Source: an archaeon (GTDB lineage: Archaea > Thermoproteota > Nitrososphaeria > Nitrososphaerales > Gagatemarchaeaceae). Taken from it: a DNA stretch of 64,000 nt. The DNA is taken from the NCBI GenBank assembly GCA_021823325.1, contig JAKAOG010000002.1:1-64000 (forward strand), in the 5' to 3' direction. The notes below the pieces were generated by a model. The model saw only the letters and a program-made list of their open reading frames with translations. It was not told the origin of the DNA and did no database searches. Made by a program: the position numbers and the translations under genes. Positions 1 through 64,000 of the stretch are shown one piece after another; the first letter of the stretch is position 1, and every line of letters starts with the position of its first letter.

Positions 1-215
1 CCCTCGTTCTCGGAATTTGGCCCTTCGGGACCGGTATTTATTATTTGGACAGTCCGACGGGAGTTTTCCAAACCCACGGATGTTTTCAGGTGTGTTTTCC
101 CAAAATCAGACAGGAAAATGACGATACGACCGAAAAAAGCGACGTCCAACCTCTATTGGTGGCGCCAAAAGGCGTCTTCGCGGTGTCAGGCAGAAATAGA
201 ACCCACCCAAAGTGA

Positions 216-1166
216 GTGCCGTTGTGGGACATCCTCTACGCCGTCGACGCATCCTCCAGCATGGCTGACACCCACAAGTCCCCCCGCGGCACCAGCTTCG
301 TGAAGATGGACCTCGTCAGGCAGACGATAGTTGACCTCCTGTCTGGGGGGCAGCTCCCCTTCGGGAGCAAGCTGGGGGTCATGACCTTCCAGGCACCCAC
401 GCGTGCCGGGGGCATGTTCCTCAAGGGAGGGGAGGAGATGACCAAGATGGTGATACCGCTGTCTCCGATTGAGGCGGAGACGAAGGCGTCGATGACGGCC
501 ATGCTCGCCAAAATCCAGGTGAGCGGCGCCACGCCCTCGGGGATAGCCATCGAAGAGGGGCTGAAGCAGCTCTACGCGGTCAACGACGGTCCCGTCAAGC
601 GGATAAAGAAGATCGTCATGATCACCGACGAGAAGTCCAACGTGGGCCCCAAGCCGGAGAGGGTGGTGAACGACGAGGTCGCCCAGAAGGCCATCATAGA
701 CGTGATCGCCATCGGAGAGAAGATCAACAAGGACACCCTGTCGAAGGTCGCGACCAAGACGGGGGGGAAGTTCATGGTGGTGGAGAGCGCGGAGGAGCTC
801 CTGGTGGCGATGAAGCCGAGGATAGACGTGCGCGGCCTGGGGGTGGACGAGACGCTCCTAGCGGATGTGAAGAAGGCGGAGATGGGGCTGGACCAGGGGA
901 AGAAGGACGGGACGGCTTCGATGGGCTACCACCAGGCGCTGGACGTCGCGAGGCAGGTCAGGGCGAGGGCGAACAAGCGGCTCATGGAGGTTATGATGAT
1001 ACGGAGCCAGGCGGACTCGGAGGTGAGGGTCCTCACGGCCCAGCTGGAGAAGGGGCTCCCGATGCAGGAGTACGCCCGCAGGGTCTGGCCCCGCGCTTCG
1101 GAGCTCGACCAGGCCGAGAAGGTCGAGAAGGAACTGAAGTCGGCGATGGACAGGCTCGCGTTCTAG
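216..1166 (+). CDS. VWA-domain protein
   Basis: GTG start; MIDAS-like DASSS near N-terminus, TPSG and MITDEKSN motifs typical of VWA folds. Confidence 0.8.
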   Translation: MPLWDILYAVDASSSMADTHKSPRGTSFVKMDLVRQTIVDLLSGGQLPFGSKLGVMTFQAPTRAGGMFLKGGEEMTKMVIPLSPIEAETKASMTAMLAKIQVSGATPSGIAIEEGLKQLYAVNDGPVKRIKKIVMITDEKSNVGPKPERVVNDEVAQKAIIDVIAIGEKINKDTLSKVATKTGGKFMVVESAEELLVAMKPRIDVRGLGVDETLLADVKKAEMGLDQGKKDGTASMGYHQALDVARQVRARANKRLMEVMMIRSQADSEVRVLTAQLEKGLPMQEYARRVWPRASELDQAEKVEKELKSAMDRLAF

Positions 1167-1555
1167 CGGCACGGCTCGACCCTGAAGGCCCCCGTGCAGT
1201 AGTCGAGCGTGGCGCGGAGCCTCCGCAGCAGCTTCGTCCCCACCAGTATCTCGTCGACCCCGGCGCCGGTCAGCACCTGGCCGTCGAGCGCCCTCGCGAT
1301 GGCTGGCAGATACACCGTCCCAAGGCACGCCCGCAGCTCGAGCGGCTTCCCGTCCGCCGTCTTCCCTGGGCTCGTCGCACCGCTCAGCCTGTCCATGCCG
1401 AGCTCGTCGAAGACAGGCTCGGGGACGGCGACGAACCCGTCGAAGCCCGTGTCCACGATGCCGACCGTCGTCCCCACCAGGGGGTGGGTGAGCCCGAGGA
1501 TGTCGTTCCTGAGCGCAAGGCGCAGTATGGGGGTCAGGCCCGAGAAGGAGCTCAA
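1163..1555 (-). CDS. Retropepsin-like clan AA aspartic protease (AF_0612-like)
   Basis: VDTGFDGF catalytic motif and ILVGTKLLRRLRATLDY second motif; 4-bp overlap with upstream RHH gene. Confidence 0.75.
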   Translation of the reverse strand: MSSFSGLTPILRLALRNDILGLTHPLVGTTVGIVDTGFDGFVAVPEPVFDELGMDRLSGATSPGKTADGKPLELRACLGTVYLPAIARALDGQVLTGAGVDEILVGTKLLRRLRATLDYCTGAFRVEPCR

Positions 1556-1878
1556 GCGGGCTTGAGCCTCAGCCCGAAGTGCACCACCGGCTCCAGCGGC
1601 TCGCTGGAGACTATCCTCACCGACCTCCAGTCAATCCCCTTCCTCTTCAGGGCGTCGGCCAGGTCCTTCAGGGTGCCCGCCTCTGCCACGACTTCCTCTC
1701 CCCGCTTCGCCGCGAAGGTCTCTCCCCTGCGCGCCTCTTCTGCGGAGTCGAGGTACGCGGTAAGGGCGGAGTCGACGATCTCCGAGATCGCCCCTTTCCT
1801 CCCCCCTGACTCTGCAGCCTGCCTCCTGAGCCTCTTCACCGTGCGCTCAGGGAGCGAGAACGTGACGTTGGTCAACAT
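1552..1878 (-). CDS. Ribbon-helix-helix (CopG-like) DNA-binding protein
   Basis: MLTNVTFSLPERTVKRLRRQAAESGGRKGAISEIVDSALTAYLD pattern; ORF track extends to 1899, internal ATG (MLTNVTF) preferred. Confidence 0.7.
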   Translation of the reverse strand: MLTNVTFSLPERTVKRLRRQAAESGGRKGAISEIVDSALTAYLDSAEEARRGETFAAKRGEEVVAEAGTLKDLADALKRKGIDWRSVRIVSSEPLEPVVHFGLRLKPA

Positions 1879-2001
1879 ACAATACCAATATGGATGCAAT
1901 ATATAAGGCCCAGTTGCATCCCTGGACCCGAAGAGGCGCGGGCGTCGCGCGTCACTCCACGTTCAAATGCGTAAAGTAGCAACCATGAGAAGGGAGGGCA
2001 G

Positions 2002-2412
2002 TTGTCCGCACCAAAGGAGCTGAGCGTCTTCGGCGAGGACTACGGCACCTCCGAACTGAAGTTCGGTCCTGCGACTCTCGGCAACGTCCCAGACGTCATC
2101 GAGAACCGAGGCTACTTCCCAGACACCCGCAGTTCGATGGTGAGGATGACAGGCGGCCCCGACAAGAGGCTGCTCGTCGTCGGCCCCGACGTGGCCAACT
2201 TCGTCGAAGCGAAGCGCGACATCGCGGAGAGGATCGTCTACCCGATGCGGAGCGGGACCATCGAGAGGGACGACGACAGGTCGTGGTCGGTCGTCAAGGA
2301 GCTGACGAGGTACGCCCTCCTCAGGCACGTCCCTGAAACGCCAGGGTTCGAAGGGGTGAAGGCCGTCGCCCTGCTCTGCTTCTCCTCGGCGGTTTGTAAT
2401 AATCTGCGTTAG
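2002..2412 (+). pseudogene. Truncated crenactin/actin-like ATPase, N-terminal domain only
   Basis: GEDYGTSELKFGP...ENRGYFPDTRSS...VVGPDV...RIVYPMRSGTIERDDDRSWSVVKELTRYAL resembles the N-terminal actin fold; stops after 136 aa with no continuation in other frames. Confidence 0.6.
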
Positions 2413-2580
2413 TATCTGCAATTATACTACTGTGGTGACACCAGAAATAACCAAGAAGCGCGTCTGCCGGGTCCGCTGTGTTCGCCCACTCGTCACCCGG
2501 CATCAGTTACGACAGGAAAACCGGAACCGAGCCCTCGTAAACTGTATAGGTTCATAAGGCGCGCAAAGACCCGCAGGACA

Positions 2581-2898
2581 ATGGTCACCCTCCTGCCGCC
2601 TGACCTTTCGGCGACGTTCCTGGTCGCGGCGATAGTCCCCTTGGTTATCGGTTTCATAGTAGGCGTGATAATCAGGAACGCCATCAAGATAGGGGTCGCC
2701 CTCGCCGTGCTCGTCGTCCTGCTCATCGCGGTCGGGATAATCACCCCGAGCCAGATCATCACCCCTCTGGTGGCCATGATCAAGTCCGGGGCGACGTCGA
2801 CCACAATCACCACCTACGCCAACAGGGTTGCAGGATACCTGCCCTACTCGTCGCTGACGTTCATCATAGGGCTGGCCGTCGGCCTCCTCAAAGGGTAG
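2581..2898 (+). CDS. Small membrane protein
   Basis: ATG start; hydrophobic TM segments. Confidence 0.5.
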   Translation: MVTLLPPDLSATFLVAAIVPLVIGFIVGVIIRNAIKIGVALAVLVVLLIAVGIITPSQIITPLVAMIKSGATSTTITTYANRVAGYLPYSSLTFIIGLAVGLLKG

Positions 2899-2907
2899 AG
2901 CCGCGCT

Positions 2908-3192
2908 TCAGTATGCCGGTGCGGCTTCTTTCTGGGCCTTTCCGACCCTCGTGGACATGACGTCGAACGTGGACCACTCGCTGCACCCTGGGCACTTCAG
3001 GTATCTGTCGCGGCCCAGCCTGAAGGTGCTGAAAGAGGCGCCAGGCACCCACTTGTAGTCGAACGCGCCGTTGCACTTCGGGCACGTCAGGCGCGACGTG
3101 TAGTGGTACTTCGACCTGATGGCGAACACGTACCCTATCAGGGCGACCCCCACGACGACAATCGGAACACCGACGAGACTGATACCACTCAT
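2908..3192 (-). CDS. Membrane protein with CPKC/CPGC zinc-ribbon-like motif
   Basis: N-terminal TM, CPKC...CPGC pair. Confidence 0.6.
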   Translation of the reverse strand: MSGISLVGVPIVVVGVALIGYVFAIRSKYHYTSRLTCPKCNGAFDYKWVPGASFSTFRLGRDRYLKCPGCSEWSTFDVMSTRVGKAQKEAAPAY

Positions 3193-3213
3193 GCGAGCTT
3201 CGCCTGGAGCTTT

Positions 3214-3480
3214 CTATCCGAGGAGCCACTCTTTCGGGGGGCCCTGTCCGCCCGCGCAGTCGACGACCCCCGACACCCTGCGGAGGAAGGACGGGCAGGC
3301 GAAGCAGACGAGGAAGGCGACCTCCTTCCCTACGACCGGGCAGTTGATGCTCTCCTTCTTCATCCTGGCTATCGCCTTCGCGCCGGCCGTCCCTTTGAGC
3401 TCGTCGGTCACGGCCTTGGGGACCTTCTTCGGCTTCGGCGAGGGATAGATGTTGACCTTGAACTTCGTCTCTGCGGACAA
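3214..3480 (-). CDS. Small Cys-containing hypothetical protein
   Basis: ORF in a gap on the same strand as neighbours; four Cys. Confidence 0.45.
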   Translation of the reverse strand: MSAETKFKVNIYPSPKPKKVPKAVTDELKGTAGAKAIARMKKESINCPVVGKEVAFLVCFACPSFLRRVSGVVDCAGGQGPPKEWLLG

Positions 3481-3525
3481 CAGGCGGCCCAGTCAGGATA
3501 CGGCATAAAAGCCTGAGGGTGCGAC

Positions 3526-4668
3526 TCAGCCGGAGCTCACTGTGAAGTGAAGGACGACCGCCTGCCCCCACTCGTCTCCCGCGAGCACGGTGTACGTCCC
3601 CGGCGGGAAGGGGTTGAACAGCAGCGGGCAGTTCAGGGTGGGCTGTGGCGCGCTCACCGTCGTGGGGCAGTCGCCGCCGTCCACCGCGGACCCTGCGCTC
3701 GCCTGGGTCCCCGACCCGGTCCAGTACCCGGACTGGGGCGCGACCAGCGACCAGATGCACCCGTTCTCGGGGGTCCACCGGCACGCCGTGTCGACGGTCA
3801 CGTTGTACAGCGCCGTCCCGGCTATGTTGCTGAACGGGTTGGACTGTGCGGCGTAGCTGTGGGGGTAGAACGCGTAGTATGTCGCGGGGGCTTCGTAGGG
3901 GCACTCGAGCAGAGGGAAGGCGTACGTCGTGAGCGGCTGCACCCCGTTCAACGAGGCGAGGCTGTAGTTGCCCTGGAAGATCGCGTAGCCTGCAGGCATG
4001 TTTCCAGGGACCCCGCACGTGTCGGCCCCCGACCAGAGGAACATCTCGACCCCGGGTATCGGCCAGCGGTTCGCAGCCGTCAGGTTGTTCCCGGTCCCGA
4101 GGACGTTGTAGTCGTCGACCGTTACGTTCACCGAGCCGCCGGGGCCCGCGTGCAGGGACAGCCCGAGCATGAGCCCGAGGGTCGCGTTCTCGGTGGAGGC
4201 GGTGGCCACCGGGACGTCGATGGTCACGGGCGCGTACGGGACCGTGGGGCAGGTCGGGTTCTGGACGAGGGTGCTGGTGAGCGGGTGGGCGGGGCTGACG
4301 CAGTAGACCGACGAGTTGGTGAACCAGACAGTGTACACCGAAGTCGGGGCGGAGCCCCCGGCTATCGTCCCTCCTCCGTTGGGGAGGGTCTCCGAGTAGA
4401 GGTAGTATGGGACCCCTCCGTAGCTGATCAGCTCCACGTCGGTCAGCGTCGCGTTGGTCGGGCAGCTCCCGAGGTCCAGCCCCGTGCACGGGACCCCCGC
4501 CGCCTGGCCGCCGAGGGTGAGGTTCGAGTCGACCACCTGGTAGACGGACCCTTGGGTGACCGCCCCGCTCGGCGAGCTCGGGGTGAACGCGGACACGAGC
4601 CCGAAGACCGAAACCGCCGAGACCACTACGACAGCTATCACGACCGCGGCGAGCACCTCCTTCCTCAA
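3526..4668 (-). CDS. Secreted or membrane-anchored protein of unknown function
   Basis: N-terminal signal/TM, Ser/Thr/Asn-rich ectodomain. Confidence 0.6.
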   Translation of the reverse strand: MRKEVLAAVVIAVVVVSAVSVFGLVSAFTPSSPSGAVTQGSVYQVVDSNLTLGGQAAGVPCTGLDLGSCPTNATLTDVELISYGGVPYYLYSETLPNGGGTIAGGSAPTSVYTVWFTNSSVYCVSPAHPLTSTLVQNPTCPTVPYAPVTIDVPVATASTENATLGLMLGLSLHAGPGGSVNVTVDDYNVLGTGNNLTAANRWPIPGVEMFLWSGADTCGVPGNMPAGYAIFQGNYSLASLNGVQPLTTYAFPLLECPYEAPATYYAFYPHSYAAQSNPFSNIAGTALYNVTVDTACRWTPENGCIWSLVAPQSGYWTGSGTQASAGSAVDGGDCPTTVSAPQPTLNCPLLFNPFPPGTYTVLAGDEWGQAVVLHFTVSSG

Positions 4669-4721
4669 CAGACGGCGTCAGGGGCGAGGCGGGTATATCA
4701 TCCTGACCCCGGCGCCGAGGT

Positions 4722-5099
4722 CTAGGCGCCGATCCCGTCGGCGAGGGCCTGGACCTTCGACTTCAGTCCCTGGTTCCCGGCGAGGGACGAATAGGCGGCG
4801 AGGAGCTTGAGCTGGCGCTTCACGTCTGACTCGGTCGCCCTCACGAGCCTGGCGAGCTCCTCCTTCCCCTTCGCGGATATGATGTACCTGCGCGTGTTCC
4901 CCTCGCGCTTCGGGAGCTCGTTGATCAGCCCTTTCTTCAGGAGCTCTGCGAGGATCAGATAGATGGAGCCGGGCCCGGGGTTCCACTCCCCGGCGGTGGC
5001 GCGGCTTATCCCCTTGGCAAGGTCGGTGCCTGACAGCGACGACTCGGAGAGCATCTTCAGGGCCGCAAGCTTCAGCACCCCCTTGGGGACGCTTATCAT
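4722..5099 (-). CDS. PadR-family transcriptional regulator
   Basis: wHTH with PGSIYLILAELLKKGLI and RRYIISAKGKEEL motifs. Confidence 0.85.
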   Translation of the reverse strand: MISVPKGVLKLAALKMLSESSLSGTDLAKGISRATAGEWNPGPGSIYLILAELLKKGLINELPKREGNTRRYIISAKGKEELARLVRATESDVKRQLKLLAAYSSLAGNQGLKSKVQALADGIGA

Positions 5100-5488
5100 G
5101 CCCCTTCCCCCCTTCCTGACCTTGCGTCTTCGAACACCTTCCGCTGGGCCGCGTCGAACGTCCTGAGCTCGAGCCCGCTCTTCAGCGCGACGGCGACGAA
5201 CACCGCGTCGTTCGGGTGCGCCCCGTGGCGGACGGCTATCCTGTGGGCGTCCATGATGAGCTCCCGGTCGGGCTCGACCGTCAGGAGGCGCCGCGTCGCC
5301 AGCAGGTCGGAGAGGACGGCGAGGAACTTGTCGCCTTCGCGGATCCTCCCGAGGAGCGCCTGATGCTTCCAGACGGCGCCGGCCACTTCGTACACGGCCA
5401 GGCTCGGAGAGAGCATGAGCTCGGAGCGGATGAGGCTCCTGTCGGCGAGGATGCCTTCGGCGATGAAGCTGCTATCTGCCACTATCAC
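5096..5488 (-). CDS. PIN-domain ribonuclease (VapC-like toxin)
   Basis: N-terminal VADSSFIAE, C-terminal PNDAVFVAVALKSGLELRTFD; overlaps RHH partner. Confidence 0.75.
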   Translation of the reverse strand: MIVADSSFIAEGILADRSLIRSELMLSPSLAVYEVAGAVWKHQALLGRIREGDKFLAVLSDLLATRRLLTVEPDRELIMDAHRIAVRHGAHPNDAVFVAVALKSGLELRTFDAAQRKVFEDARSGRGEGA

Positions 5489-5702
5489 CGCGCCTGTCCT
5501 CCCTGATGAGCCGGACCATCTCCTCGGGGGTTGTGCTCACCCTGTACTTCTCCTGAAGCTCCCCGAGGCGCTCGAACACCTCCGCCGTGTCTTCGGAGTC
5601 GAGGTACATCCTGACGGCTTCCCTGACCACCTCCGACACCCTCCCGCGCTTCTTGAGCCTCCGCTTCTCTTCGTCGGAGAGGCGGACGCTGACCATGGGC
5701 AT
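5472..5702 (-). CDS. Ribbon-helix-helix antitoxin-like protein (VapB-like)
   Basis: MPMVSVRLSDEEKRRLKKRGRVSEVVREAVRMYLDSE; start moved inward from the ORF track. Confidence 0.7.
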   Translation of the reverse strand: MPMVSVRLSDEEKRRLKKRGRVSEVVREAVRMYLDSEDTAEVFERLGELQEKYRVSTTPEEMVRLIREDRRGDSGR

Positions 5703-5774
5703 GTCATACTGCACGTATGACGCTTTGTATTTTAACGTTTTCATACGCGGCGGCTCAGGGATGGGCGAGCTTCT

Positions 5775-6674
5775 TTGAAACCATCGATCATCATCCACGG
5801 CGGCGCAGGGAGCGGGAGATACGGGGAGGGAGACAAGCGCTTCTCCGGCCTGACGGGGGCCGTCGAGGCGGGGCTGGCCGCGATGAAGAAAGGGTCGGGG
5901 CTCGACGGGGCCATCGCGGCGGTGTCGTCCATGGAGGAGTCAGGGCTCTTCAACTGCGGCAGGGGGGCGTGCCTCACCGCGGCGGGGGAACCCGAGCTGG
6001 ACGCGGCTGTCATGACAGGGGAGGGACTCGCGGGGGCAGGGGTCGGGAACGTCACTTCGACCTACCACCCGGTCGAGCTCGCAAGGTGGGTGATGGAGAA
6101 CACCAGGCACGTGCTGATAGTCGGAGAGAGGACGAGGGACTACGCCAGGCTCGCCGGGATGAAGACCGAGAGCGTCCGCCCGTCGCAGGCGGCGAGCAAG
6201 AGGTTCCTCGCGCTCGTCAAGGAGGAGCGGCACTCGCGCGCCGTCGAACTGGTGAGGAAGATCGAGGGGGGAGGGACCGTAGGCGCGGTGGCCGTCGGCT
6301 CGGACGGCGTCCCTGCAGCGGCCGTCAGCACAGGGGGGATGTGGATGAAGCTCCCGGGGAGGGTGGGAGACTCGGCCGTGCTCGGGGCCGGGATATTCGC
6401 CGACAAGCGGCTCGGCGCGGCGTGCGCAACAGGGACCGGGGAGGAGATAATCAGGTGCGCGCTCACGCTCAGGGCGTGCGGGTTCATGCGCTCCGATGAC
6501 GCGCAGCGAGCCGCCGCGAAGGCCATCGCGTTCATCACCCGCGAGAGAGGGAAGGGGACGGCCGGGATAATCACGGTCGACAGGAAGGGGAGGGTCGGGG
6601 CGTCGTTCAACGCGGAGGCGATGGGGAGGGCCTGGTGGGACGGAGAGAAGGGAAGGATAGTTGGCAAGGTCTGA
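5775..6674 (+). CDS. Isoaspartyl peptidase/L-asparaginase (Ntn-hydrolase, plant type)
   Basis: IIIHGGAGSG start, GGTVGAVAVGSDG autocleavage Thr region, TSTGGMW-like loop (VSTGGMWMKLPGRVGDS). Confidence 0.9.
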   Translation: MKPSIIIHGGAGSGRYGEGDKRFSGLTGAVEAGLAAMKKGSGLDGAIAAVSSMEESGLFNCGRGACLTAAGEPELDAAVMTGEGLAGAGVGNVTSTYHPVELARWVMENTRHVLIVGERTRDYARLAGMKTESVRPSQAASKRFLALVKEERHSRAVELVRKIEGGGTVGAVAVGSDGVPAAAVSTGGMWMKLPGRVGDSAVLGAGIFADKRLGAACATGTGEEIIRCALTLRACGFMRSDDAQRAAAKAIAFITRERGKGTAGIITVDRKGRVGASFNAEAMGRAWWDGEKGRIVGKV

Positions 6675-6737
6675 CCGGGGGCCCGCTGACGTCTGGGTCA
6701 GCCAAGCGTTGAGCGCTCAGAGCGCGCGTGGACCAAG

Positions 6738-7223
6738 TTGAAGCCGAAGACCCCCGGCGGCATATGGGCGCTCAGAGGGATCTCCGTCCTTATCGCGCTC
6801 GTCGTGATCGGCGCGATACTTGCGGTCGGGTTCTCGGCATACCAGGACTACAGCGGGATAAAGTCAGAGATATCATCGGGGAACAAGCCGGTCTCCGGGA
6901 TCGCCGTGTACAACGTGACCAGCGGCGTCGAGACGGTCTCCTTCAACGTGACGGTCCCCAACAGAGGGCTCCTCATGCTCAACGTCACGATGTCCTGCTC
7001 TACCTCGAGCGCATATGTGAGCTGCAGGTCCGCCCAGGCCGAGATACCGCCAGGCGGGGAGGGGGCGCTGCACTTCGTGATGACCGTGACGGACGTGAAG
7101 CAGTTCCTGTCGTCGACGAACCGCCAGGTCAACGGCACCATCGCCATGAGCCTCGTCCCCTTCGTTTCCCTGTCGATAGGGCTGAACTTCACGAAGTACG
7201 TCCAGCTCCCGGGGGCCGTCTAG
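6738..7223 (+). CDS. Membrane-anchored hypothetical protein
   Basis: N-terminal TM; abuts the next ORF. Confidence 0.5.
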   Translation: MKPKTPGGIWALRGISVLIALVVIGAILAVGFSAYQDYSGIKSEISSGNKPVSGIAVYNVTSGVETVSFNVTVPNRGLLMLNVTMSCSTSSAYVSCRSAQAEIPPGGEGALHFVMTVTDVKQFLSSTNRQVNGTIAMSLVPFVSLSIGLNFTKYVQLPGAV

Positions 7224-7697
7224 GTGTCCTTCGGCCAGACGGTGCCTGCGCGCAAGAGGGTCACCGGCGCGGTCTTCGCGCTGGTCGTCAACGTGATACT
7301 CTGGATCGTCATCCCCTACTATCTGGGCGCGTTCCTGGTGAAGTTCGTCCCTGACATCCCGCTGGGGGTCCCCTCGTTCGTCTACGAGTTCGGGATGCTG
7401 TTCATCGTGCTGGACGTCGGCGCCGCGCTCTTCCAGGGGATGGCGGTGTCGCTGCCTTTCGTCTGCGGAGCGGCCCTTCTTAGCGCCGTGTACCTCTGGT
7501 TCGTGACCAACGGCGGGAGCCTGCAGGTGACGACGTCGGGCATCACCGTCGGGCTGGACTTCCGGCTGCTGCTCTACATCTTCATCGTCCCGTCTCTGTG
7601 GGCGGCGCTGAGAGCGCCGATGTCCTATCTGATCTGGAGGAGAGCGAGGGCGAAGATCGTCCCCCAGGCCCCCGGGTCGTCGGCGACGCCCGCCTAG
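7224..7697 (+). CDS. Multi-TM hypothetical protein
   Basis: Hydrophobic segments; GTG start directly after the upstream stop. Confidence 0.5.
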   Translation: MSFGQTVPARKRVTGAVFALVVNVILWIVIPYYLGAFLVKFVPDIPLGVPSFVYEFGMLFIVLDVGAALFQGMAVSLPFVCGAALLSAVYLWFVTNGGSLQVTTSGITVGLDFRLLLYIFIVPSLWAALRAPMSYLIWRRARAKIVPQAPGSSATPA

Positions 7698-9610
7698 GGC
7701 GGGATGCCTACCTTCCGGCAGAAGTCGGCGAAGCGCGGGTCCCTGTGCAGGGCCCCGAGGAACGGGTCTGACTTCACGAGGAACGGCCACGCGTGTATGT
7801 CGGCGAGCTGGTCAAGCGCGGCGAAAGCCTCGTCGAGGTCCCCGAGCGCGGTCCTCACGAGGAGCGTCGTCCCGAGCTTCACGGTCTGGTCGTTCGCCGG
7901 AGCGCTGTTGAGCACCTCGATGGCCTTCTCGCGCTCCCCCTCGAGCGCGTCTATGACCCCGACGTCCAACCGCACCTCGAGGATGTCCGGGCTCTCCGGG
8001 TTCTCCCTGATCGCGGCCTCGACTATCTGTCGAGCGAGCTTGTAGTCCTTCTTCGTGATGTAGCTCCACGCAGTCGCATGGGAGACGTGGAGGTTGTTCG
8101 GATACAGCCTGCGCATCTTCGAGAGGACGTCCATCGCCTCCTCCACCTTTCCGGACACCCTCAGGGTCTCGGCGAGCATCATGCCGGAGAACAGGGAGAC
8201 GGGGTCGAGCGCGTAGGCCTTGCGCTGGGCGGCCAGGGACTCGTCGAGGATGCCGAAAGCGCCTGTGACCTCTCCCAACGAGTGATAGGCGTCGGCGAGG
8301 TTCGGGTTGAGCCTGACCGCGGCCTCCAGCTCAGTCCGGGCGTCCTCGAACTTGTCTAGGGCGAGGTGCACCCCCGCCATCGCGACGTGGGCTTCTGCCG
8401 TGTCCGGCCCGGTCTCAATCGCCTTTCTCGCCGCGGCCTCGGCCTTCTTCATGGCGTCCAGATAGCTCCCGGTGAAGCCCATGTGCCTGTAGCAAAGCGC
8501 GAGCTCCGAGTACGCCCTGGAGAACCCCGGGTCCTTCGCTATCGCAGACTCCAGGAGGGCGGCGACGTCCTTCAGCTGGCTCGGGGCGGCGTCGTTGAAT
8601 ATCTGCTTGGCCCTGAGGAACTCGGTGTATGCCTCGACGTTGTCCGTCAGCCCCGCCTCCTTCGGGGTCTCTTTCGTGATCTTCGACTTCAGCGCTTCGG
8701 CGACCCTCCCCGCGATGTCCGTCTGGATGGCGAAGACGTCGTCCATGTTCCTGTCGTAGCTTTCAGACCAGATGTGCCTGTCCTTCTCGGCGTCGATCAT
8801 CTGCACCGTCACCCTCAGCCTGTTCCCCGCCTTCCGCACGCTCCCCTCGAGGACCGTCCCCGCGTCGAGCTCGGACGATATCTGGCGGATGGGCTTCGGG
8901 GCCTTCTTGTACTGCATCACCGAGGTCCTTGATATCACCTCGGCCCCGTCTATCCTGGAGACGGTCGAGATCAGCTCCTCGGTCAGCCCGTCTGCGAAGA
9001 ACTCGTCCGCCGGGTCGGGGCTCATGTTAGAGAACGGGAGCACCGCCACCCTCCTGCTTTCCGCCGCGGCCGCCGCCAACGGCTTATCCCATGGCATCTG
9101 AACCGAATAAACTTCCACGGGGACAGAGACGTTCTTGAGCTCGACCTCTCCCATGGACGCGAGCGGGAGGTCGAACTTGTTCCTCACCTGGTCGTACACC
9201 TGCCGGGAGATGCTGATGCCTTCGGGCTTGGCCAAGGGCTGTATCCGGGAGGAGATGTTCACCGCGTCCCCGAAGACGTCTCCTTCCTTGTGTATCACGT
9301 CCCCGAGGTGGACCCCTATCCTGAGCCTGAACCTCCCCACTTCTGCGGCCGCCCTGTTGTGATCGTGGAGCTTGGACTGGATCTCGACGGCGCATCTCAG
9401 CGCGTCCAGCGCGCTGTCGAACTCGACCAGGAACGAGTCCCCGATGGACTTCACCTCCCTCCCGTTGAACCCCGCAAAGCACGGCCGGAGGATGGCGTTG
9501 TGGGCGTCGAGGATGGCCATCGCGCGCGGCTCGCTGGCCTGGGTGATGGCGGTGTACCCGACGATGTCGGTGAACATTATAGCCGCAAGTCGCCGTGAGC
9601 TCTCTGGCAT
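7694..9610 (-). CDS. Class III adenylate/guanylate cyclase with TolB-like domain and TPR repeats
   Basis: RRLAAIMFTDIVGYTAIT..KSIGDSFLVEF..IGVHLGDV..GDAVNISSRIQ; then SRRVAVLPFSNMSPDPADEFFADGLTEELI; then TPRs. Confidence 0.9.
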   Translation of the reverse strand: MPESSRRLAAIMFTDIVGYTAITQASEPRAMAILDAHNAILRPCFAGFNGREVKSIGDSFLVEFDSALDALRCAVEIQSKLHDHNRAAAEVGRFRLRIGVHLGDVIHKEGDVFGDAVNISSRIQPLAKPEGISISRQVYDQVRNKFDLPLASMGEVELKNVSVPVEVYSVQMPWDKPLAAAAAESRRVAVLPFSNMSPDPADEFFADGLTEELISTVSRIDGAEVISRTSVMQYKKAPKPIRQISSELDAGTVLEGSVRKAGNRLRVTVQMIDAEKDRHIWSESYDRNMDDVFAIQTDIAGRVAEALKSKITKETPKEAGLTDNVEAYTEFLRAKQIFNDAAPSQLKDVAALLESAIAKDPGFSRAYSELALCYRHMGFTGSYLDAMKKAEAAARKAIETGPDTAEAHVAMAGVHLALDKFEDARTELEAAVRLNPNLADAYHSLGEVTGAFGILDESLAAQRKAYALDPVSLFSGMMLAETLRVSGKVEEAMDVLSKMRRLYPNNLHVSHATAWSYITKKDYKLARQIVEAAIRENPESPDILEVRLDVGVIDALEGEREKAIEVLNSAPANDQTVKLGTTLLVRTALGDLDEAFAALDQLADIHAWPFLVKSDPFLGALHRDPRFADFCRKVGIPP

Positions 9611-9860
9611 CTGCCCCGAAAGACGAATGAGGCGCCCGCCGATATAAACAGGCGCGCGGACGTCGGAGAGAAAATCACACCGGCGCGTACATCAGACCGT
9701 TCGCCGTCACCCGGGGCCGCGCCCTGTGAGACGATTCTCTCGGCAGACAAACGTCAATCCACCTTAAGAGAGGCGCCCCGCCACTCCGTGCGCAACCCCA
9801 AGAGGTCGAACAACTCGATGGACCCCCTTTGCCTTTGCTCGGCTGCCGCTGACACGGCGC

Positions 9861-11258
9861 TTGAAGACGGAGACGACCAGGGCCGCTCCGGACCGGCCTG
9901 GACAGGGTGAGACTCTGCCAGCCGATGCGCCGGCCGTGCAGGAGCAGAGCCTCCGGAGAGAGGCGGGGCTGTTCCAGGTCGTCACGTACGGCGTCGGCAA
10001 CATAATCGGCGCCGGTATCTACGTCCTGGTCGGCGACGCCTCGGGGCTCGCCGGGAACTACGTCTGGCTCGCTTTCCTGGTCGGGGCGGTCGTCGCCCTC
10101 TTCACCGGCCTGTCATATGCCGAGCTCGCCGCCGTGTATCCGAAGGCCGCCTCGGAGTACGTCTTCCTCGGGAAGGCGTACGGCAACAGGACCCTTTCGT
10201 TCCTCACCCAGTGGATGATGCTGGTGACGGAGGTCGTCGCCGCCGCGGCCGTCGCGCTAGGCTTCGCAGGATATCTCTCGACCGTCGTGCAGGTCCCCCT
10301 GATACCGACAGCGGCGGCCCTGCTCGTGGTCGTCACCGTCGTGGCTCTGGCGGGGGTCAGGCAGTCCCTCGTCGTCAACACGGTCCTCAGCCTGGTCGCC
10401 GTCGGCGGCCTTCTGCTTGTCGTCGGAGCGGGCGTCGGGAGGTTCGGCTCGGTCTCCTACACGCAGTCGGCCAACGGGGTCCCGGGGATCCTCGCCGCCA
10501 CGATCCTGGTGTTCTTCGCATACATCGGGTTCGACAACATATCCAACCTCTCGGAGGAGACCAAGCGGCCCGAGAAGACGGTCCCTCGCGGGCTGCTGAT
10601 ATCCCTCTCCCTCTCCACCATCCTGTACATCCTGGTGGGCATCGCGTCCGTGAGCCTGGTCTCCTGGCCTAAGCTCTCCGCCTCGGAGGCTCCGCTCGCG
10701 CTCGCGGTCTCCACCGTCCTGGGCCGGCCGGGGTTCGACGTCCTCACCGTGACGGCGCTCCTGACGACCCTCAACACGGTGCTGGTGCTCCTCATGGTGA
10801 GCTCCAGGATAATCTACGGCCTCGGCCGCGAAGGCGCGCTGCCGAGGGTCCTGGGGAAGGTCGACAAGAGGACGGGCGCGCCGATAGTGGCTTCCGTGTT
10901 CACCCTGGCGGTCGCCCTTGCCGTCCTGCCGCTGGGGCAGATCGGGACTATAGCCAAGGTCACGAGCTTCGGGTCTCTGCTCACCTTCGCCCTCGTGAAC
11001 GTGGCGATGCTTCACCTCAGGCGTGTCGCGCCGCACCTTTCGAGGCCGTTCAGGGTGCCGCTCAGCGTAGGCTGGGTGTCTGTCACGGGCCTGCTCGGCG
11101 TCGTCTCGTGCGTCGTCCTGCTGAGCCAGTTCGACGTTCTGAGCTTCACCCTCGGCATGCTGCTGCCTGTATCGGGGGTCGCCCTGGACGTCTTGATGCG
11201 AGGAAGGGGAGGGCTGACGTCCACGGACCGTTCGCTTCATCAGCCCCACGAGCCTTAG
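9861..11258 (+). CDS. APC-superfamily amino acid permease
   Basis: GVGNIIGAGIYVLVG motif, about 12 TM. Confidence 0.88.
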   Translation: MKTETTRAAPDRPGQGETLPADAPAVQEQSLRREAGLFQVVTYGVGNIIGAGIYVLVGDASGLAGNYVWLAFLVGAVVALFTGLSYAELAAVYPKAASEYVFLGKAYGNRTLSFLTQWMMLVTEVVAAAAVALGFAGYLSTVVQVPLIPTAAALLVVVTVVALAGVRQSLVVNTVLSLVAVGGLLLVVGAGVGRFGSVSYTQSANGVPGILAATILVFFAYIGFDNISNLSEETKRPEKTVPRGLLISLSLSTILYILVGIASVSLVSWPKLSASEAPLALAVSTVLGRPGFDVLTVTALLTTLNTVLVLLMVSSRIIYGLGREGALPRVLGKVDKRTGAPIVASVFTLAVALAVLPLGQIGTIAKVTSFGSLLTFALVNVAMLHLRRVAPHLSRPFRVPLSVGWVSVTGLLGVVSCVVLLSQFDVLSFTLGMLLPVSGVALDVLMRGRGGLTSTDRSLHQPHEP

Positions 11259-11366
11259 GCCGCAGCTGGACGACGGCCCTTGCCGCCGGACCGACCCCGG
11301 ACCAGGCCTCGCAGACCCGAAGCCGCGCATGTTCCGTTTATAGAGCGCCGTTCCCGCGGCGCTACG

Positions 11367-12323
11367 TTGAAGGGTTACTGCATCACCCACAGGAAGGACA
11401 TCGACGGCCTCGCGTCAGGGTCCATCTCGGTCGCCGCGACCGGCGGGGAGCTGGTGCTCTCGGACTACGACGACATGGTGGCTAACCTGCGCAGGGTCCC
11501 CGACGACGCCGACAGGGTGGTGGTGTCAGACCTCGGCTCGGACACGGCCGACTTCCAGGCGTTCCTCGACGAGATGGGGCGGATCGCAAAGCACGCGGAG
11601 GTGACGTACATCGACCATCACTTCATGTCGGAGGGGGCGAAGAAGAAGCTCAGGAAGGCGGGGGTCCGCCTGGTGCACGACGTCCGCGACTGCGCCAGCG
11701 TGCTGACCTACAGGACGTTCAAGGACAGCCTCCCCGAGGGAGCGAGGCTCAACGCGCTCTTCGGCGCGGTCACCGATTACATGGACGACTCGCCGACGGC
11801 GAAGAAGATGATGGAGAAGCAAGACAGACAGTTCGTCCTCCTCGAGGCGACGATGGCCTCTCTCGCCCTGGTGGAGAAGGGGGACGAAGAGGGATATCCT
11901 GAGATGGTCGTCGCCGAGCTCGCCAAGATGAAGCTCCCGCACGACATCCCGGGGGTCCCGGAGGCCGCGGTCAGGCAGCTCGCGAAGCAGGCCGCCCTCG
12001 GAGAGATAGTGAAGAAGGAGGGGACCAAGCTGGGCCGGCTCGCCTACATGGCGACCAAGGAGCACTCGACGGGGAGCGTCGCCAAGCTCCTGATCGGGGC
12101 GTTCGACGTCCCAGTAGGGGTGGCGATGAAGGAGAAGCACGAGGGGTGGTACGAGGTCAGCCTCAGGGGGACGAGCGAGTGCCGGGCGCACCTCGGCCAG
12201 GCCATCGGGAAGATCTCGGGGAGCCTAGGCGGGAGCGGGGGAGGGCACAGGAAGGCCGCCGGGTGCAGGGTGCCGAAGGAGAAGGCCGAGCAGATGCTGA
12301 AGGCCCTTTCAAAGAAGGTCTGA
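11367..12323 (+). CDS. DHH-family phosphoesterase (RecJ-like)
   Basis: THRKDIDGLAS, VVSDLGSD, YIDHH and C-terminal GGSGGGHRKAAG (DHHA1). Confidence 0.88.
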   Translation: MKGYCITHRKDIDGLASGSISVAATGGELVLSDYDDMVANLRRVPDDADRVVVSDLGSDTADFQAFLDEMGRIAKHAEVTYIDHHFMSEGAKKKLRKAGVRLVHDVRDCASVLTYRTFKDSLPEGARLNALFGAVTDYMDDSPTAKKMMEKQDRQFVLLEATMASLALVEKGDEEGYPEMVVAELAKMKLPHDIPGVPEAAVRQLAKQAALGEIVKKEGTKLGRLAYMATKEHSTGSVAKLLIGAFDVPVGVAMKEKHEGWYEVSLRGTSECRAHLGQAIGKISGSLGGSGGGHRKAAGCRVPKEKAEQMLKALSKKV

Positions 12324-12351
12324 GCCCGCACCGCAGGGGTGGTTTTGTGGT

Positions 12352-12579
12352 ATGGATTCGAAGTCCATGTCTAAATACCGAACGGGCGCAGACGGTGCCG
12401 AGGTCCCTATCACGAATCTCGGCCAGCTGCTCGAACAGGAGGGGCAACCATGCTCATACTGCATCGCCGTCTTCATGATGCAGGCTGACGGGGAGGCTCT
12501 GTCGCCTGAGGACCGCGCGGCGTACGGCAACCACCTGGTCTGGGAGCACGGCGCGAGGCCTTACTTCATCGAGCCTTAG
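12352..12579 (+). CDS. Small hypothetical protein
   Basis: ATG ORF filling the gap between genes. Confidence 0.4.
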   Translation: MDSKSMSKYRTGADGAEVPITNLGQLLEQEGQPCSYCIAVFMMQADGEALSPEDRAAYGNHLVWEHGARPYFIEP

Positions 12580-13267
12580 ACGCCCGGCCGTCCTTCACGC
12601 ACTTCACGACTATCGCCCCGCCCATCTGCATCTCGTGTATCGAGGCGTCCCCGAGGACGGCGCCGAGGAGCGCCACCAGCTGGGAGTTGTGCAGCACGAG
12701 GTTGTACGTGTCGTAGAGGGAGGCGTAGCGGAGCCCAGACCTCCCCGTGGAGGCGAGCCCTATCACCCCCGGGACCGTGCGCAGATACATCGCGACCGCG
12801 AGGGCCTTGAACGCCGCGTCCGGCTTGCCAAGGTCGCAGAACGCGAACCGCCCCCTGCGTTTCAGGACCCTGCTGAGCTGTGAAAGCGCGAGCGGGAGGT
12901 CGTGGGCGTCCCTGACCGCGAACCCTGACACGGCGCCGTCGAAGCAGCCGTCCCTGAACGGGAGCATCTCGAAGACCCCCTGGACGGCGTTCTCGAACTT
13001 CGACGCCTTCAGCATCGCCCTCGACGCGTCGACGAGCACCGCCGTCCCTCCTCTGGCGGCGACGACCCTCGACATCGTCCCCGGTCCCGAGCCCAGGTCC
13101 AGTATCAGGTCCCCCCTCTTGACCGCGAAGCCGACGGCCTCGGCCCGCATCCTCTTGTCCTGGTAGAGCGATATCCTCCGAGAGGCGAGCTCGTACGAAG
13201 GGATGATCTCCTGCAGCGAGTTGACCACGTATCCCCACTTCCTCTGGAGCCCCGGCTTCCTGTTCAT
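12566..13267 (-). CDS. Class I SAM methyltransferase (UbiE/MenG-like)
   Basis: ILDLGSGPGTMSRVVA, DASRAMLKASK, FRDGCFDGAVSGFAVRD. Confidence 0.85.
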   Translation of the reverse strand: MNRKPGLQRKWGYVVNSLQEIIPSYELASRRISLYQDKRMRAEAVGFAVKRGDLILDLGSGPGTMSRVVAARGGTAVLVDASRAMLKASKFENAVQGVFEMLPFRDGCFDGAVSGFAVRDAHDLPLALSQLSRVLKRRGRFAFCDLGKPDAAFKALAVAMYLRTVPGVIGLASTGRSGLRYASLYDTYNLVLHNSQLVALLGAVLGDASIHEMQMGGAIVVKCVKDGRASKAR

Positions 13268-13367
13268 CAGAGCGCGAACCGTCCGCCTGCGCTTATCAAC
13301 ATGACGAGAGGGAACCGGTGAAGGCCCTTCCTGACCGGAGGAGGCCGTTCAGCGCTGGAGCGGAGCC

Positions 13368-14228
13368 CTACTCTATCCTGTCGAACGTTTTCATCGCGTT
13401 TGCTATGCTGTTTGCGACGTCGGACGCGGTTATGTGCAGCCCGAGCCGCTTGACCGCCTCGACCCCGGCGGCACCGCAGACGTACGCGGCCGCGCAAGCC
13501 GAGTCGAACGGAGAGACCTTCTTCGCAAGCAGCCCCGCCGTGACCCCCGTGAGCACGTCCCCCGTCCCGCCGACCGTCATGGCCGGCGAGTGCGTCTCGT
13601 TCAGCGCCGTCCTCGCCCCGTCAGAGATGACGTCGGTAGGACCCTTCAGCAGGACGGTGAACCCGCCCTTCCTCGCCTGCTCCGTGACGACCTCCGCCCT
13701 TCCGTCGGTGTCTGCAGGGAGCTTGACACCGAAGAGCCGCTCGAACTCGCCGGCGTGCGGCGTCACGACGGCGCTCGTCCCCCTGATGGATGGGATTATC
13801 TGCGGCCGCAGCGCGTCCGCGTCGACCACCAGAGACCTGCCGTCTCCTTTCATCTGGTTCAGCGCGTTGACGAACATCTCAGGCTTCTGCTCCCCGAGCC
13901 CCGGCCCGACGGCGAACGCGTCCACCTTCGGGACCCACGCCATGAGCTTGGCGACGTTCCCGCGGGTGAGCTTGGAGTCGGGGAGAGGATAGACTATGAA
14001 ATCAGGAGACAGGGACCTGACCGCGCCTGCGATCTGCGCCGGGACGGCGACGTACACCAGGTCCACCCCCGACCGTATCGCCCCCGAAGCGCACAGGAAC
14101 GGCGCCCCGTGGTAGATGCGGCTCCCTCCGACGACGCAGACGGTCCCGTTCATCCTCTTGTGCGCGTCCTTCTTCCTCGGCGGGATCAGCCCCGCGACCG
14201 TGCCTGCGTCTATGACTGTGGGAGACAT
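13368..14228 (-). CDS. nnrD: ADP-dependent NAD(P)H-hydrate dehydratase
   Basis: NGTVCVVGGSRIYHGAP, FAVGPGLGE, TPHAGEFERLFG, VGGTGDVLTG. Confidence 0.9.
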   Translation of the reverse strand: MSPTVIDAGTVAGLIPPRKKDAHKRMNGTVCVVGGSRIYHGAPFLCASGAIRSGVDLVYVAVPAQIAGAVRSLSPDFIVYPLPDSKLTRGNVAKLMAWVPKVDAFAVGPGLGEQKPEMFVNALNQMKGDGRSLVVDADALRPQIIPSIRGTSAVVTPHAGEFERLFGVKLPADTDGRAEVVTEQARKGGFTVLLKGPTDVISDGARTALNETHSPAMTVGGTGDVLTGVTAGLLAKKVSPFDSACAAAYVCGAAGVEAVKRLGLHITASDVANSIANAMKTFDRIE

Positions 14229-14238
14229 CGACCCGCCC

Positions 14239-14994
14239 CTAGTAGTTGTAGCGCCTTTGCTTCTGCTCCAGTATGACGAGGGCCTCGATGGGGCACGTCA
14301 GCCCCAGCCTCCCCTTCATCTTGGCCATCGACTGGTCCACCGCCGCTATGGAGAAGACCCCGACGATCTTCGCCTTCGCCCGCTCGCACATCCTCGTGAG
14401 CGCCTCCAGGGTCGTCCCGGACCTCACAAGGTCGTCGACTATCAGTATGTGCTCCCCCTTCTTGATGGAGGCCTTCGGGAGGTACAGGTATTTCACCGAA
14501 GACGGCGAGTAGACCGCCTTCTGCTCCACGAACTCGTCCACCCCGAGCTCGCGCTCTGACCTCACGACCGCCAGGTTGACGTTGAACTCCCCCGCAACCT
14601 CCGCGGCGAGCGGGACCCCGTCCACCTCCATGGTAAGCACCCTGTCCACCGACATGAGGCTGAACTCGCTGTAGACCACCTTCGCTATCTGACGGAGGAG
14701 CCCGATGTTGTTCACCACCGCGCTGATGTCGTATGACCCGTCAGGCGTGACCTTGACCGAGTCCATGATCATCTTGCGGAGGAGCTTCTCTCTGAACGTC
14801 GCGATGAACTTCTCGGACCTCGTCGAGCTCGGGAGGACGTGCCCCCTGACGTATCTGCTCAGTATCGGCGCCGACAGCCCCAGGACCGCGGACAGCTCCT
14901 TGTAGCTGTAGCTCTTCTTCAGAGTCGCCAGCAGCTCGACGGATGAAATGCGCGTCTTTACGTCCGCGACCCTGCTCAAGCGGTCATCCCACAT
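14239..14994 (-). CDS. HTH-phosphoribosyltransferase regulator (GfcR-like)
   Basis: N-terminal HTH (YSYKELSAVLGLSAPILSRYVRG) fused to PRTase with ILIVDDLVRSGTT. Confidence 0.85.
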   Translation of the reverse strand: MWDDRLSRVADVKTRISSVELLATLKKSYSYKELSAVLGLSAPILSRYVRGHVLPSSTRSEKFIATFREKLLRKMIMDSVKVTPDGSYDISAVVNNIGLLRQIAKVVYSEFSLMSVDRVLTMEVDGVPLAAEVAGEFNVNLAVVRSERELGVDEFVEQKAVYSPSSVKYLYLPKASIKKGEHILIVDDLVRSGTTLEALTRMCERAKAKIVGVFSIAAVDQSMAKMKGRLGLTCPIEALVILEQKQRRYNY

Positions 14995-15044
14995 GCGATG
15001 CAGGCATGTGCTAAATTAGGTTATCCCCGTAGCTGGACTTTGAG

Positions 15045-16409
15045 TCATCTGCCGACAGCGGCCGCCGGACCCTCCGCGGCGCCCGCAGAGACCCTCTGCC
15101 TCGGCCGCCCGTCCAGCATGGAGAGCTCTTTCATCGCGGCGAACGCGAGGCCGGACACCAGGAGCAGGGCGCCTACCACATCATAGACAGGGAGTATCCC
15201 ATATGCCGCGACGAGCAGCCCCCCTGCCACCACCGCAGGCGGCCCCCCGAGGAAGCTGAGGAGCCCGTCTATCGCGAAGTAACGGCCCCGCATCTCTGAC
15301 GGGACGAGGTGCTGCGCGGACGTGAGCCACACGTTGCCCGCGAACCCCGTCCCTATCCCCATCACCAGGTTGGCGACGACGGCGACCTCGGCGTTGGGGA
15401 ACGCCCCCTGCACCATCACCAGCGCGCCTGAGAGGACGCCGTACATGAGGACCCACGCCCTGCCGGCGTATGCGAGCGCGTTCGTCCGCCCGACCGACAG
15501 CGACCCCACCGCCCTGCCGATGACGTACGACGCCAGCACGGCGCCGAAGGTGAGCGCGTCGGCCTTGAGGGCCACGCTGACGTAGACGACGATGAAGTAT
15601 CCGGGGATGGAGGCGAGGAAGTTGAAGACCGCGGCGGAGAGGGAGAGCTGGAAGAGCCCCTTCTGCGTCCACAGCCAACGGAACCCTTCGCGGGTCTGCG
15701 ACCCCATCTTAGGTCGCGGGGCGTCGGCCGCACGCGTCGTCCCGTGCGTCCTGAACCTGAGGAAGAGGAAGGCCGAGAAGCACGCCGCGACGGCGTACCC
15801 CACGGCGCCGTACGCGAAAGCGAACGTCGCGCCGACGAAAGCCACGATGGCGCCTCCGATGAAGTTCGAGGCGGAGCTAGCAAGCATGTAGCTGGAGCGG
15901 GTGAGCCCGTTGGCGTCGGTCACCTCGTCCGGGGCGACGAGGTCCGGGAGGGAAGAGTAGTCGGCTGACCGGTACAGCTCCGTCGCCCCGTTCCAGGCGA
16001 AGACTATCGCCACGACCCCCACCAGGGAGAGTCCGAACGTGGCGGTCATCGTGGCCAGGAGGAAGAGGCTCCCCGCCCTCACCAGGTTGGCGAGCAGGAG
16101 CAGGCGGCGCCTGTCGTGCCTGTCGACCCATACCCCTGCTGGGAGCGAGACCACGACCGCCGCGAGGGTCTGGGACGCCCCCACGACCGTGACCTCGATC
16201 GGCGAGTGGGTGACGGCGAAGACGTACCAGATCACCGCCAGGTTCCCCACCTGCCCGGCCGTGGACGAGGAGACGTTCATCGCGAGGTAGTCCCGGAAGC
16301 TCCTGTTCCTCAGGAACCCCCGGCGCGGCGGGGACGACAAGCGGCAGCCTCGGCCGGAGGCGGCTACTAAACGTAGAAGGGATCGTCTGCCGTTCCGGCG
16401 GTCACTCAA
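15045..16409 (-). CDS. MFS transporter
   Basis: 12-TM pattern, GVWVDRHDRRRLLLLANL motif. Confidence 0.85.
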   Translation of the reverse strand: MSDRRNGRRSLLRLVAASGRGCRLSSPPRRGFLRNRSFRDYLAMNVSSSTAGQVGNLAVIWYVFAVTHSPIEVTVVGASQTLAAVVVSLPAGVWVDRHDRRRLLLLANLVRAGSLFLLATMTATFGLSLVGVVAIVFAWNGATELYRSADYSSLPDLVAPDEVTDANGLTRSSYMLASSASNFIGGAIVAFVGATFAFAYGAVGYAVAACFSAFLFLRFRTHGTTRAADAPRPKMGSQTREGFRWLWTQKGLFQLSLSAAVFNFLASIPGYFIVVYVSVALKADALTFGAVLASYVIGRAVGSLSVGRTNALAYAGRAWVLMYGVLSGALVMVQGAFPNAEVAVVANLVMGIGTGFAGNVWLTSAQHLVPSEMRGRYFAIDGLLSFLGGPPAVVAGGLLVAAYGILPVYDVVGALLLVSGLAFAAMKELSMLDGRPRQRVSAGAAEGPAAAVGR

Positions 16410-16736
16410 CTCAGCGGCCGGGCCTCTGGCGCCTCGCAGGTGCTCCCTGGCGATGAGAGAAGGGGCCGTAACCAGGAAACCAACATGGGCACGACGAACT
16501 CCTGGAAAGGGAATCCCGGCACGCTCCGGCTCGCCGTGGCGGTCTCTTCGATAGCCGCGTAGTCGTGCGGGACGGCACGGACGCCGCCTTCAGGGACAGG
16601 GATGTAGCACTGCCCGTTGCGGCAGAGCTTGAGCTTGTGGTAGACGAGGAGAGGGTCACATTAAGAGAGATGTCGGTAATCGCGGTTTCAGCGAGTGGAA
16701 GCGCGCACCGGTAGACCTGCGGCCACCGCTTTCGTG

Positions 16737-17897
16737 TCAACTGACCGAGGGAATTTCCGGGATAAAATTGAACAGCCCGATTCGAGGATATCCATCACGA
16801 AAATCCAGTTTGGAGACCGAAGCGGGTTCAGGGTAGAAGCACCGCATCTTTCCGTAATCAAAGCCCAAAGTGGAACATATTGCCGCCGCTATGGGATCTC
16901 CATGAGAGACTAGCAGCGCGTTCCCTTTGCATTGCCTCCTGATGGATTCTATCGAGGCGTGCATTCTGGACATTAGATGTGAAAAACTCTCTCCATTGTC
17001 ATACCTTTGACGGTCATAGGGATTACCATATCTCCCCAATACCACGTTCAACTTCATGCCTTCCCAAGAACCTACGTCGGCTCCTGTTAAATCGTCCATC
17101 ACTCTTACCTTGAGCTTATGGGGCTTGGAGATTGTCTCCGCGGTCTCTAGCGCACGTTTCAATGGACTCGAATAGATACACTCGAAGTCCTCGCTTTCGA
17201 GGAACCGAGAGACTCCTCTTGCTTGATCTTTGCCCTTCTGGCTCAGACCAATGTCGTTTCTCCCCCTTAGTCTGCCCTCAACATTCCATTTGCTCAGCCC
17301 GTGTCGAACGAGGAAAAGAGCGTGACGATACTTGATTGGAGCGGGGGCCCTTGGAGCCGGTGCGATAAGATTCTTGGAGGTCAGACAATCCATTATCCTG
17401 TCGACTGAAGATGCCACACTTAGCACCGTTGTCTCAACGGTTACTTCCGGATGAAGGGGAATTTCGTATCTGTCACCCTTACCCGTGAAGTTCTTGACTA
17501 GGCCTCGGTTCGCCTTAGCGTACAGCCCCTTGGGGTCGCGTTGGATACAGACTTCTAGCGGGCAACTAACGTAAACCTCAACAAAGTGCGTGTTTTCGCC
17601 ACGGACGAACTCCCTCGATTTTTCATACGGAGAAACAAAGGAAGCAACAACGTTGATTCCATGCTTGGTCAAAAGCTTGCAGACATGCGAGATGCGTTGA
17701 AGATGCTGGACCCTCGCTGACGGTTCGAACCCGGTATCAAACCCGGGATGCTTCCTGATCTCATCTCCATCCAACATCTCCGTCTTATAGCCGCGGCGAG
17801 CTAGCTCGCGCGCCAAGGCAGCGCCGATCGTGGACTTGCCAGAGCCCGGGAGACCGGTCAGCCATACGACAAAACCCTCCTTGGCTTGGTCCACCAA
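16737..17897 (-). CDS. Fusion protein: APS-kinase-like domain plus histidine phosphatase
   Basis: WLTGLPGSGKSTIGAALA, MLDGDEIR, FVEVYVSCPLEVCIQRDPKGLYAKA; then LVRHGLSKWNVEGRLRGRNDIGLSQKG, SSPLKRALETAE, VSHGDPI. Start moved to TTG just after the upstream stop. Confidence 0.85.
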   Translation of the reverse strand: MVDQAKEGFVVWLTGLPGSGKSTIGAALARELARRGYKTEMLDGDEIRKHPGFDTGFEPSARVQHLQRISHVCKLLTKHGINVVASFVSPYEKSREFVRGENTHFVEVYVSCPLEVCIQRDPKGLYAKANRGLVKNFTGKGDRYEIPLHPEVTVETTVLSVASSVDRIMDCLTSKNLIAPAPRAPAPIKYRHALFLVRHGLSKWNVEGRLRGRNDIGLSQKGKDQARGVSRFLESEDFECIYSSPLKRALETAETISKPHKLKVRVMDDLTGADVGSWEGMKLNVVLGRYGNPYDRQRYDNGESFSHLMSRMHASIESIRRQCKGNALLVSHGDPIAAAICSTLGFDYGKMRCFYPEPASVSKLDFRDGYPRIGLFNFIPEIPSVS

Positions 17898-17902
17898 TCC
17901 AC

Positions 17903-18796
17903 TTACCGGGGTCCGAATCGTCTGATCAATATGGTAAGCCCCAAGCCCAGGATGAAATACGAGTAGGCAATCTGAAGCAAAAGAAGCCCTTCGTTCCCTG
18001 AAGGACTGGCAACGAGAAAGGACCTTTGAACTGACAGGTTTAGAGCCTGAGCCAAGTCTAGACCAGTGGCCCAATTTGCGAACCCAAAGGCAAATACGCT
18101 CAGAATGAATGTGATTCCCCAGTTCTGAATGCTTTCCCCATATCCTGTCACTATCCCCCAAAAGCCGAAAGCGAACCCTTTCGGCCAACTCTCGGATGTC
18201 AGCTTGCGCTGGAGAGTTCTCTGCTCGTTGAAGTAAGCCTTGCCCGCCATGTCGTAGTCACCGACGTCGCTCCATACGCCCTTCGCCCGGCGATACGATC
18301 TGATTGCATCTGACATCAGCTCTTGAACTTCACTCTTTGGCCTGCCATGCTTCTGCAGAAGCCCAACTGCCTCAACGTAGCATCGACCGGACTTGTTGTA
18401 TGCGATTCCTGACCGCCTGTACTCCTCCAAGCCCCGAAAACCGTGCCCTGAGAAGTGGTATATTCGCCCGGCCATGGTATAATATTGAATCCTTTTGGCG
18501 TCGTCGTCCAGGCAGTCAGCCACGGCTTCATAGGAGGCAGCAGAAGAGTAGTACAGAAAGCTCTGTCGATATGAGCCAAGGTAGGTCGCAGGGAAGAGGA
18601 GGTCTGCGTCCGTTTTGAACTTCTCCGCTCTCGCGACAAACACATCCGGCGACCCCTTGACGACGGATTTTCCCTTCGCAACCTCCTCAGAGAGTTCGTC
18701 AAGGTAAGGCTGAAACTCCTTCTTCAACGTGTCGGGAGTCTCGGCGGACAACGGCCATGATTCTCGGGGTTGATTAATTGAAGTTTGCCCGAGCAC
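17903..18796 (-). CDS. Helical-repeat (TPR-like) protein with C-terminal two-TM channel-like domain
   Basis: Tyr/Ala-rich helical repeats, then YGESIQNWGITFILSVFAFGFA and IAYSYFILGLGLTILIRRFG. Confidence 0.65.
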   Translation of the reverse strand: MLGQTSINQPRESWPLSAETPDTLKKEFQPYLDELSEEVAKGKSVVKGSPDVFVARAEKFKTDADLLFPATYLGSYRQSFLYYSSAASYEAVADCLDDDAKRIQYYTMAGRIYHFSGHGFRGLEEYRRSGIAYNKSGRCYVEAVGLLQKHGRPKSEVQELMSDAIRSYRRAKGVWSDVGDYDMAGKAYFNEQRTLQRKLTSESWPKGFAFGFWGIVTGYGESIQNWGITFILSVFAFGFANWATGLDLAQALNLSVQRSFLVASPSGNEGLLLLQIAYSYFILGLGLTILIRRFGPR

Positions 18797-18847
18797 AAAA
18801 CTTTCGAAGCTTGGCCGATCGATGGGCGCACACGTGCAAATCGTATC

Positions 18848-18863
18848 AAAGGCAGGTGCCTTT
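18848..18863. promoter_or_regulatory. Palindrome AAAGGCAggTGCCTTT upstream of tgtA
   Basis: Perfect 7-bp arms in the divergent intergenic region. Confidence 0.3.
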
Positions 18864-18923
18864 TTGGGACAACGAGGTTTGTCCCTCAGCGCTTAAAGCG
18901 ACCGCCCACTCGGCTGAGCGAAG

Positions 18924-20396
18924 TTGGAGTTCACGTTTGAAGTGAAGGAGACGGACCTCCTCGGGAGGGTCGGGGAGCTGCGCGTGGGAGGGAAGACCCT
19001 GGAGACCCCTTACATGTTCCCGGTCATCCACCCGGTCAACCAGCAGATACCGACCCAGGAGCTGACGTCGATGGGGTACGCCGGGCTGATGACCAACTCC
19101 TACATCATCTACTCTCGGAGGAGGCAGGAGGCGCTCGAGAAGGGGATACACTCGCTCCTGGGTTACGACGGGGTCTTCATCACAGACTCGGGAGGGTACC
19201 AGGTCCTCGAGTACGGAGACCTGGAGATCGGTTACAAGGACGTGGCTGAGTTCCAGGCTCGAATCGGCTCGGAGCTGGCGGTGACGCTCGACAGGCCGAC
19301 GGGGTACCCGCAGAAGAGGCCCGTTGCGAAGGCGTCCGTGGACTACAGCTTCAAGAACGCGAAGGCGACGCTGGACGAGTTCGGAGAAGAGAAGACGACG
19401 TGGGTCGGCCCCATCCAGGGAGGGCTGTACCTCGACCTTGTCAGGAGGTCTGCGAAGTCCCTCGTCGCGGCCGGGTTCGAGTTCCTCGCGCTCGGGAGCC
19501 CCGTGCAGGTCATGCAGAACTACATGTACTCGGACCTCGTCGACATGATCGTCGCCGCGAGGCGCGCCATACCGTACTCCGTCCCGCTGCACCTCTTCGG
19601 CGCGGGGCACCCGCTGACGATGCCTCTCGCAGTGGCGCTCGGGTGCGACACCTTCGACTCGGCGAGCTACGTCCTCTTCGCCAGGAGCGGCCGCTACATG
19701 ACGAGGAGCGGGGTCCTCACGCTGAAGTCGATGAAGTACCTCCCATGCAGCTGCCCCGCCTGCGCCGCGACCAGCGTCACGGAGCTGTCGGAGATGGGGC
19801 ACCAGGAGAGGACGCGCGTCCTTTCCCTCCACAACCTGTCTGTCCTCAGGGAGGAGATCGAGTCGTGCAAGGAGGCGGTGTCTGAAGGGAGGCTCTGGGA
19901 CCTGGTCGAGGAGAGGTCCATGGCTCACCCGAAGCTAAGGGACGCCTTCGCGAGGATGGCGGAGTACAGCCGCGACCTTGAAGTCGGGACCCCCGCCCTG
20001 AAGGACAGGGGGCTCTTCGTCAGGAGCGACCTCGACCGGGCGAGGCCCGAGCTCGCGATAGCGAAGTCCAACCTCGCGGGCGCGACGTCGAAAAGGTCGA
20101 AGGCGGCGCGGGTGGTGGCGGGCCCGTCGGGGAGCAGAGAGAAGGCGGACGAAGACCTCTACGGCGTCCACCCCGTCCTGGGGGCGTATCCTATCGAGCT
20201 TCAGTTCCAGTACCCGTTCAGCCAGACCGAGACTTCCTTAGCCCAGGCCGCGCCCCCCGACCCGAAGAGACAGCTGAAGGCGCTCGGTTACGCCACGGTG
20301 AAGAAACGGGCGGGCGAAGGGAAGCCTGTCAGGAGTAGACGGACCCGGCGGGGCGCTTCTCCTTCTCTTCGATCATCTTCAGCTCGCTCTCGATGA
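18924..20396 (+). CDS. tgtA: Archaeosine tRNA-guanine transglycosylase
   Basis: TDSGGYQVLEYG, TLDRPTGYP, WVGPIQGGLY, GAGHPLTMPLAVALGCDTFDSASY, CSCPAC. Confidence 0.95.
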   Translation: MEFTFEVKETDLLGRVGELRVGGKTLETPYMFPVIHPVNQQIPTQELTSMGYAGLMTNSYIIYSRRRQEALEKGIHSLLGYDGVFITDSGGYQVLEYGDLEIGYKDVAEFQARIGSELAVTLDRPTGYPQKRPVAKASVDYSFKNAKATLDEFGEEKTTWVGPIQGGLYLDLVRRSAKSLVAAGFEFLALGSPVQVMQNYMYSDLVDMIVAARRAIPYSVPLHLFGAGHPLTMPLAVALGCDTFDSASYVLFARSGRYMTRSGVLTLKSMKYLPCSCPACAATSVTELSEMGHQERTRVLSLHNLSVLREEIESCKEAVSEGRLWDLVEERSMAHPKLRDAFARMAEYSRDLEVGTPALKDRGLFVRSDLDRARPELAIAKSNLAGATSKRSKAARVVAGPSGSREKADEDLYGVHPVLGAYPIELQFQYPFSQTETSLAQAAPPDPKRQLKALGYATVKKRAGEGKPVRSRRTRRGASPSLRSSSARSR

Positions 20397-21024
20397 CCTC
20401 GGCCCCCTTGATCAGCGGCGCCGTGTTGGCCGTGAACCCGTACCTCTTGGACAGGAACTCGACCGCCGCGGCCGCGGCCCTCGGGTCGACCCGTTCCGTG
20501 TTGGAGTAGGCGAGCACCGCCACCGCAGGGAAGGAGTTCATCTCGAACGCGTTCAGCAGCGAGGCGACGGGCCCGACGATCATCCTGTCCTCCTCGAATA
20601 TCGGCTCCCCCGGGGCCCCTCCCTTGGAGGCGAAGGCGCTCGTCATCGCCAGCTTGTACCTGCTGTCGTCCGTCCTGAGCGTCTCGTCGAGCCCGCCGAC
20701 GAGAGCGACCTCCTTGACCCCCGACCCCATCATCCAGTCGGCGAGCTGCCTGTAGAACTCGTTCTCCTTCTCCCTTACGGGAGAGACCTCTGCCTTCAGC
20801 AGGGAAAGCTCCCCGGCCGAGAACACCTCGTACGGGGTGGATATCCTCCCTTCCACCTGAGAGGCGACCGCGGGGGCGTGCTCGTAGTCGATGAACGCCC
20901 TCCTTTCGGCCTTCAGCTCTGTGATCAGGAACTTCACGGTCCAGTATCCGGTGGCTCCGATGCCGTGGAACCCGGCTATGAGAGACGTGCCGTCCAGCCT
21001 GCTGTCTGCGGGGACCACCTTCAA
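20329..21024 (-). CDS. PAC2-family (proteasome assembly chaperone-like) protein
   Basis: LIAGFHGIGATGYWTVKFLI, VALVGGLDET, PRAAAAAVEFLSKRYGF. Confidence 0.85.
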   Translation of the reverse strand: MKVVPADSRLDGTSLIAGFHGIGATGYWTVKFLITELKAERRAFIDYEHAPAVASQVEGRISTPYEVFSAGELSLLKAEVSPVREKENEFYRQLADWMMGSGVKEVALVGGLDETLRTDDSRYKLAMTSAFASKGGAPGEPIFEEDRMIVGPVASLLNAFEMNSFPAVAVLAYSNTERVDPRAAAAAVEFLSKRYGFTANTAPLIKGAEVIESELKMIEEKEKRPAGSVYS

Positions 21025-21057
21025 CTGGGTTCTCGGACCGGTCAGGATGTTCGGGAC

Positions 21058-24000
21058 TTAAACATACGGTGCGGCGGCGGCAGGGACGGGAGGCTTCCTC
21101 CTCAGAGCGAGCAGGGCGGCGACCAGGGCGACCACCGCGACCGCCACCGCGCCGTACAGGAGGTAAGCCGAGTATCCGCTCTGGGCGGACGACTGCAGGT
21201 AAGAAGACCCTGACACCGTGAGCGACGTGGACTTCCTGTTGAGCGAGTTCACCTGGGTCCCGCCGGTGAGCGCCAGCTTGGACCCGGTGGCCGTCAGCGT
21301 CCCGACCTGCGACCCCACCAGCGTCACGCTGGAGTCATAGACGGTGAGGTTGCCTATGTTCGAGTCCATGATGGTGATGTTGACGCCGCTGACGTACAGG
21401 CTGTCCCTCCCGATCCCGGTCAGCACGTACCCGGTCCCGTTTGATGTGACCAGAGGCGCCGTGGCGATGTCGGACTGGGAGAGGGTGGCGTTAGGGTAGT
21501 AGACGTACGGGAGGACGTCCACGTAAGCTGTCGACGGGACGAGGTTGACCCCCTGTGCGGACTGGCCGCTGACGAAGACCGTCCACGGCCCGGACGCCAG
21601 CCCGGGGAGGTTGCCGAAGAACGGGTTGAACGCCGCGAGAGGAGACGGGATCTGGTACGCGCCCTGCCACTCCCCGAGGGTCGCGTTGTAGAGCATCGGC
21701 ACGCCGGTGTAGCCGTAGAAGTCCGTGACGTACGACTCGAAGGCGTACCCGGTGGCGACGACGGTGGCCATGAACGTCCCCGAGTCGACCGGGGCGCCGG
21801 TGGAGTTGGTGACCTTGGCCGTGACAGTGACGTACTGCCCTTCGTAGACGGTTGCCGGCGCGGAGACCGTGTACCTGAGGGTGGGCGCCGACACGTACAA
21901 CCCCGTGGTGAAGTTCCCGAGCTGCGCGGTGGAGCTGTCGTTGGGTTGATAGGACGAGAGGAACTGGACCTTGTAGAACCCCTGGGTGAGGTTGCTCGGG
22001 ACCGTGAAGTTGGCCTCGTTGTATCCGAAGAAGTCGAAGACGCCGAACTGGGCCTTGTTCGGAGACGGCTGCAGCTTCGCCGAGGCGACCAGCGAGCCCG
22101 AAAGGGAGTAGAAGTCCGCCGTGGCGTTGGAGGTGTAGACGCCGGAGCCGTCGGCCGTCGAGGTCTTCGCCAGCAGGACGGCGTCCTGGCCGGGGGCGGC
22201 GGAAGGCAGGGCCCCGTCCAGCGGCGTGAGGATGACCCCGGTGACCGCTTCTCCCACGTAGAAGTACGAGTAGACGCTTCCAATCCCTGGCGAGTCGATG
22301 ACGAGCTCGTACGACCCCTGGGGTTCGCCTGTCGTGATGTTCGCCTGTCCGGTGTAGAACCCGAACCCGCTCGAGTTGAGGACCACGTTGGATATCGTCC
22401 GCCCCGCGTAGATCAGGTGGGCTGTGAGCGTGGCGGTAGAGATAGGCGTCCCGTCGGGGGCGTCGACCAGCGCCGAGATGGTGAACGGGGTTCCTGCGCC
22501 CAGGGTGGTGGCGAACGGATATGGGACCGGGGTGGCGATGGCGAGGCTGTCCCCGATGCTGACGTCGGCGATGCCGTACCCCGTCGCCGTCCCCGACGTG
22601 CCGTACACCTCGACCGTCCACGAGCCTGCAGGGTCGGTGCTCTTGGGGGTGTAGCTCCCGGTCCAGGCGAAGCCGTCATACGACATGGGGACGGTCGCTA
22701 TCTGACCCCCGGGGCCGACCAGGTTCGCGTAGAAGCTCCCCGAGGTCACCGGGCCCGTCGACCCGGACGCCGTGGCTGTTATCGTGAACGCCTCCCCGTA
22801 CGTGTACTGCGCAGGGGCAGAAGCGGCGGAGCTCTTGCTCGTCGTGACCTGGATGGTCATCCCCTGGGTCTGGTTCTTCAGGGCGGCGGCCAGCGCCGTG
22901 ACGTCAGGGGTGCCGAGACCGGTCACCAGGTTGTACCCGGGCCCCGCCTGGTACTCCCCGTTGAATCCGGAGCTGATCTGGTGGAAGGCGGCCTGATACT
23001 CCGCCTTGTTCGCGTAGATGGAATAGAGCGACGGGTTGAGGAGCCCGAGGGACCTGCCGACGTACTGGTCGAGGTCGGCGGCCATCCCCGCCCAGAGAGG
23101 TGAGGCGAGGCTCGTCCCGCCTATCACGTAGTTCCCTCCTTCGAGGACGATGGCGAACCCCGTGTATGGGTTGGCGTCAGCTGAAACGTCCGGCGCGCTC
23201 CTGAACGGAGAGGTCACGGCAGAAGCCTGATAGTACGGCTGGGCGAATATGGCGCTGTACCCTCCCCCTGAGCTTACGCCCTGCCCCCCGACGTACTGTG
23301 GCGAAACGCTCCACGCCGACTCGCCCTGGTATGTCTTGCTCGAGCCTCCTCCTGTCGAGTTCGTCCCGGCGGCCATGTAAAGCGTGGTCCCGCCGACTCC
23401 GGTCACGAACGGCGAAGTGGCGGGGAAGTCGGCCGTCACCGTGGTGGTCCCGTCGAAGGCGCCGTAGTCCCCGGACGAGGCGAGGAAGGTGATCCCTTCC
23501 GCGGCGCCCTTCTGGAAGTAGTAATCGAGGTAGGCGTAGTTCAGGAACCCGGCCGCCGAGAAGCCCGACTCCCCGAACGAGTTCTCCCCGAGCCCCCAGC
23601 TCATGGACACCACGTTCCCCAGGTGATTGTCGACCACGGTCTTGACCGCCGCGAAGAGGGCGTTGCTCGCGTTGGAGGCGATCACCAGGTTGATGTGGGC
23701 GTAGGGGGCCGCGGTGTGAGCCGCTTCCACGTCGAGGGCGGTCTCAGCGTCCCACCCGTACTTTATGCCGTTCGCGGGCTGGTAAGTCCCGACCGGGATG
23801 ATCGTCAGGTTCGCCGCCGGGAGGCCGTACTCCTTGTCGAACGTCGCCAGGTCCTGCTGGATGGTCGGGTCCCCGTAGGCGTCGATGATCGCTATCGTCT
23901 CGCCCCGTCCGCCGTACCCCTGTGAGAGGAGCCCGGTGACGTTGTAGGCGTTCTGCAGGTCCTTGGCCGAGTAGTAGGTCGCGGCGAACTGTATCCCTTC

Positions 24001-24231
24001 GGCGAGGGGGACCGAGTTCGGCCTCTGCGACTGGAAGACGTTCGTGCCTTCGAGCTGGCCGAGGATGACGTAGTTTGTCGAGAACGAGACCCCTGACCCA
24101 AGGACGGGGGACGCAGGGGCAGGCGCGGCGGGAGCCTGCACGGCAGCGACGGCGACCGCGGTCTGAGCGAGCATGAGGAACGCGACGAGAGGCGCCGCGA
24201 CTCTGAGCATGCGTCCCGTAGATGACCTCAA
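21058..24231 (-). CDS. S53 (sedolisin-type) peptidase with C-terminal domains and TM anchor
   Basis: DAETALDVEAAHTAAP, SSGDYGAF, GGTSLASPLWAGM; signal-like N-terminus and C-terminal TM with RRK. Confidence 0.93.
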   Translation of the reverse strand: MRSSTGRMLRVAAPLVAFLMLAQTAVAVAAVQAPAAPAPASPVLGSGVSFSTNYVILGQLEGTNVFQSQRPNSVPLAEGIQFAATYYSAKDLQNAYNVTGLLSQGYGGRGETIAIIDAYGDPTIQQDLATFDKEYGLPAANLTIIPVGTYQPANGIKYGWDAETALDVEAAHTAAPYAHINLVIASNASNALFAAVKTVVDNHLGNVVSMSWGLGENSFGESGFSAAGFLNYAYLDYYFQKGAAEGITFLASSGDYGAFDGTTTVTADFPATSPFVTGVGGTTLYMAAGTNSTGGGSSKTYQGESAWSVSPQYVGGQGVSSGGGYSAIFAQPYYQASAVTSPFRSAPDVSADANPYTGFAIVLEGGNYVIGGTSLASPLWAGMAADLDQYVGRSLGLLNPSLYSIYANKAEYQAAFHQISSGFNGEYQAGPGYNLVTGLGTPDVTALAAALKNQTQGMTIQVTTSKSSAASAPAQYTYGEAFTITATASGSTGPVTSGSFYANLVGPGGQIATVPMSYDGFAWTGSYTPKSTDPAGSWTVEVYGTSGTATGYGIADVSIGDSLAIATPVPYPFATTLGAGTPFTISALVDAPDGTPISTATLTAHLIYAGRTISNVVLNSSGFGFYTGQANITTGEPQGSYELVIDSPGIGSVYSYFYVGEAVTGVILTPLDGALPSAAPGQDAVLLAKTSTADGSGVYTSNATADFYSLSGSLVASAKLQPSPNKAQFGVFDFFGYNEANFTVPSNLTQGFYKVQFLSSYQPNDSSTAQLGNFTTGLYVSAPTLRYTVSAPATVYEGQYVTVTAKVTNSTGAPVDSGTFMATVVATGYAFESYVTDFYGYTGVPMLYNATLGEWQGAYQIPSPLAAFNPFFGNLPGLASGPWTVFVSGQSAQGVNLVPSTAYVDVLPYVYYPNATLSQSDIATAPLVTSNGTGYVLTGIGRDSLYVSGVNITIMDSNIGNLTVYDSSVTLVGSQVGTLTATGSKLALTGGTQVNSLNRKSTSLTVSGSSYLQSSAQSGYSAYLLYGAVAVAVVALVAALLALRRKPPVPAAAAPYV

Positions 24232-24359
24232 ACGTCCTGTCCGAGCCGGCGGGCGGTATAAGAGAATTCAGCGGGAGGGGGCCAGCCGCAAAATCGCGGC
24301 TTTCACGGAAAGGCTTAACTACAGAGAAAAGTTCGCGGAATCAAAGAGTTTACGATTCA

Positions 24360-25616
24360 ATGGAGGTCAAGGTACTGGGAGCCGCCAGGCAGGTCGGCCG
24401 CTCCGCGTTTCTAGTCTCTCACAAGGACACGAAAATCCTGCTCGACTACGGGGCCATGACGACGAAGGTCCCAGGGTTCCCCATGCACGTCCCGCCGAAG
24501 GGGATCCAGGGGCTCGTCCTCAGCCACGCTCATCTCGACCACTCCGGGGCGGCGCCGCTGCACTTCCTCACAGGGTCGATGAAGCTTCACGCGACACCAG
24601 TGACCTCCGAGCTGTCCAACCTGCTCATCCAGGACTTCATCAAGATCTCAGGGCAGTACCTCCCGTTCGAGTTCCTCGACCTCATGGCGATGAACTCCAA
24701 CACCGTCAACCACGGATACATGGAGCCGTTCCAGATAGGGGACCTCACCGTGCAGTTCTACGACGCGGGGCACATCCCCGGTTCAGCGGTCGTTGCGGTG
24801 CAGGGAGGGAACAAGAGGCTGATCTACACGGGCGACATCAACGGGGAAGAGACGAACCTTCTCGCGGGGTCGTGGAAGAACCTAGGCGAGGCTGACATGG
24901 TCATAACCGAGAGCACGTACGCGACCGCGGACCACCCCGGGAGGAGGAAGGCCGAGGAGGAGTTCACCGACTTCGCGAACGCCGTGGTGGAGAGGGGAGG
25001 GATACTCCTCGTCCCAGCGTTCTCCGTGGGGAGGGCGCAGGAAGTCGCCATGACGCTGGTGAGGTCCGGGTTCAAGCACCCCATAGCCATGGACGGGATG
25101 GCCCTCAAGGTCAACGGCATACTGCTCAGATACCAGGAGTTCCTCAAGGACCCCGCCGCCCTCCGGAGGACGCTGGAGACGATAGAAGAGGCGACGAGCT
25201 GGAGCCAGAGGCGGAGGCTCATCAAGAGGCCGGGAGTGATAGTGTCACCTGCGGGGATGCTCGTCGGGGGCGCTTCGATATTCTACAACGAGCACCTATC
25301 CATGGACGAAAAGAACGCCATCGCGATCGTGAGCTTCCAGGTCCCTGGCACGCCCGGGAGGACGCTCATCGAGAAGGGGCTGACGATATACAGAGGGAAG
25401 CCGACGAAGGTGAAGGCCGAGGTCCGCCGCTTCGACTTCTCTTCGCACTCCGGGAGGTCCACCCTCCTGAGCGACCTGAAGGGGGTCGGAGGGAGCCCGA
25501 AGTTCCTCACCGTCCACGGAGAGGAGGAGTCGTGCCTCGCCCTCGCGAAGGAGCTCCACGACGGGTTCGGGGCTGAGGCGACGGCCGCGATGCCTGGTCA
25601 GGAATTCACCGTCTAA
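24360..25616 (+). CDS. Archaeal beta-CASP metallo-beta-lactamase ribonuclease (aCPSF2-like)
   Basis: SHAHLDHSG, YTGDINGEETNL, FDFSSHSGRS; start at ATG 24360. Confidence 0.9.
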   Translation: MEVKVLGAARQVGRSAFLVSHKDTKILLDYGAMTTKVPGFPMHVPPKGIQGLVLSHAHLDHSGAAPLHFLTGSMKLHATPVTSELSNLLIQDFIKISGQYLPFEFLDLMAMNSNTVNHGYMEPFQIGDLTVQFYDAGHIPGSAVVAVQGGNKRLIYTGDINGEETNLLAGSWKNLGEADMVITESTYATADHPGRRKAEEEFTDFANAVVERGGILLVPAFSVGRAQEVAMTLVRSGFKHPIAMDGMALKVNGILLRYQEFLKDPAALRRTLETIEEATSWSQRRRLIKRPGVIVSPAGMLVGGASIFYNEHLSMDEKNAIAIVSFQVPGTPGRTLIEKGLTIYRGKPTKVKAEVRRFDFSSHSGRSTLLSDLKGVGGSPKFLTVHGEEESCLALAKELHDGFGAEATAAMPGQEFTV

Positions 25617-25655
25617 GGGTAGACTAAATACCGAGATTTTGGACGCGCGTACTGT

Positions 25656-26531
25656 TTGAGCGACCCACAGGCGGTGCTGCCCGAGAAGAGGGTGACTGCG
25701 GGGAACCTGCTCGTCGCTGCCGCGGTGGTGGCCGTGATCCAGCTCGTCGCGCTTTCGATAACGAGCCAGAACCTGCCCGTCTACAGCACCCTTCCGGGCC
25801 CGAGCTACGCGCCGGCGGGGACGTCGATAGCCGGGTCAGCCGTCAACGCGGTGATCCTGGTGGCGTTCGCCTTCGTCATGACGGTGGTGCTCGTATGGCT
25901 GCTCAGGAGGAAGATGGTCCTTTCGTTCAAGGTGCTGATATTCGGCTCGGTCGCATTCTCGGCGTTCGTGCTCACCCTCGTCACCGCCGACATGTTCGCG
26001 GTGAACTACCTCCCGGCCAGCTTCGAGCTCCCGGTGGCGTACGGGGTCCCCGCGCTGATCGTCGCCGCGCTGGCGTACGTCATATTCGTGAAGAACGTCC
26101 CGTGGCTCGGGACGGTGATGCTCGCCTTCGTCGGCGCGGAGGTCGGGAGCTTCTTCGCCGAGACCCTGTCGCCGTGGACGGCGCTGGCCCTCCCCATCGC
26201 GTTCTCGGTCTACGACATCTACGCGGTGTTCAGGGGGCCGCTCAAGGCCCTCGTCGGGACGGCTCCGAACATCGCGCTCGTGGGCATGTCCATCAAGGCG
26301 GGCGAGTTCACCATCGGCCTCGGGGACGTGGTCTTCTACACCCTCCTCCCGTCGCTCGCGCTCTATCAGTTCTATCCGACGTTCGGCATCCTCCCTGCGG
26401 CGCTCACGATAGCGGCGATAGACGTGGGGACGGTGATAACGCTCTTCCTCCTGTCCAAGAAGCGGCTCCTGCCGGGGCTCCCGATACCGATACTGCTCGG
26501 GGTCCTGGTGATAGTCGGGTTCCTGGTCTAG
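25656..26531 (+). CDS. Presenilin/signal-peptide-peptidase-like intramembrane aspartyl protease
   Basis: Multi-TM with FSVYDIYAVFRGPLK and TIGLGDVVFYTLL. Confidence 0.85.
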   Translation: MSDPQAVLPEKRVTAGNLLVAAAVVAVIQLVALSITSQNLPVYSTLPGPSYAPAGTSIAGSAVNAVILVAFAFVMTVVLVWLLRRKMVLSFKVLIFGSVAFSAFVLTLVTADMFAVNYLPASFELPVAYGVPALIVAALAYVIFVKNVPWLGTVMLAFVGAEVGSFFAETLSPWTALALPIAFSVYDIYAVFRGPLKALVGTAPNIALVGMSIKAGEFTIGLGDVVFYTLLPSLALYQFYPTFGILPAALTIAAIDVGTVITLFLLSKKRLLPGLPIPILLGVLVIVGFLV

Positions 26532-26722
26532 AACTCTGTGACGGGGACCTTGATCCCTTTGATCAGCGCGTCGGCTTCTTCGGAGGTGGTCTTGAAGGTG
26601 TACAGCGCTTCCTCCGTCCTCAGCTTGACCTTCGCCCTGTCTCCTGAGCGTGAGACCCTGATCTCGTCCGCGTGCTCAAGCAGCTTCTCGAACTGCTCTT
26701 TGGTCGTGATTTCCTTTGGCAC
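26528..26722 (-). CDS. rpl38e: Ribosomal protein L38e
   Basis: PKEITTKEQFEKLLEHADEIRVSRSGDRAKVKLRTEEALYTFKTTSEEADALIKGI matches the L38e pattern; GTG start at 26722. Confidence 0.8.
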   Translation of the reverse strand: MPKEITTKEQFEKLLEHADEIRVSRSGDRAKVKLRTEEALYTFKTTSEEADALIKGIKVPVTEF

Positions 26723-26830
26723 GAAGGAACCCCTCCGCGGGGCGCTTATGAACACTAGCGGTCGCTACCGGGGTCCGTGCCTGGGGAGACGTGAGTCTGC
26801 TCTAAGCGCGCCGGGCTCGGGCGCGCTCGC

Positions 26831-27913
26831 CTATGGTATGATCTCGCAGCCGTTGTTGAACCCGGGATACCCGAAGTCAGAGAGCTTCACCTTCCCCCCT
26901 TCGACGAGCGCCTGGACGCGCGGCTGGGCCTCTCCGAGCTCGTTCACCAGGTGTCTCACGGTCGTGCAGATGAGGGAATAGCCGTCCTGCCGCAGCAGAT
27001 GCTGCGACCTGTTGACGAAGAGGCACCTCCCTCCGCAGACGTCGAGGATGTCGCAGGACGAGCAGGGCTCCCCGACCGTCGCGACGTTGGCCAGGGACGC
27101 GGGGGTGTTCTTGAATATGGACCCCACCACTGAGAAGTCGAAGTCGACAGAGACAGGGCAGGCGGAGACCCTGCCGTCGGGCATGATAGAGAAGAAATCG
27201 AGGCCCGAGCCGCATCGCAGGCTCGCCCTTTCGCCGGTGAGCAGCGTCCGCATCACGCCGATGAACGGGACCACGCCTTCCACCCTGCCCGAGCGTTCCA
27301 TCTCGTCCACCCACCAGTCCACAAGGGAGGAGATCCCGGAGTTGTACTTCTCGATCCATTCGCGGATGCCGGGTTCGGTTTGCGTGCCGGCTTCCCAGAA
27401 CATCCCGAAGTCGAGCTGCCAGTGGACATGGTCGAAGAGCCTCAGGTCCAGGAGATGGCGGACGTTCTCTCTGATGTCGGTCCCCTGCACCACGGTCATC
27501 CTAGCCACCAGGTCTCCCTTGAACCCCCTCCTCCTGGTCAGCTCAGAGTTGCGGACCGCGCGCCGGTAGACCCCTTTCCCTCTTTGCCTGTCCGTGACGT
27601 CCTCGTCCCCGTCTATCGAGACCAGGATCGTGCCTAGCTTCGAGAGGCATCTCGGTTCGACCTTGTCGAGAAGGGTGCCGTTGGTCTGCAGGACGAAGCG
27701 CCCGGGCATCTCGTCCATCATCTCCTGCATGGTCCCCGCGCGCAGGAGCGGCTCTCCCCCATAGAACTCGAGCACCGGGTCGCTGTCCTGCGACAGGAAT
27801 GACCTGAATTCCGCCATGGAGTATTGGATCTCCTTTGGAGGGGTATCGCTCCCGCCTCCGCAATATTTGCAGAGGAGGTTGCACTCCTTCGTCAGGATCA
27901 CGTGGTATTGCAT
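26831..27913 (-). CDS. Radical SAM/SPASM protein, putative peptide modifier (AF1577-like)
   Basis: MQYHVILTKECNLLCKYCGG, EFYGGEPLL, C-terminal SPASM Cys cluster CGSGLDFFSIMPDGRVSACP..CSSCDILDVCGGRCLF; start reset to ATG at 27913. Confidence 0.85.
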   Translation of the reverse strand: MQYHVILTKECNLLCKYCGGGSDTPPKEIQYSMAEFRSFLSQDSDPVLEFYGGEPLLRAGTMQEMMDEMPGRFVLQTNGTLLDKVEPRCLSKLGTILVSIDGDEDVTDRQRGKGVYRRAVRNSELTRRRGFKGDLVARMTVVQGTDIRENVRHLLDLRLFDHVHWQLDFGMFWEAGTQTEPGIREWIEKYNSGISSLVDWWVDEMERSGRVEGVVPFIGVMRTLLTGERASLRCGSGLDFFSIMPDGRVSACPVSVDFDFSVVGSIFKNTPASLANVATVGEPCSSCDILDVCGGRCLFVNRSQHLLRQDGYSLICTTVRHLVNELGEAQPRVQALVEGGKVKLSDFGYPGFNNGCEIIP

Positions 27914-28106
27914 GATACGGGGACCGTCCGAGTCCGTGCCCCTCGGATTATAAGGCGTCGCAGGGAGCGTGAGGAAGTAGGTCCGGGCCTCGTAGGGAGC
28001 GACGATGCCAGCGTAGAGGTCTTCTGTTCTCACTTTCGCGATGCATGCCGTTGTGCCATCCCATCCAGCGCAGAGGCGCCCAAGAACACGCGCCAGCAGA
28101 TCCTGA

Positions 28107-28289
28107 CGTGCCATCAGAATATTCCACAACTTCATCAGACCACACGAGGGACTCGCTGGGCAGACCCCCGCTGACCGAGCAGGAATCAAGGTCGAGTGTT
28201 CTAACGATCGGCCTGCGATAATCCAGAGCGCGTCAAAAGTCCCGACAGTTGACAACCAAACGGATGTGGAGCAAGTCCCGTCAACTTGA
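28107..28289 (+). pseudogene. C-terminal remnant of a DDE transposase/integrase
   Basis: Reading frame RAIRIFHNFIRPHEGLAGQTPADRAGIKVE...AIIQSASK then TGA; matches the HNFIRPHxGLxGxTPAExAGI transposase tail; no start codon, in-frame stop upstream. Confidence 0.75.
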
Positions 28290-28684
28290 CAGAACCGAAT
28301 TTAGTCAAGCTTAATAACTCGAATCAGAGGGCTTTTTTTCAGCGGCACCGAGAGCAGCTAGGATGTGAAAAGACGAGTTTCGGACGAGGAGGCTATGGGA
28401 GGAGCAGCAGCGGCGGAAGCGGCGGCTTCAGGTCCTTTAAGCCCAAGCCTGTGGAAGTAGGAAAGGAGTACGACGTTACTATTTCCGAGATCAGCAGGCG
28501 CGGTGACGGCATCGCGAAGATCGACGGTTTCGTGATCTTCGTGGCCGGCGCTAAGCAGGGCTGGCAGGGCAAGGTCAAGGTCACCCAGGTAGCCAACAGG
28601 TTCGCCACCGGCACGGTCGTGGGCGGGTCTGAGGGCATGTCTGGCGAAGGCCAGGCCTCCAACAGCGAAGAACAAGGAATGTAG
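28286..28684 (+). CDS. TRAM-domain protein
   Basis: KPVEVGKEYDVTISEISRRGDGIAKIDGFVIFVAGAKQGWQGKVKVTQV; Gly/Ser/Arg-rich N-terminus; exact start uncertain. Confidence 0.85.
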   Translation: MTEPNLVKLNNSNQRAFFQRHREQLGCEKTSFGRGGYGRSSSGGSGGFRSFKPKPVEVGKEYDVTISEISRRGDGIAKIDGFVIFVAGAKQGWQGKVKVTQVANRFATGTVVGGSEGMSGEGQASNSEEQGM

Positions 28685-28699
28685 GGTCCTCCGAGGACC
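28685..28699 (+). terminator. Hairpin-type 3' end signal after the TRAM gene
   Basis: GGTCCTCcGAGGACC inverted repeat directly after the stop codon. Confidence 0.35.
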
Positions 28700-28840
28700 T
28701 TCCTCCTAGACTGGCGGCTCGTCTTTAAACGACGGCCGCTCCGTCTTGATTTGGGTTTTGCAGGGGTCAGCGAAAGAAACCAGCGTGTATTCCGCGCGTG
28801 GTCACGTGAAAAGGCCGAGCGTCCTACCAGAGCGGTTGTT

Positions 28841-29608
28841 TCAGGATCTTACCCGGAAGGCGCACCCCTTGTCGCCGCGCAGCCTGCACTCGGTCTCTTC
28901 GACCTTGGGCTTGAATCCCCGCGCGGTCTCCACCGACCCCTCGTAGTATCCCCTCAGGAAGTCGCACCCTTTCCTCGGGGAGCCCTTGCCCGAGCACTCG
29001 AAGCAGTCGTCGACTTTTATCGTGAAGTCCTTCGATCCAGGTGTCGTCGACGACTCCACCACGCCCCACCCCTGGGCCGTCAGCGCCCTGTCGATGTAGG
29101 CAGCTTCGTCCACCGCCATCTCGCCGAGCTCCTTCGTGAGCTTCTCCGCGTTGTCGTGCCCCAGCGCTTTCCCTTCCTCGTAGAGCAGCACCTCTCCCCC
29201 CGTCCCGAATATCCTCACTATGTGGTCGAACACGCCGGAGAGCCCCTCCCTGCGGAGCAGCAGGTATTCGTCGCCTCCCACCTGTATCCCCGTGTGGTAC
29301 GTGTCCACCAGGAGCCCCTTCCTCCCCTCCGCCACCTCTGCCTCGAGGCTGGCGCCGAGCTTGTCGATGGCCCCCTTCAGAGTCTTAGGCGTCTCCTTCT
29401 GGTTCAGCGCCTCGGCGAAGGCGGTGAACATGGCCGTCCCGTCCGTGAGCGCGTACGACGAGAGACCGATGATGTTGACCCTCTTCCCCAGGTCCGTAAG
29501 TATGGCGCTCAGCGAGCCGGGCGTGTCGGACATGTGCACTATGATGTGGAACATCTTCTTCCCCTTCGCATAATGAAGAGGAAACTCGCGTTTGCGCGTT
29601 TCTTTCAA
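28841..29608 (-). CDS. ACT domain plus V4R domain protein
   Basis: FHIIVHMSDTPGSLSAILTDLGKRVNIIGLSSY (ACT); C-terminal V4R with Cys: DDCFECSG...GCDFLRGYYEG...EETECRLRGDKGCAFRV. Confidence 0.8.
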   Translation of the reverse strand: MKETRKREFPLHYAKGKKMFHIIVHMSDTPGSLSAILTDLGKRVNIIGLSSYALTDGTAMFTAFAEALNQKETPKTLKGAIDKLGASLEAEVAEGRKGLLVDTYHTGIQVGGDEYLLLRREGLSGVFDHIVRIFGTGGEVLLYEEGKALGHDNAEKLTKELGEMAVDEAAYIDRALTAQGWGVVESSTTPGSKDFTIKVDDCFECSGKGSPRKGCDFLRGYYEGSVETARGFKPKVEETECRLRGDKGCAFRVRS

Positions 29609-29708
29609 CAGTCGGACGAAGAAAACGCGGTCGTCCTACATAGATAAAGTGTTAGACTCCGGCCAGAGGATAACCACGAGGAAAAGACTAAATCGACTTG
29701 AGTTTTCC

Positions 29709-30146
29709 ATGCCTCACATGGTCCTCTACGCCAGAGACATCGTGGAGAAGGACTTCCTGTCCCTCTCCGAAGAGAGCACCGTCCTCGAAGGAGCGAGGGC
29801 GATGAAGAACGGCAAGCACGGCTTCGCGATCATCGGGACCACCGCCGAACCCCGGGGGCTGGTGACGGAGTGGGACATCCTGTCGAAGGTCGTCGCGGAA
29901 GGGCTCGACCCGCAGAAGGTCACGCTCGGAGAGATAATGTCCACCGACCTGCTGAGCGTCGACGCGGGAGCCGGGCTCGAGGTGGTGGCGCAGACGATGT
30001 CAGACCGGGGCGTGAGGAGGCTGCTCGTGAAGGACAAGGGGAAGGTCGTGGGGTTCATCACGTCCAGGACCATGCTCAAGCGGATGAACGACTACGTCGG
30101 GACCGTTTCGTCCCAGATAAGCAAGCTGCAGACCCCCTGGTTCTAG
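29709..30146 (+). CDS. CBS-domain pair protein
   Basis: Two CBS repeats: RGLVTEWDILSKV and VGFITSRTMLKRM. Confidence 0.88.
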   Translation: MPHMVLYARDIVEKDFLSLSEESTVLEGARAMKNGKHGFAIIGTTAEPRGLVTEWDILSKVVAEGLDPQKVTLGEIMSTDLLSVDAGAGLEVVAQTMSDRGVRRLLVKDKGKVVGFITSRTMLKRMNDYVGTVSSQISKLQTPWF

Positions 30147-30158
30147 TAGGAAAGCCGC

Positions 30159-30569
30159 TTGACCGTCACCGCGTACGTGGATGGGCTAGTCCAACCGAGG
30201 AACCCAGGCATAGGGACGTACGCCTTCATCATATACGACGGAAAGAAGCGCGTCGCCGAAGGGTCGGGGCTCGCGGGACGCGAAGTGACGAGCAACTTCG
30301 CGGAGTACACCGCCCTGGCCGAGGCTCTCAGGAGGCTGATAGGCCTCGGGCTGACGGGCGACGTGGTGGTTAGGTCCGACTCGAAGCTCCTCGTGGGCCA
30401 GATGAGCGAGGGGTGGAAGGTCAAAGGAGGGATGTACCTGGCTAAGCTGAAGGAGGCGAGGGACCTGATGAGCGAGTTCGGCTCAGTCGCGTTCGAGTGG
30501 GTCCCCAGGGAGCAGAACCAGGAGGCTGACCTGCTCACCAGGGTCGAATACGAGAAGCATTCGCGGTGA
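30159..30569 (+). CDS. Ribonuclease HI-type protein
   Basis: TAYVDGLVQPRNPGIGTYAF, NFAEYTALAEAL, VVRSDSKLLVGQM, EQNQEADLLTR. Confidence 0.88.
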   Translation: MTVTAYVDGLVQPRNPGIGTYAFIIYDGKKRVAEGSGLAGREVTSNFAEYTALAEALRRLIGLGLTGDVVVRSDSKLLVGQMSEGWKVKGGMYLAKLKEARDLMSEFGSVAFEWVPREQNQEADLLTRVEYEKHSR

Positions 30570-30577
30570 ACGGAAGC

Positions 30578-30655
30578 TGGTGGGCCTGCCCGGATTTGAA
30601 CCGGGGATTCCCGCCGTGTGAGAGCGGTGTCATAACCAGACTGGACCACAGGCCC
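30578..30655 (-). tRNA. tRNA-Val(CAC), 3' CCA encoded
   Basis: GGGCCTG/CAGGCCC acceptor, CCGCT-CTCACAC-GGCGG anticodon arm, CCCGG-TTCAAAT-CCGGG T-arm, A73 then CCA. Confidence 0.95.
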
Positions 30656-30693
30656 AGAGCGTCGCCGCCGAAACATCAGATATTTGCGTTTGC

Positions 30694-30948
30694 CTAATCG
30701 CGTCTCGTCGAGGTCCAGACCTTCGCCCCAGACCGCAGGCCCAGGAGGACGAGCACAAGCACGACCCCGGCACCGAGGTCCCTAAGCGAGATCAGATAGA
30801 ACTCGGGGTTGATCCCGACGACGTCCAGGACCACCCTGGCCCCGAAGGCGAAGCACGAGACCGCCATTCCGGCCAGGAAATAGTTGGCCACCTTTCCCAG
30901 CTCCCCTCCGGCGAAGAAGCCCTTCGCCCTGTGGACGTCGAGGAGCAC
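30694..30948 (-). CDS. Small membrane protein; true start probably further upstream
   Basis: TM segments; conserved-looking hydrophobic frame continues upstream to about 31005. Confidence 0.5.
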   Translation of the reverse strand: MLLDVHRAKGFFAGGELGKVANYFLAGMAVSCFAFGARVVLDVVGINPEFYLISLRDLGAGVVLVLVLLGLRSGAKVWTSTRRD

Positions 30949-31014
30949 GAAGGCGCTTATGACGAATATCAGGGCGTCCCAGAGCAGGTCTACGTATAGG
31001 ACCAGGCGCCGTCC

Positions 31015-31182
31015 CTACTTCTTTAGCCCGACGGACCTGTTCTTCAGCCTGAGGTCTGACGACTTGCACTTCCTGCACCTCTCGGCGTTCAGGGGGTTCC
31101 TGGCGCCGCACCTTAGGCACACCTGCAGGAAGAGCCTCCTCTTCTGGGCTATCTGCTTCTTGGTCGCGTCGGCTATCGGCAT
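31015..31182 (-). CDS. rpl40e: Ribosomal protein L40e, 55 aa; absent from the ORF track
   Basis: Translated by eye: MPIADATKKQIAQKRRLFLQVCLRCGARNPLNAERCRKCKSSDLRLKNRSVGLKK, with the CLRC...CRKC zinc ribbon. Confidence 0.93.
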   Translation of the reverse strand: MPIADATKKQIAQKRRLFLQVCLRCGARNPLNAERCRKCKSSDLRLKNRSVGLKK

Positions 31183-31263
31183 GTGAGCGTCTCTTCGCCG
31201 ACCTCTGGGGCACCACTATAAGCTTTCAGATGGCGGCTGCACACCGGAGCGGGCGCGCTGCTA

Positions 31264-33945
31264 ATGGGCGACCCGATGGACAAACAAGATGGAGACGAAA
31301 AAGGCGAGGCTGCACGGACCGTGAGCCCGAAGCCCGCGGCCTCCACAGGAGGGGGCGTGGACGCCCTCCGGAGGGAGGCGCCCGCCGGAGACCAGGCGCC
31401 TAGGGCGCAGAGGGCGTTCAAGCTCCTCTCGAACCCGGCCAACGCGCTCATCCTTTCGGCCCTGATGGGAGCGGAGTCGTACCCCCGCCAGATCGCCCAG
31501 AAGCTGTCGATGCGCGAGTCCCATGTGTCGGAGCGCCTCAGAGCCCTCGAGGAGCTAGGTCTCGTGAAGAGCCGGTGGACGAGGGCGGCCGGTCAAGACA
31601 AGAACGTGAAGGCGTACTCTTCGACCGTGAGCTCGCTCAGAATAGGCATCGACGCGGGCGGGATGAAGCTCGAGACGGCGGAAGGGAGAGGGCGCCCGAT
31701 CGAGCTGGGACAGCCGATGTACAGCGTGACGATCCCTACGGTCCGCACCTTCGTCGGTCGGAAGAGAGAGCTCGAGGCCCTGAAGAGGGAAGCGGCCGGG
31801 CTCACCGTCGTGACCGGGATGGCAGGCATCGGCAAGACGACCCTCCTGTCGAAATACGCCGAGGTCGTGAGCTCCACCGGTCGCCGGCCCGGCGGCGTCT
31901 TCTGGCACGACCTGAGGGAGTCAGACAGCTTCAGGTATGTGCTGGCCAAGCTCGGACGGTTCCTAGAAGGACAGGGAAGGGGAGGGCTTTCCCGCCTCCT
32001 CCGGTCAGGGGCGTCCGAGGAGGACGTCCTCATAGGCGCCGCGGTCAACGAGCTCCGCAGAGGGAAGTTCCTCCTCGTCTTCGACGACTTCCACTTCTGC
32101 AGGGACAGCGGCGTGACCCGGCTCATCCGACGGCTCGCCGAGCCGAAGGGAGCCAGGACAGTCGTGGCGTCGAGGACGCGGCCCACCGAGCTCTATGTCG
32201 GGAGCGACTTCGTCTCCGAGCTCAGCCTGGGCGGGCACTCGGAAGCCGAAGCCATGAGGCTCTTCGCCGAGAACGGGGTGCGCATGGGGAGGAGCGAGAT
32301 ATCGCGCATCAACGCGAGGCTCAAGGGGCACCCGCTGGGGCTGACCCTCGCCTGCAACTCAGTGAAGGCGATGGGGCGAGACAGGGCGGTCGAGACGGCG
32401 CTGTCGAAAGTGCGCGACCATGTTCTGTTCTCGGTCGAGAGCGCCCTGGGAAGCCAGGAGCTCGGAACGCTGCGGGACCTTGCGGTGTTGAGGGGGCTGT
32501 TCCCGTTGGAAGCTGCCAGGGCGGTGCAGCCAGACGAGGTGAGGGACGAAGTGCTTCTGCACAGGATAACCGCGCTCGAGAGGGCAGGGGTGGTGACACG
32601 GACGGGGAGCGAGTTCGCGGTCCACGACCTTGTAAGGGAGGCGGTGGGCCAGCCTCCGGGCTCGTCCGCGGGCGCCCACGCAAGGGCGGCGGCATACTAC
32701 GAGCTCGCGGGGGACAGGCGCTCGTCCCTCGAAGCCATCTACCACTTCGTGAAGGCAGGGCGGTCTGGGGACGCGGTCCGCAAGTACTTCAGCAACGACG
32801 AGTCCACGAAGATAGCCGACGGGGGATACGTTGAACCTCTTCTGCGCCTCTGCGAGGAGCTCCTCACCAGCACGGCGCAGTCGCAGGGAGAGGAAGGCAG
32901 AGCCAGAGGATGGCTCATGGTCGTCCGAGCGTGCATGCTCTGGAGGACCCAGAGGTCGTACGCGCTGGCGCTGAGGAGCGCCAGGGGTGCCGGGGCCATC
33001 GGCAGGCAGTACGGAGACCGGGCCCTTGTGGCCGCGTCCTTCCTGAACGAGGCGTACGTGCTGTCGGCTCTTGGAAACGCCAGGGGCGCAGAGCGGGCGT
33101 GCAGGATGGGCCTCGGGGTCCCCGGCATCGAGACTGAGAACCCGGCCGGGGCCGCGTACCTGATGGAGAGCCTGGCAGACCTGATGGCGAGCGGAGGGAA
33201 GTTCGAGGAGGCGATACGCTTCGGCTCGTCTGCGGTGCGGCTTTTTCAGGGCGCCGGGGACCAGAGGAACATCGCCGGATCCATGGTGGCCCTGGCCGTC
33301 TACCACTACATGAAGGGAGACATCGAAGGGGCATCCTCGCTGCTGACGAAGGCGCGCGAAGAAGTGCCGCCTGGGAACAAGATGATCGCCGAGTACATCG
33401 AAGAAGCGAGCGGCCTCGTCATGGAGAGGGCGGGAAAGAAGGCGGAAGCGCTTCTCCACTTCAACCGGGGCATACGCCTCGCGAAGGAGTCTGGGAACAG
33501 GCACGCCTTGCTTGAAGTGCAGTCTGAGCGGATGCTGCTGAGGTGCAAGCTCGGCGACCTCGCCGGAGCAAAGCGAGAGATGACAGGGGCCCTGGAGCTG
33601 AAGCAGACGACGGAGCGCAGGTACTCCCTCGGGGTCCTAGAGCTCGCAGGCGCCGGCATCGCCCTGGCAGGGGGGAGCGACGACGAGTGCAGGGCGCACC
33701 TCAGGAAAGCGGGCCTGCTGCTGTCGGACGACGCCGTGTCGAGGGGGAGGGTCGAGTGGTGGGGAGGGGTCGCCGACTCGAAGGAAGGTCGCCAGGCTTC
33801 TTCCAGGAGGCGTCTCGCGAAAGCGAAGAAGCTGTTCGAGGACGTCGGCGCAGACGGCTACGCCAGACAGGTTGCGGCTCTCAGCGCCGAGATAGAAGCG
33901 TCCCCTCCGAGGACCGCCCGCGAGGCGCTCGCCCTCGTCTGGTGA
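31264..33945 (+). CDS. STAND-type NTPase regulator: N-terminal winged HTH, P-loop NTPase, TPR C-terminus
   Basis: ArsR-like HTH (NPANALILSALMGAESYPRQIAQKLSMRESHVSERLRALEELGLV), FVGRKRELEAL..VVTGMAGIGKTTL, LLVFDDFHF, long TPR tail. Confidence 0.88.
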   Translation: MGDPMDKQDGDEKGEAARTVSPKPAASTGGGVDALRREAPAGDQAPRAQRAFKLLSNPANALILSALMGAESYPRQIAQKLSMRESHVSERLRALEELGLVKSRWTRAAGQDKNVKAYSSTVSSLRIGIDAGGMKLETAEGRGRPIELGQPMYSVTIPTVRTFVGRKRELEALKREAAGLTVVTGMAGIGKTTLLSKYAEVVSSTGRRPGGVFWHDLRESDSFRYVLAKLGRFLEGQGRGGLSRLLRSGASEEDVLIGAAVNELRRGKFLLVFDDFHFCRDSGVTRLIRRLAEPKGARTVVASRTRPTELYVGSDFVSELSLGGHSEAEAMRLFAENGVRMGRSEISRINARLKGHPLGLTLACNSVKAMGRDRAVETALSKVRDHVLFSVESALGSQELGTLRDLAVLRGLFPLEAARAVQPDEVRDEVLLHRITALERAGVVTRTGSEFAVHDLVREAVGQPPGSSAGAHARAAAYYELAGDRRSSLEAIYHFVKAGRSGDAVRKYFSNDESTKIADGGYVEPLLRLCEELLTSTAQSQGEEGRARGWLMVVRACMLWRTQRSYALALRSARGAGAIGRQYGDRALVAASFLNEAYVLSALGNARGAERACRMGLGVPGIETENPAGAAYLMESLADLMASGGKFEEAIRFGSSAVRLFQGAGDQRNIAGSMVALAVYHYMKGDIEGASSLLTKAREEVPPGNKMIAEYIEEASGLVMERAGKKAEALLHFNRGIRLAKESGNRHALLEVQSERMLLRCKLGDLAGAKREMTGALELKQTTERRYSLGVLELAGAGIALAGGSDDECRAHLRKAGLLLSDDAVSRGRVEWWGGVADSKEGRQASSRRRLAKAKKLFEDVGADGYARQVAALSAEIEASPPRTAREALALVW

Positions 33946-33957
33946 AACCCAAAAAGC

Positions 33958-34440
33958 CTAGGCGAAGCCCGCCGCTACCATCGCCGTAAGCGTCAGGAGC
34001 ATCAGTGCGAATTCAATCACGGAGGCCCGACCGAGAGCCATCTGAGCGCCCGCGAGCCCATCGTTGGAGCCGCCGCTCTGGACCAGCGCGGTAAGCCGCC
34101 TGCCTGCGGGGACGAGAGCCATGAGCGCGAAGGCGTATGTCCCCAGGCCGAGGACGCCTCCTGCGGCCACAGACAAGCTCCACGCGTCCAGGACGACTGG
34201 TTTGCCCCAAGACATGGCCACGAACAGGACCGCTCCCGAGGCCAGCAGCATGGGCACCACTAAGGTGAGGAACCTGTCCATCTTCGGGAAGAACCGCATC
34301 ATGAACTCTGACCTGGACGGGGGAGAGAGGGTGGAGACGACCGGGCCCAGGACGGCGAAGAAGAGGACGGCGGAGCCTATCCAGACGGCCGCGAGGAATA
34401 TGTGGAGCCATGCGACGACGGCGATGACGAAGGAGCCCAG
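33958..34440 (-). CDS. CopD-like four-TM membrane protein, candidate CTG start
   Basis: The track ORF starts at 34302, but the same frame upstream encodes LGSFVIAVVAWLHIFLAAVWIGSAVLFFAVLGPVVS, a likely TM1. Confidence 0.6.
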   Translation of the reverse strand: MGSFVIAVVAWLHIFLAAVWIGSAVLFFAVLGPVVSTLSPPSRSEFMMRFFPKMDRFLTLVVPMLLASGAVLFVAMSWGKPVVLDAWSLSVAAGGVLGLGTYAFALMALVPAGRRLTALVQSGGSNDGLAGAQMALGRASVIEFALMLLTLTAMVAAGFA

Positions 34441-34443
34441 CGG

Positions 34444-34620
34444 TCACCCTCTCCGCGCACGGCCGGACTCCTCGGGTATCAAGCCGAGAGATTCGACGAA
34501 ACGCCCTACGGCGTCTCCGACCACCTCGTCCCTGTCTCTGTAGCCCAGCCTCAGCGCCACCTCGTCCAGCTTCGCGGCCAGCTCTCGGCTGATCTTGACT
34601 TTCACGTACCCGCGCTTCAA
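34444..34620 (-). CDS. Small ribbon-helix-helix-like protein; absent from the ORF track
   Basis: Translated by eye: LKRGYVKVKISRELAAKLDEVALRLGYRDRDEVVGDAVGRFVESLGLIPEESGRARRG. Confidence 0.6.
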   Translation of the reverse strand: MKRGYVKVKISRELAAKLDEVALRLGYRDRDEVVGDAVGRFVESLGLIPEESGRARRG

Positions 34621-34743
34621 CTCAAAGCTTCCGCAAGAAGGAACGTCCCGCCCCGGCGTCGCCTGGAAGCAACGTGCGCAGGCTAGGCCCGGACATCCCT
34701 CTAAAACGACGGGGGAGAGCCAAAAAAGGGGGAGCGTCGGCCA

Positions 34744-36117
34744 CTAGCCACGTTTCCTCACCGAGAGGACCACGGCTGCGAGGCCGAGCACTATCGCCAC
34801 TCCTAGCGCTGCGTATGACACGATGCTCAGAGTTGATACCTGTCCGTTTGCGCTGTTGACTGTCGAGCTCATGGAATCGACCGTGCCTGAAAGGGCGCTT
34901 AACCCGCTGCTGAGCGAAGAGAGTGACAGCTGGGAGACGGTCGCTCCCTGGACCGGTACTGTCACGGTGCTGTCGAAGCTGTTGTCTGAGAGGACTGCGG
35001 TTTCAGTCGCGTTCGCCGCGAGGACTCCGAAGAACTCGTTGTGTATGAAGTTCCCAGAGATGGTCGTCTGCGTCACGATGGTGGAGCCGTTTATGTCGCC
35101 GATCAGGGTTATCCCAGTGGTCTTGGGGCCGAAGCCGGCGTTGCCGCCGACCACGTTCCCGACGACCATGGTCCCGGAGACCAGGTCGCCTGGGGTGTTG
35201 CTGTGGACTACTATCCCAGGTATCAGGTTGTTGAGGACGGTGTTGTCGATCACGCTGTTGTTTATCGCCGATGTGTGAGGGACGTCGGCGGCGACCACGA
35301 TACCTCCGGGGAGGCCGTTGCCCACGTAGTTGGCGCTCACCACGTTGTTGATGACGCCCTCGCCAGGATTGTACGCCGCCACCACTATACCGCAGCCACC
35401 CGCGTTACCTATCACCGTGTTGCCGGTGACGACGTTCCCGGAAGCAGGATTCGGCGTCCCGCTGCTCAGGCCGCCAGGGTTGAGTTGACCGTCGTCGGCC
35501 ACGCCGATGCCTCCATCGGCGACGTTGTTTATGACCGTGTTCGCTGCGACCGTGGAGCTCGAGGTCCCGACCAGTTCGATGGCCTTGTTCTCCTCTATGC
35601 AGGGAGAGGTGGGCGCGGCGGGTGCCGCGGGGCAGGCCAAAGGCTTGAGGCCGTTGTTCGCAACCAGGTTGTCCTCGACGGTGACGTCGGCCGAGTCCTG
35701 GACGAAGATCCCATGGTTGTCGGCGTGCGACACCGTGAAGCCTTCGATCACGGTCCCGCTCGCAGCGGGGCCTATGACCTCGATGCCGTAGGTCTGGCCG
35801 AAGGCGTTGACGACCGTGATGGAGGGCTGTGAGCTTGCCGACTCGAGGGTGACGCGCTTGGTTATGTTCACCATCTCGTTGTATGTCCCGGGCTCGACGA
35901 CCACCACCGCCCCAGGGGGCGCGACCGACGTAGCATGGGTGATCGTGGCGTATGGGCTCCCTATCGAGCCGCTTCCGGTCGCGTCACTCCCCGTGGGACT
36001 GACATAGATCAATGGGGGGGACTGGGCGCTAGCAGGCAGAGCGGAGACGACGCCGACGAAGCCAAAGATGAGCAGAGAGCATAGGAGTAGAAACGATTGG
36101 ACGTTTCGCCTTTGCAT
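34744..36117 (-). CDS. Secreted right-handed parallel beta-helix protein with C-terminal TM
   Basis: Signal peptide, NosD-like repeats (DNHGIFVQDSADVTVEDNLVANNG...), C-terminal stalk and TM with RKR. Confidence 0.85.
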   Translation of the reverse strand: MQRRNVQSFLLLCSLLIFGFVGVVSALPASAQSPPLIYVSPTGSDATGSGSIGSPYATITHATSVAPPGAVVVVEPGTYNEMVNITKRVTLESASSQPSITVVNAFGQTYGIEVIGPAASGTVIEGFTVSHADNHGIFVQDSADVTVEDNLVANNGLKPLACPAAPAAPTSPCIEENKAIELVGTSSSTVAANTVINNVADGGIGVADDGQLNPGGLSSGTPNPASGNVVTGNTVIGNAGGCGIVVAAYNPGEGVINNVVSANYVGNGLPGGIVVAADVPHTSAINNSVIDNTVLNNLIPGIVVHSNTPGDLVSGTMVVGNVVGGNAGFGPKTTGITLIGDINGSTIVTQTTISGNFIHNEFFGVLAANATETAVLSDNSFDSTVTVPVQGATVSQLSLSSLSSGLSALSGTVDSMSSTVNSANGQVSTLSIVSYAALGVAIVLGLAAVVLSVRKRG

Positions 36118-36444
36118 TTTCGACGCTTTAGGCAGGCGGCGCGTAGTTAAGCCGCGGGTTTCCCTGAAGACGGAAACCCGGGTTCTGCGAGGCTTCGGCC
36201 GTCCACGCGACAGCCCCTGCTGCGATCATCGCCGAGCGGGAGAGCAGGGCTGTATCCGGTTCCCTCTCCCTTGACAAGTGGCGTCATGCCCACCCTGCCG
36301 CATCGGTCCTGACGTGGCCAGCGAGTAGAGGGCAGGGCAGGCGGCTCGGCAGGACGGGAGGGTTCTCGCCGCACCCTGGTTCACGACGGGCTGGCAGGGG
36401 CGGCCCGAGGCGAATCAGTCAGGGCGCCCGAGGGACAGGGAAGT

Positions 36445-37317
36445 TCAAGCCAGGGCCTTCTTCACCAAGGCGGGCACCTCCATCGGGGTCATCGCCACCC
36501 GGACCCCCGCCTCGTTCAGCGCCTTGATCTTCGAGTCCGCCGTCCCGACGTTCCCGTAGATTATCGCGCCCGCGTGCCCCATCTTCTTCTCCTTCGGAGC
36601 GTGCCTCCCCGCGACGTACGCGACGATGGGCTTCCTGTATCCTGACCTGCTTATGTGGCGCGCGAGGCGCTCCTCCGCGTCTCCCCCGATCTCCCCCACC
36701 GTTACCACGGCCTTCGTCTCTGGCATCCCCTGGACGAAGTCCATCCACTCTATCGAGGTGGAGCCGTTGATCGGGTCCCCTCCTATCCCCACGGCGAGGG
36801 ACTGGCCGTACCCTGCCGCGGTGAGCTGCCCCGCTATCTCGTACGTCAGGGTGCCGCTCCGCGAATAGAGGGCGACCCCTCCGGGGGTGAAGGAAGGCGC
36901 GGGCATTATGCCGAGCTTCACCTTCTGCGCCGGTATGATGATGCCTGGGCAGTTGGGGCCGATTATGGTCGCCCCCTTGCTCTGGGCGAGCTGCACCAGC
37001 TTCAGCTCGTCCCTTACGGGGACGTGCTCTGTTATGATGACGAGGAGCTTAACCCCCGCCTCGAGCGCCTCGACGCCTGCAGGGAGCGTGAACTCCGCGG
37101 GGACGAAACAGACCGAGGTCTTCGCGCCTGACTTGCCCACCGCGTCGGCGACGGTGTCATAGACCGGGACCCCTTCCACCGTCTGACCCCCCTTGCCCGG
37201 CGTCGCGCCCGCGGCGACGTTCGTGCCGTAGTCCAGCATGAGCCTGGTGTGCAGCCTGCCGTACCTGCCGGTGATGTTCTGCACGATCACCGGGTCGCCT
37301 TTCTTGGGGAGGATCAT
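36445..37317 (-). CDS. sucD: Succinyl-CoA synthetase alpha subunit
   Basis: VQNITGRYGRLHTRLMLDYGTNVAAGATPGKGG, GPNCPGII, GHAGAII. Confidence 0.95.
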   Translation of the reverse strand: MILPKKGDPVIVQNITGRYGRLHTRLMLDYGTNVAAGATPGKGGQTVEGVPVYDTVADAVGKSGAKTSVCFVPAEFTLPAGVEALEAGVKLLVIITEHVPVRDELKLVQLAQSKGATIIGPNCPGIIIPAQKVKLGIMPAPSFTPGGVALYSRSGTLTYEIAGQLTAAGYGQSLAVGIGGDPINGSTSIEWMDFVQGMPETKAVVTVGEIGGDAEERLARHISRSGYRKPIVAYVAGRHAPKEKKMGHAGAIIYGNVGTADSKIKALNEAGVRVAMTPMEVPALVKKALA

Positions 37318-38411
37318 CGCGACTTCACCACGGCCTCGACGGCCTCAGGCGCCGTCCTGAACAGTTTGACGGGGGTCTTGGCGAGCATCTTCCTCGCCTC
37401 CTCCTCTTCGGCTCCGCTGACCCTGGCGAAGACGGGCTTGGACTTCCCGTCCTTGGTCACAGACTCGAGCCCAGCTGCCACGTCCGTCGTCCGCGTGATG
37501 CCCCCGTAGATGTTCACCAGGATCCTCCGCACGCCGGGGAGCCTGTTCACGAGGCGGAGCGCCGCCTCGATCCTCTCCTGCTGCGCGCCCCCGCCGAGGT
37601 CGAGGAAGCACGCAGGGCTCCCTCCCGCGTCTCCGACCAGGTCGAGCGTCGAAAGCACCAGCCCCGCCCCGTTGCCGACCACCGCGAGGTCCCCTCCGAG
37701 CCTGACGAAGGCGAACCCCTGTCGCGAAGCCTCCCCTTCGAACTCGTCTTCAGGGTGGAGCTTGGAGAACTCTGGGTGCCTGAACAGCGCGTTGTCGTCT
37801 ATGATCACCTTCGCGTCGAGGGGCATCAGCGTCCCGTCCTTACCCACGGCGACCGGGTTGATCTCGGCGAGCTCGCACTCCTTCTCTCTCGAAAGGCGCT
37901 CGAGCGAAAGCAGTATCTTGGAGAACTGGGCGTTCTGTCCCGACGGCAGCCCGAGCTGGGACGCGACCTCGTCGGCGAAACCCTGGCTCGCCCCCTCCAC
38001 CGGGATCTTGCGCATGACCTTGCCTGACATCGACTCGACGTCGACCCCCCCTGACTTCGCGGCTATCGCCACGAACGACCTGTCTCCCCTGTCGAGGGTG
38101 ACAGAGAGATACATCTCGGCGTCGTGAGGGTACGCCTCTTCCAGCAAGAGCGATGACGGCACTTCTCCGCCGATGGCGAGGCCGAATATGCGCGCCGCTT
38201 CCTTCTCCGCCTGGGACGCGTCGTTCACGAGCGCGATCCCGCCTGCCTTGCCTCGCCCGCCGGCCAGAACCTGCGACTTCACCGCGACGGGGGCCTTCAG
38301 CGAGGCGAACGCGCCCCTGACCCCGTCTACGTCGGTGACCAGGACAGACTTCGGCACCGGGAGCCCATACGACTTGAAGAGCTCCTTCGCCTGATACTCG
38401 AAGAGCCTCAC
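37314..38411 (-). CDS. sucC: Succinyl-CoA synthetase beta subunit
   Basis: MRLFEYQAKELFKSYGLPVP, VLAGGRGKAGGI, LAEINPVAV, NIYGGITR. Confidence 0.95.
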   Translation of the reverse strand: MRLFEYQAKELFKSYGLPVPKSVLVTDVDGVRGAFASLKAPVAVKSQVLAGGRGKAGGIALVNDASQAEKEAARIFGLAIGGEVPSSLLLEEAYPHDAEMYLSVTLDRGDRSFVAIAAKSGGVDVESMSGKVMRKIPVEGASQGFADEVASQLGLPSGQNAQFSKILLSLERLSREKECELAEINPVAVGKDGTLMPLDAKVIIDDNALFRHPEFSKLHPEDEFEGEASRQGFAFVRLGGDLAVVGNGAGLVLSTLDLVGDAGGSPACFLDLGGGAQQERIEAALRLVNRLPGVRRILVNIYGGITRTTDVAAGLESVTKDGKSKPVFARVSGAEEEEARKMLAKTPVKLFRTAPEAVEAVVKSR

Positions 38412-38529
38412 GTCAGGCGCGCCTTTGGCATCGCGATTAAAGGTAGCGCCCTAATCCGGCCTGACGGCCTCCTCCATCTGGATGAATCGTGCGGAGAGGA
38501 TTTATAGCCCGTGAGCGACTCAGAGCCTA

Positions 38530-38838
38530 ATGGCCAACCAACCAGAACATGAGGAAATGCAACCACGCGAACCAAACACGATCTTCGTAGGCAAGAAGCC
38601 GACGATGAACTACGTTCTTGCCGTGCTTACGCAGATCAACAACGGGTCCAACTCAGTCACCGTGAAGGCTCGAGGACGCGCCATCTCGAGGGCAGTCGAC
38701 GTAGCCCAGGTGTTGACCAAGCGGTTCGCCACTGACGTCAAGGTGCAGGGCATCTCCATCAACACGGAGCAGGTCAAGAGCACCATGACAGGCGGCATGA
38801 GCAACGTCTCCTCCATAGAGATCAAGCTCGGAAAGTAG
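38530..38838 (+). CDS. albA: Alba DNA/RNA-binding protein
   Basis: NTIFVGKKPTMNYVLAVLTQINNGSNSVTVKARGRAISRAVDVAQVL. Confidence 0.95.
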   Translation: MANQPEHEEMQPREPNTIFVGKKPTMNYVLAVLTQINNGSNSVTVKARGRAISRAVDVAQVLTKRFATDVKVQGISINTEQVKSTMTGGMSNVSSIEIKLGK

Positions 38839-39033
38839 AGTCTCGGAGACGGCTACCGTATCGCTGCGCGGGCAGCGTGAGCTATGAAAGCGCTGACAGG
38901 AAGTCGCCGCCCTGGTCCTGAAGCCGCCGGCACGGGGCGAGGACGCGCAGGGGTCGGCCGCGGGACCCTCCCCCCGGCCCTGACCCGTCTGCTCCGAACG
39001 TTTTTTATGCGTGTGCAAGGGCACGTTTCTTCG

Positions 39034-39570
39034 ATGCAGCCGAAGCTCCCCATCTGCTTTTTCGACGCCAAGACGGGGATACTCTGCGGCAACTGCGAAG
39101 CGAGGCTCGCGAAGGGAGAGATATCCCAGGCCGAAGTGGACGCTTCGAAGGCGGTCGCCCAGCTTTCAGACAAGGTGGTGGAGCTCGGAAAGGTGACCCT
39201 GAAGAGGGCCTACGAGGCGAAGGGAGGCTACGTGCTCGAGTTCGACCCCTCGGACCTGGCGGCGCTGAGGTCCAACCCCATGCTCGTCGAGGAGCTAGAG
39301 AACCACCTCAAGGGGAGGGTCTGGGTCGTCGGCGCAGGCGGGAGCGAGAGGAAGTTCCTCGAAGACATATTCTTCCCGGCGAAGGTGCTCACGGTGAACA
39401 CGGTGTACCTCCCCGACGGGGAGAAGAAGACGAAGGTCATAGTCCCGGCGAGGAGGAGCGAGAGGAGGATCGGGGACTTCGACAAGCTGAGGGAGGCGGT
39501 GATGCGCGCAAGGGGGATCGACCTGCTGGTCGAGACTGAGCGCGAGGTCGCTGCGAGCCTCTATTCATAA
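39034..39570 (+). CDS. Archaeal KH-domain (NusA-like) RNA-binding protein
   Basis: MQPKLPICFFDAKTGILCGNCEARLAKGEIS.., C-terminal KH-like segment; ATG at 39034 or in-frame 39007. Confidence 0.65.
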   Translation: MQPKLPICFFDAKTGILCGNCEARLAKGEISQAEVDASKAVAQLSDKVVELGKVTLKRAYEAKGGYVLEFDPSDLAALRSNPMLVEELENHLKGRVWVVGAGGSERKFLEDIFFPAKVLTVNTVYLPDGEKKTKVIVPARRSERRIGDFDKLREAVMRARGIDLLVETEREVAASLYS

Positions 39571-39620
39571 CCGACGACCGACACGTCCGGATGCCGGCGG
39601 CGGGGCCGCGCATACAGGAG

Positions 39621-40940
39621 CTAGGGCTGCAGTCTCTCCGGGTCTCTCGGGAAGAGCACCGCCTCCTTCACGTTCTCGATGCCGAGGAGCTTTGCGGTGA
39701 ACCGCTCGATGCCGAAGGAGAACCCGCCGTGCGGCGGGACGCCGTAGCGGAACGGCTCGGTGAACCATTCTAGCGACTTCGCGTCCATCTCCTTCTCCCT
39801 GATCTGGGCCATGATCCTGTCGTGGCGGTGCTCGCGCTGCCCGCCTGAGGACAGCTCGAGGCTCCCGAAGAAGAAGTCCGTCGACCTTGCGTACCCGGGG
39901 TCGTCGTCGTACCGCATTATGTAGAACGGCTTGGGCCTCGACGGGAACCTGCTGACGAAGAAGAAGTCGGTGCCGTACTTCTCCCTGGCGTACGACGCGA
40001 GGAGGTCCTTCGCCTCTTCGTCCAGATCCTCGTCCCGAGGGAGCTTCTTCCCCTTCGACTCCAGTATGCCGTAGACGTCAGGGAAGTCGATCTCGGGGAA
40101 CGGGATCTTCGGCATGGGCAGCTCCCGCTTCAGTGCGGCGAGGTCTCCGGAGCACCGCTTCACGGCCTTCTCTATCCCGTGCACCACCATCTCCTCCTCC
40201 ACGCGCATCACGTCCCTCTCGTCTCTGATGAAACCCATCTCGGGAGCGATGGTCCTGTGTTCGCTGAGGTGGCGCGGGGTGTGCGAAAGCTCCGCGCGCC
40301 AGTTGGTCCCGAGGTCGTAGATCCTGTCGAAACCGCCGGCGACGGTGAGCTGCCTGTGCAGCTGGGGGTCCTGCCTGAGGAACGCCTCCCTCCCGTAGTA
40401 GTCTATCTTGAATACCTCGGACCCGCCTTCCGACACCCCGCCGATGATGCTGGGGGTGAACGCCCTGATGAACCCCGCACCCTGGAGGTACTCCTCGAAC
40501 CCCTGCACGAGCGCGTTCTCTATGTTGAAGACGGCCGTCGTCTCGGGCCTCCTGAGCTCCAGGGACCTCCACTCGAGCCTGGTGTCGAGCGAAGCTGGGG
40601 TGACGCCGCGCGGGTCGAGAGGGAGCGGGGACGCGGCCTTCGCGACGACCTCGATGGACGACGGGAGTATCTCGAAGCCGTGCCTTGCCGCCTTCGCTTC
40701 CTTCACCTCTCCGAGGCACGATATCACGTCCTCCTGATGGAGGCTCGCGACGAGCGCGAAGAGCTCCGGGGTGACCGACTTCTTCGGCACCGCCACCTGC
40801 ACTATCCCCCTCGAGCTGCGGAGGAGGACGAAGCTTATGCCGCCGAGGACCCTGACGTCGTGCACCCACCCCTCGAGGCGGACCTCTCTGCCTATCCTCT
40901 TCGCGAGGTCGGCCGGGGTGAACGGCTCCTGCATGGACAT
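39621..40940 (-). CDS. aspS: Aspartyl-tRNA synthetase (archaeal type)
   Basis: VRLEGWVHDVRVLGGISFVLLR, FTPSIIGGVSEGGSEVFKIDYYGREAFLRQDPQLHRQ, GVPPHGGFSFGIERF. Confidence 0.95.
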   Translation of the reverse strand: MSMQEPFTPADLAKRIGREVRLEGWVHDVRVLGGISFVLLRSSRGIVQVAVPKKSVTPELFALVASLHQEDVISCLGEVKEAKAARHGFEILPSSIEVVAKAASPLPLDPRGVTPASLDTRLEWRSLELRRPETTAVFNIENALVQGFEEYLQGAGFIRAFTPSIIGGVSEGGSEVFKIDYYGREAFLRQDPQLHRQLTVAGGFDRIYDLGTNWRAELSHTPRHLSEHRTIAPEMGFIRDERDVMRVEEEMVVHGIEKAVKRCSGDLAALKRELPMPKIPFPEIDFPDVYGILESKGKKLPRDEDLDEEAKDLLASYAREKYGTDFFFVSRFPSRPKPFYIMRYDDDPGYARSTDFFFGSLELSSGGQREHRHDRIMAQIREKEMDAKSLEWFTEPFRYGVPPHGGFSFGIERFTAKLLGIENVKEAVLFPRDPERLQP

Positions 40941-40976
40941 GGGGTCAGCGGAGCGGGGATATGAGCTTGGGTGCGC

Positions 40977-41402
40977 CTAGCCGAACGTCCGCCGCGGAGC
41001 GGCTTTCTCCAGGGCGAAGAAGGTCGGGGCCGCGTCGGGGGTCAGGACCCTCATGTTGTAGAAGAGGGCCAGCTTCTGGGCTGCGTCGCTCGCCGTCCCC
41101 GGGGGACAGACGATGTTGACGGCGCACCCTGAGTCGAACTTCTTTGCGAACGACCTCACCACCTCGACCTCGTTCACCTCTTCGTAGAAGTCGAAGGCGT
41201 AGCTGTGGTTCCCGTCGGTGAATAGGAGGTCGAACTTGTGCTCCACCCCGGAGCTCCCTTGGAGAGCGTGGGGGCTTATCGCGGTAAGGCCTGCCTTGAG
41301 AGCGCTGACCTCAAGGGCGAGCTTCTCGAACTCCAATCTTGCCCACACCTGCGGGCCCGAGGTTCGCATATAAGCACTCTGCACCCCTGATACATGTATC
41401 AC
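40977..41402 (-). CDS. Hypothetical protein
   Basis: ORF with plausible composition in line with neighbours. Confidence 0.4.
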   Translation of the reverse strand: MIHVSGVQSAYMRTSGPQVWARLEFEKLALEVSALKAGLTAISPHALQGSSGVEHKFDLLFTDGNHSYAFDFYEEVNEVEVVRSFAKKFDSGCAVNIVCPPGTASDAAQKLALFYNMRVLTPDAAPTFFALEKAAPRRTFG

Positions 41403-41691
41403 CTTTCTCGATTCTAGAGCTTCCTAACGGGCAGATCGCCCCGGAAGGCGACTAAAGTCAGATGCGCGGGAATCCCACAGAGAGCGAAGTAGCTATCGGA
41501 GCCCAAACCAGACTAGAGCATTGGCTACTTGGCAAGAGTCCGCTCACCGGTCTGTGTTTCGGTCTTGGCTCTGGTAACTCAGCGGAATCTCCTTCGGAAT
41601 CGTCTCGCTGTTAACTGTCGGCATCTGGCTTAGTTAGGAACGATTTCGCCGAGTATCTTCAGTTGGGAGTGGAAGAGCTTTTGTGGGATGA

Positions 41692-41880
41692 GCCTCGCGC
41701 CAAGAGTTCCCCTCGACCGTGCACACTCAGGACATCTCACTTGGCGGGGTCGTCCACAACAGCAAGATGGAACGCATGAACGGGGATGTGAGAGACAGGG
41801 AGAAGGTCATGACGGGTCTCAAGAGGATGGAAGCGCCTATTCTGAAGGGCGTCCAGATCTACCACAACTTCGCGAGGCCT
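41692..41880 (+). pseudogene. Remnant of a DDE transposase/integrase
   Basis: TVHTQDISLGGVVHNSKMERMNGDVRDREKVMTGLKRMEAPILKGVQIYHNFARP; in-frame TGA just upstream; homology stops at the vps4 3' end. Confidence 0.8.
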
Positions 41881-41886
41881 TCTTCC

Positions 41887-43134
41887 TCAGAGTGCGCTGA
41901 AACTATTGCTCCAATCTGCGTAGGCACGGACCGCCTGGGGCGATACCGACGGCTTTCGCGTCCTCATTATCTCCTTGAAGTCAGCCACCGTGATTGGACG
42001 GGTCATGGATTCTTTGTCGAGGGCATTCCCGCTCTTGAACAGTTCCCTGACAACCCGGAGCTGAACTCCCTGGCATATGTCCTTGATGTCGCTCCCCGAG
42101 TAGCCTTCGCTCAACCTCGCGAGGGTCGTGAGCTCCACGTCTTCCGCCAGGGTCAGCGGGGCGGTGTACATCTTGAACTGCGCCATCCTCGCTTCGTTGT
42201 CGGGGAGAGGAACTAAGATTCTTTTGGGGAATCTGCGAATGAATGGCTGATCCAGGCTCCACGGCTTGTTCGTCGCCCCTATCACGTACATGTGGAGGTT
42301 CTTCCCCTTGTCGTTGATGCCGTCCGTCTCCTTCAGGAACTGGTCCCTGACCCTCACCTCGCCTCCGACCTCCTGGCCGCGCGTCCCCAGGAGCGAGTCG
42401 ATCTCGTCCACGAAGACTATGACGGGCTTGTTGTCCGTGAGCATCTTGCGCGCGTTGTTGAAGAGCTTCGCGACGTTCTTCTCCCCCTCTCCGAGCCACT
42501 TGCTCATGATGGAAGCCGCGTCCACCGAGATGAAGTAGCCGTCTATCTCCGCCGCGGTCGCGGCGGCTATCATGGTCTTCCCGCACCCCGGCGGCCCATA
42601 GAGGAGGATCCCCCTCGGCCAGCCCAGCTTGAACAGGTCGGGGCGGAGGTATGGGAACACGATCGACTCGCGGATCGCCATCTTGCAGTCCTCGAGCCCG
42701 ATCACGTCGTCCCACTTGACGTCTGGCTTCTCGGTGACGACGAGCTCGCTGAACGACGCCTTCAGCTGCTGGACCACCTGCGGCCCCTTCTGCGAGTTGG
42801 GGCTCGCGTTGGTGGCGCCGTTCCCGTTCGCATGGCCGCCGTTCGCCTGCGTGGGCTGCGGGGTCCAGTCCATGTCGGGGGCCTGGTCCTGCGGGAGGAG
42901 GCCGTGGGCCGCCTGTATCGCCTTCACCCTCTCCTGATAGGCCATGGCGCGCTCTGTGTACTGCTTGTTCAGCCGGTAGTCCGGGTAGAGGTGGACGAGC
43001 TTGACGAGGGTGGAGATCGCCTTCTGGTACATCTGGATCGCCATCCCGTGGGCGCCCTGGGAATCGAGCCTGATCGCCTCGGAGGCGTACTTCTTCGCGT
43101 CGTCCTCCAGCTCTTTCGCGGCTACGACGCTCAT
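41887..43134 (-). CDS. cdvC: CdvC/Vps4-type AAA ATPase with N-terminal MIT domain
   Basis: MIT-like N-terminus, GILLYGPPGCGKTMIAAATAAEID, VIVFVDEIDSLLG, GATNKPWSLDQPFIRRFPKRI. Confidence 0.95.
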   Translation of the reverse strand: MSVVAAKELEDDAKKYASEAIRLDSQGAHGMAIQMYQKAISTLVKLVHLYPDYRLNKQYTERAMAYQERVKAIQAAHGLLPQDQAPDMDWTPQPTQANGGHANGNGATNASPNSQKGPQVVQQLKASFSELVVTEKPDVKWDDVIGLEDCKMAIRESIVFPYLRPDLFKLGWPRGILLYGPPGCGKTMIAAATAAEIDGYFISVDAASIMSKWLGEGEKNVAKLFNNARKMLTDNKPVIVFVDEIDSLLGTRGQEVGGEVRVRDQFLKETDGINDKGKNLHMYVIGATNKPWSLDQPFIRRFPKRILVPLPDNEARMAQFKMYTAPLTLAEDVELTTLARLSEGYSGSDIKDICQGVQLRVVRELFKSGNALDKESMTRPITVADFKEIMRTRKPSVSPQAVRAYADWSNSFSAL

Positions 43135-43991
43135 TTGGTGGCGGCTCCGTCGTTCAGCTTCACCTTGCCCTGCGACATGAGCGTCAGCATCGCCTCCTCC
43201 ACGTCGTCGGACGGGAGCTTCAGCGCCGCCGAGGCGTCGGTGACGTCGACCTTCCCGTCGTGGATGTTGGCGTACTGCAGGACCCGCTCTTCCGCGTCGT
43301 CAGGCTCCTGCGCCTTGTATATCGTCCCGAGTATCTGCTCCTCTTCGTCGAGGTCTTCTCCCGTCGCAAGGAGGGGGATCCTCTCCTGGATCTCAGGCGC
43401 CTCCCTCTGGATGAGCCTCGGGGAGACCTTGAGCGACTGCCGCATCTCCTCCGCCCGCTGCTCCGCGAGCTTCCTCGCCTGCTCCACGAGCTCCTCTCCG
43501 CTCTCGGAGTTGATGTTCAGCTGTATCTGGGGGGTTATGTTGCTCATCCCCACCATCGTCTCGCTGAGCGCGCTGTTGATGTCCTCGGAGGCCTGGTCGA
43601 GCGACGGCATCAGCCCGGTGACCGCCTTGTTCACCTTCTGCATCACCTTGAACGCCATGCTCATGTGGGCCATCACGTCTCCCACGTCGACGATGCTCTC
43701 GAGCCTTAGGACGACCTGCGTCAGGGCGAGCTCGCTCGCGTAGACGACCTTCCCCACCTTCCTGAGCTCCGCCCACTCGTTGGCGTAGATGTTCGCCTTG
43801 GTCTGGTCCTTGGCGAGCATCGCCTTCACTGTGGTGTCGAAGAGGTTCTTCCGCCTCTGGTCCAGCCTCCCGCGGAGGTTCTCCAGCTCCTTCCGGTGGT
43901 ATTCGATCTCCTTTATCGTCGACGATATCTTCGGCCGTATGTTGTCCTCTTTTTTGAGGCCGATAAAGCGCAGTGGGGCACGGGCGGACAA
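43131..43991 (-). CDS. cdvB: CdvB (ESCRT-III/Snf7) with C-terminal winged-helix extension
   Basis: ESCRT-III helices; 4-bp overlap with cdvC; C-terminal wH-like segment. Confidence 0.88.
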   Translation of the reverse strand: MSARAPLRFIGLKKEDNIRPKISSTIKEIEYHRKELENLRGRLDQRRKNLFDTTVKAMLAKDQTKANIYANEWAELRKVGKVVYASELALTQVVLRLESIVDVGDVMAHMSMAFKVMQKVNKAVTGLMPSLDQASEDINSALSETMVGMSNITPQIQLNINSESGEELVEQARKLAEQRAEEMRQSLKVSPRLIQREAPEIQERIPLLATGEDLDEEEQILGTIYKAQEPDDAEERVLQYANIHDGKVDVTDASAALKLPSDDVEEAMLTLMSQGKVKLNDGAATK

Positions 43992-44340
43992 ATACGACGT
44001 TCCAAGGATATCACGTCCATAATCACGGGCTGAGTCAACAAAAGCGATACAAGTTGGTGAATTGTTGTTTCAAACACGCGGGGACGGGCTTTGGAAGGCA
44101 GGCGGCCTCCCCGAAAGGCTCCGACTCCGGGGATAACCTGTCGACGGGAGCCGGGGACCCGGCGCTCCTGAACGTGGAGCGCCCGGACACGATACCCATC
44201 CCGCAGAAGAGGCCGTCTGCCGGGCCGCTCACGGCCGCGCGGGCGAGGTCGGAGAGGAGAGCGCCTCTCCCGAAGCGGTCAGGGCCGCCCGGTCGCTTCT
44301 CTTTCTTCCAGCCGCCCGCTCGCGCTCGAAGTCGACCGCG

Positions 44341-45039
44341 ATGACTCCGCGGCGTCCCGGGAATAACCCTATCAACGCGCGAAACGCGCGTCCACCGTCC
44401 TCTTTGACGCGCCGAGCGTACCCCAACGCCTACGTGAGCACCGACGAGCCGGCACGGGGTTCACTCGCAAGACAAGCTCTGGGCGTCGTCGCCATGGCGG
44501 GGATCGGCTACCTCGGGGTCGTCATCCTCGTCCTGAGCTTCGCCACCGCCGAGTACAACCCGGTGACCCAGTACGCCAGCGACTACGGGGTCGGGGCTTT
44601 CGCATGGGCGATGGACTCCGGGTTCCTCCTCGCGGGGATAGGCTTCTGCTCGCTGGCTTTGATGGCGCTGCTGTCAGGCGCAGCGAGGGGCGCGAGGGCA
44701 GGGGCGGCGCTGCTCCTCCCGGCGGGCCTGGCCCTCGTTCTGAGCGCCTTCTTCGCCACCGACGTCGAGGGCGCGGCTCCGACCTTCCACGGGACGGTGC
44801 ACAACGTCGCTGGGGTCGTCTTCTTCGTCATCGCCCCCCTCGGCCTCCTCCTCGTCAACCGAGGCATCGGGAGGGAGAGGTTCAGGATCATTTTGCTGGC
44901 GCTCGCCCTGACGGTGGTCGCGCTGTCGCTCAACGGCGCCCTGGCGCTGAACGTCACCGGCCTGGTGGAGAGGATGCTGGTCCTCGTCGTCTTCTCCTCG
45001 GCGGTGCTCACCGCGAAGTCGCTCTATGTCGGGCGCTAG
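44341..45039 (+). CDS. DUF998-like membrane protein
   Basis: YNPVTQYASDYGVG motif with about 6 TM. Confidence 0.7.
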   Translation: MTPRRPGNNPINARNARPPSSLTRRAYPNAYVSTDEPARGSLARQALGVVAMAGIGYLGVVILVLSFATAEYNPVTQYASDYGVGAFAWAMDSGFLLAGIGFCSLALMALLSGAARGARAGAALLLPAGLALVLSAFFATDVEGAAPTFHGTVHNVAGVVFFVIAPLGLLLVNRGIGRERFRIILLALALTVVALSLNGALALNVTGLVERMLVLVVFSSAVLTAKSLYVGR

Positions 45040-45143
45040 GTCGCGGAAGATTGACGTTCCGGGGGGGAGTTCGCGACGCCGTTTAGACGGACGGCTCTCG
45101 CTTTGATGGCTGGACCGAAAACAGAGGGGTGAGGGTCCCCCGT

Positions 45144-45797
45144 TTAGTAGGAGGTGCCCTCAGTAGAAGTAGCCTCGGCTGACGGAAGGGATGCCGGGAT
45201 TTCTGGGAACTTCTCGCGCATGCGAGTCTCCGCCACTGCGGAAGCCTCTGCAAGGATCTTCTCCGCGTCCTCGTTGGCCGCTTCGAAGTTCAGCGAGTAC
45301 CCACCGACTGTCCCTGCGTCTACCAGGATGCTACTCAGCAGACCAGAGATCTCACCGATCTCGCTCTCCGCCTCCGGCAGCACGCCCACCAAGCCTTGCT
45401 TGACGTTGCGTATCACCGACATGGCTGGAGTCAGGGTGACGACGATGTCGCCCAGTTCCGTGATGGTGTTGAGTCTGAGCACTATCTGTTCGAGCGCGAG
45501 CTTGGCTTGCGTGACCATCTTGTTCATCTTTCTGATCTCGGCCAGCTCGTTTGCGAATACAGACGCGTGCTGAGTGTCGTGCTTCTGTAGAGAGCTTACG
45601 ACCTTTGCGAAGATCGAGTTATCCCTCTCTCTGAGTTTGGTGGATGTGGAGTCGAGTTTGGCGACTTGGACTTGGATTTGTCGGACTGCGAGGTCGAGTC
45701 TCGGCTTCAGGGGACCGGGGTTCCTTACGGAATCCTTGACCCGAGTGCCTAGACCCTGGCTGTTTTGCTTTTCCCATTTTCCTGCGAACGCAGACAT
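45144..45797 (-). CDS. Second ESCRT-III/CdvB paralog, short form
   Basis: FANELAEIRKMNKMVTQAKLALEQIVLRLNTITELGDIVVTLTPAMSVIRNVKQGLVGVLPEAESEI aligns by eye with cdvB; no wH tail. Confidence 0.88.
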   Translation of the reverse strand: MSAFAGKWEKQNSQGLGTRVKDSVRNPGPLKPRLDLAVRQIQVQVAKLDSTSTKLRERDNSIFAKVVSSLQKHDTQHASVFANELAEIRKMNKMVTQAKLALEQIVLRLNTITELGDIVVTLTPAMSVIRNVKQGLVGVLPEAESEIGEISGLLSSILVDAGTVGGYSLNFEAANEDAEKILAEASAVAETRMREKFPEIPASLPSAEATSTEGTSY

Positions 45798-45855
45798 AGG
45801 TAGCTTCGAATATCACGCGGGCTCAAATTCTCTAAGTGGAGGGTAGTATGATATC

Positions 45856-45880
45856 GTTAACCAATCAGTTAACAATTGTT
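45856..45880. promoter_or_regulatory. Palindrome cluster GTTAACcaatcaGTTAACAATTGTT in a divergent intergenic region
   Basis: Two GTTAAC sites plus AACAATTGTT palindrome. Confidence 0.35.
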
Positions 45881-45943
45881 CTTTTTGTTCACCGGCGGGA
45901 CCTGTCGATCGATTTATCCTGCGAGGCCGCGGACGACGGGCGC

Positions 45944-46627
45944 TTGAAGTTCGTTGTCATCTCCGACGTCCACGCTAATCTGGAGGCGCTGAGCGCGGTC
46001 CTCGCCCTGGCCAGGTCCGAAGACGTCTACTGCCTGGGCGACCTTGTCGACTACGGGGCCCAGCCCAACGAAGTGATCCGCGCGGTGCGCGAGAGGGGGG
46101 TGAAGTGCATCCTCGGGAACCATGACCGGGCGGCCCTCACGGGGGACACCTCGACGTTCAACGCCAGGGCGGCGATGTCGTCCGTCTGGACGAGGAAGGC
46201 TCTGACGGAAGAGAGCCTGAGGTACCTGCGGACCCTCGCGATGGAGATGCGGCCTGAGCTCGGCGTCGGGGCCTACTTCGCCCACGGGAGCCCTGACGAC
46301 AGGCTGGAGGAGTACGTCGACCCTCGGACCCACTCCGACCTTTTCGGTCACTATCTGGACAAGCTGAAGGTGACCGTGATCGGCCTCGGCCACACCCACG
46401 TCCCGTACGTCTGGAAGGAGCACGGGAGGGTGGTGTTCAACCCCGGGTCCGTGGGCCAGCCCCGTGACGGGGACTGGAGGGCGTCGTTCGCCGCCGTCAC
46501 CGTCGAAGGAGGAAGGTGCGAAGCGGAGGTGACGAGGGTGGAGTACGACGTGGGAAGCGCCTCGAAGAAGATCCTGGACGCGGGTCTCCCGTCCTTCTTC
46601 GCGGAGAGGATCCGCGACGGCGTCTGA
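45944..46627 (+). CDS. Calcineurin-like metallophosphoesterase
   Basis: LKFVVISDVHANLEAL, YCLGDLVDYGAQP, ILGNHD, GLGHTHVP; TTG start. Confidence 0.9.
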   Translation: MKFVVISDVHANLEALSAVLALARSEDVYCLGDLVDYGAQPNEVIRAVRERGVKCILGNHDRAALTGDTSTFNARAAMSSVWTRKALTEESLRYLRTLAMEMRPELGVGAYFAHGSPDDRLEEYVDPRTHSDLFGHYLDKLKVTVIGLGHTHVPYVWKEHGRVVFNPGSVGQPRDGDWRASFAAVTVEGGRCEAEVTRVEYDVGSASKKILDAGLPSFFAERIRDGV

Positions 46628-46671
46628 CGGTCGATAGAAGCGGCAGGTCCAGGAGCGGCGGACGGGACCGC

Positions 46672-47220
46672 TCAGGTCCCCTTCGTCCGAAGGGCCCCGG
46701 CCTCTCTCCTTCCGTCGCGGAACTCGACCAGCCCCTGCAGGACCTTGAGCCCGGCCGAGACCTCGAGCAGGGCGAGGAGGATGATGAGCGTGATGTCGAC
46801 TTCGAAGGTCCCCGTCGCGGGCTTCGTGATGCCGATGGTGAACGTGATCACCCCGGCGGCGAGGATGAAGTAGTAGAAGACACCTGTGAGCGCCCCGAGG
46901 ACCACCTTGATGGGTCCCCTCACCTCCAGCGGCCCCTTCACGGTCCTGTGGGCGATCTTCACCGCGATGAGCGCGACCACCAGCGCGATGTAGAGGTCCC
47001 CCTGCAGGAAGGCGATCAGGTTGGAGGCGAGCGTCAGCCCCAGCCCTGACCTGGACGACGCCGCGAACCCGCTTGCCAAGCCGGCCCCTATCCTCACCGC
47101 GTCGGCCACGGCGAAGGTGATGAACCCGATGACGAGCCCGATGACGAACCCGGTCTTGCTGATCTTCCAGCGTGAGAACTCCTCCTGGCTCCCGCCGGGG
47201 CCAGGCGCGCCGGAGCTCAA
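46672..47220 (-). CDS. Multi-TM hypothetical protein
   Basis: TM segments; 4-bp overlap with upstream ORF. Confidence 0.5.
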   Translation of the reverse strand: MSSGAPGPGGSQEEFSRWKISKTGFVIGLVIGFITFAVADAVRIGAGLASGFAASSRSGLGLTLASNLIAFLQGDLYIALVVALIAVKIAHRTVKGPLEVRGPIKVVLGALTGVFYYFILAAGVITFTIGITKPATGTFEVDITLIILLALLEVSAGLKVLQGLVEFRDGRREAGALRTKGT

Positions 47221-47783
47221 GGTATCCCTCCGGTGGAAGTGGAGTTGAACAGGCTGGTCACGGAGATGTCCGCGCTCGCTGAGATCGGCAGCAGCCCGGC
47301 CAGGTTAGCCGAGGCGGTGGCCTTGATGCTCACGTTGGAGTAAGCGGCCTGCAGCGCCTGGGCCTGCGCGGGGCTCGTGACGTTGCCGAACTGCGGGAGG
47401 TGCGCGGCTATGCTCACCGTCGTGGTCGCCCCCGGAGGCAGGTTGAGCGGCCCCGACGTCAGAGCGAACATCTGCGTCCCGTTCGCGTAGTAGCCGATGA
47501 CCGAGAGCTGCACCCCGTCGACGGGGAGGAACCCGTGGTTGGAGACGTCGTACCCCGAAGGGATGCTCAGCTGGAACCCCGAAGACGTCGCGGCGCTCTG
47601 GATGGGCGTCACCGTCATCGCCCCGGGCATCATGACGGACGCGACAGGGACAGCCACCGACAGTATCGCTACGAACCAGAAGAGCGTGGACAGGATGCCG
47701 AGCAGGGTCCGCAGCCTCAAAGCGTGCCCGTCCTCCCCGGGGGCGTTGTCTGGGGTTTCAGAGGGCCGGGTGGTGCTGCGCAC
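47217..47783 (-). CDS. Membrane-anchored hypothetical protein (LEA14-like ectodomain possible)
   Basis: N-terminal TM; VSNHGFLPVDGVQLSVIGYY. Confidence 0.5.
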   Translation of the reverse strand: MRSTTRPSETPDNAPGEDGHALRLRTLLGILSTLFWFVAILSVAVPVASVMMPGAMTVTPIQSAATSSGFQLSIPSGYDVSNHGFLPVDGVQLSVIGYYANGTQMFALTSGPLNLPPGATTTVSIAAHLPQFGNVTSPAQAQALQAAYSNVSIKATASANLAGLLPISASADISVTSLFNSTSTGGIP

Positions 47784-47873
47784 CGCATATAATCTGTGAC
47801 CCTATTCCACGAACGAAACCCGCGGAAGGCATGAAGCTAAAATAATCCCTCCCGAGAAGGAGGGGTGGCTTGA

Positions 47874-50800
47874 GTGGTCGCAAAATTACACCGCCGAACT
47901 AGACGCAAGACGCTCAGCCAAGACTATGACTGGAAGGAGGTCGAATCCAGGGTCAGGAAGTTCTACGATTCCCCGACCGTCAGGGCGAAGATATCGAAGG
48001 CGGTGGCAGGGAGCAGGCCGCTGGGCTACGTCGAAGGCCCGCCGACGCTGAACAACCAGCCGCACATCGGGCACGTCAGAGGGAGGATGATGAAGGACCT
48101 CTGGTACAGGTACAAGACCCTCAACGGAGAGAACATGGTGTTCAGGGGCGGGTGGGACACCCAGGGGCTCCCGGTGGAGCTGCAGGCGGAGAAGGAGCTG
48201 GGGCTCTCCGGGAACAAGTGGGAGGACCTCGAGAAGGTGGGGGTCGAAAAGCTGGTCGCCGAGTGCAAGGCGATCATATCGAAGTACAAGGGAGACTGGG
48301 AGGAGGCGGACAGGCTCCTCGGGCTGATGATGGACCAGAAGAGGGCGTACATGACGTACCGCGACTCGTACATCGAGAGAGAGTGGACGTACCTCGAGAA
48401 AGCTGCGGAGCGGGGGCTCCTGGGGGAGGGGTACAAGGTGGTCCCCTACTGCCCGGAGTGCCAGACGGCGCTCAGCGCGGGGGAGGTGTCGCTCGGCGGG
48501 TACGAGAGCCTCGAGGACCCGAGCCTCTTCTACAAGGCCAAGGCCGAAGACGGGTCGTACCTGGTGCTCTGGACCACCATGCCGTTCACCGTGGTCACCG
48601 ACGAGCTGGTGGGGGTCAAGCCTGACTCCGACTACGACTACGTGCAGGTCCGGAACGAGACCTGGGTGGTGAACGCGGGGAGGAAGGACGCCCTGGCCAA
48701 GGAGCTAGGCGTGCAGTTCGGAGAGACGTCCAAGACGGTCAAGGGGAGGGACCTCGAGGGGATGAGGTACGAGCACCCCCTGCTCGCGATGATACCCGGC
48801 CTCAGAAAGCTCGAGGTGTCGGGAAGGGTGCACCGGGTGGTCGCGGAAGAATACGTGGACATCACCACGGGCACCGGGCTGGTGCACATGTCCCCGGCCA
48901 ACGGGGAGGAGGACTTCGCTGTCGCCCGGAGGCGCAGGATCCCTGTCTTCGCCCCGTTCGACGACAGGGTGAGGTTCACTGCGGAAGCGGGGAGGTTCTC
49001 GGGGCTCTTCGCGCGGGACGCGGACCAGGTCGTGGTGGAAGAGCTCAGGTCGAGCGGAGCGCTCGTCCACTCGGGGAAGCTCGTCCACGAGTACCCGATA
49101 TGCTGGAGGTCCGACGACAGGCTCGTCTGGCTCGCGAGGAGGGAGTACTTCTACTGGGTGGACAAGATAAGGGCGGACGTCGTGAAGGCGGCGGAGAAGG
49201 TCGAGTACTTCTTCGACGGACCGAAGAACAGGTTCCTCGCGGGGCTTGCCGAGTCCCCGCCCTGGTGCGTCACCAGGGAGCGGGTCTGGGGGACCCCCCT
49301 CCCGATCTGGGTCTGCGAGAAGTGCGGAGAGAAGACAGGGGCGTACTCGAGGAAGGCGATCGTGAGCGCCGCGGCCGAGCTCCCAGACGGGCCGAAGTTC
49401 GAGCTGCATAGGCCATGGATAGACAGGGTGGTCCTGAAGTGCCGAAAGTGCGGCGGGAGGGCGCTGAGGGAGCCGTTCGTCCTCGACACCTGGCACAACA
49501 GCGGCGCGTCCCCGTACGCTTCGTACACGGACGACGAGTTCAGGGAGTACGTCCCGGTCGACTTCCTCACCGAGGGGATAGACCAGACCAGGGGGTGGGC
49601 ATACACGCTCCTCCTGCTGAACGTGATCCGGACGGGGAAGGCCCAGGCCCCGTACGGCAAGTTCCTCTTCCAGGGGCACGTCCTCGACGAGAACGGGAGG
49701 AAGATGAGCAAGCGCCTGGGGAACAACGTGTGGGGCCTGGACGTCCTGCGGAACCACCCGGTCGACGTCGCCCGGTTCTACATGCTAGCGAAAGGCTCCC
49801 CCGAGGACTCCGTCAACTTCGACGCCAAGGAGATGAACGGGAGGGCGTACCAGGTGCTCAACACGCTCTATCACCTGCACCTCTACCTGCAGCAGAACGG
49901 GGAGGTGGACGGCTACTCCCCCGTCAGGAACACCCTGGCGTGGGCCGCGAAGAAGAGGCTCGTCGGCACCGTGGACAGGTGGCTGCTGCAGAAGCTGGCG
50001 GAGGCGGAGGCAGCCGTCAGGGAGGCGTACGCCGGCGGGAGGTTCAACGAAGCGGCGAAGGCGCTCGACGAGTTCGTGATCGGGGACGTCAGCCAGACGT
50101 ACGTCAGGCTTGTGAGGAGCGACCTCTGGAAGGACGACCCCAAGGAGAGGGGGAGGAGGCTCGCCATATACGCGGTCCTCGGGCACGCGCTCCGGGAGGT
50201 GGACGAGCTGATGCACCCCATATCCCCGTTCGCGACCGAGTTCCTCCACCAGGAAGTGTTCGCCGCGAAGCCGTGGGCGACCTCCCTCCTGGCAGAAGGG
50301 TGGACGACGTCGACCAGCCCCTCGTCGAAGGCCGCGGAGGCCGCGGTGGACTTCGCGCTCAAGGTGGAGGAGGCGTGCAACTCCGCGAGGACGAAGGCCA
50401 GGCTGAAGAGGCGCTGGCCGCTTCGGACCGCGGTGGTCCTCGTCGACAGGGGCTCCCTCCGAGTGGCGGGGAGCGCGAAGAAGGTCGTTTCGAGCCTCTG
50501 CAACGTGAAGAAGGTGGAGCTGTCCGCGTCCGCGGCGGGCTTCCCGGCGACGTTCGCGCTGAAGCCGAACGGGTCGAGGGTGGGGGCGCTCTTCAAGGAG
50601 AAGACGCGCGAGGTCCTCGGGGCGCTGAAGCCCCTCGAAGGGGACGCCGCGCTGAAGGCGTATCAGTCGGGGAAGCCGCTGAAAGCAGGTCCGTTCGATG
50701 TCCCGACGTCGGCCTTCGAGCTCGTCACGGTTCCGAAGGAAGGGTACGAGGTCGCCGAGAAGGGCGGGGTGTTCGTGGCCCTCCCGAAGGAGAGGGACAG

Positions 50801-51071
50801 GAAGCTCGTCGCCGAGGGGCTCGTGAGGGACCTCGCGAGGAGGCTCCAGGCCCTCCGGAAGGAGAAAGGGTACGTCCCAACGGCGATGCTGAAGTCGGCG
50901 AAGGTCGCGGGGCTCGAGGGCGAAGACCTGGAGCTGGTCAGGCCCCTGGCGGAACAGATGGCGTACCTGGTGAGGGTGAAGCGGGTCGAGCTGTCGTCTG
51001 AGAAGCAGGGGGCGACGGGGTGGTCAGAGGCTGAGCTCGACGGAAGGCCGATCTATCTCAGGGTCGGCTAG
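47874..51071 (+). CDS. ileS: Isoleucyl-tRNA synthetase
   Basis: GPPTLNNQPHIGHVRGR, GGWDTQGLPVE, FLFQGHVLDENGRKMSKRLGN. Confidence 0.96.
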   Translation: MVAKLHRRTRRKTLSQDYDWKEVESRVRKFYDSPTVRAKISKAVAGSRPLGYVEGPPTLNNQPHIGHVRGRMMKDLWYRYKTLNGENMVFRGGWDTQGLPVELQAEKELGLSGNKWEDLEKVGVEKLVAECKAIISKYKGDWEEADRLLGLMMDQKRAYMTYRDSYIEREWTYLEKAAERGLLGEGYKVVPYCPECQTALSAGEVSLGGYESLEDPSLFYKAKAEDGSYLVLWTTMPFTVVTDELVGVKPDSDYDYVQVRNETWVVNAGRKDALAKELGVQFGETSKTVKGRDLEGMRYEHPLLAMIPGLRKLEVSGRVHRVVAEEYVDITTGTGLVHMSPANGEEDFAVARRRRIPVFAPFDDRVRFTAEAGRFSGLFARDADQVVVEELRSSGALVHSGKLVHEYPICWRSDDRLVWLARREYFYWVDKIRADVVKAAEKVEYFFDGPKNRFLAGLAESPPWCVTRERVWGTPLPIWVCEKCGEKTGAYSRKAIVSAAAELPDGPKFELHRPWIDRVVLKCRKCGGRALREPFVLDTWHNSGASPYASYTDDEFREYVPVDFLTEGIDQTRGWAYTLLLLNVIRTGKAQAPYGKFLFQGHVLDENGRKMSKRLGNNVWGLDVLRNHPVDVARFYMLAKGSPEDSVNFDAKEMNGRAYQVLNTLYHLHLYLQQNGEVDGYSPVRNTLAWAAKKRLVGTVDRWLLQKLAEAEAAVREAYAGGRFNEAAKALDEFVIGDVSQTYVRLVRSDLWKDDPKERGRRLAIYAVLGHALREVDELMHPISPFATEFLHQEVFAAKPWATSLLAEGWTTSTSPSSKAAEAAVDFALKVEEACNSARTKARLKRRWPLRTAVVLVDRGSLRVAGSAKKVVSSLCNVKKVELSASAAGFPATFALKPNGSRVGALFKEKTREVLGALKPLEGDAALKAYQSGKPLKAGPFDVPTSAFELVTVPKEGYEVAEKGGVFVALPKERDRKLVAEGLVRDLARRLQALRKEKGYVPTAMLKSAKVAGLEGEDLELVRPLAEQMAYLVRVKRVELSSEKQGATGWSEAELDGRPIYLRVG

Positions 51072-51574
51072 CCCGTCTTCGGCAAGCCGGACGCCTCGGG
51101 GACTACCGACTCCTCTTCCTTCTTCATCCATGCGAACCTGACGCTGAGCCAGTACCTGAGGAGGAAGGCGGCCCCGATCCCTATCAGGTTCGAGATGGCC
51201 GAGTCGAGCCCGAGATACGTCGTGAACGCATAGAGTATGACCAGGTTGACCGCGAGGCCGATGAGCATCAGGCCGTTGAACTTCGCCAGGCGGACGGCGA
51301 TGTGCCCATGCCTCCTGTCCCTGAAGGTCCAAAAGTCGTTGAGGAAGAAGTTGGAGAGTATGGAGACCTCGATGGCGACGGCGCTCGCGTAGAGGTAGTA
51401 GTCCCCCTCCGCGCGGAGCGCGAGGAAGACCCCCTCGTTCACCGCGACCCCGACGAGCCCCACCACGTTGAACTTCACGAAGTGCCGCCAGAAGTCGACG
51501 GTCAGCAGCTGTCGAAAGCTCATGGCCGTCGACACCCAAGTGGACTGCCTGAGGACAAGGGAGTCCAGGCGCAA
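51068..51574 (-). CDS. GtrA-family membrane protein
   Basis: FVKFNVVGLVGVAVNEGVFLAL, FLNDFWTFRDR, 4 TM. Confidence 0.85.
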   Translation of the reverse strand: MRLDSLVLRQSTWVSTAMSFRQLLTVDFWRHFVKFNVVGLVGVAVNEGVFLALRAEGDYYLYASAVAIEVSILSNFFLNDFWTFRDRRHGHIAVRLAKFNGLMLIGLAVNLVILYAFTTYLGLDSAISNLIGIGAAFLLRYWLSVRFAWMKKEEESVVPEASGLPKTG

Positions 51575-51601
51575 AATGCGCCATATTTAACGCGGTCTCG
51601 G

Positions 51602-52585
51602 CTAGAAGTCAGAGAGGGAGGACTGATAGGCCGACAGGGGCCTGGCCGAGAACCCCATCCTCCTGAGGTCCTGGGCGAACTCTGACGCGAACCCGTGCAC
51701 CGTGTACACCATCTCCGGAGAGACCGCCTTGACGAGCCCGACGAGCTCCTCGTAGTCGCAGTGGTCGCTGAGCGGGAAGGAGTAGTCCGCGCCCAGGGTG
51801 TGCCTGTACCCCGACCCGAGGGCCCACCCGCTGAACGCGACGAGTATCGCGCCGTGCTCCTTCTTCAGCTTCGCCATCACCTTGCTCCTCCCGCTCGACA
51901 TCGGGGACACCATTACCCACGGGCCGTGCGGGAGCTTGTCCTTGGCCGGGTCATAGCTCCGGCCGGGCTTCAGCGGGACGCCGTGGTCGATGTGGATCTT
52001 GTTCATCCTCGCAACGCTTTCGTGGTATATCATCGGGTCCCAGCTGGAGAAGAAGTACGACAGCAGCTGCGCCTTGCCGAGGGGGTACCCCATCAGCACC
52101 ACCGGGACCCCGCGGTCATACGCGGAGGAGATGAGCGAGTTCACGTCCTTGACAAGCTTGGCCGTCGGAGGGAAGACGTACTCGGGGCTCCCGTAGGTGG
52201 TCTCCATCACGAGCACCCTCGCCTGCCTCGTCCTGCACTTGCCCAGGAACGCCCTCGACCTCCCCGAGGCGTCCCCGGTGTAGTACACCTCGTCTGATAT
52301 CCGGATGGCCCGCGACCCGAGTATGTGACCGGAGTCCAGCAGCTCGACCCCTTCGACCTCCTCTGTGGTGGTCCCCAGGTCGTACCCCCTCGCCTTCGCG
52401 AGGTCGCTCGTGGCGGAGGAAGCGATGACCTTCTCGCCCTTCGCCGGGCTGTGCATGTGGTCCATGTGCGCGTGGGAGACGAAGGTGTAGTCCGACCGGA
52501 CATGGCTGTGCGGGTCCAGGACGTACCGGGTCTTTCCGAGCTCCACCTGGATGCCTCCGTTGGCAGTTACAGTGGCGCCCCCCAA
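51602..52585 (-). CDS. Metallo-beta-lactamase-fold nuclease (exonuclease/CPSF-like)
   Basis: FVSHAHMDHMHSP, DSGHILGSRAIRI, YTGDASGRSRAFL, SDHCDYEELVGLV. Confidence 0.85.
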   Translation of the reverse strand: MGGATVTANGGIQVELGKTRYVLDPHSHVRSDYTFVSHAHMDHMHSPAKGEKVIASSATSDLAKARGYDLGTTTEEVEGVELLDSGHILGSRAIRISDEVYYTGDASGRSRAFLGKCRTRQARVLVMETTYGSPEYVFPPTAKLVKDVNSLISSAYDRGVPVVLMGYPLGKAQLLSYFFSSWDPMIYHESVARMNKIHIDHGVPLKPGRSYDPAKDKLPHGPWVMVSPMSSGRSKVMAKLKKEHGAILVAFSGWALGSGYRHTLGADYSFPLSDHCDYEELVGLVKAVSPEMVYTVHGFASEFAQDLRRMGFSARPLSAYQSSLSDF

Positions 52586-52613
52586 GACGGAGGGGAGAGT
52601 CCGCCGGCGGCTT

Positions 52614-54908
52614 TTAACCTGTCGAGACCCTGAAGGCTTTCCAGCCGTAGGGCCCGATGGCCGCCTCGACCGACATGGAAGTAGAGACCCTCAGTGACCC
52701 GGTCTTGTTCCACGACCCCTTCGCCGGGTCGAACTCCTCGACTGCGGTGCTCAGCCGCCTGCCGAAGTCAGCAGCCCGGGGCGGGAACGCGACGCCGAGC
52801 CTGACCGGGGAGCCGAGCGAGTTCCCCACGCATATCACCTGGCCAGGGTTGTAGAAGGTCGCCGCGGCCACCCCCCTCTGGTGAACGTCTATCGTCTCGC
52901 ACTTCTCAAAACGCTCGCCCGCCTTCGCGCCAAGCTTCCCTCCGGCGCAGAACAGGTGCGTCTTCTCAGGGGTCCGCCCCATGAACGCAGACGCGCCTTC
53001 CCCCGCCCAGAACCCGGTGGCCAGGAGCCACCCCAGGGTCGAGGTCTTCGCCGGGCTGAGCGACGGGCGCTCGACCCCCGCCGGAAGCCCGAGCTCCCCT
53101 TCGATGAGCGCTTCAAGGAACCTTGCCGCGGCCACGGGGTCGTCCCCTCCGTGCGCCTCCTTCCTGTCGGGGTCGACCCAGAGAGAGAACTCCCCGGGGA
53201 CTCCCCCGATCTTCAGCTGCTCGTCGACGACCAGCTTCGCCGCCTTCGACACCGCCAGGCTCCCTGCCCCTCCGAGCCCCGCCCGATAGCAGACCACCGC
53301 GTGCGCGAGCGCGGCCCGCGGCCATACCCCGCCGAGCTGACCTTCTCCGTAGGTGGCGTTGAAGTAGACCGCGTTGGTCGCGGGGACGCACCTCGCGCCG
53401 TACGCCGTGTCGAAGTCCCTCTCCATGAGCCGGTGGGCTGCGGCCTGCTCGGCGGAGTCCATGAACGGGTGCCTGTAGGCTGCGAGCGCCACGTCGGCCG
53501 TCTCGTCCGTCCGGAGCCTGCCCGCCGTGTCCCTGCACATGGAGACGGACCCTCTTTCGTCGAGCAGGGTCTTGCGGACCCTGTCGCAGATCAGCTTCGA
53601 CCGCTCGAGATATTTCGCACCCTCGCCCGCCCTGCCCGCGACCCTCGCCGCCTGCGAGGCGGCCTCGAGAGCAGCGGCCACCGCCAGCGACACCTCGGGT
53701 ATCTCCCCGGTTGGGTACCCCCTCCCCAGCTTCCTTCGCCACCCTTGCGGGAGGAGAGGGTCGGTCTTCACCTCCACCCCGCACGACATCAGGTAGGAGG
53801 CGCACTTCTTGATGTACGGATAGCCGGCCCTCGCTTGCTTCTTGTCCTGGGAGAGGACGACGGCGAGCGCCGCCGACTTCAGGAATACCGCGGTCTCGAG
53901 GACCCCGGGCTTCGACCGGTCGAGAGAGTGAGGGAGAGCCCCGTCCTTTCGGAGAGAGGACCTCGCTTCCATCACCGCCTTCGACGCGGCCTGGGGGAAG
54001 AAGAGGGACAGAGACCTGAGCGACTCGTGCCTGTCAAGGAGGTCGTCGGCGCTCTGCGCCGCCTGGACGGAAGACAGGGCCCAGGCCGCCGCCTCGGTGA
54101 CGGCAGGGTCGGAACAGGCGACCGCGGGGCCAGCGGCGGAGGCGCCCTTCCCCGCCCTCAGGCGGCCAAAGTCCGCGAGCGCGTCTTCCAGTTTCCCGGG
54201 GTCGTATATCGAAGCGAACACCAGCTCCTTCGAGTCCCCAGGGGCCAGGTCCAGCTCGTGCCCAGCGATGATCAGCACCTGGCCCGACATCCCCGCCGTC
54301 GACTCCGGGACCTCCCCCAGAGAGATAGCCTCCTGGGCCCTCTGGCGGCTGGTCGTCATGTAGAGCCTCGAAGGTGCGGGGTCGGAGCCGACCACCCTGG
54401 CGGACGGCGGGTCGGAGACCTCGTCCATCGCCACGTGGCTCCCCCTGTTGAAAGCGTTGACCCCCAGCGCGCCCCAGCTCCCGTCGTCGTCCGGGAAGTG
54501 CGCCGCCGTGGGGTCCTGGAGCTCCGCGACCCTGAGCCTGACCTGCCCCTGGCCGCCGTTCCTCAGCCTCAGCGTCCTCGTGAACCCCGGCGCCGCGCCC
54601 CGAAGGAACTCGAGGGTCTGCGAGACCTCCACGTCGAAGACCTTCCCCGCCAGCCTGACGGAGCTCGGCGCGAGCTTCACGTCCCAGTCGGGCTTCTGCG
54701 CGTGGACGACGATCCCGGCCTGGACCTTGGAGAACCAGACCTGTTCGAAACCGAACACCGCCCTCTTCTCCGCCACCGACGCTAGGGACCTGACCGCCCC
54801 GTCAGCGTCGACGGTGAGCCGCGCCCCGGGCGCACGGAGCCGCATGGGGCGCTTTAGCGCGGACGACTTGAACCCCGCCGACCTTACAGACTCCGCTGTG
54901 GCGGACAT
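52614..54908 (-). CDS. Six-hairpin glycosidase-like protein
   Basis: Alpha/alpha-barrel-like segments, PTGEIPEVSLAVAAALEAA, YGEGQLGGVWPRAALAHAV; family uncertain. Confidence 0.55.
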   Translation of the reverse strand: MSATAESVRSAGFKSSALKRPMRLRAPGARLTVDADGAVRSLASVAEKRAVFGFEQVWFSKVQAGIVVHAQKPDWDVKLAPSSVRLAGKVFDVEVSQTLEFLRGAAPGFTRTLRLRNGGQGQVRLRVAELQDPTAAHFPDDDGSWGALGVNAFNRGSHVAMDEVSDPPSARVVGSDPAPSRLYMTTSRQRAQEAISLGEVPESTAGMSGQVLIIAGHELDLAPGDSKELVFASIYDPGKLEDALADFGRLRAGKGASAAGPAVACSDPAVTEAAAWALSSVQAAQSADDLLDRHESLRSLSLFFPQAASKAVMEARSSLRKDGALPHSLDRSKPGVLETAVFLKSAALAVVLSQDKKQARAGYPYIKKCASYLMSCGVEVKTDPLLPQGWRRKLGRGYPTGEIPEVSLAVAAALEAASQAARVAGRAGEGAKYLERSKLICDRVRKTLLDERGSVSMCRDTAGRLRTDETADVALAAYRHPFMDSAEQAAAHRLMERDFDTAYGARCVPATNAVYFNATYGEGQLGGVWPRAALAHAVVCYRAGLGGAGSLAVSKAAKLVVDEQLKIGGVPGEFSLWVDPDRKEAHGGDDPVAAARFLEALIEGELGLPAGVERPSLSPAKTSTLGWLLATGFWAGEGASAFMGRTPEKTHLFCAGGKLGAKAGERFEKCETIDVHQRGVAAATFYNPGQVICVGNSLGSPVRLGVAFPPRAADFGRRLSTAVEEFDPAKGSWNKTGSLRVSTSMSVEAAIGPYGWKAFRVSTG

Positions 54909-54979
54909 GCGCCCCTGTGTCCCCTGCGCTGGATAATACCGGGGTGATTTAGCGAAGTTGAGCTGGAGGAGTCAGAGCG

Positions 54980-56377
54980 TTAACCCCTGACCCTCTTCCA
55001 CACGGTCCCGCGCGGGGTGTCCTCCACGACGACCCCTTCCGAGAGGAGCTCCTTCCGCAGGCGGTCAGACTCCGGGAAGTCCTTCCTTTCCCTCGCTTCG
55101 TCCCGCAGACGGATGAGCTTCGCCAGCCTGGGGTCGAGGGGCTCTTCTTCAAAGTCGAGGACCCCCAAGACCTCGTTCGCCCTGGAGAGCGCGTCCAGCG
55201 CCGCGTCCGCGCCCTTCCTGCCGAGGGTCCCGCCGTCGATCATCGTGTTGAGCTCCTTCGCGAACCCCATCGTCGCCGTGATGGCGGCGGGGGTGTTGAG
55301 GTCGTCATCCATCGCAGACTCGAAAGCGTCGAGGAACGCCCCCACCGATTGCGGGACGGACGCCGGGCCGCCGCTGACCGAGCGGAGGCGCGCCAGGACC
55401 TCCTGGAGCTTCGCGCGCTGCGAGCGCGCCTGGCCCAGGGCCGCCTCGGTGAGGTCGACCAGGTCCCTGTACCTTGCCGAGATCAAGAACATCCTGATGG
55501 TCAGCGGCTCCCACCCCTTGGCGACGAGCTCCCTGAAGGTGATTATGTTCCCGGAGGACTTGTGCATCTCCTCCCCCTTCACCATCAGGAACTCGGAGTG
55601 GAGCCAGTAGTTCACGAACTTCTTCCCGGTGGCCGCTTCGGACTGGGCGATCTCGTTCTCGTGGTGGGGGAACTTCAGGTCCATCCCGCCGGTGTGGATG
55701 TCGATCGTCTCTCCGAGGTACTTCATCGACATGGCGGAGCACTCTATGCTCCATCCCGGGCGCCCCTTCCCCAGCTCCGTCTCCCAGAACACGTCCCCGT
55801 CGTCAGGGTCCCACGCTTTCCAGAGGGCGAAGTCGGCGGCCTCCGTCTTCTCTTCGTAGTGGTCACTGGAGACCCGCCCGGCCGGCTTCAGCGAGTCGAG
55901 CTTCACCCCCGAGAGCGCGCCGTAGTCCTTGAACTTCGAGACCGCGAAGTAGACTGAGCCGTCAGGGGCGGAGTAAGCGAACCCCTTCTCCCTGAGCGTG
56001 CGGATCAAAGCGAGTATCTCTTTCAGGTGCTCCGTCGCCCTCGGATACTCCTCCGCCCGCTCGATGTTGAGGGCGTCGAGGTCCTCCATGAAGGCGGCCG
56101 TGTAGAACTTCGTCAGCTCCTCCAGGGGCTTCCCGGACTGCTTCACCCCTTTGATTATCTTGTCCTCGACGTCTGTTATGTTCTTCACCTGGACCACCCT
56201 GAACCCCTTGTGCTCCAGGAGGCGCCTGAGCACGTCCTCGAAGACGAAGGTCCGGAAGTTCCCGATGTGGGCGTAGTTCCAGACCGTGGGGCCGCAGGTG
56301 TACATGCGCACCTCGCGCTCCCGGATGGGCTTGAACGGCTGGAGGCTCCTCCCCAGGCTGTTGTAGAGGCGAAGCAA
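54980..56377 (-). CDS. cysS: Cysteinyl-tRNA synthetase
   Basis: YTCGPTVWNYAHIGNFRTFVFED, GWSIECSAMSMKYLG, DLKFPHHENEIAQSEA, KSSGN. Confidence 0.95.
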   Translation of the reverse strand: MLRLYNSLGRSLQPFKPIREREVRMYTCGPTVWNYAHIGNFRTFVFEDVLRRLLEHKGFRVVQVKNITDVEDKIIKGVKQSGKPLEELTKFYTAAFMEDLDALNIERAEEYPRATEHLKEILALIRTLREKGFAYSAPDGSVYFAVSKFKDYGALSGVKLDSLKPAGRVSSDHYEEKTEAADFALWKAWDPDDGDVFWETELGKGRPGWSIECSAMSMKYLGETIDIHTGGMDLKFPHHENEIAQSEAATGKKFVNYWLHSEFLMVKGEEMHKSSGNIITFRELVAKGWEPLTIRMFLISARYRDLVDLTEAALGQARSQRAKLQEVLARLRSVSGGPASVPQSVGAFLDAFESAMDDDLNTPAAITATMGFAKELNTMIDGGTLGRKGADAALDALSRANEVLGVLDFEEEPLDPRLAKLIRLRDEARERKDFPESDRLRKELLSEGVVVEDTPRGTVWKRVRG

Positions 56378-56465
56378 GGCTGAGCCCCATGTGGGGGCTC
56401 GTGATAAAAGGAGACCGGGCCGCTCAACGCTAATAGCGGACGGCGGCGGCGGAGCCTGCGAACGC

Positions 56466-57088
56466 GTGGACTACACAGAGGCCGCTGCGTCGGTGATCGC
56501 CCTCGCTCTTGCGGCCCTCGCCGTGGTCAGCCTGCAGAACATAGCGCGCCGCGGGACCGCCCGGGGCGGAGCAGATGCGAGCGCGGAGGTGGAGCTGGAG
56601 CGGTTCGGCGCGCCCATAATGCTCGCGGGGGTCTCGACCGTCCTTCTCTTCCTGTTCAGCTGCGCCTTCGTCGCGTCGGCGTGGCTCGGGGTCCCCGACC
56701 CCGTCCCTGCGCTGCAGCTCCCACAGTCGGGCCCGGTGGCCGTCGGGGGGCGGCGCTGTTCGCGGCAGGGGCCGCCCTCTTCTCGTGGAGCGTCCTGGCC
56801 AGGGGGAGGCATGCGGTCGGCTGGGAGATGCCGCCTGACCACATGCTCGTGGTCACGGGGCCCTACAGGTACGTCCGCCACCCTTCGTACGCGGGGTACA
56901 TGCTGATGTTCGCCGGGCTCTTCCTAGCGACGCTCGACCTGGCCGCCGCCGTGCCGCTGGCGGGGGTCTTCGGCTACTACCTCCTCAGCCGGGAAGAGGA
57001 GAAGATGCTCCGGCTCAGATACGGAGGGGAGTACGCGCGCTACATGGAGCGGACGGGGAGGTTCGTCCCGCGCCTAAGGGCACGGTGA
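56466..57088 (+). pseudogene. Isoprenylcysteine/phospholipid methyltransferase-like (ICMT) gene, frameshifted in a G run
   Basis: N-terminal TM half in frame of ORF 56391..56906; C-terminal half (MLVVTGPYRYVRHPSYAGYMLMFAG) in frame of ORF 56681..57088; restoring one G at 56745-56750 joins them. Confidence 0.75.
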
Positions 57089-57147
57089 GTCGGGGAAACA
57101 AGCGGCGCTGGAGTCTCTCAAAATAAAAAGGAACGGGAGAGAAAATC

Positions 57148-57303
57148 CTACTTCAGCTTGCCAATCCTGAAGATGGTCTTACCGCAGGAAGCGCATGCTC
57201 CCTTGATGGCGGGCCGGCCATTCTTCAGTTTGATTTGCTTGGGATTCTTGATCTCCCGATTCTTCTTCTTCTCGTAGACGCAATAGCCTGTTACAGCTGC
57301 CAT
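57148..57303 (-). CDS. Small zinc-binding-like protein (DUF5679-like)
   Basis: MAAVTGYCVYEKKKNREIKNPKQIKLKNGRPAIKGACASCGKTIFRIGK. Confidence 0.8.
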   Translation of the reverse strand: MAAVTGYCVYEKKKNREIKNPKQIKLKNGRPAIKGACASCGKTIFRIGKLK

Positions 57304-57670
57304 ATTGCCTCGGCACCAATCCGGGCTGTTTCCTATATAAACCTGAGCCAACGGGGCTCAAATTGGGGTTTTCTGGGGTCGGACGCTGTTTTGAGGGCGA
57401 ATTTGGTTTGCAACGCCTTTCCGCCTAGGTTGAAGCCCTCCGGATTCCTGAGGAATCAGGAGTTAGGGTGTCCCTCTACCGTCTCGACGCACCGGTTTGA
57501 CGAAACGCGGTAAGGCGCATTCGAGGAGTCGGCAGCCCGCTCCCTTCGCCCTTCCCCCGTTTGGAAAAGAAAGACCATATCGTCGGCCGGTGGCACCGGA
57601 AAGGGAAGAAACCAATCGCCACGCCCCAGCGCGGACGATTCGATTATAGAGGAACTTTCCCGCCCTCCCC

Positions 57671-58846
57671 GTGTTGCTCAGGTCGGTCCACGACGTCAGG
57701 GCCCTTTCCTCGCTGATCTTCGCGAGGGTGGTCTACGCTGTGAACTGGATGAACTTCGCAGCTGTCTTCTATCTTATGGAGGCCGAGCTCGGGACAAACG
57801 TCTCCGGACTTGGCACGCTCACCGCGGCGTTCTACCTCGGCATCGGGATCATGCAGGTCCCTGGAGGGGTCCTCGCGGCGAAGCTCGGGCCGAAGAAGGT
57901 GGTCAACGTCGGGATATTCGTCTCGTCTGTCGCGGTCCTCGGGACCTCCGCGGCGACCACGGTCGCGGAGATGGCCGTCCTCAGGTTCCTCGTGGGGACA
58001 GGGATGGCGTTCGTCTTCGCGCCGGGCGTCGTCATCGTCGCCAAGCTGATCCGCGGAGAGAAGTCAGGAATCGGCGTCGGCCTGTTCAACTCCGCGTTCG
58101 ACCTGGGAGGGTTGCTCGCGCTCTTCGGATGGGTCCTGCTCGCGACTGAGATCGGGTGGAGGCAGAGCCTTGCGGTGAGCGGGGGGCTGGGGGTGCTCAC
58201 GGGGGCGCTCGTCATCCTCTACGCGCCGAAGGACGAGCTGGACGACGAGTTCAGGGTCAGCGGCGCTTCGCTGAAGGCGATCCTAGCCGACAGGCAGCTC
58301 GTCCTGCTGGGGCTGGGGACGCTCGGTTTCGGCATAGCCAACACGGTCATCTCGGGGTTCATGGTGCTGTACGTCGTCGAGTCGCTGGGGCTCTCCGGGT
58401 ACGTAGGGGGGCTCATAGCGAGCATGGTCACGGTCGTCCCGATATTCACCGCCCTGTGGGGAGGGAGGCTCTACGACAGGATCTCGAAGCACAGGCAGAT
58501 AATGGTGCTCGCCCTGCTCGGGAGCGCCGCCTCCCTCGCCCTCGGGGCGCTCCACTCTGTCCCCTCGGCTCTGGCGTGCGCCGCGCTCGGCGGGGTCGTC
58601 GCGGGGGTCGGGTACACCTTCGCCTTCGCGGGCGCGAGGGACCTCAACAGGGCGGGGCCCGCGTATGAAACGCTGGCCATCGCCTGGGTCAACAGCATCT
58701 CGCTCACCGGGTCTTTCCTCCCGCCGATCTTCTTCTCGTTCGTCGTCCAGTCGATGGGGTACACGCAGGGGTGGCTCTGGAGCGGCGGACTGACCCTCGT
58801 GTTCCTGGTCCCTGTCTTCCTGATGGTGGAGACCTGGCGGCGCTAG
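57671..58846 (+). CDS. MFS transporter
   Basis: 12 TM; LGTLTAAFYLGIGIMQVPGGVLAAKLGPKKV motif. Confidence 0.88.
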   Translation: MLLRSVHDVRALSSLIFARVVYAVNWMNFAAVFYLMEAELGTNVSGLGTLTAAFYLGIGIMQVPGGVLAAKLGPKKVVNVGIFVSSVAVLGTSAATTVAEMAVLRFLVGTGMAFVFAPGVVIVAKLIRGEKSGIGVGLFNSAFDLGGLLALFGWVLLATEIGWRQSLAVSGGLGVLTGALVILYAPKDELDDEFRVSGASLKAILADRQLVLLGLGTLGFGIANTVISGFMVLYVVESLGLSGYVGGLIASMVTVVPIFTALWGGRLYDRISKHRQIMVLALLGSAASLALGALHSVPSALACAALGGVVAGVGYTFAFAGARDLNRAGPAYETLAIAWVNSISLTGSFLPPIFFSFVVQSMGYTQGWLWSGGLTLVFLVPVFLMVETWRR

Positions 58847-59826
58847 AGCGGGGTGGCGATTATCTCGTCCCCCTTCTTCACGGAGACTTCGAGCCCCTTC
58901 AGGCCTATCTCCTTGATCTCCGGGACCTGGATCCCGAGCTCTTCGATCTTCGACCTGTGCCGCGTTATGGCCTGCATCCACGCCTCGGACCTCTCCTCCA
59001 CCTTGGGGACCCCCAGCCCTGACTTCGCGGCGAGCTCCTCGAGCTTCTGGTCGTACTCGAAGAAGTCGGCCGGGAGCTTCCAAAAGTCCTCCATCGGCCT
59101 GAACAGCAGCGGGGACAGATAGATGAAGCCGTGCTTGAGCTGCCTGGATATCAGCGCCTTGTCGTCCTTGGACATCCGCTCCGCCAGGCGCTCCAGCATC
59201 GTCAAAGTCCCGGTGAGGTGCCTCGACTCGTCCCTGGTGATGTTCTTGAAGGCGCCCGCATAGACCTTGTTGGTCGACCTCTCGCCCACCTCCCTGAAGA
59301 TGAGCTGTGCCCCTATCTCCGCGAAGAAGAAGCTGGAGAAGATCAGCTCCAGCGGGTACTTCCCCCACGCCTGGTTGAACGCGCTCCAGTAGCGCGCCCC
59401 GTTCTCGTAGAGCGACATTATGTTCCTGTGAGCCTTCTCTTCGAGGGTCGTCTTCGGCTTGAACCTGTACGGGAAGTTGGGGCATACACGGGCGCACGCG
59501 CGCCTGCAGACTTCGTCGTGCCTGCACTCGTCGAAGGCGACGGCGGTGAGGAACTTTTTGGTGGGGTCCTCGAAGTGGTGGGTCGCCGCCTGGACGGCCG
59601 CTGAGCCGAACGCGCCTATCCCCGACTTTTCGAAGAGCGCGAGCTTGCAGAGCCAGTAGGCCTGAGCGACCGCCTCGTCCGACGAGAAGTTCTTGGCGTC
59701 GCATTCGTCCCAGGGGAGGTCCACGGGGCTCCAGTTCTGGGAGAACCAGAGCTCGTAGCTGCGCAGCAGCGTCTCCGACACGACGTCCCAGTTCCCGGGG
59801 AAAACGTTCGGCTCTTCGCTCCCCAT
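58843..59826 (-). CDS. Ferritin-like diiron-carboxylate protein
   Basis: Two ExxH motifs (FDECRHDEV and TRDESRHL) with partner Glu in preceding helices. Confidence 0.75.
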   Translation of the reverse strand: MGSEEPNVFPGNWDVVSETLLRSYELWFSQNWSPVDLPWDECDAKNFSSDEAVAQAYWLCKLALFEKSGIGAFGSAAVQAATHHFEDPTKKFLTAVAFDECRHDEVCRRACARVCPNFPYRFKPKTTLEEKAHRNIMSLYENGARYWSAFNQAWGKYPLELIFSSFFFAEIGAQLIFREVGERSTNKVYAGAFKNITRDESRHLTGTLTMLERLAERMSKDDKALISRQLKHGFIYLSPLLFRPMEDFWKLPADFFEYDQKLEELAAKSGLGVPKVEERSEAWMQAITRHRSKIEELGIQVPEIKEIGLKGLEVSVKKGDEIIATPL

Positions 59827-59837
59827 GCCCGAATCTC

Positions 59838-60275
59838 CTATGAGGACAGGACCACAACCGTCCCCTTCATCCAGGCGCTGTGGTAGATGCAGTAGTAAGA
59901 ATAGTTCCCAGGCGTGCTGAAGGTGAAGGACCAGCTAGCCCCTGGCTTCACGTCGCCCGAGTTGAACGCCCCCGAGGTCGAGGTCACGGTGTGGGTGAAT
60001 ATGTCCTCGTTGTGCCAGGTGACCGAGTTGTTCTTCCCGATCACGACGGTGATGACAGGCGGGTCGAAGTTGAGCTTCGTGTTCCCTCCCACGCCGTTGG
60101 GCATGATGACCGTCCCGCTCGCCACAGGCCCGCTTCCGCCGTTCAGCGGCGGCTGGAGCGCGTCGCCCAGACCGACCGCGAGTCCGGCGAGGACTATGAG
60201 CCCGACCGCCAGCAGCCCCAGGAGTATCCACTTTGGGGAGTACTCGCTCTCCTCCTTGGAGTCGAAGAGGCTCAA
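59838..60275 (-). CDS. Membrane-anchored cupredoxin (type 1 copper)
   Basis: N-terminal TM; IFTHTVTS and YYCIYHSAWMKGTVVV (C-x2-H-x3-M ligand set). Confidence 0.9.
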   Translation of the reverse strand: MSLFDSKEESEYSPKWILLGLLAVGLIVLAGLAVGLGDALQPPLNGGSGPVASGTVIMPNGVGGNTKLNFDPPVITVVIGKNNSVTWHNEDIFTHTVTSTSGAFNSGDVKPGASWSFTFSTPGNYSYYCIYHSAWMKGTVVVLSS

Positions 60276-60529
60276 CCCTGCGAAGCCACCACCGTGATCA
60301 GGAGGCCGGAGATGAACATCAGGGGGATGATCACCATCAGGATGAGGGTGCCCGGCTCCTCTTTCAGGTTCATGTAGAACGCCACGACCGCGGCCGCCTG
60401 GCTGATCGCGAACGCGATTATCGCCCCTGTTTCAAAGAATATGTTGGAGACCGCGTACGAGACATACACCTCCGCCACCACCGCGACGAGGGTGTAGATC
60501 CAGACGGCGACCAGGACAGAAGACTTCAA
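60272..60529 (-). CDS. Cytochrome c oxidase subunit IV-like three-TM protein
   Basis: Three TM, located between coxAC and the cupredoxin. Confidence 0.7.
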   Translation of the reverse strand: MKSSVLVAVWIYTLVAVVAEVYVSYAVSNIFFETGAIIAFAISQAAAVVAFYMNLKEEPGTLILMVIIPLMFISGLLITVVASQG

Positions 60530-60539
60530 CTCATTTCAC

Positions 60540-62924
60540 CTATAGGAGATAGAAGAGCGGGAAGAGGAAGACCCAGACGAGGTCGACGAACGCCCAGTAG
60601 AGGGCGAAGTTTTCTATCGCGGAGTAGTTGTCCTTCGTGTAGTGCCCGGACAGCGTCTTCTTCATCAGTATCGCCATCACGATCAGCCCGGCGGTCACGT
60701 GGGCGCCGTGCAGCCCAACCAGGAAGTAGTACGCGCTGGCGGCGAGCTGGTTCATCGGGTTGGTCGAAGCGATGGTGAACCCGGTCCCGGCCAGGTCGGT
60801 CCACTCGGCTATCTTTATCCCCATGAAGGTCGCGCCCAGGACGAACGTCGTGGCGAGCCAGCCGAGGAGAGCCCTCTGGTTCCCCTTCTTGATGGAGAGG
60901 ACGGCCATGGCCATCGTGAACCCACTGCTCACCAGGACCAGGGTGTTGAACGTGCCGAGGGGGACGTCGTGTATCGAAGTCCCGAGGGGGAACCCTGGGA
61001 CCGACTCGATGATGAACAGGTAGGCGCTGATGAACGAGCCGAACAGGATGACCTCGGACGAGAGGAAGATCCACATGCTCAGCTTCATCTTGGGGATCGC
61101 GTTGAACGGCCACCTCTCCTCTCCCTGGTCCCGGACGGAGAACCTCCCGGCCATGTCGTCCTTGACCCAGGCCCCGAGGGTGTAAGCCCCGATCAGGGCT
61201 CCCGCCACCATCACAACGATCCCTCCCAGATCGGGATAGAACGGCATCCCTGAGAAGAACAGCAGGGCCCCAAGACCGAGCATGAACGGCCTGATGCTCG
61301 TGTGTCCCGGATGCTCCGCGTGCGCGTCCGCGGCGGCGTGGGGGACTGATGCGGGAGCAGGTGAGGCGAGCTGGCCTATCCATCCCCCCTTCGGAGTCGC
61401 CTGGTCTTCCATGGCGGGGGACGCGGGGCCGCCTGGCGCCGACCACTCGAGGTCGCTGGAGTTCCACGGGTTGGGCCCTGACGGCTTCCCCCTGTACCAG
61501 GTGTGGACGACGTTGTACGCGAGGAGGGCCTGTGAGAACACGAAGATGTAGGCGCCGACCGACGCGACCATGTTCGCCAGCGGGAGGACCCCGGTGTTGG
61601 GGTAGGTGAACACCCTCCTCGGCATGTCGGAGAGGACCGCCATCGGCGCGTACAGTATGTTGAACCCGATGAAGGAGAGGACGAAGTGGAGCTTGCCTAT
61701 GTTCTCGTTGTACATCCTCTTGGTCATCAGCGGGAGCCAGTAGTAGATCCCCGCGAAGAGCCCGAAGATGGTCGCCCCGACCATCACGTAGTGGAAGTGC
61801 GAGACCACGAAGTAAGAGCCGAAGAACTCCCTGTCGAGGACGGGAGAGGACAGGAACACCCCCATCAGCCCGCCTATGATGAACAGGACGACCGCGCCCA
61901 CGATGAACAGGAACGGGGTCTTGAACTCGATGCGGCCCTTGACGAGCGAGAGGATGAACGAGATGACTATGACGCCGAACGGTATGGATATCGCCTCGGT
62001 CGACACGTCGAAGACGTCCTGCAGCGCGAGGGGGATCCCTGTCAGGAACATGTGGTGCATCCAGACCCCGAAGCTGAGCGGGAGCACGACGAGCGCGGTG
62101 GAGATCAGGATCCAGTTCCGCCCCGCGAGCGGCCTCCCCGTCATGGCAGGAAGGACGTTGGCGACGACCCCGAACGCAGGGAGGAGCACGATGTACACCT
62201 CCGGGTGCCCGAAGAACCAGAACAGGTCGTCCCAGAGTATCGAAGGGTCGATGCCCGGGACGCTGAGTATCGCCGGGCTGGTGAAGAAGACGGTTCCCAG
62301 GACCCTGTCAGACATGTTCAGCGTGAAGGCGGCTATCAGAGTGGGGAAGGCGTAGAGCATCGCGGTGGTGGTGAAGAGCGCGAACCAAGTGAACATCGGT
62401 ATCTTGGAGAACCCCATCCCTTTGGTCCTCATCCAGAGGATGGTCGTGATGATGTTGATGCTCCCGAGGGTGACAGAGACCGCGAGGAGGAGGAGCCCGA
62501 TGTACACCAGGCTAGGGCCCGGTCCCGGCTGGAAGTTCGCCCCGGAAAGAGGCTGGTAGGTGGTCCACCCGGATTGGGCCGAGCCGCCGGGGACGAAGAA
62601 GCTGGCGACGGCCATGAGCCCTCCGCTGAGGAAGAGCCAGTAGCTGAGGGCGTTTAGCCTAGGGAGCGCGAGGTCGTCCGCCCCGATCTGGAGCGGGACT
62701 ATGTAGTTGAAGAAGGCGATAGCGAGCGGAGAGAGGAACCAGAATATCATGATCAAGCCGTGCATGGTCACCGCCTGGTCATAGTAGAGAGCGGTGAGGA
62801 AGTTGTTGTCAGGGACCGCGAGCTGCGTCCTCATGAGCAGCGCCAGGGTCCCTCCGGCCATCCCGAAGTAGAGGGAGGTGAACAGGTAGAGGAGCCCGAT
62901 GTCTCTGTGGTTGGTTGTCGTCAG
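60540..62924 (-). CDS. Fused heme-copper oxidase subunits I and III, candidate CTG start
   Basis: FGHPEVYIVLLPAFG, WMHHMFLTG, SHFHYVMVG; subunit III region WIFLSSEVILFGSFISAYLF; TTTNHRDIGLLYLFTS lies upstream of the first ATG at 62861. Confidence 0.92.
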   Translation of the reverse strand: MTTTNHRDIGLLYLFTSLYFGMAGGTLALLMRTQLAVPDNNFLTALYYDQAVTMHGLIMIFWFLSPLAIAFFNYIVPLQIGADDLALPRLNALSYWLFLSGGLMAVASFFVPGGSAQSGWTTYQPLSGANFQPGPGPSLVYIGLLLLAVSVTLGSINIITTILWMRTKGMGFSKIPMFTWFALFTTTAMLYAFPTLIAAFTLNMSDRVLGTVFFTSPAILSVPGIDPSILWDDLFWFFGHPEVYIVLLPAFGVVANVLPAMTGRPLAGRNWILISTALVVLPLSFGVWMHHMFLTGIPLALQDVFDVSTEAISIPFGVIVISFILSLVKGRIEFKTPFLFIVGAVVLFIIGGLMGVFLSSPVLDREFFGSYFVVSHFHYVMVGATIFGLFAGIYYWLPLMTKRMYNENIGKLHFVLSFIGFNILYAPMAVLSDMPRRVFTYPNTGVLPLANMVASVGAYIFVFSQALLAYNVVHTWYRGKPSGPNPWNSSDLEWSAPGGPASPAMEDQATPKGGWIGQLASPAPASVPHAAADAHAEHPGHTSIRPFMLGLGALLFFSGMPFYPDLGGIVVMVAGALIGAYTLGAWVKDDMAGRFSVRDQGEERWPFNAIPKMKLSMWIFLSSEVILFGSFISAYLFIIESVPGFPLGTSIHDVPLGTFNTLVLVSSGFTMAMAVLSIKKGNQRALLGWLATTFVLGATFMGIKIAEWTDLAGTGFTIASTNPMNQLAASAYYFLVGLHGAHVTAGLIVMAILMKKTLSGHYTKDNYSAIENFALYWAFVDLVWVFLFPLFYLL

Positions 62925-62959
62925 CCAGCGCCGAAGCCAAGCGGTTGCCCCCGTCTAGA

Positions 62960-63586
62960 TCACCCGGAGCTCTGGAACGCGGCCCATGCGGAATCGCTCA
63001 CCACCGTCAGGTTCGCCACCATGAAGGAATGACCTACCCCGCAGAGCTGATAGCAGCGGATGGCGTCCACGTATGACCCCGTGTTCGGCATCTCGAACCA
63101 CGCCTGGTTCACCTTGCCTGGTATGGCGTCCTCCTTCACCGCGAGCATCGCGATGCCGAATGTGTGATAGACGTCTTTGCTGGTGATGTTGAGGATTATC
63201 ACCTGGCCGGCTGGGACCGTGAGGTTCCCCACGTTGAACGCCCCGTTGGGGTAGGTGAAGTTCCACCCCCACTGGAACCCGGTGACCTTGATCGTGATGG
63301 CGTTGGGGTTGTTGGGGATCTCGATGTTCGTGCTGCTCGCGAACGTCTGGTACCCTGCCGCGCCCAGGGCGAGCGCCATTATCACCACGATCGCTACCAC
63401 CACCCAGATGCTCTCGGGCCCCTTCTGGGGTGGGGGGGAGTTGGGTCTCCGCCTGTACTTGAACGAGAAGAAGAGGAGCATCCCGATGACCGCCCCGCCT
63501 GAAAGGATGGCGGACACCAGGTACCAGTCGAGCAAAAAGTTGAACGTGGCCGCAGTAGGGGGAACAGAAAGTAGTCCCGAAAGCAT
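62960..63586 (-). CDS. Heme-copper oxidase subunit II with CuA site
   Basis: Two TM then cupredoxin with CYQLCGVGHSFM CuA motif. Confidence 0.95.
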   Translation of the reverse strand: MLSGLLSVPPTAATFNFLLDWYLVSAILSGGAVIGMLLFFSFKYRRRPNSPPPQKGPESIWVVVAIVVIMALALGAAGYQTFASSTNIEIPNNPNAITIKVTGFQWGWNFTYPNGAFNVGNLTVPAGQVIILNITSKDVYHTFGIAMLAVKEDAIPGKVNQAWFEMPNTGSYVDAIRCYQLCGVGHSFMVANLTVVSDSAWAAFQSSG

Positions 63587-63725
63587 TAGGTCGTCCGTGA
63601 ACTCGCGGCCCTTATACGGGATATAAGCTTTGGCGGGACTTGCCTGCCCTCCCCCGGGCTGTGCGGACAGGTCGGGGACATGGGATATAACGCATAATTA
63701 TCATGAAAAACCGAGGCGCAATTGC

Positions 63726-63836
63726 GGTGGGGTGGCGGAGCGGTTACGCGTGCGCCTGCAGTCGCTTTGCGTCAGTGAGCGCATTCACATGGGTCCGAAT
63801 GTGGGCCTGAGCCCTCAGGGAGTCCCATCCCCACCT
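63726..63836 (+). tRNA. tRNA-Cys(GCA) with two predicted introns (63762-63777 and 63800-63822)
   Basis: Spliced product GGTGGGGTGGCGGAGCGGTTACGCGTGCGCCTGCAGAGCGCATTCACATGGGTCCGAATCCCATCCCCACCT folds as a 72-nt cloverleaf with GCA anticodon and U73. Confidence 0.8.
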
Positions 63837-64000
63837 TTTCATTTAACGCGAAGGCCAAGCCTGTCAGACTGGAGTGCGCTCGCGAGGGCCCTTTGCTTTC
63901 TTGTTATCACGAACCCCACCCGAGCCGCGTAGGCACGAAGGGAACCTGCTCTAATGTAGACGAGGTAGATGTTCTTGTTCGCGTGATATGCCACCCCCTT

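Follow-up and report, generated by a model that had tools for sequence, protein, structure and literature searches.

In the 64,000-nucleotide stretch of archaeal DNA analysed here (the window), we identified a gene in which an APS kinase domain is joined to a histidine phosphatase (HP) domain. The fusion is real, as the original prediction had claimed, and both domains score well above their Pfam cut-offs. Our tentative reading is that the product is a PAPS-forming kinase with a flexibly linked, impaired HP module, and that the gene came from an imported two-gene cassette.

Gene structure and domain composition

The fusion gene is an ORF for 386 aa on the minus strand (16737–17897). Its N-terminal part matched APS_kinase (PF01583) over residues 8–154 (E = 4.6e-51, 173.3 bits, cut-off 21.1) and its C-terminal part matched His_Phos_1 (PF00300) over residues 194–377 (E = 5.3e-47, 160.4 bits, cut-off 21.7); both matches are far above chance. 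The NCBIfam model apsK also recognised the protein (187.6 bits, cut-off 138.7), while the nearest HP equivalog models in NCBIfam (PspA and CobC) matched it but under their own cut-offs. The stop codon ends at 16737 and the likely start is the TTG at 17897 or the GTG at 17894, because the frame, although open further upstream to 18188, overlaps the next gene there in another frame.

The kinase domain spans approximately residues 6–178 (17364–17882) and the HP domain approximately residues 192–378 (16764–17324), both on the minus strand. The two halves were assessed in separate structure models, and the Ala/Pro-rich linker between them (approximately residues 179–191, 17325–17363, minus strand) had low confidence in both.

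The kinase half

The P-loop, the DGDxxR motif, R62, H65, RDPKGLY and FTG are all present in the kinase half, and the motifs originally quoted (DGDEIR, the Arg that follows it, and RVQHLQRI) read in the sequence as given. We aligned the domain with 53 other kinases, mostly archaeal and three of them from solved structures. Among the 44 positions conserved in at least 90 % of the alignment, 42 are kept in the fusion, and H79 and V134 are mild exceptions. The predicted structure was mostly of high confidence and its closest fold was 7yq1 (rmsd 1.1 over 171 columns), the A. fulgidus enzyme, which was crystallised with AMP-PNP and APS.

The His in RVQHLQRI (His65) had been considered a departure from APS binding. 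This turned out to be wrong, as His is the archaeal norm at this position (49 of the 53 other kinases, with Asn in the remaining 4) and is also found in 8a8h, 2yvu and 7yq0/7yq1. The activity of 8a8h, the APS kinase of M. thermolithotrophicus, was confirmed by a coupled assay (PMC10322725). Since the assayed 8a8h and the APS-bound 7yq1 both carry it, His65 gives no argument for another substrate, and we ruled it out as a specificity switch. Because 42 of the 44 conserved positions are kept, the closest fold is the APS-bound 7yq1, and His65 occurs in proven APS kinases, the kinase half most likely phosphorylates the 3′-OH of APS to form PAPS.

The phosphatase half

For the HP domain, aligned with 17 relatives, the prediction was of high confidence, and the folds closest to it are those of the phosphoserine phosphatases 4ij6 (TMt 0.87) and 4ij5. 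R198-H199-G200, N205, R248, E303 and H332 are present, and 20 of the 22 positions conserved in at least 85 % are kept. One of the two exceptions, I373 in place of Leu, is mild; the other, Gly272 (codon GGA, 17082–17084, minus strand), is sharp. Position 272 corresponds to the proton-donor position of PhoE. The 21 other aligned HPs, which come from different genomes and solved structures, have Glu (20) or Asp (1) at this position, and this usual donor is absent from the fusion. We predict that the domain is impaired or altered, though not certainly dead. HP families differ in their proton donor (PMC12051542), and in the phosphatase of PPIP5K a Glu-to-Ala change at the corresponding position leads to activation and a wider substrate range (PMC11836120), so Gly272 need not impair the domain. 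The codon, one base from GAA and known from one genome only, may also be a base error. These two points count against the impairment assumed in our preferred reading.

The idea of an enzyme that simply makes and removes the same phosphate is doubtful, because the proton-donor Glu is replaced by Gly272. A true bifunctional enzyme similar to PFK-2/FBPase-2 would form PAPS with its kinase and remove the 3′-phosphate of PAPS or PAP with its HP domain, using another acid, such as E279 or D334, or water as the donor. Both phosphate-handling pockets are otherwise kept, the layout is that of known kinase/HP fusions, and proton donors differ among families and are replaced in active branch-2 enzymes. 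However, all 21 other aligned HPs have Glu or Asp at position 272. Moreover, we found no stand-alone HP gene beside the APS kinase in those kinase loci of relatives that were examined, most with only about 1.5 kb of flank, so there is no sign of such a cycle elsewhere. We consider this bifunctional enzyme possible but rather doubtful.

Comparison with known systems

The fusion kinase has its motifs, fold and His in common with the APS kinases (CysC) 7yq1 of A. fulgidus, 8a8h of M. thermolithotrophicus and 2yvu of A. pernix, but these are single-domain proteins, whereas the fusion carries an HP domain and has a much longer branch. APS kinase is likewise part of a two-domain enzyme in the bifunctional ATP sulfurylase/APS kinases (2gks, human PAPSS); their partner domain is the ATP sulfurylase, which makes the substrate, and in the fusion it is a phosphatase. 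The HP domain has the fold, the RHG motif, the Arg and the second His in common with PspA/iPSP (4ij5, 4ij6) and other branch-1 histidine phosphatases, from which it differs by Gly272 in place of the proton-donor Glu and by the attached kinase.

The parallel with PFK-2/FBPase-2, drawn in the original prediction, was borne out as one of layout, as both proteins have an N-terminal P-loop kinase and a C-terminal branch-1 histidine phosphatase. The kinases belong to different families: that of PFK-2/FBPase-2 is 6PF2K, which gave no match among the Pfam results for the fusion protein, and that of the fusion is PF01583. FBPase-2 retains the proton-donor Glu. PPIP5K has a phytase-like phosphatase, acts on inositol pyrophosphates and its kinase is of a family unlike that of the fusion. 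It too combines a kinase and a histidine phosphatase acting on the same messenger in one protein (PMC11836120).

Probable insertion and origin of the cassette

Immediately upstream of the fusion gene lies a gene for a 297-aa protein (17903–18796, minus strand), which ends 5 nt before the start of the fusion. This spacing suggests that the two genes probably form one operon. Hydropathy points to a putative membrane protein, with C-terminal hydrophobic segments at approximately residues 222–249 and 269–294; the searches returned no convincing relative. Both genes have a GC content of 0.52–0.53 and a GC3 of 0.57–0.61, whereas the eight neighbouring genes sampled have a GC3 of 0.84–0.91.

The closest relative examined, judged by the TGT protein (82 % identity), is genome G021. 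There, DNA matching window positions 14897–16370 is followed by 16 bp and then by DNA matching 18885–20999. The stretch 16371–18884 (about 2.5 kb), which contains the two genes of low GC and GC3, is thus missing from G021. An insertion in this archaeon may be the best explanation; a loss in G021 seems less likely because of the odd composition of the stretch. A GC-rich segment (16411–16740, GC 0.64) also falls within the insertion, outside both low-GC genes and without a counterpart in G021, and may be a gene remnant.

Several further readings of the locus were considered. We found no long repeats on either side of the insertion, and the neighbouring ORFs scanned included neither an integrase nor a transposase, so we rejected a mobile element. 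A defence system was rejected as well, as the fusion had only weak P-loop hits in PADLOC and the upstream protein had no hit at all. A phage or plasmid origin was dismissed for lack of a fused homologue in the plasmid and phage records.

In the tree, the fusion kinase did not fall with the other APS kinases of its genus and grouped with those of G037 and G031, from another genus of the same family, together with other archaeal families and 2yvu. This placement is unsure, as the row is very long and its fork is weakly supported; the branch of 2.49 is the longest in the tree (median 0.26). The kinase is not an ordinary orthologue. We consider the cassette probably foreign because of its GC3, the empty site in G021, and the position of the kinase outside its own genus.

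Two other genes in the window may be mentioned. At 7694–9610 (minus strand) lies a gene for a protein with a class III adenylate/guanylate cyclase domain and TPR repeats, with similar DNA in G021 and G009. At 25656–26531 (plus strand), a gene for a presenilin-family protein directly follows that of a beta-CASP nuclease.

Sulfur metabolism genes

The absence of ATP sulfurylase and PAPS reductase near the gene had already been pointed out, and we likewise found neither among the neighbouring ORFs scanned; a sulfate-assimilation operon at the fusion locus was rejected on the same scan. The assembly is a draft in 7 contigs, 86 % complete, and the window begins at a contig end. In its remaining part there was no match for ATP sulfurylase (PF01747) and no convincing PAPS reductase, the only hit of PF01507 being partial and of marginal score (22.5 bits, cut-off 22.5). 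Neither of the sulfotransferase families PF13469 and PF00685 was found in the assembly. A full sulfate operon elsewhere in the genome, which would have spoken against the original prediction, was not found in this 86 %-complete assembly, in which the expected locus lies past the contig end. By synteny with G021, the ATP sulfurylase operon is expected about 12 kb beyond that end. A DNA search for the G021-type operon region gave no match, but an empty answer from such a search shows nothing.

Several relatives have their APS kinase gene about 2 kb away from one for ATP sulfurylase. In G021 (L089:7153-10299), an ATP sulfurylase gene is followed by those of a type I phosphodiesterase, an APS kinase and a polysaccharide flippase-type protein, in this order, and genes for glycosyltransferases and an epimerase lie close by. 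This neighbourhood suggests sulfation of surface glycans. Another genome of the same order, G088, has at least six APS-kinase-like genes, located on contigs C6, C9, C12, C13, C21 and C22.

That no ATP sulfurylase to supply APS was found in the 86 %-complete assembly counts against the APS kinase reading. So do the long branch (2.49 vs 0.26) and five residues, P51, G52, S60, E92 and R143, which the fusion shares with none of the other rows although these kinase columns are otherwise well conserved; a changed substrate could be the reason. The kinase might then act on another nucleotide or small molecule, as does Cj1415 on cytidine diphosphoramidate, with the HP domain serving the same pathway. 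The foreign origin of the gene and the failure to find PAPS reductase or sulfotransferase in the assembly would fit such a role. On the other hand, the APS kinase motifs are kept, the nearest relatives by sequence include an APS kinase linked to ATP sulfurylase (G031), and the assembly is incomplete, with the expected operon past the contig end. A substrate other than APS therefore appears unlikely to us.

Distribution of the fusion

The original prediction had proposed looking for the same fusion in other genomes, and no second copy was recovered. Protein searches covered three overlapping archaeal sets (of 151, 398 and 400 genomes, together about 720 different ones), and among the matches listed only the one from its own genome spanned both domains; a weak second case may have escaped these listings. 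The fusion query was not covered to 80 % at any place in 72,556 plasmid and 50,697 phage records. A pattern scan of GTDB species genomes, which finds close relatives only, returned only relatives of the kinase half, and a literature search for the combination of APS kinase and histidine phosphatase found no paper. The fusion is probably rare. It could be an accident that happened once and has no joint function under selection, such as a recent merge of two genes, an imported gene in decay, or a mistake in the assembly or in a base. The single copy, the long branch and the draft assembly in 7 contigs would agree with this, but we regard it as improbable, as the Ala/Pro linker is in frame, both halves have the same odd composition as the upstream gene, and almost all conserved positions are kept in both domains, which speaks against decay.

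Proposed function and significance

We return to the PAPS-forming kinase with an impaired HP module as the reading that we tentatively prefer. A foreign two-gene cassette would have been inserted between the genes for an MFS transporter and for TGT. Its second gene would encode an APS kinase domain that still phosphorylates the 3′-OH of APS to PAPS, tethered by a flexible linker to an HP domain that kept its phosphate pocket and lost its proton donor. The HP half would most likely act as a slow phosphatase or as a binding or regulatory module for a phosphorylated ligand, and the whole protein would be a net kinase. We infer in this way the kinase activity, APS as the substrate and the impairment of the phosphatase, and also that the protein works together with the putative membrane protein encoded upstream. 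A more specific version, which we consider improbable, is a self-controlled nucleotide enzyme: the APS kinase would be governed by an HP domain that binds or slowly hydrolyses a 3′-phosphonucleotide and, with the membrane-protein partner from the cassette, would form an undescribed control or signalling module.

Fusions of kinases with histidine phosphatases, such as PFK-2/FBPase-2 and PPIP5K, are well-known metabolic switches. A version with APS kinase would suggest that archaea, whose use of PAPS is poorly understood, control PAPS or a related nucleotide directly. As a single catalytic position is altered, it can be tested cleanly whether the phosphatase half works as an enzyme or as a sensor.
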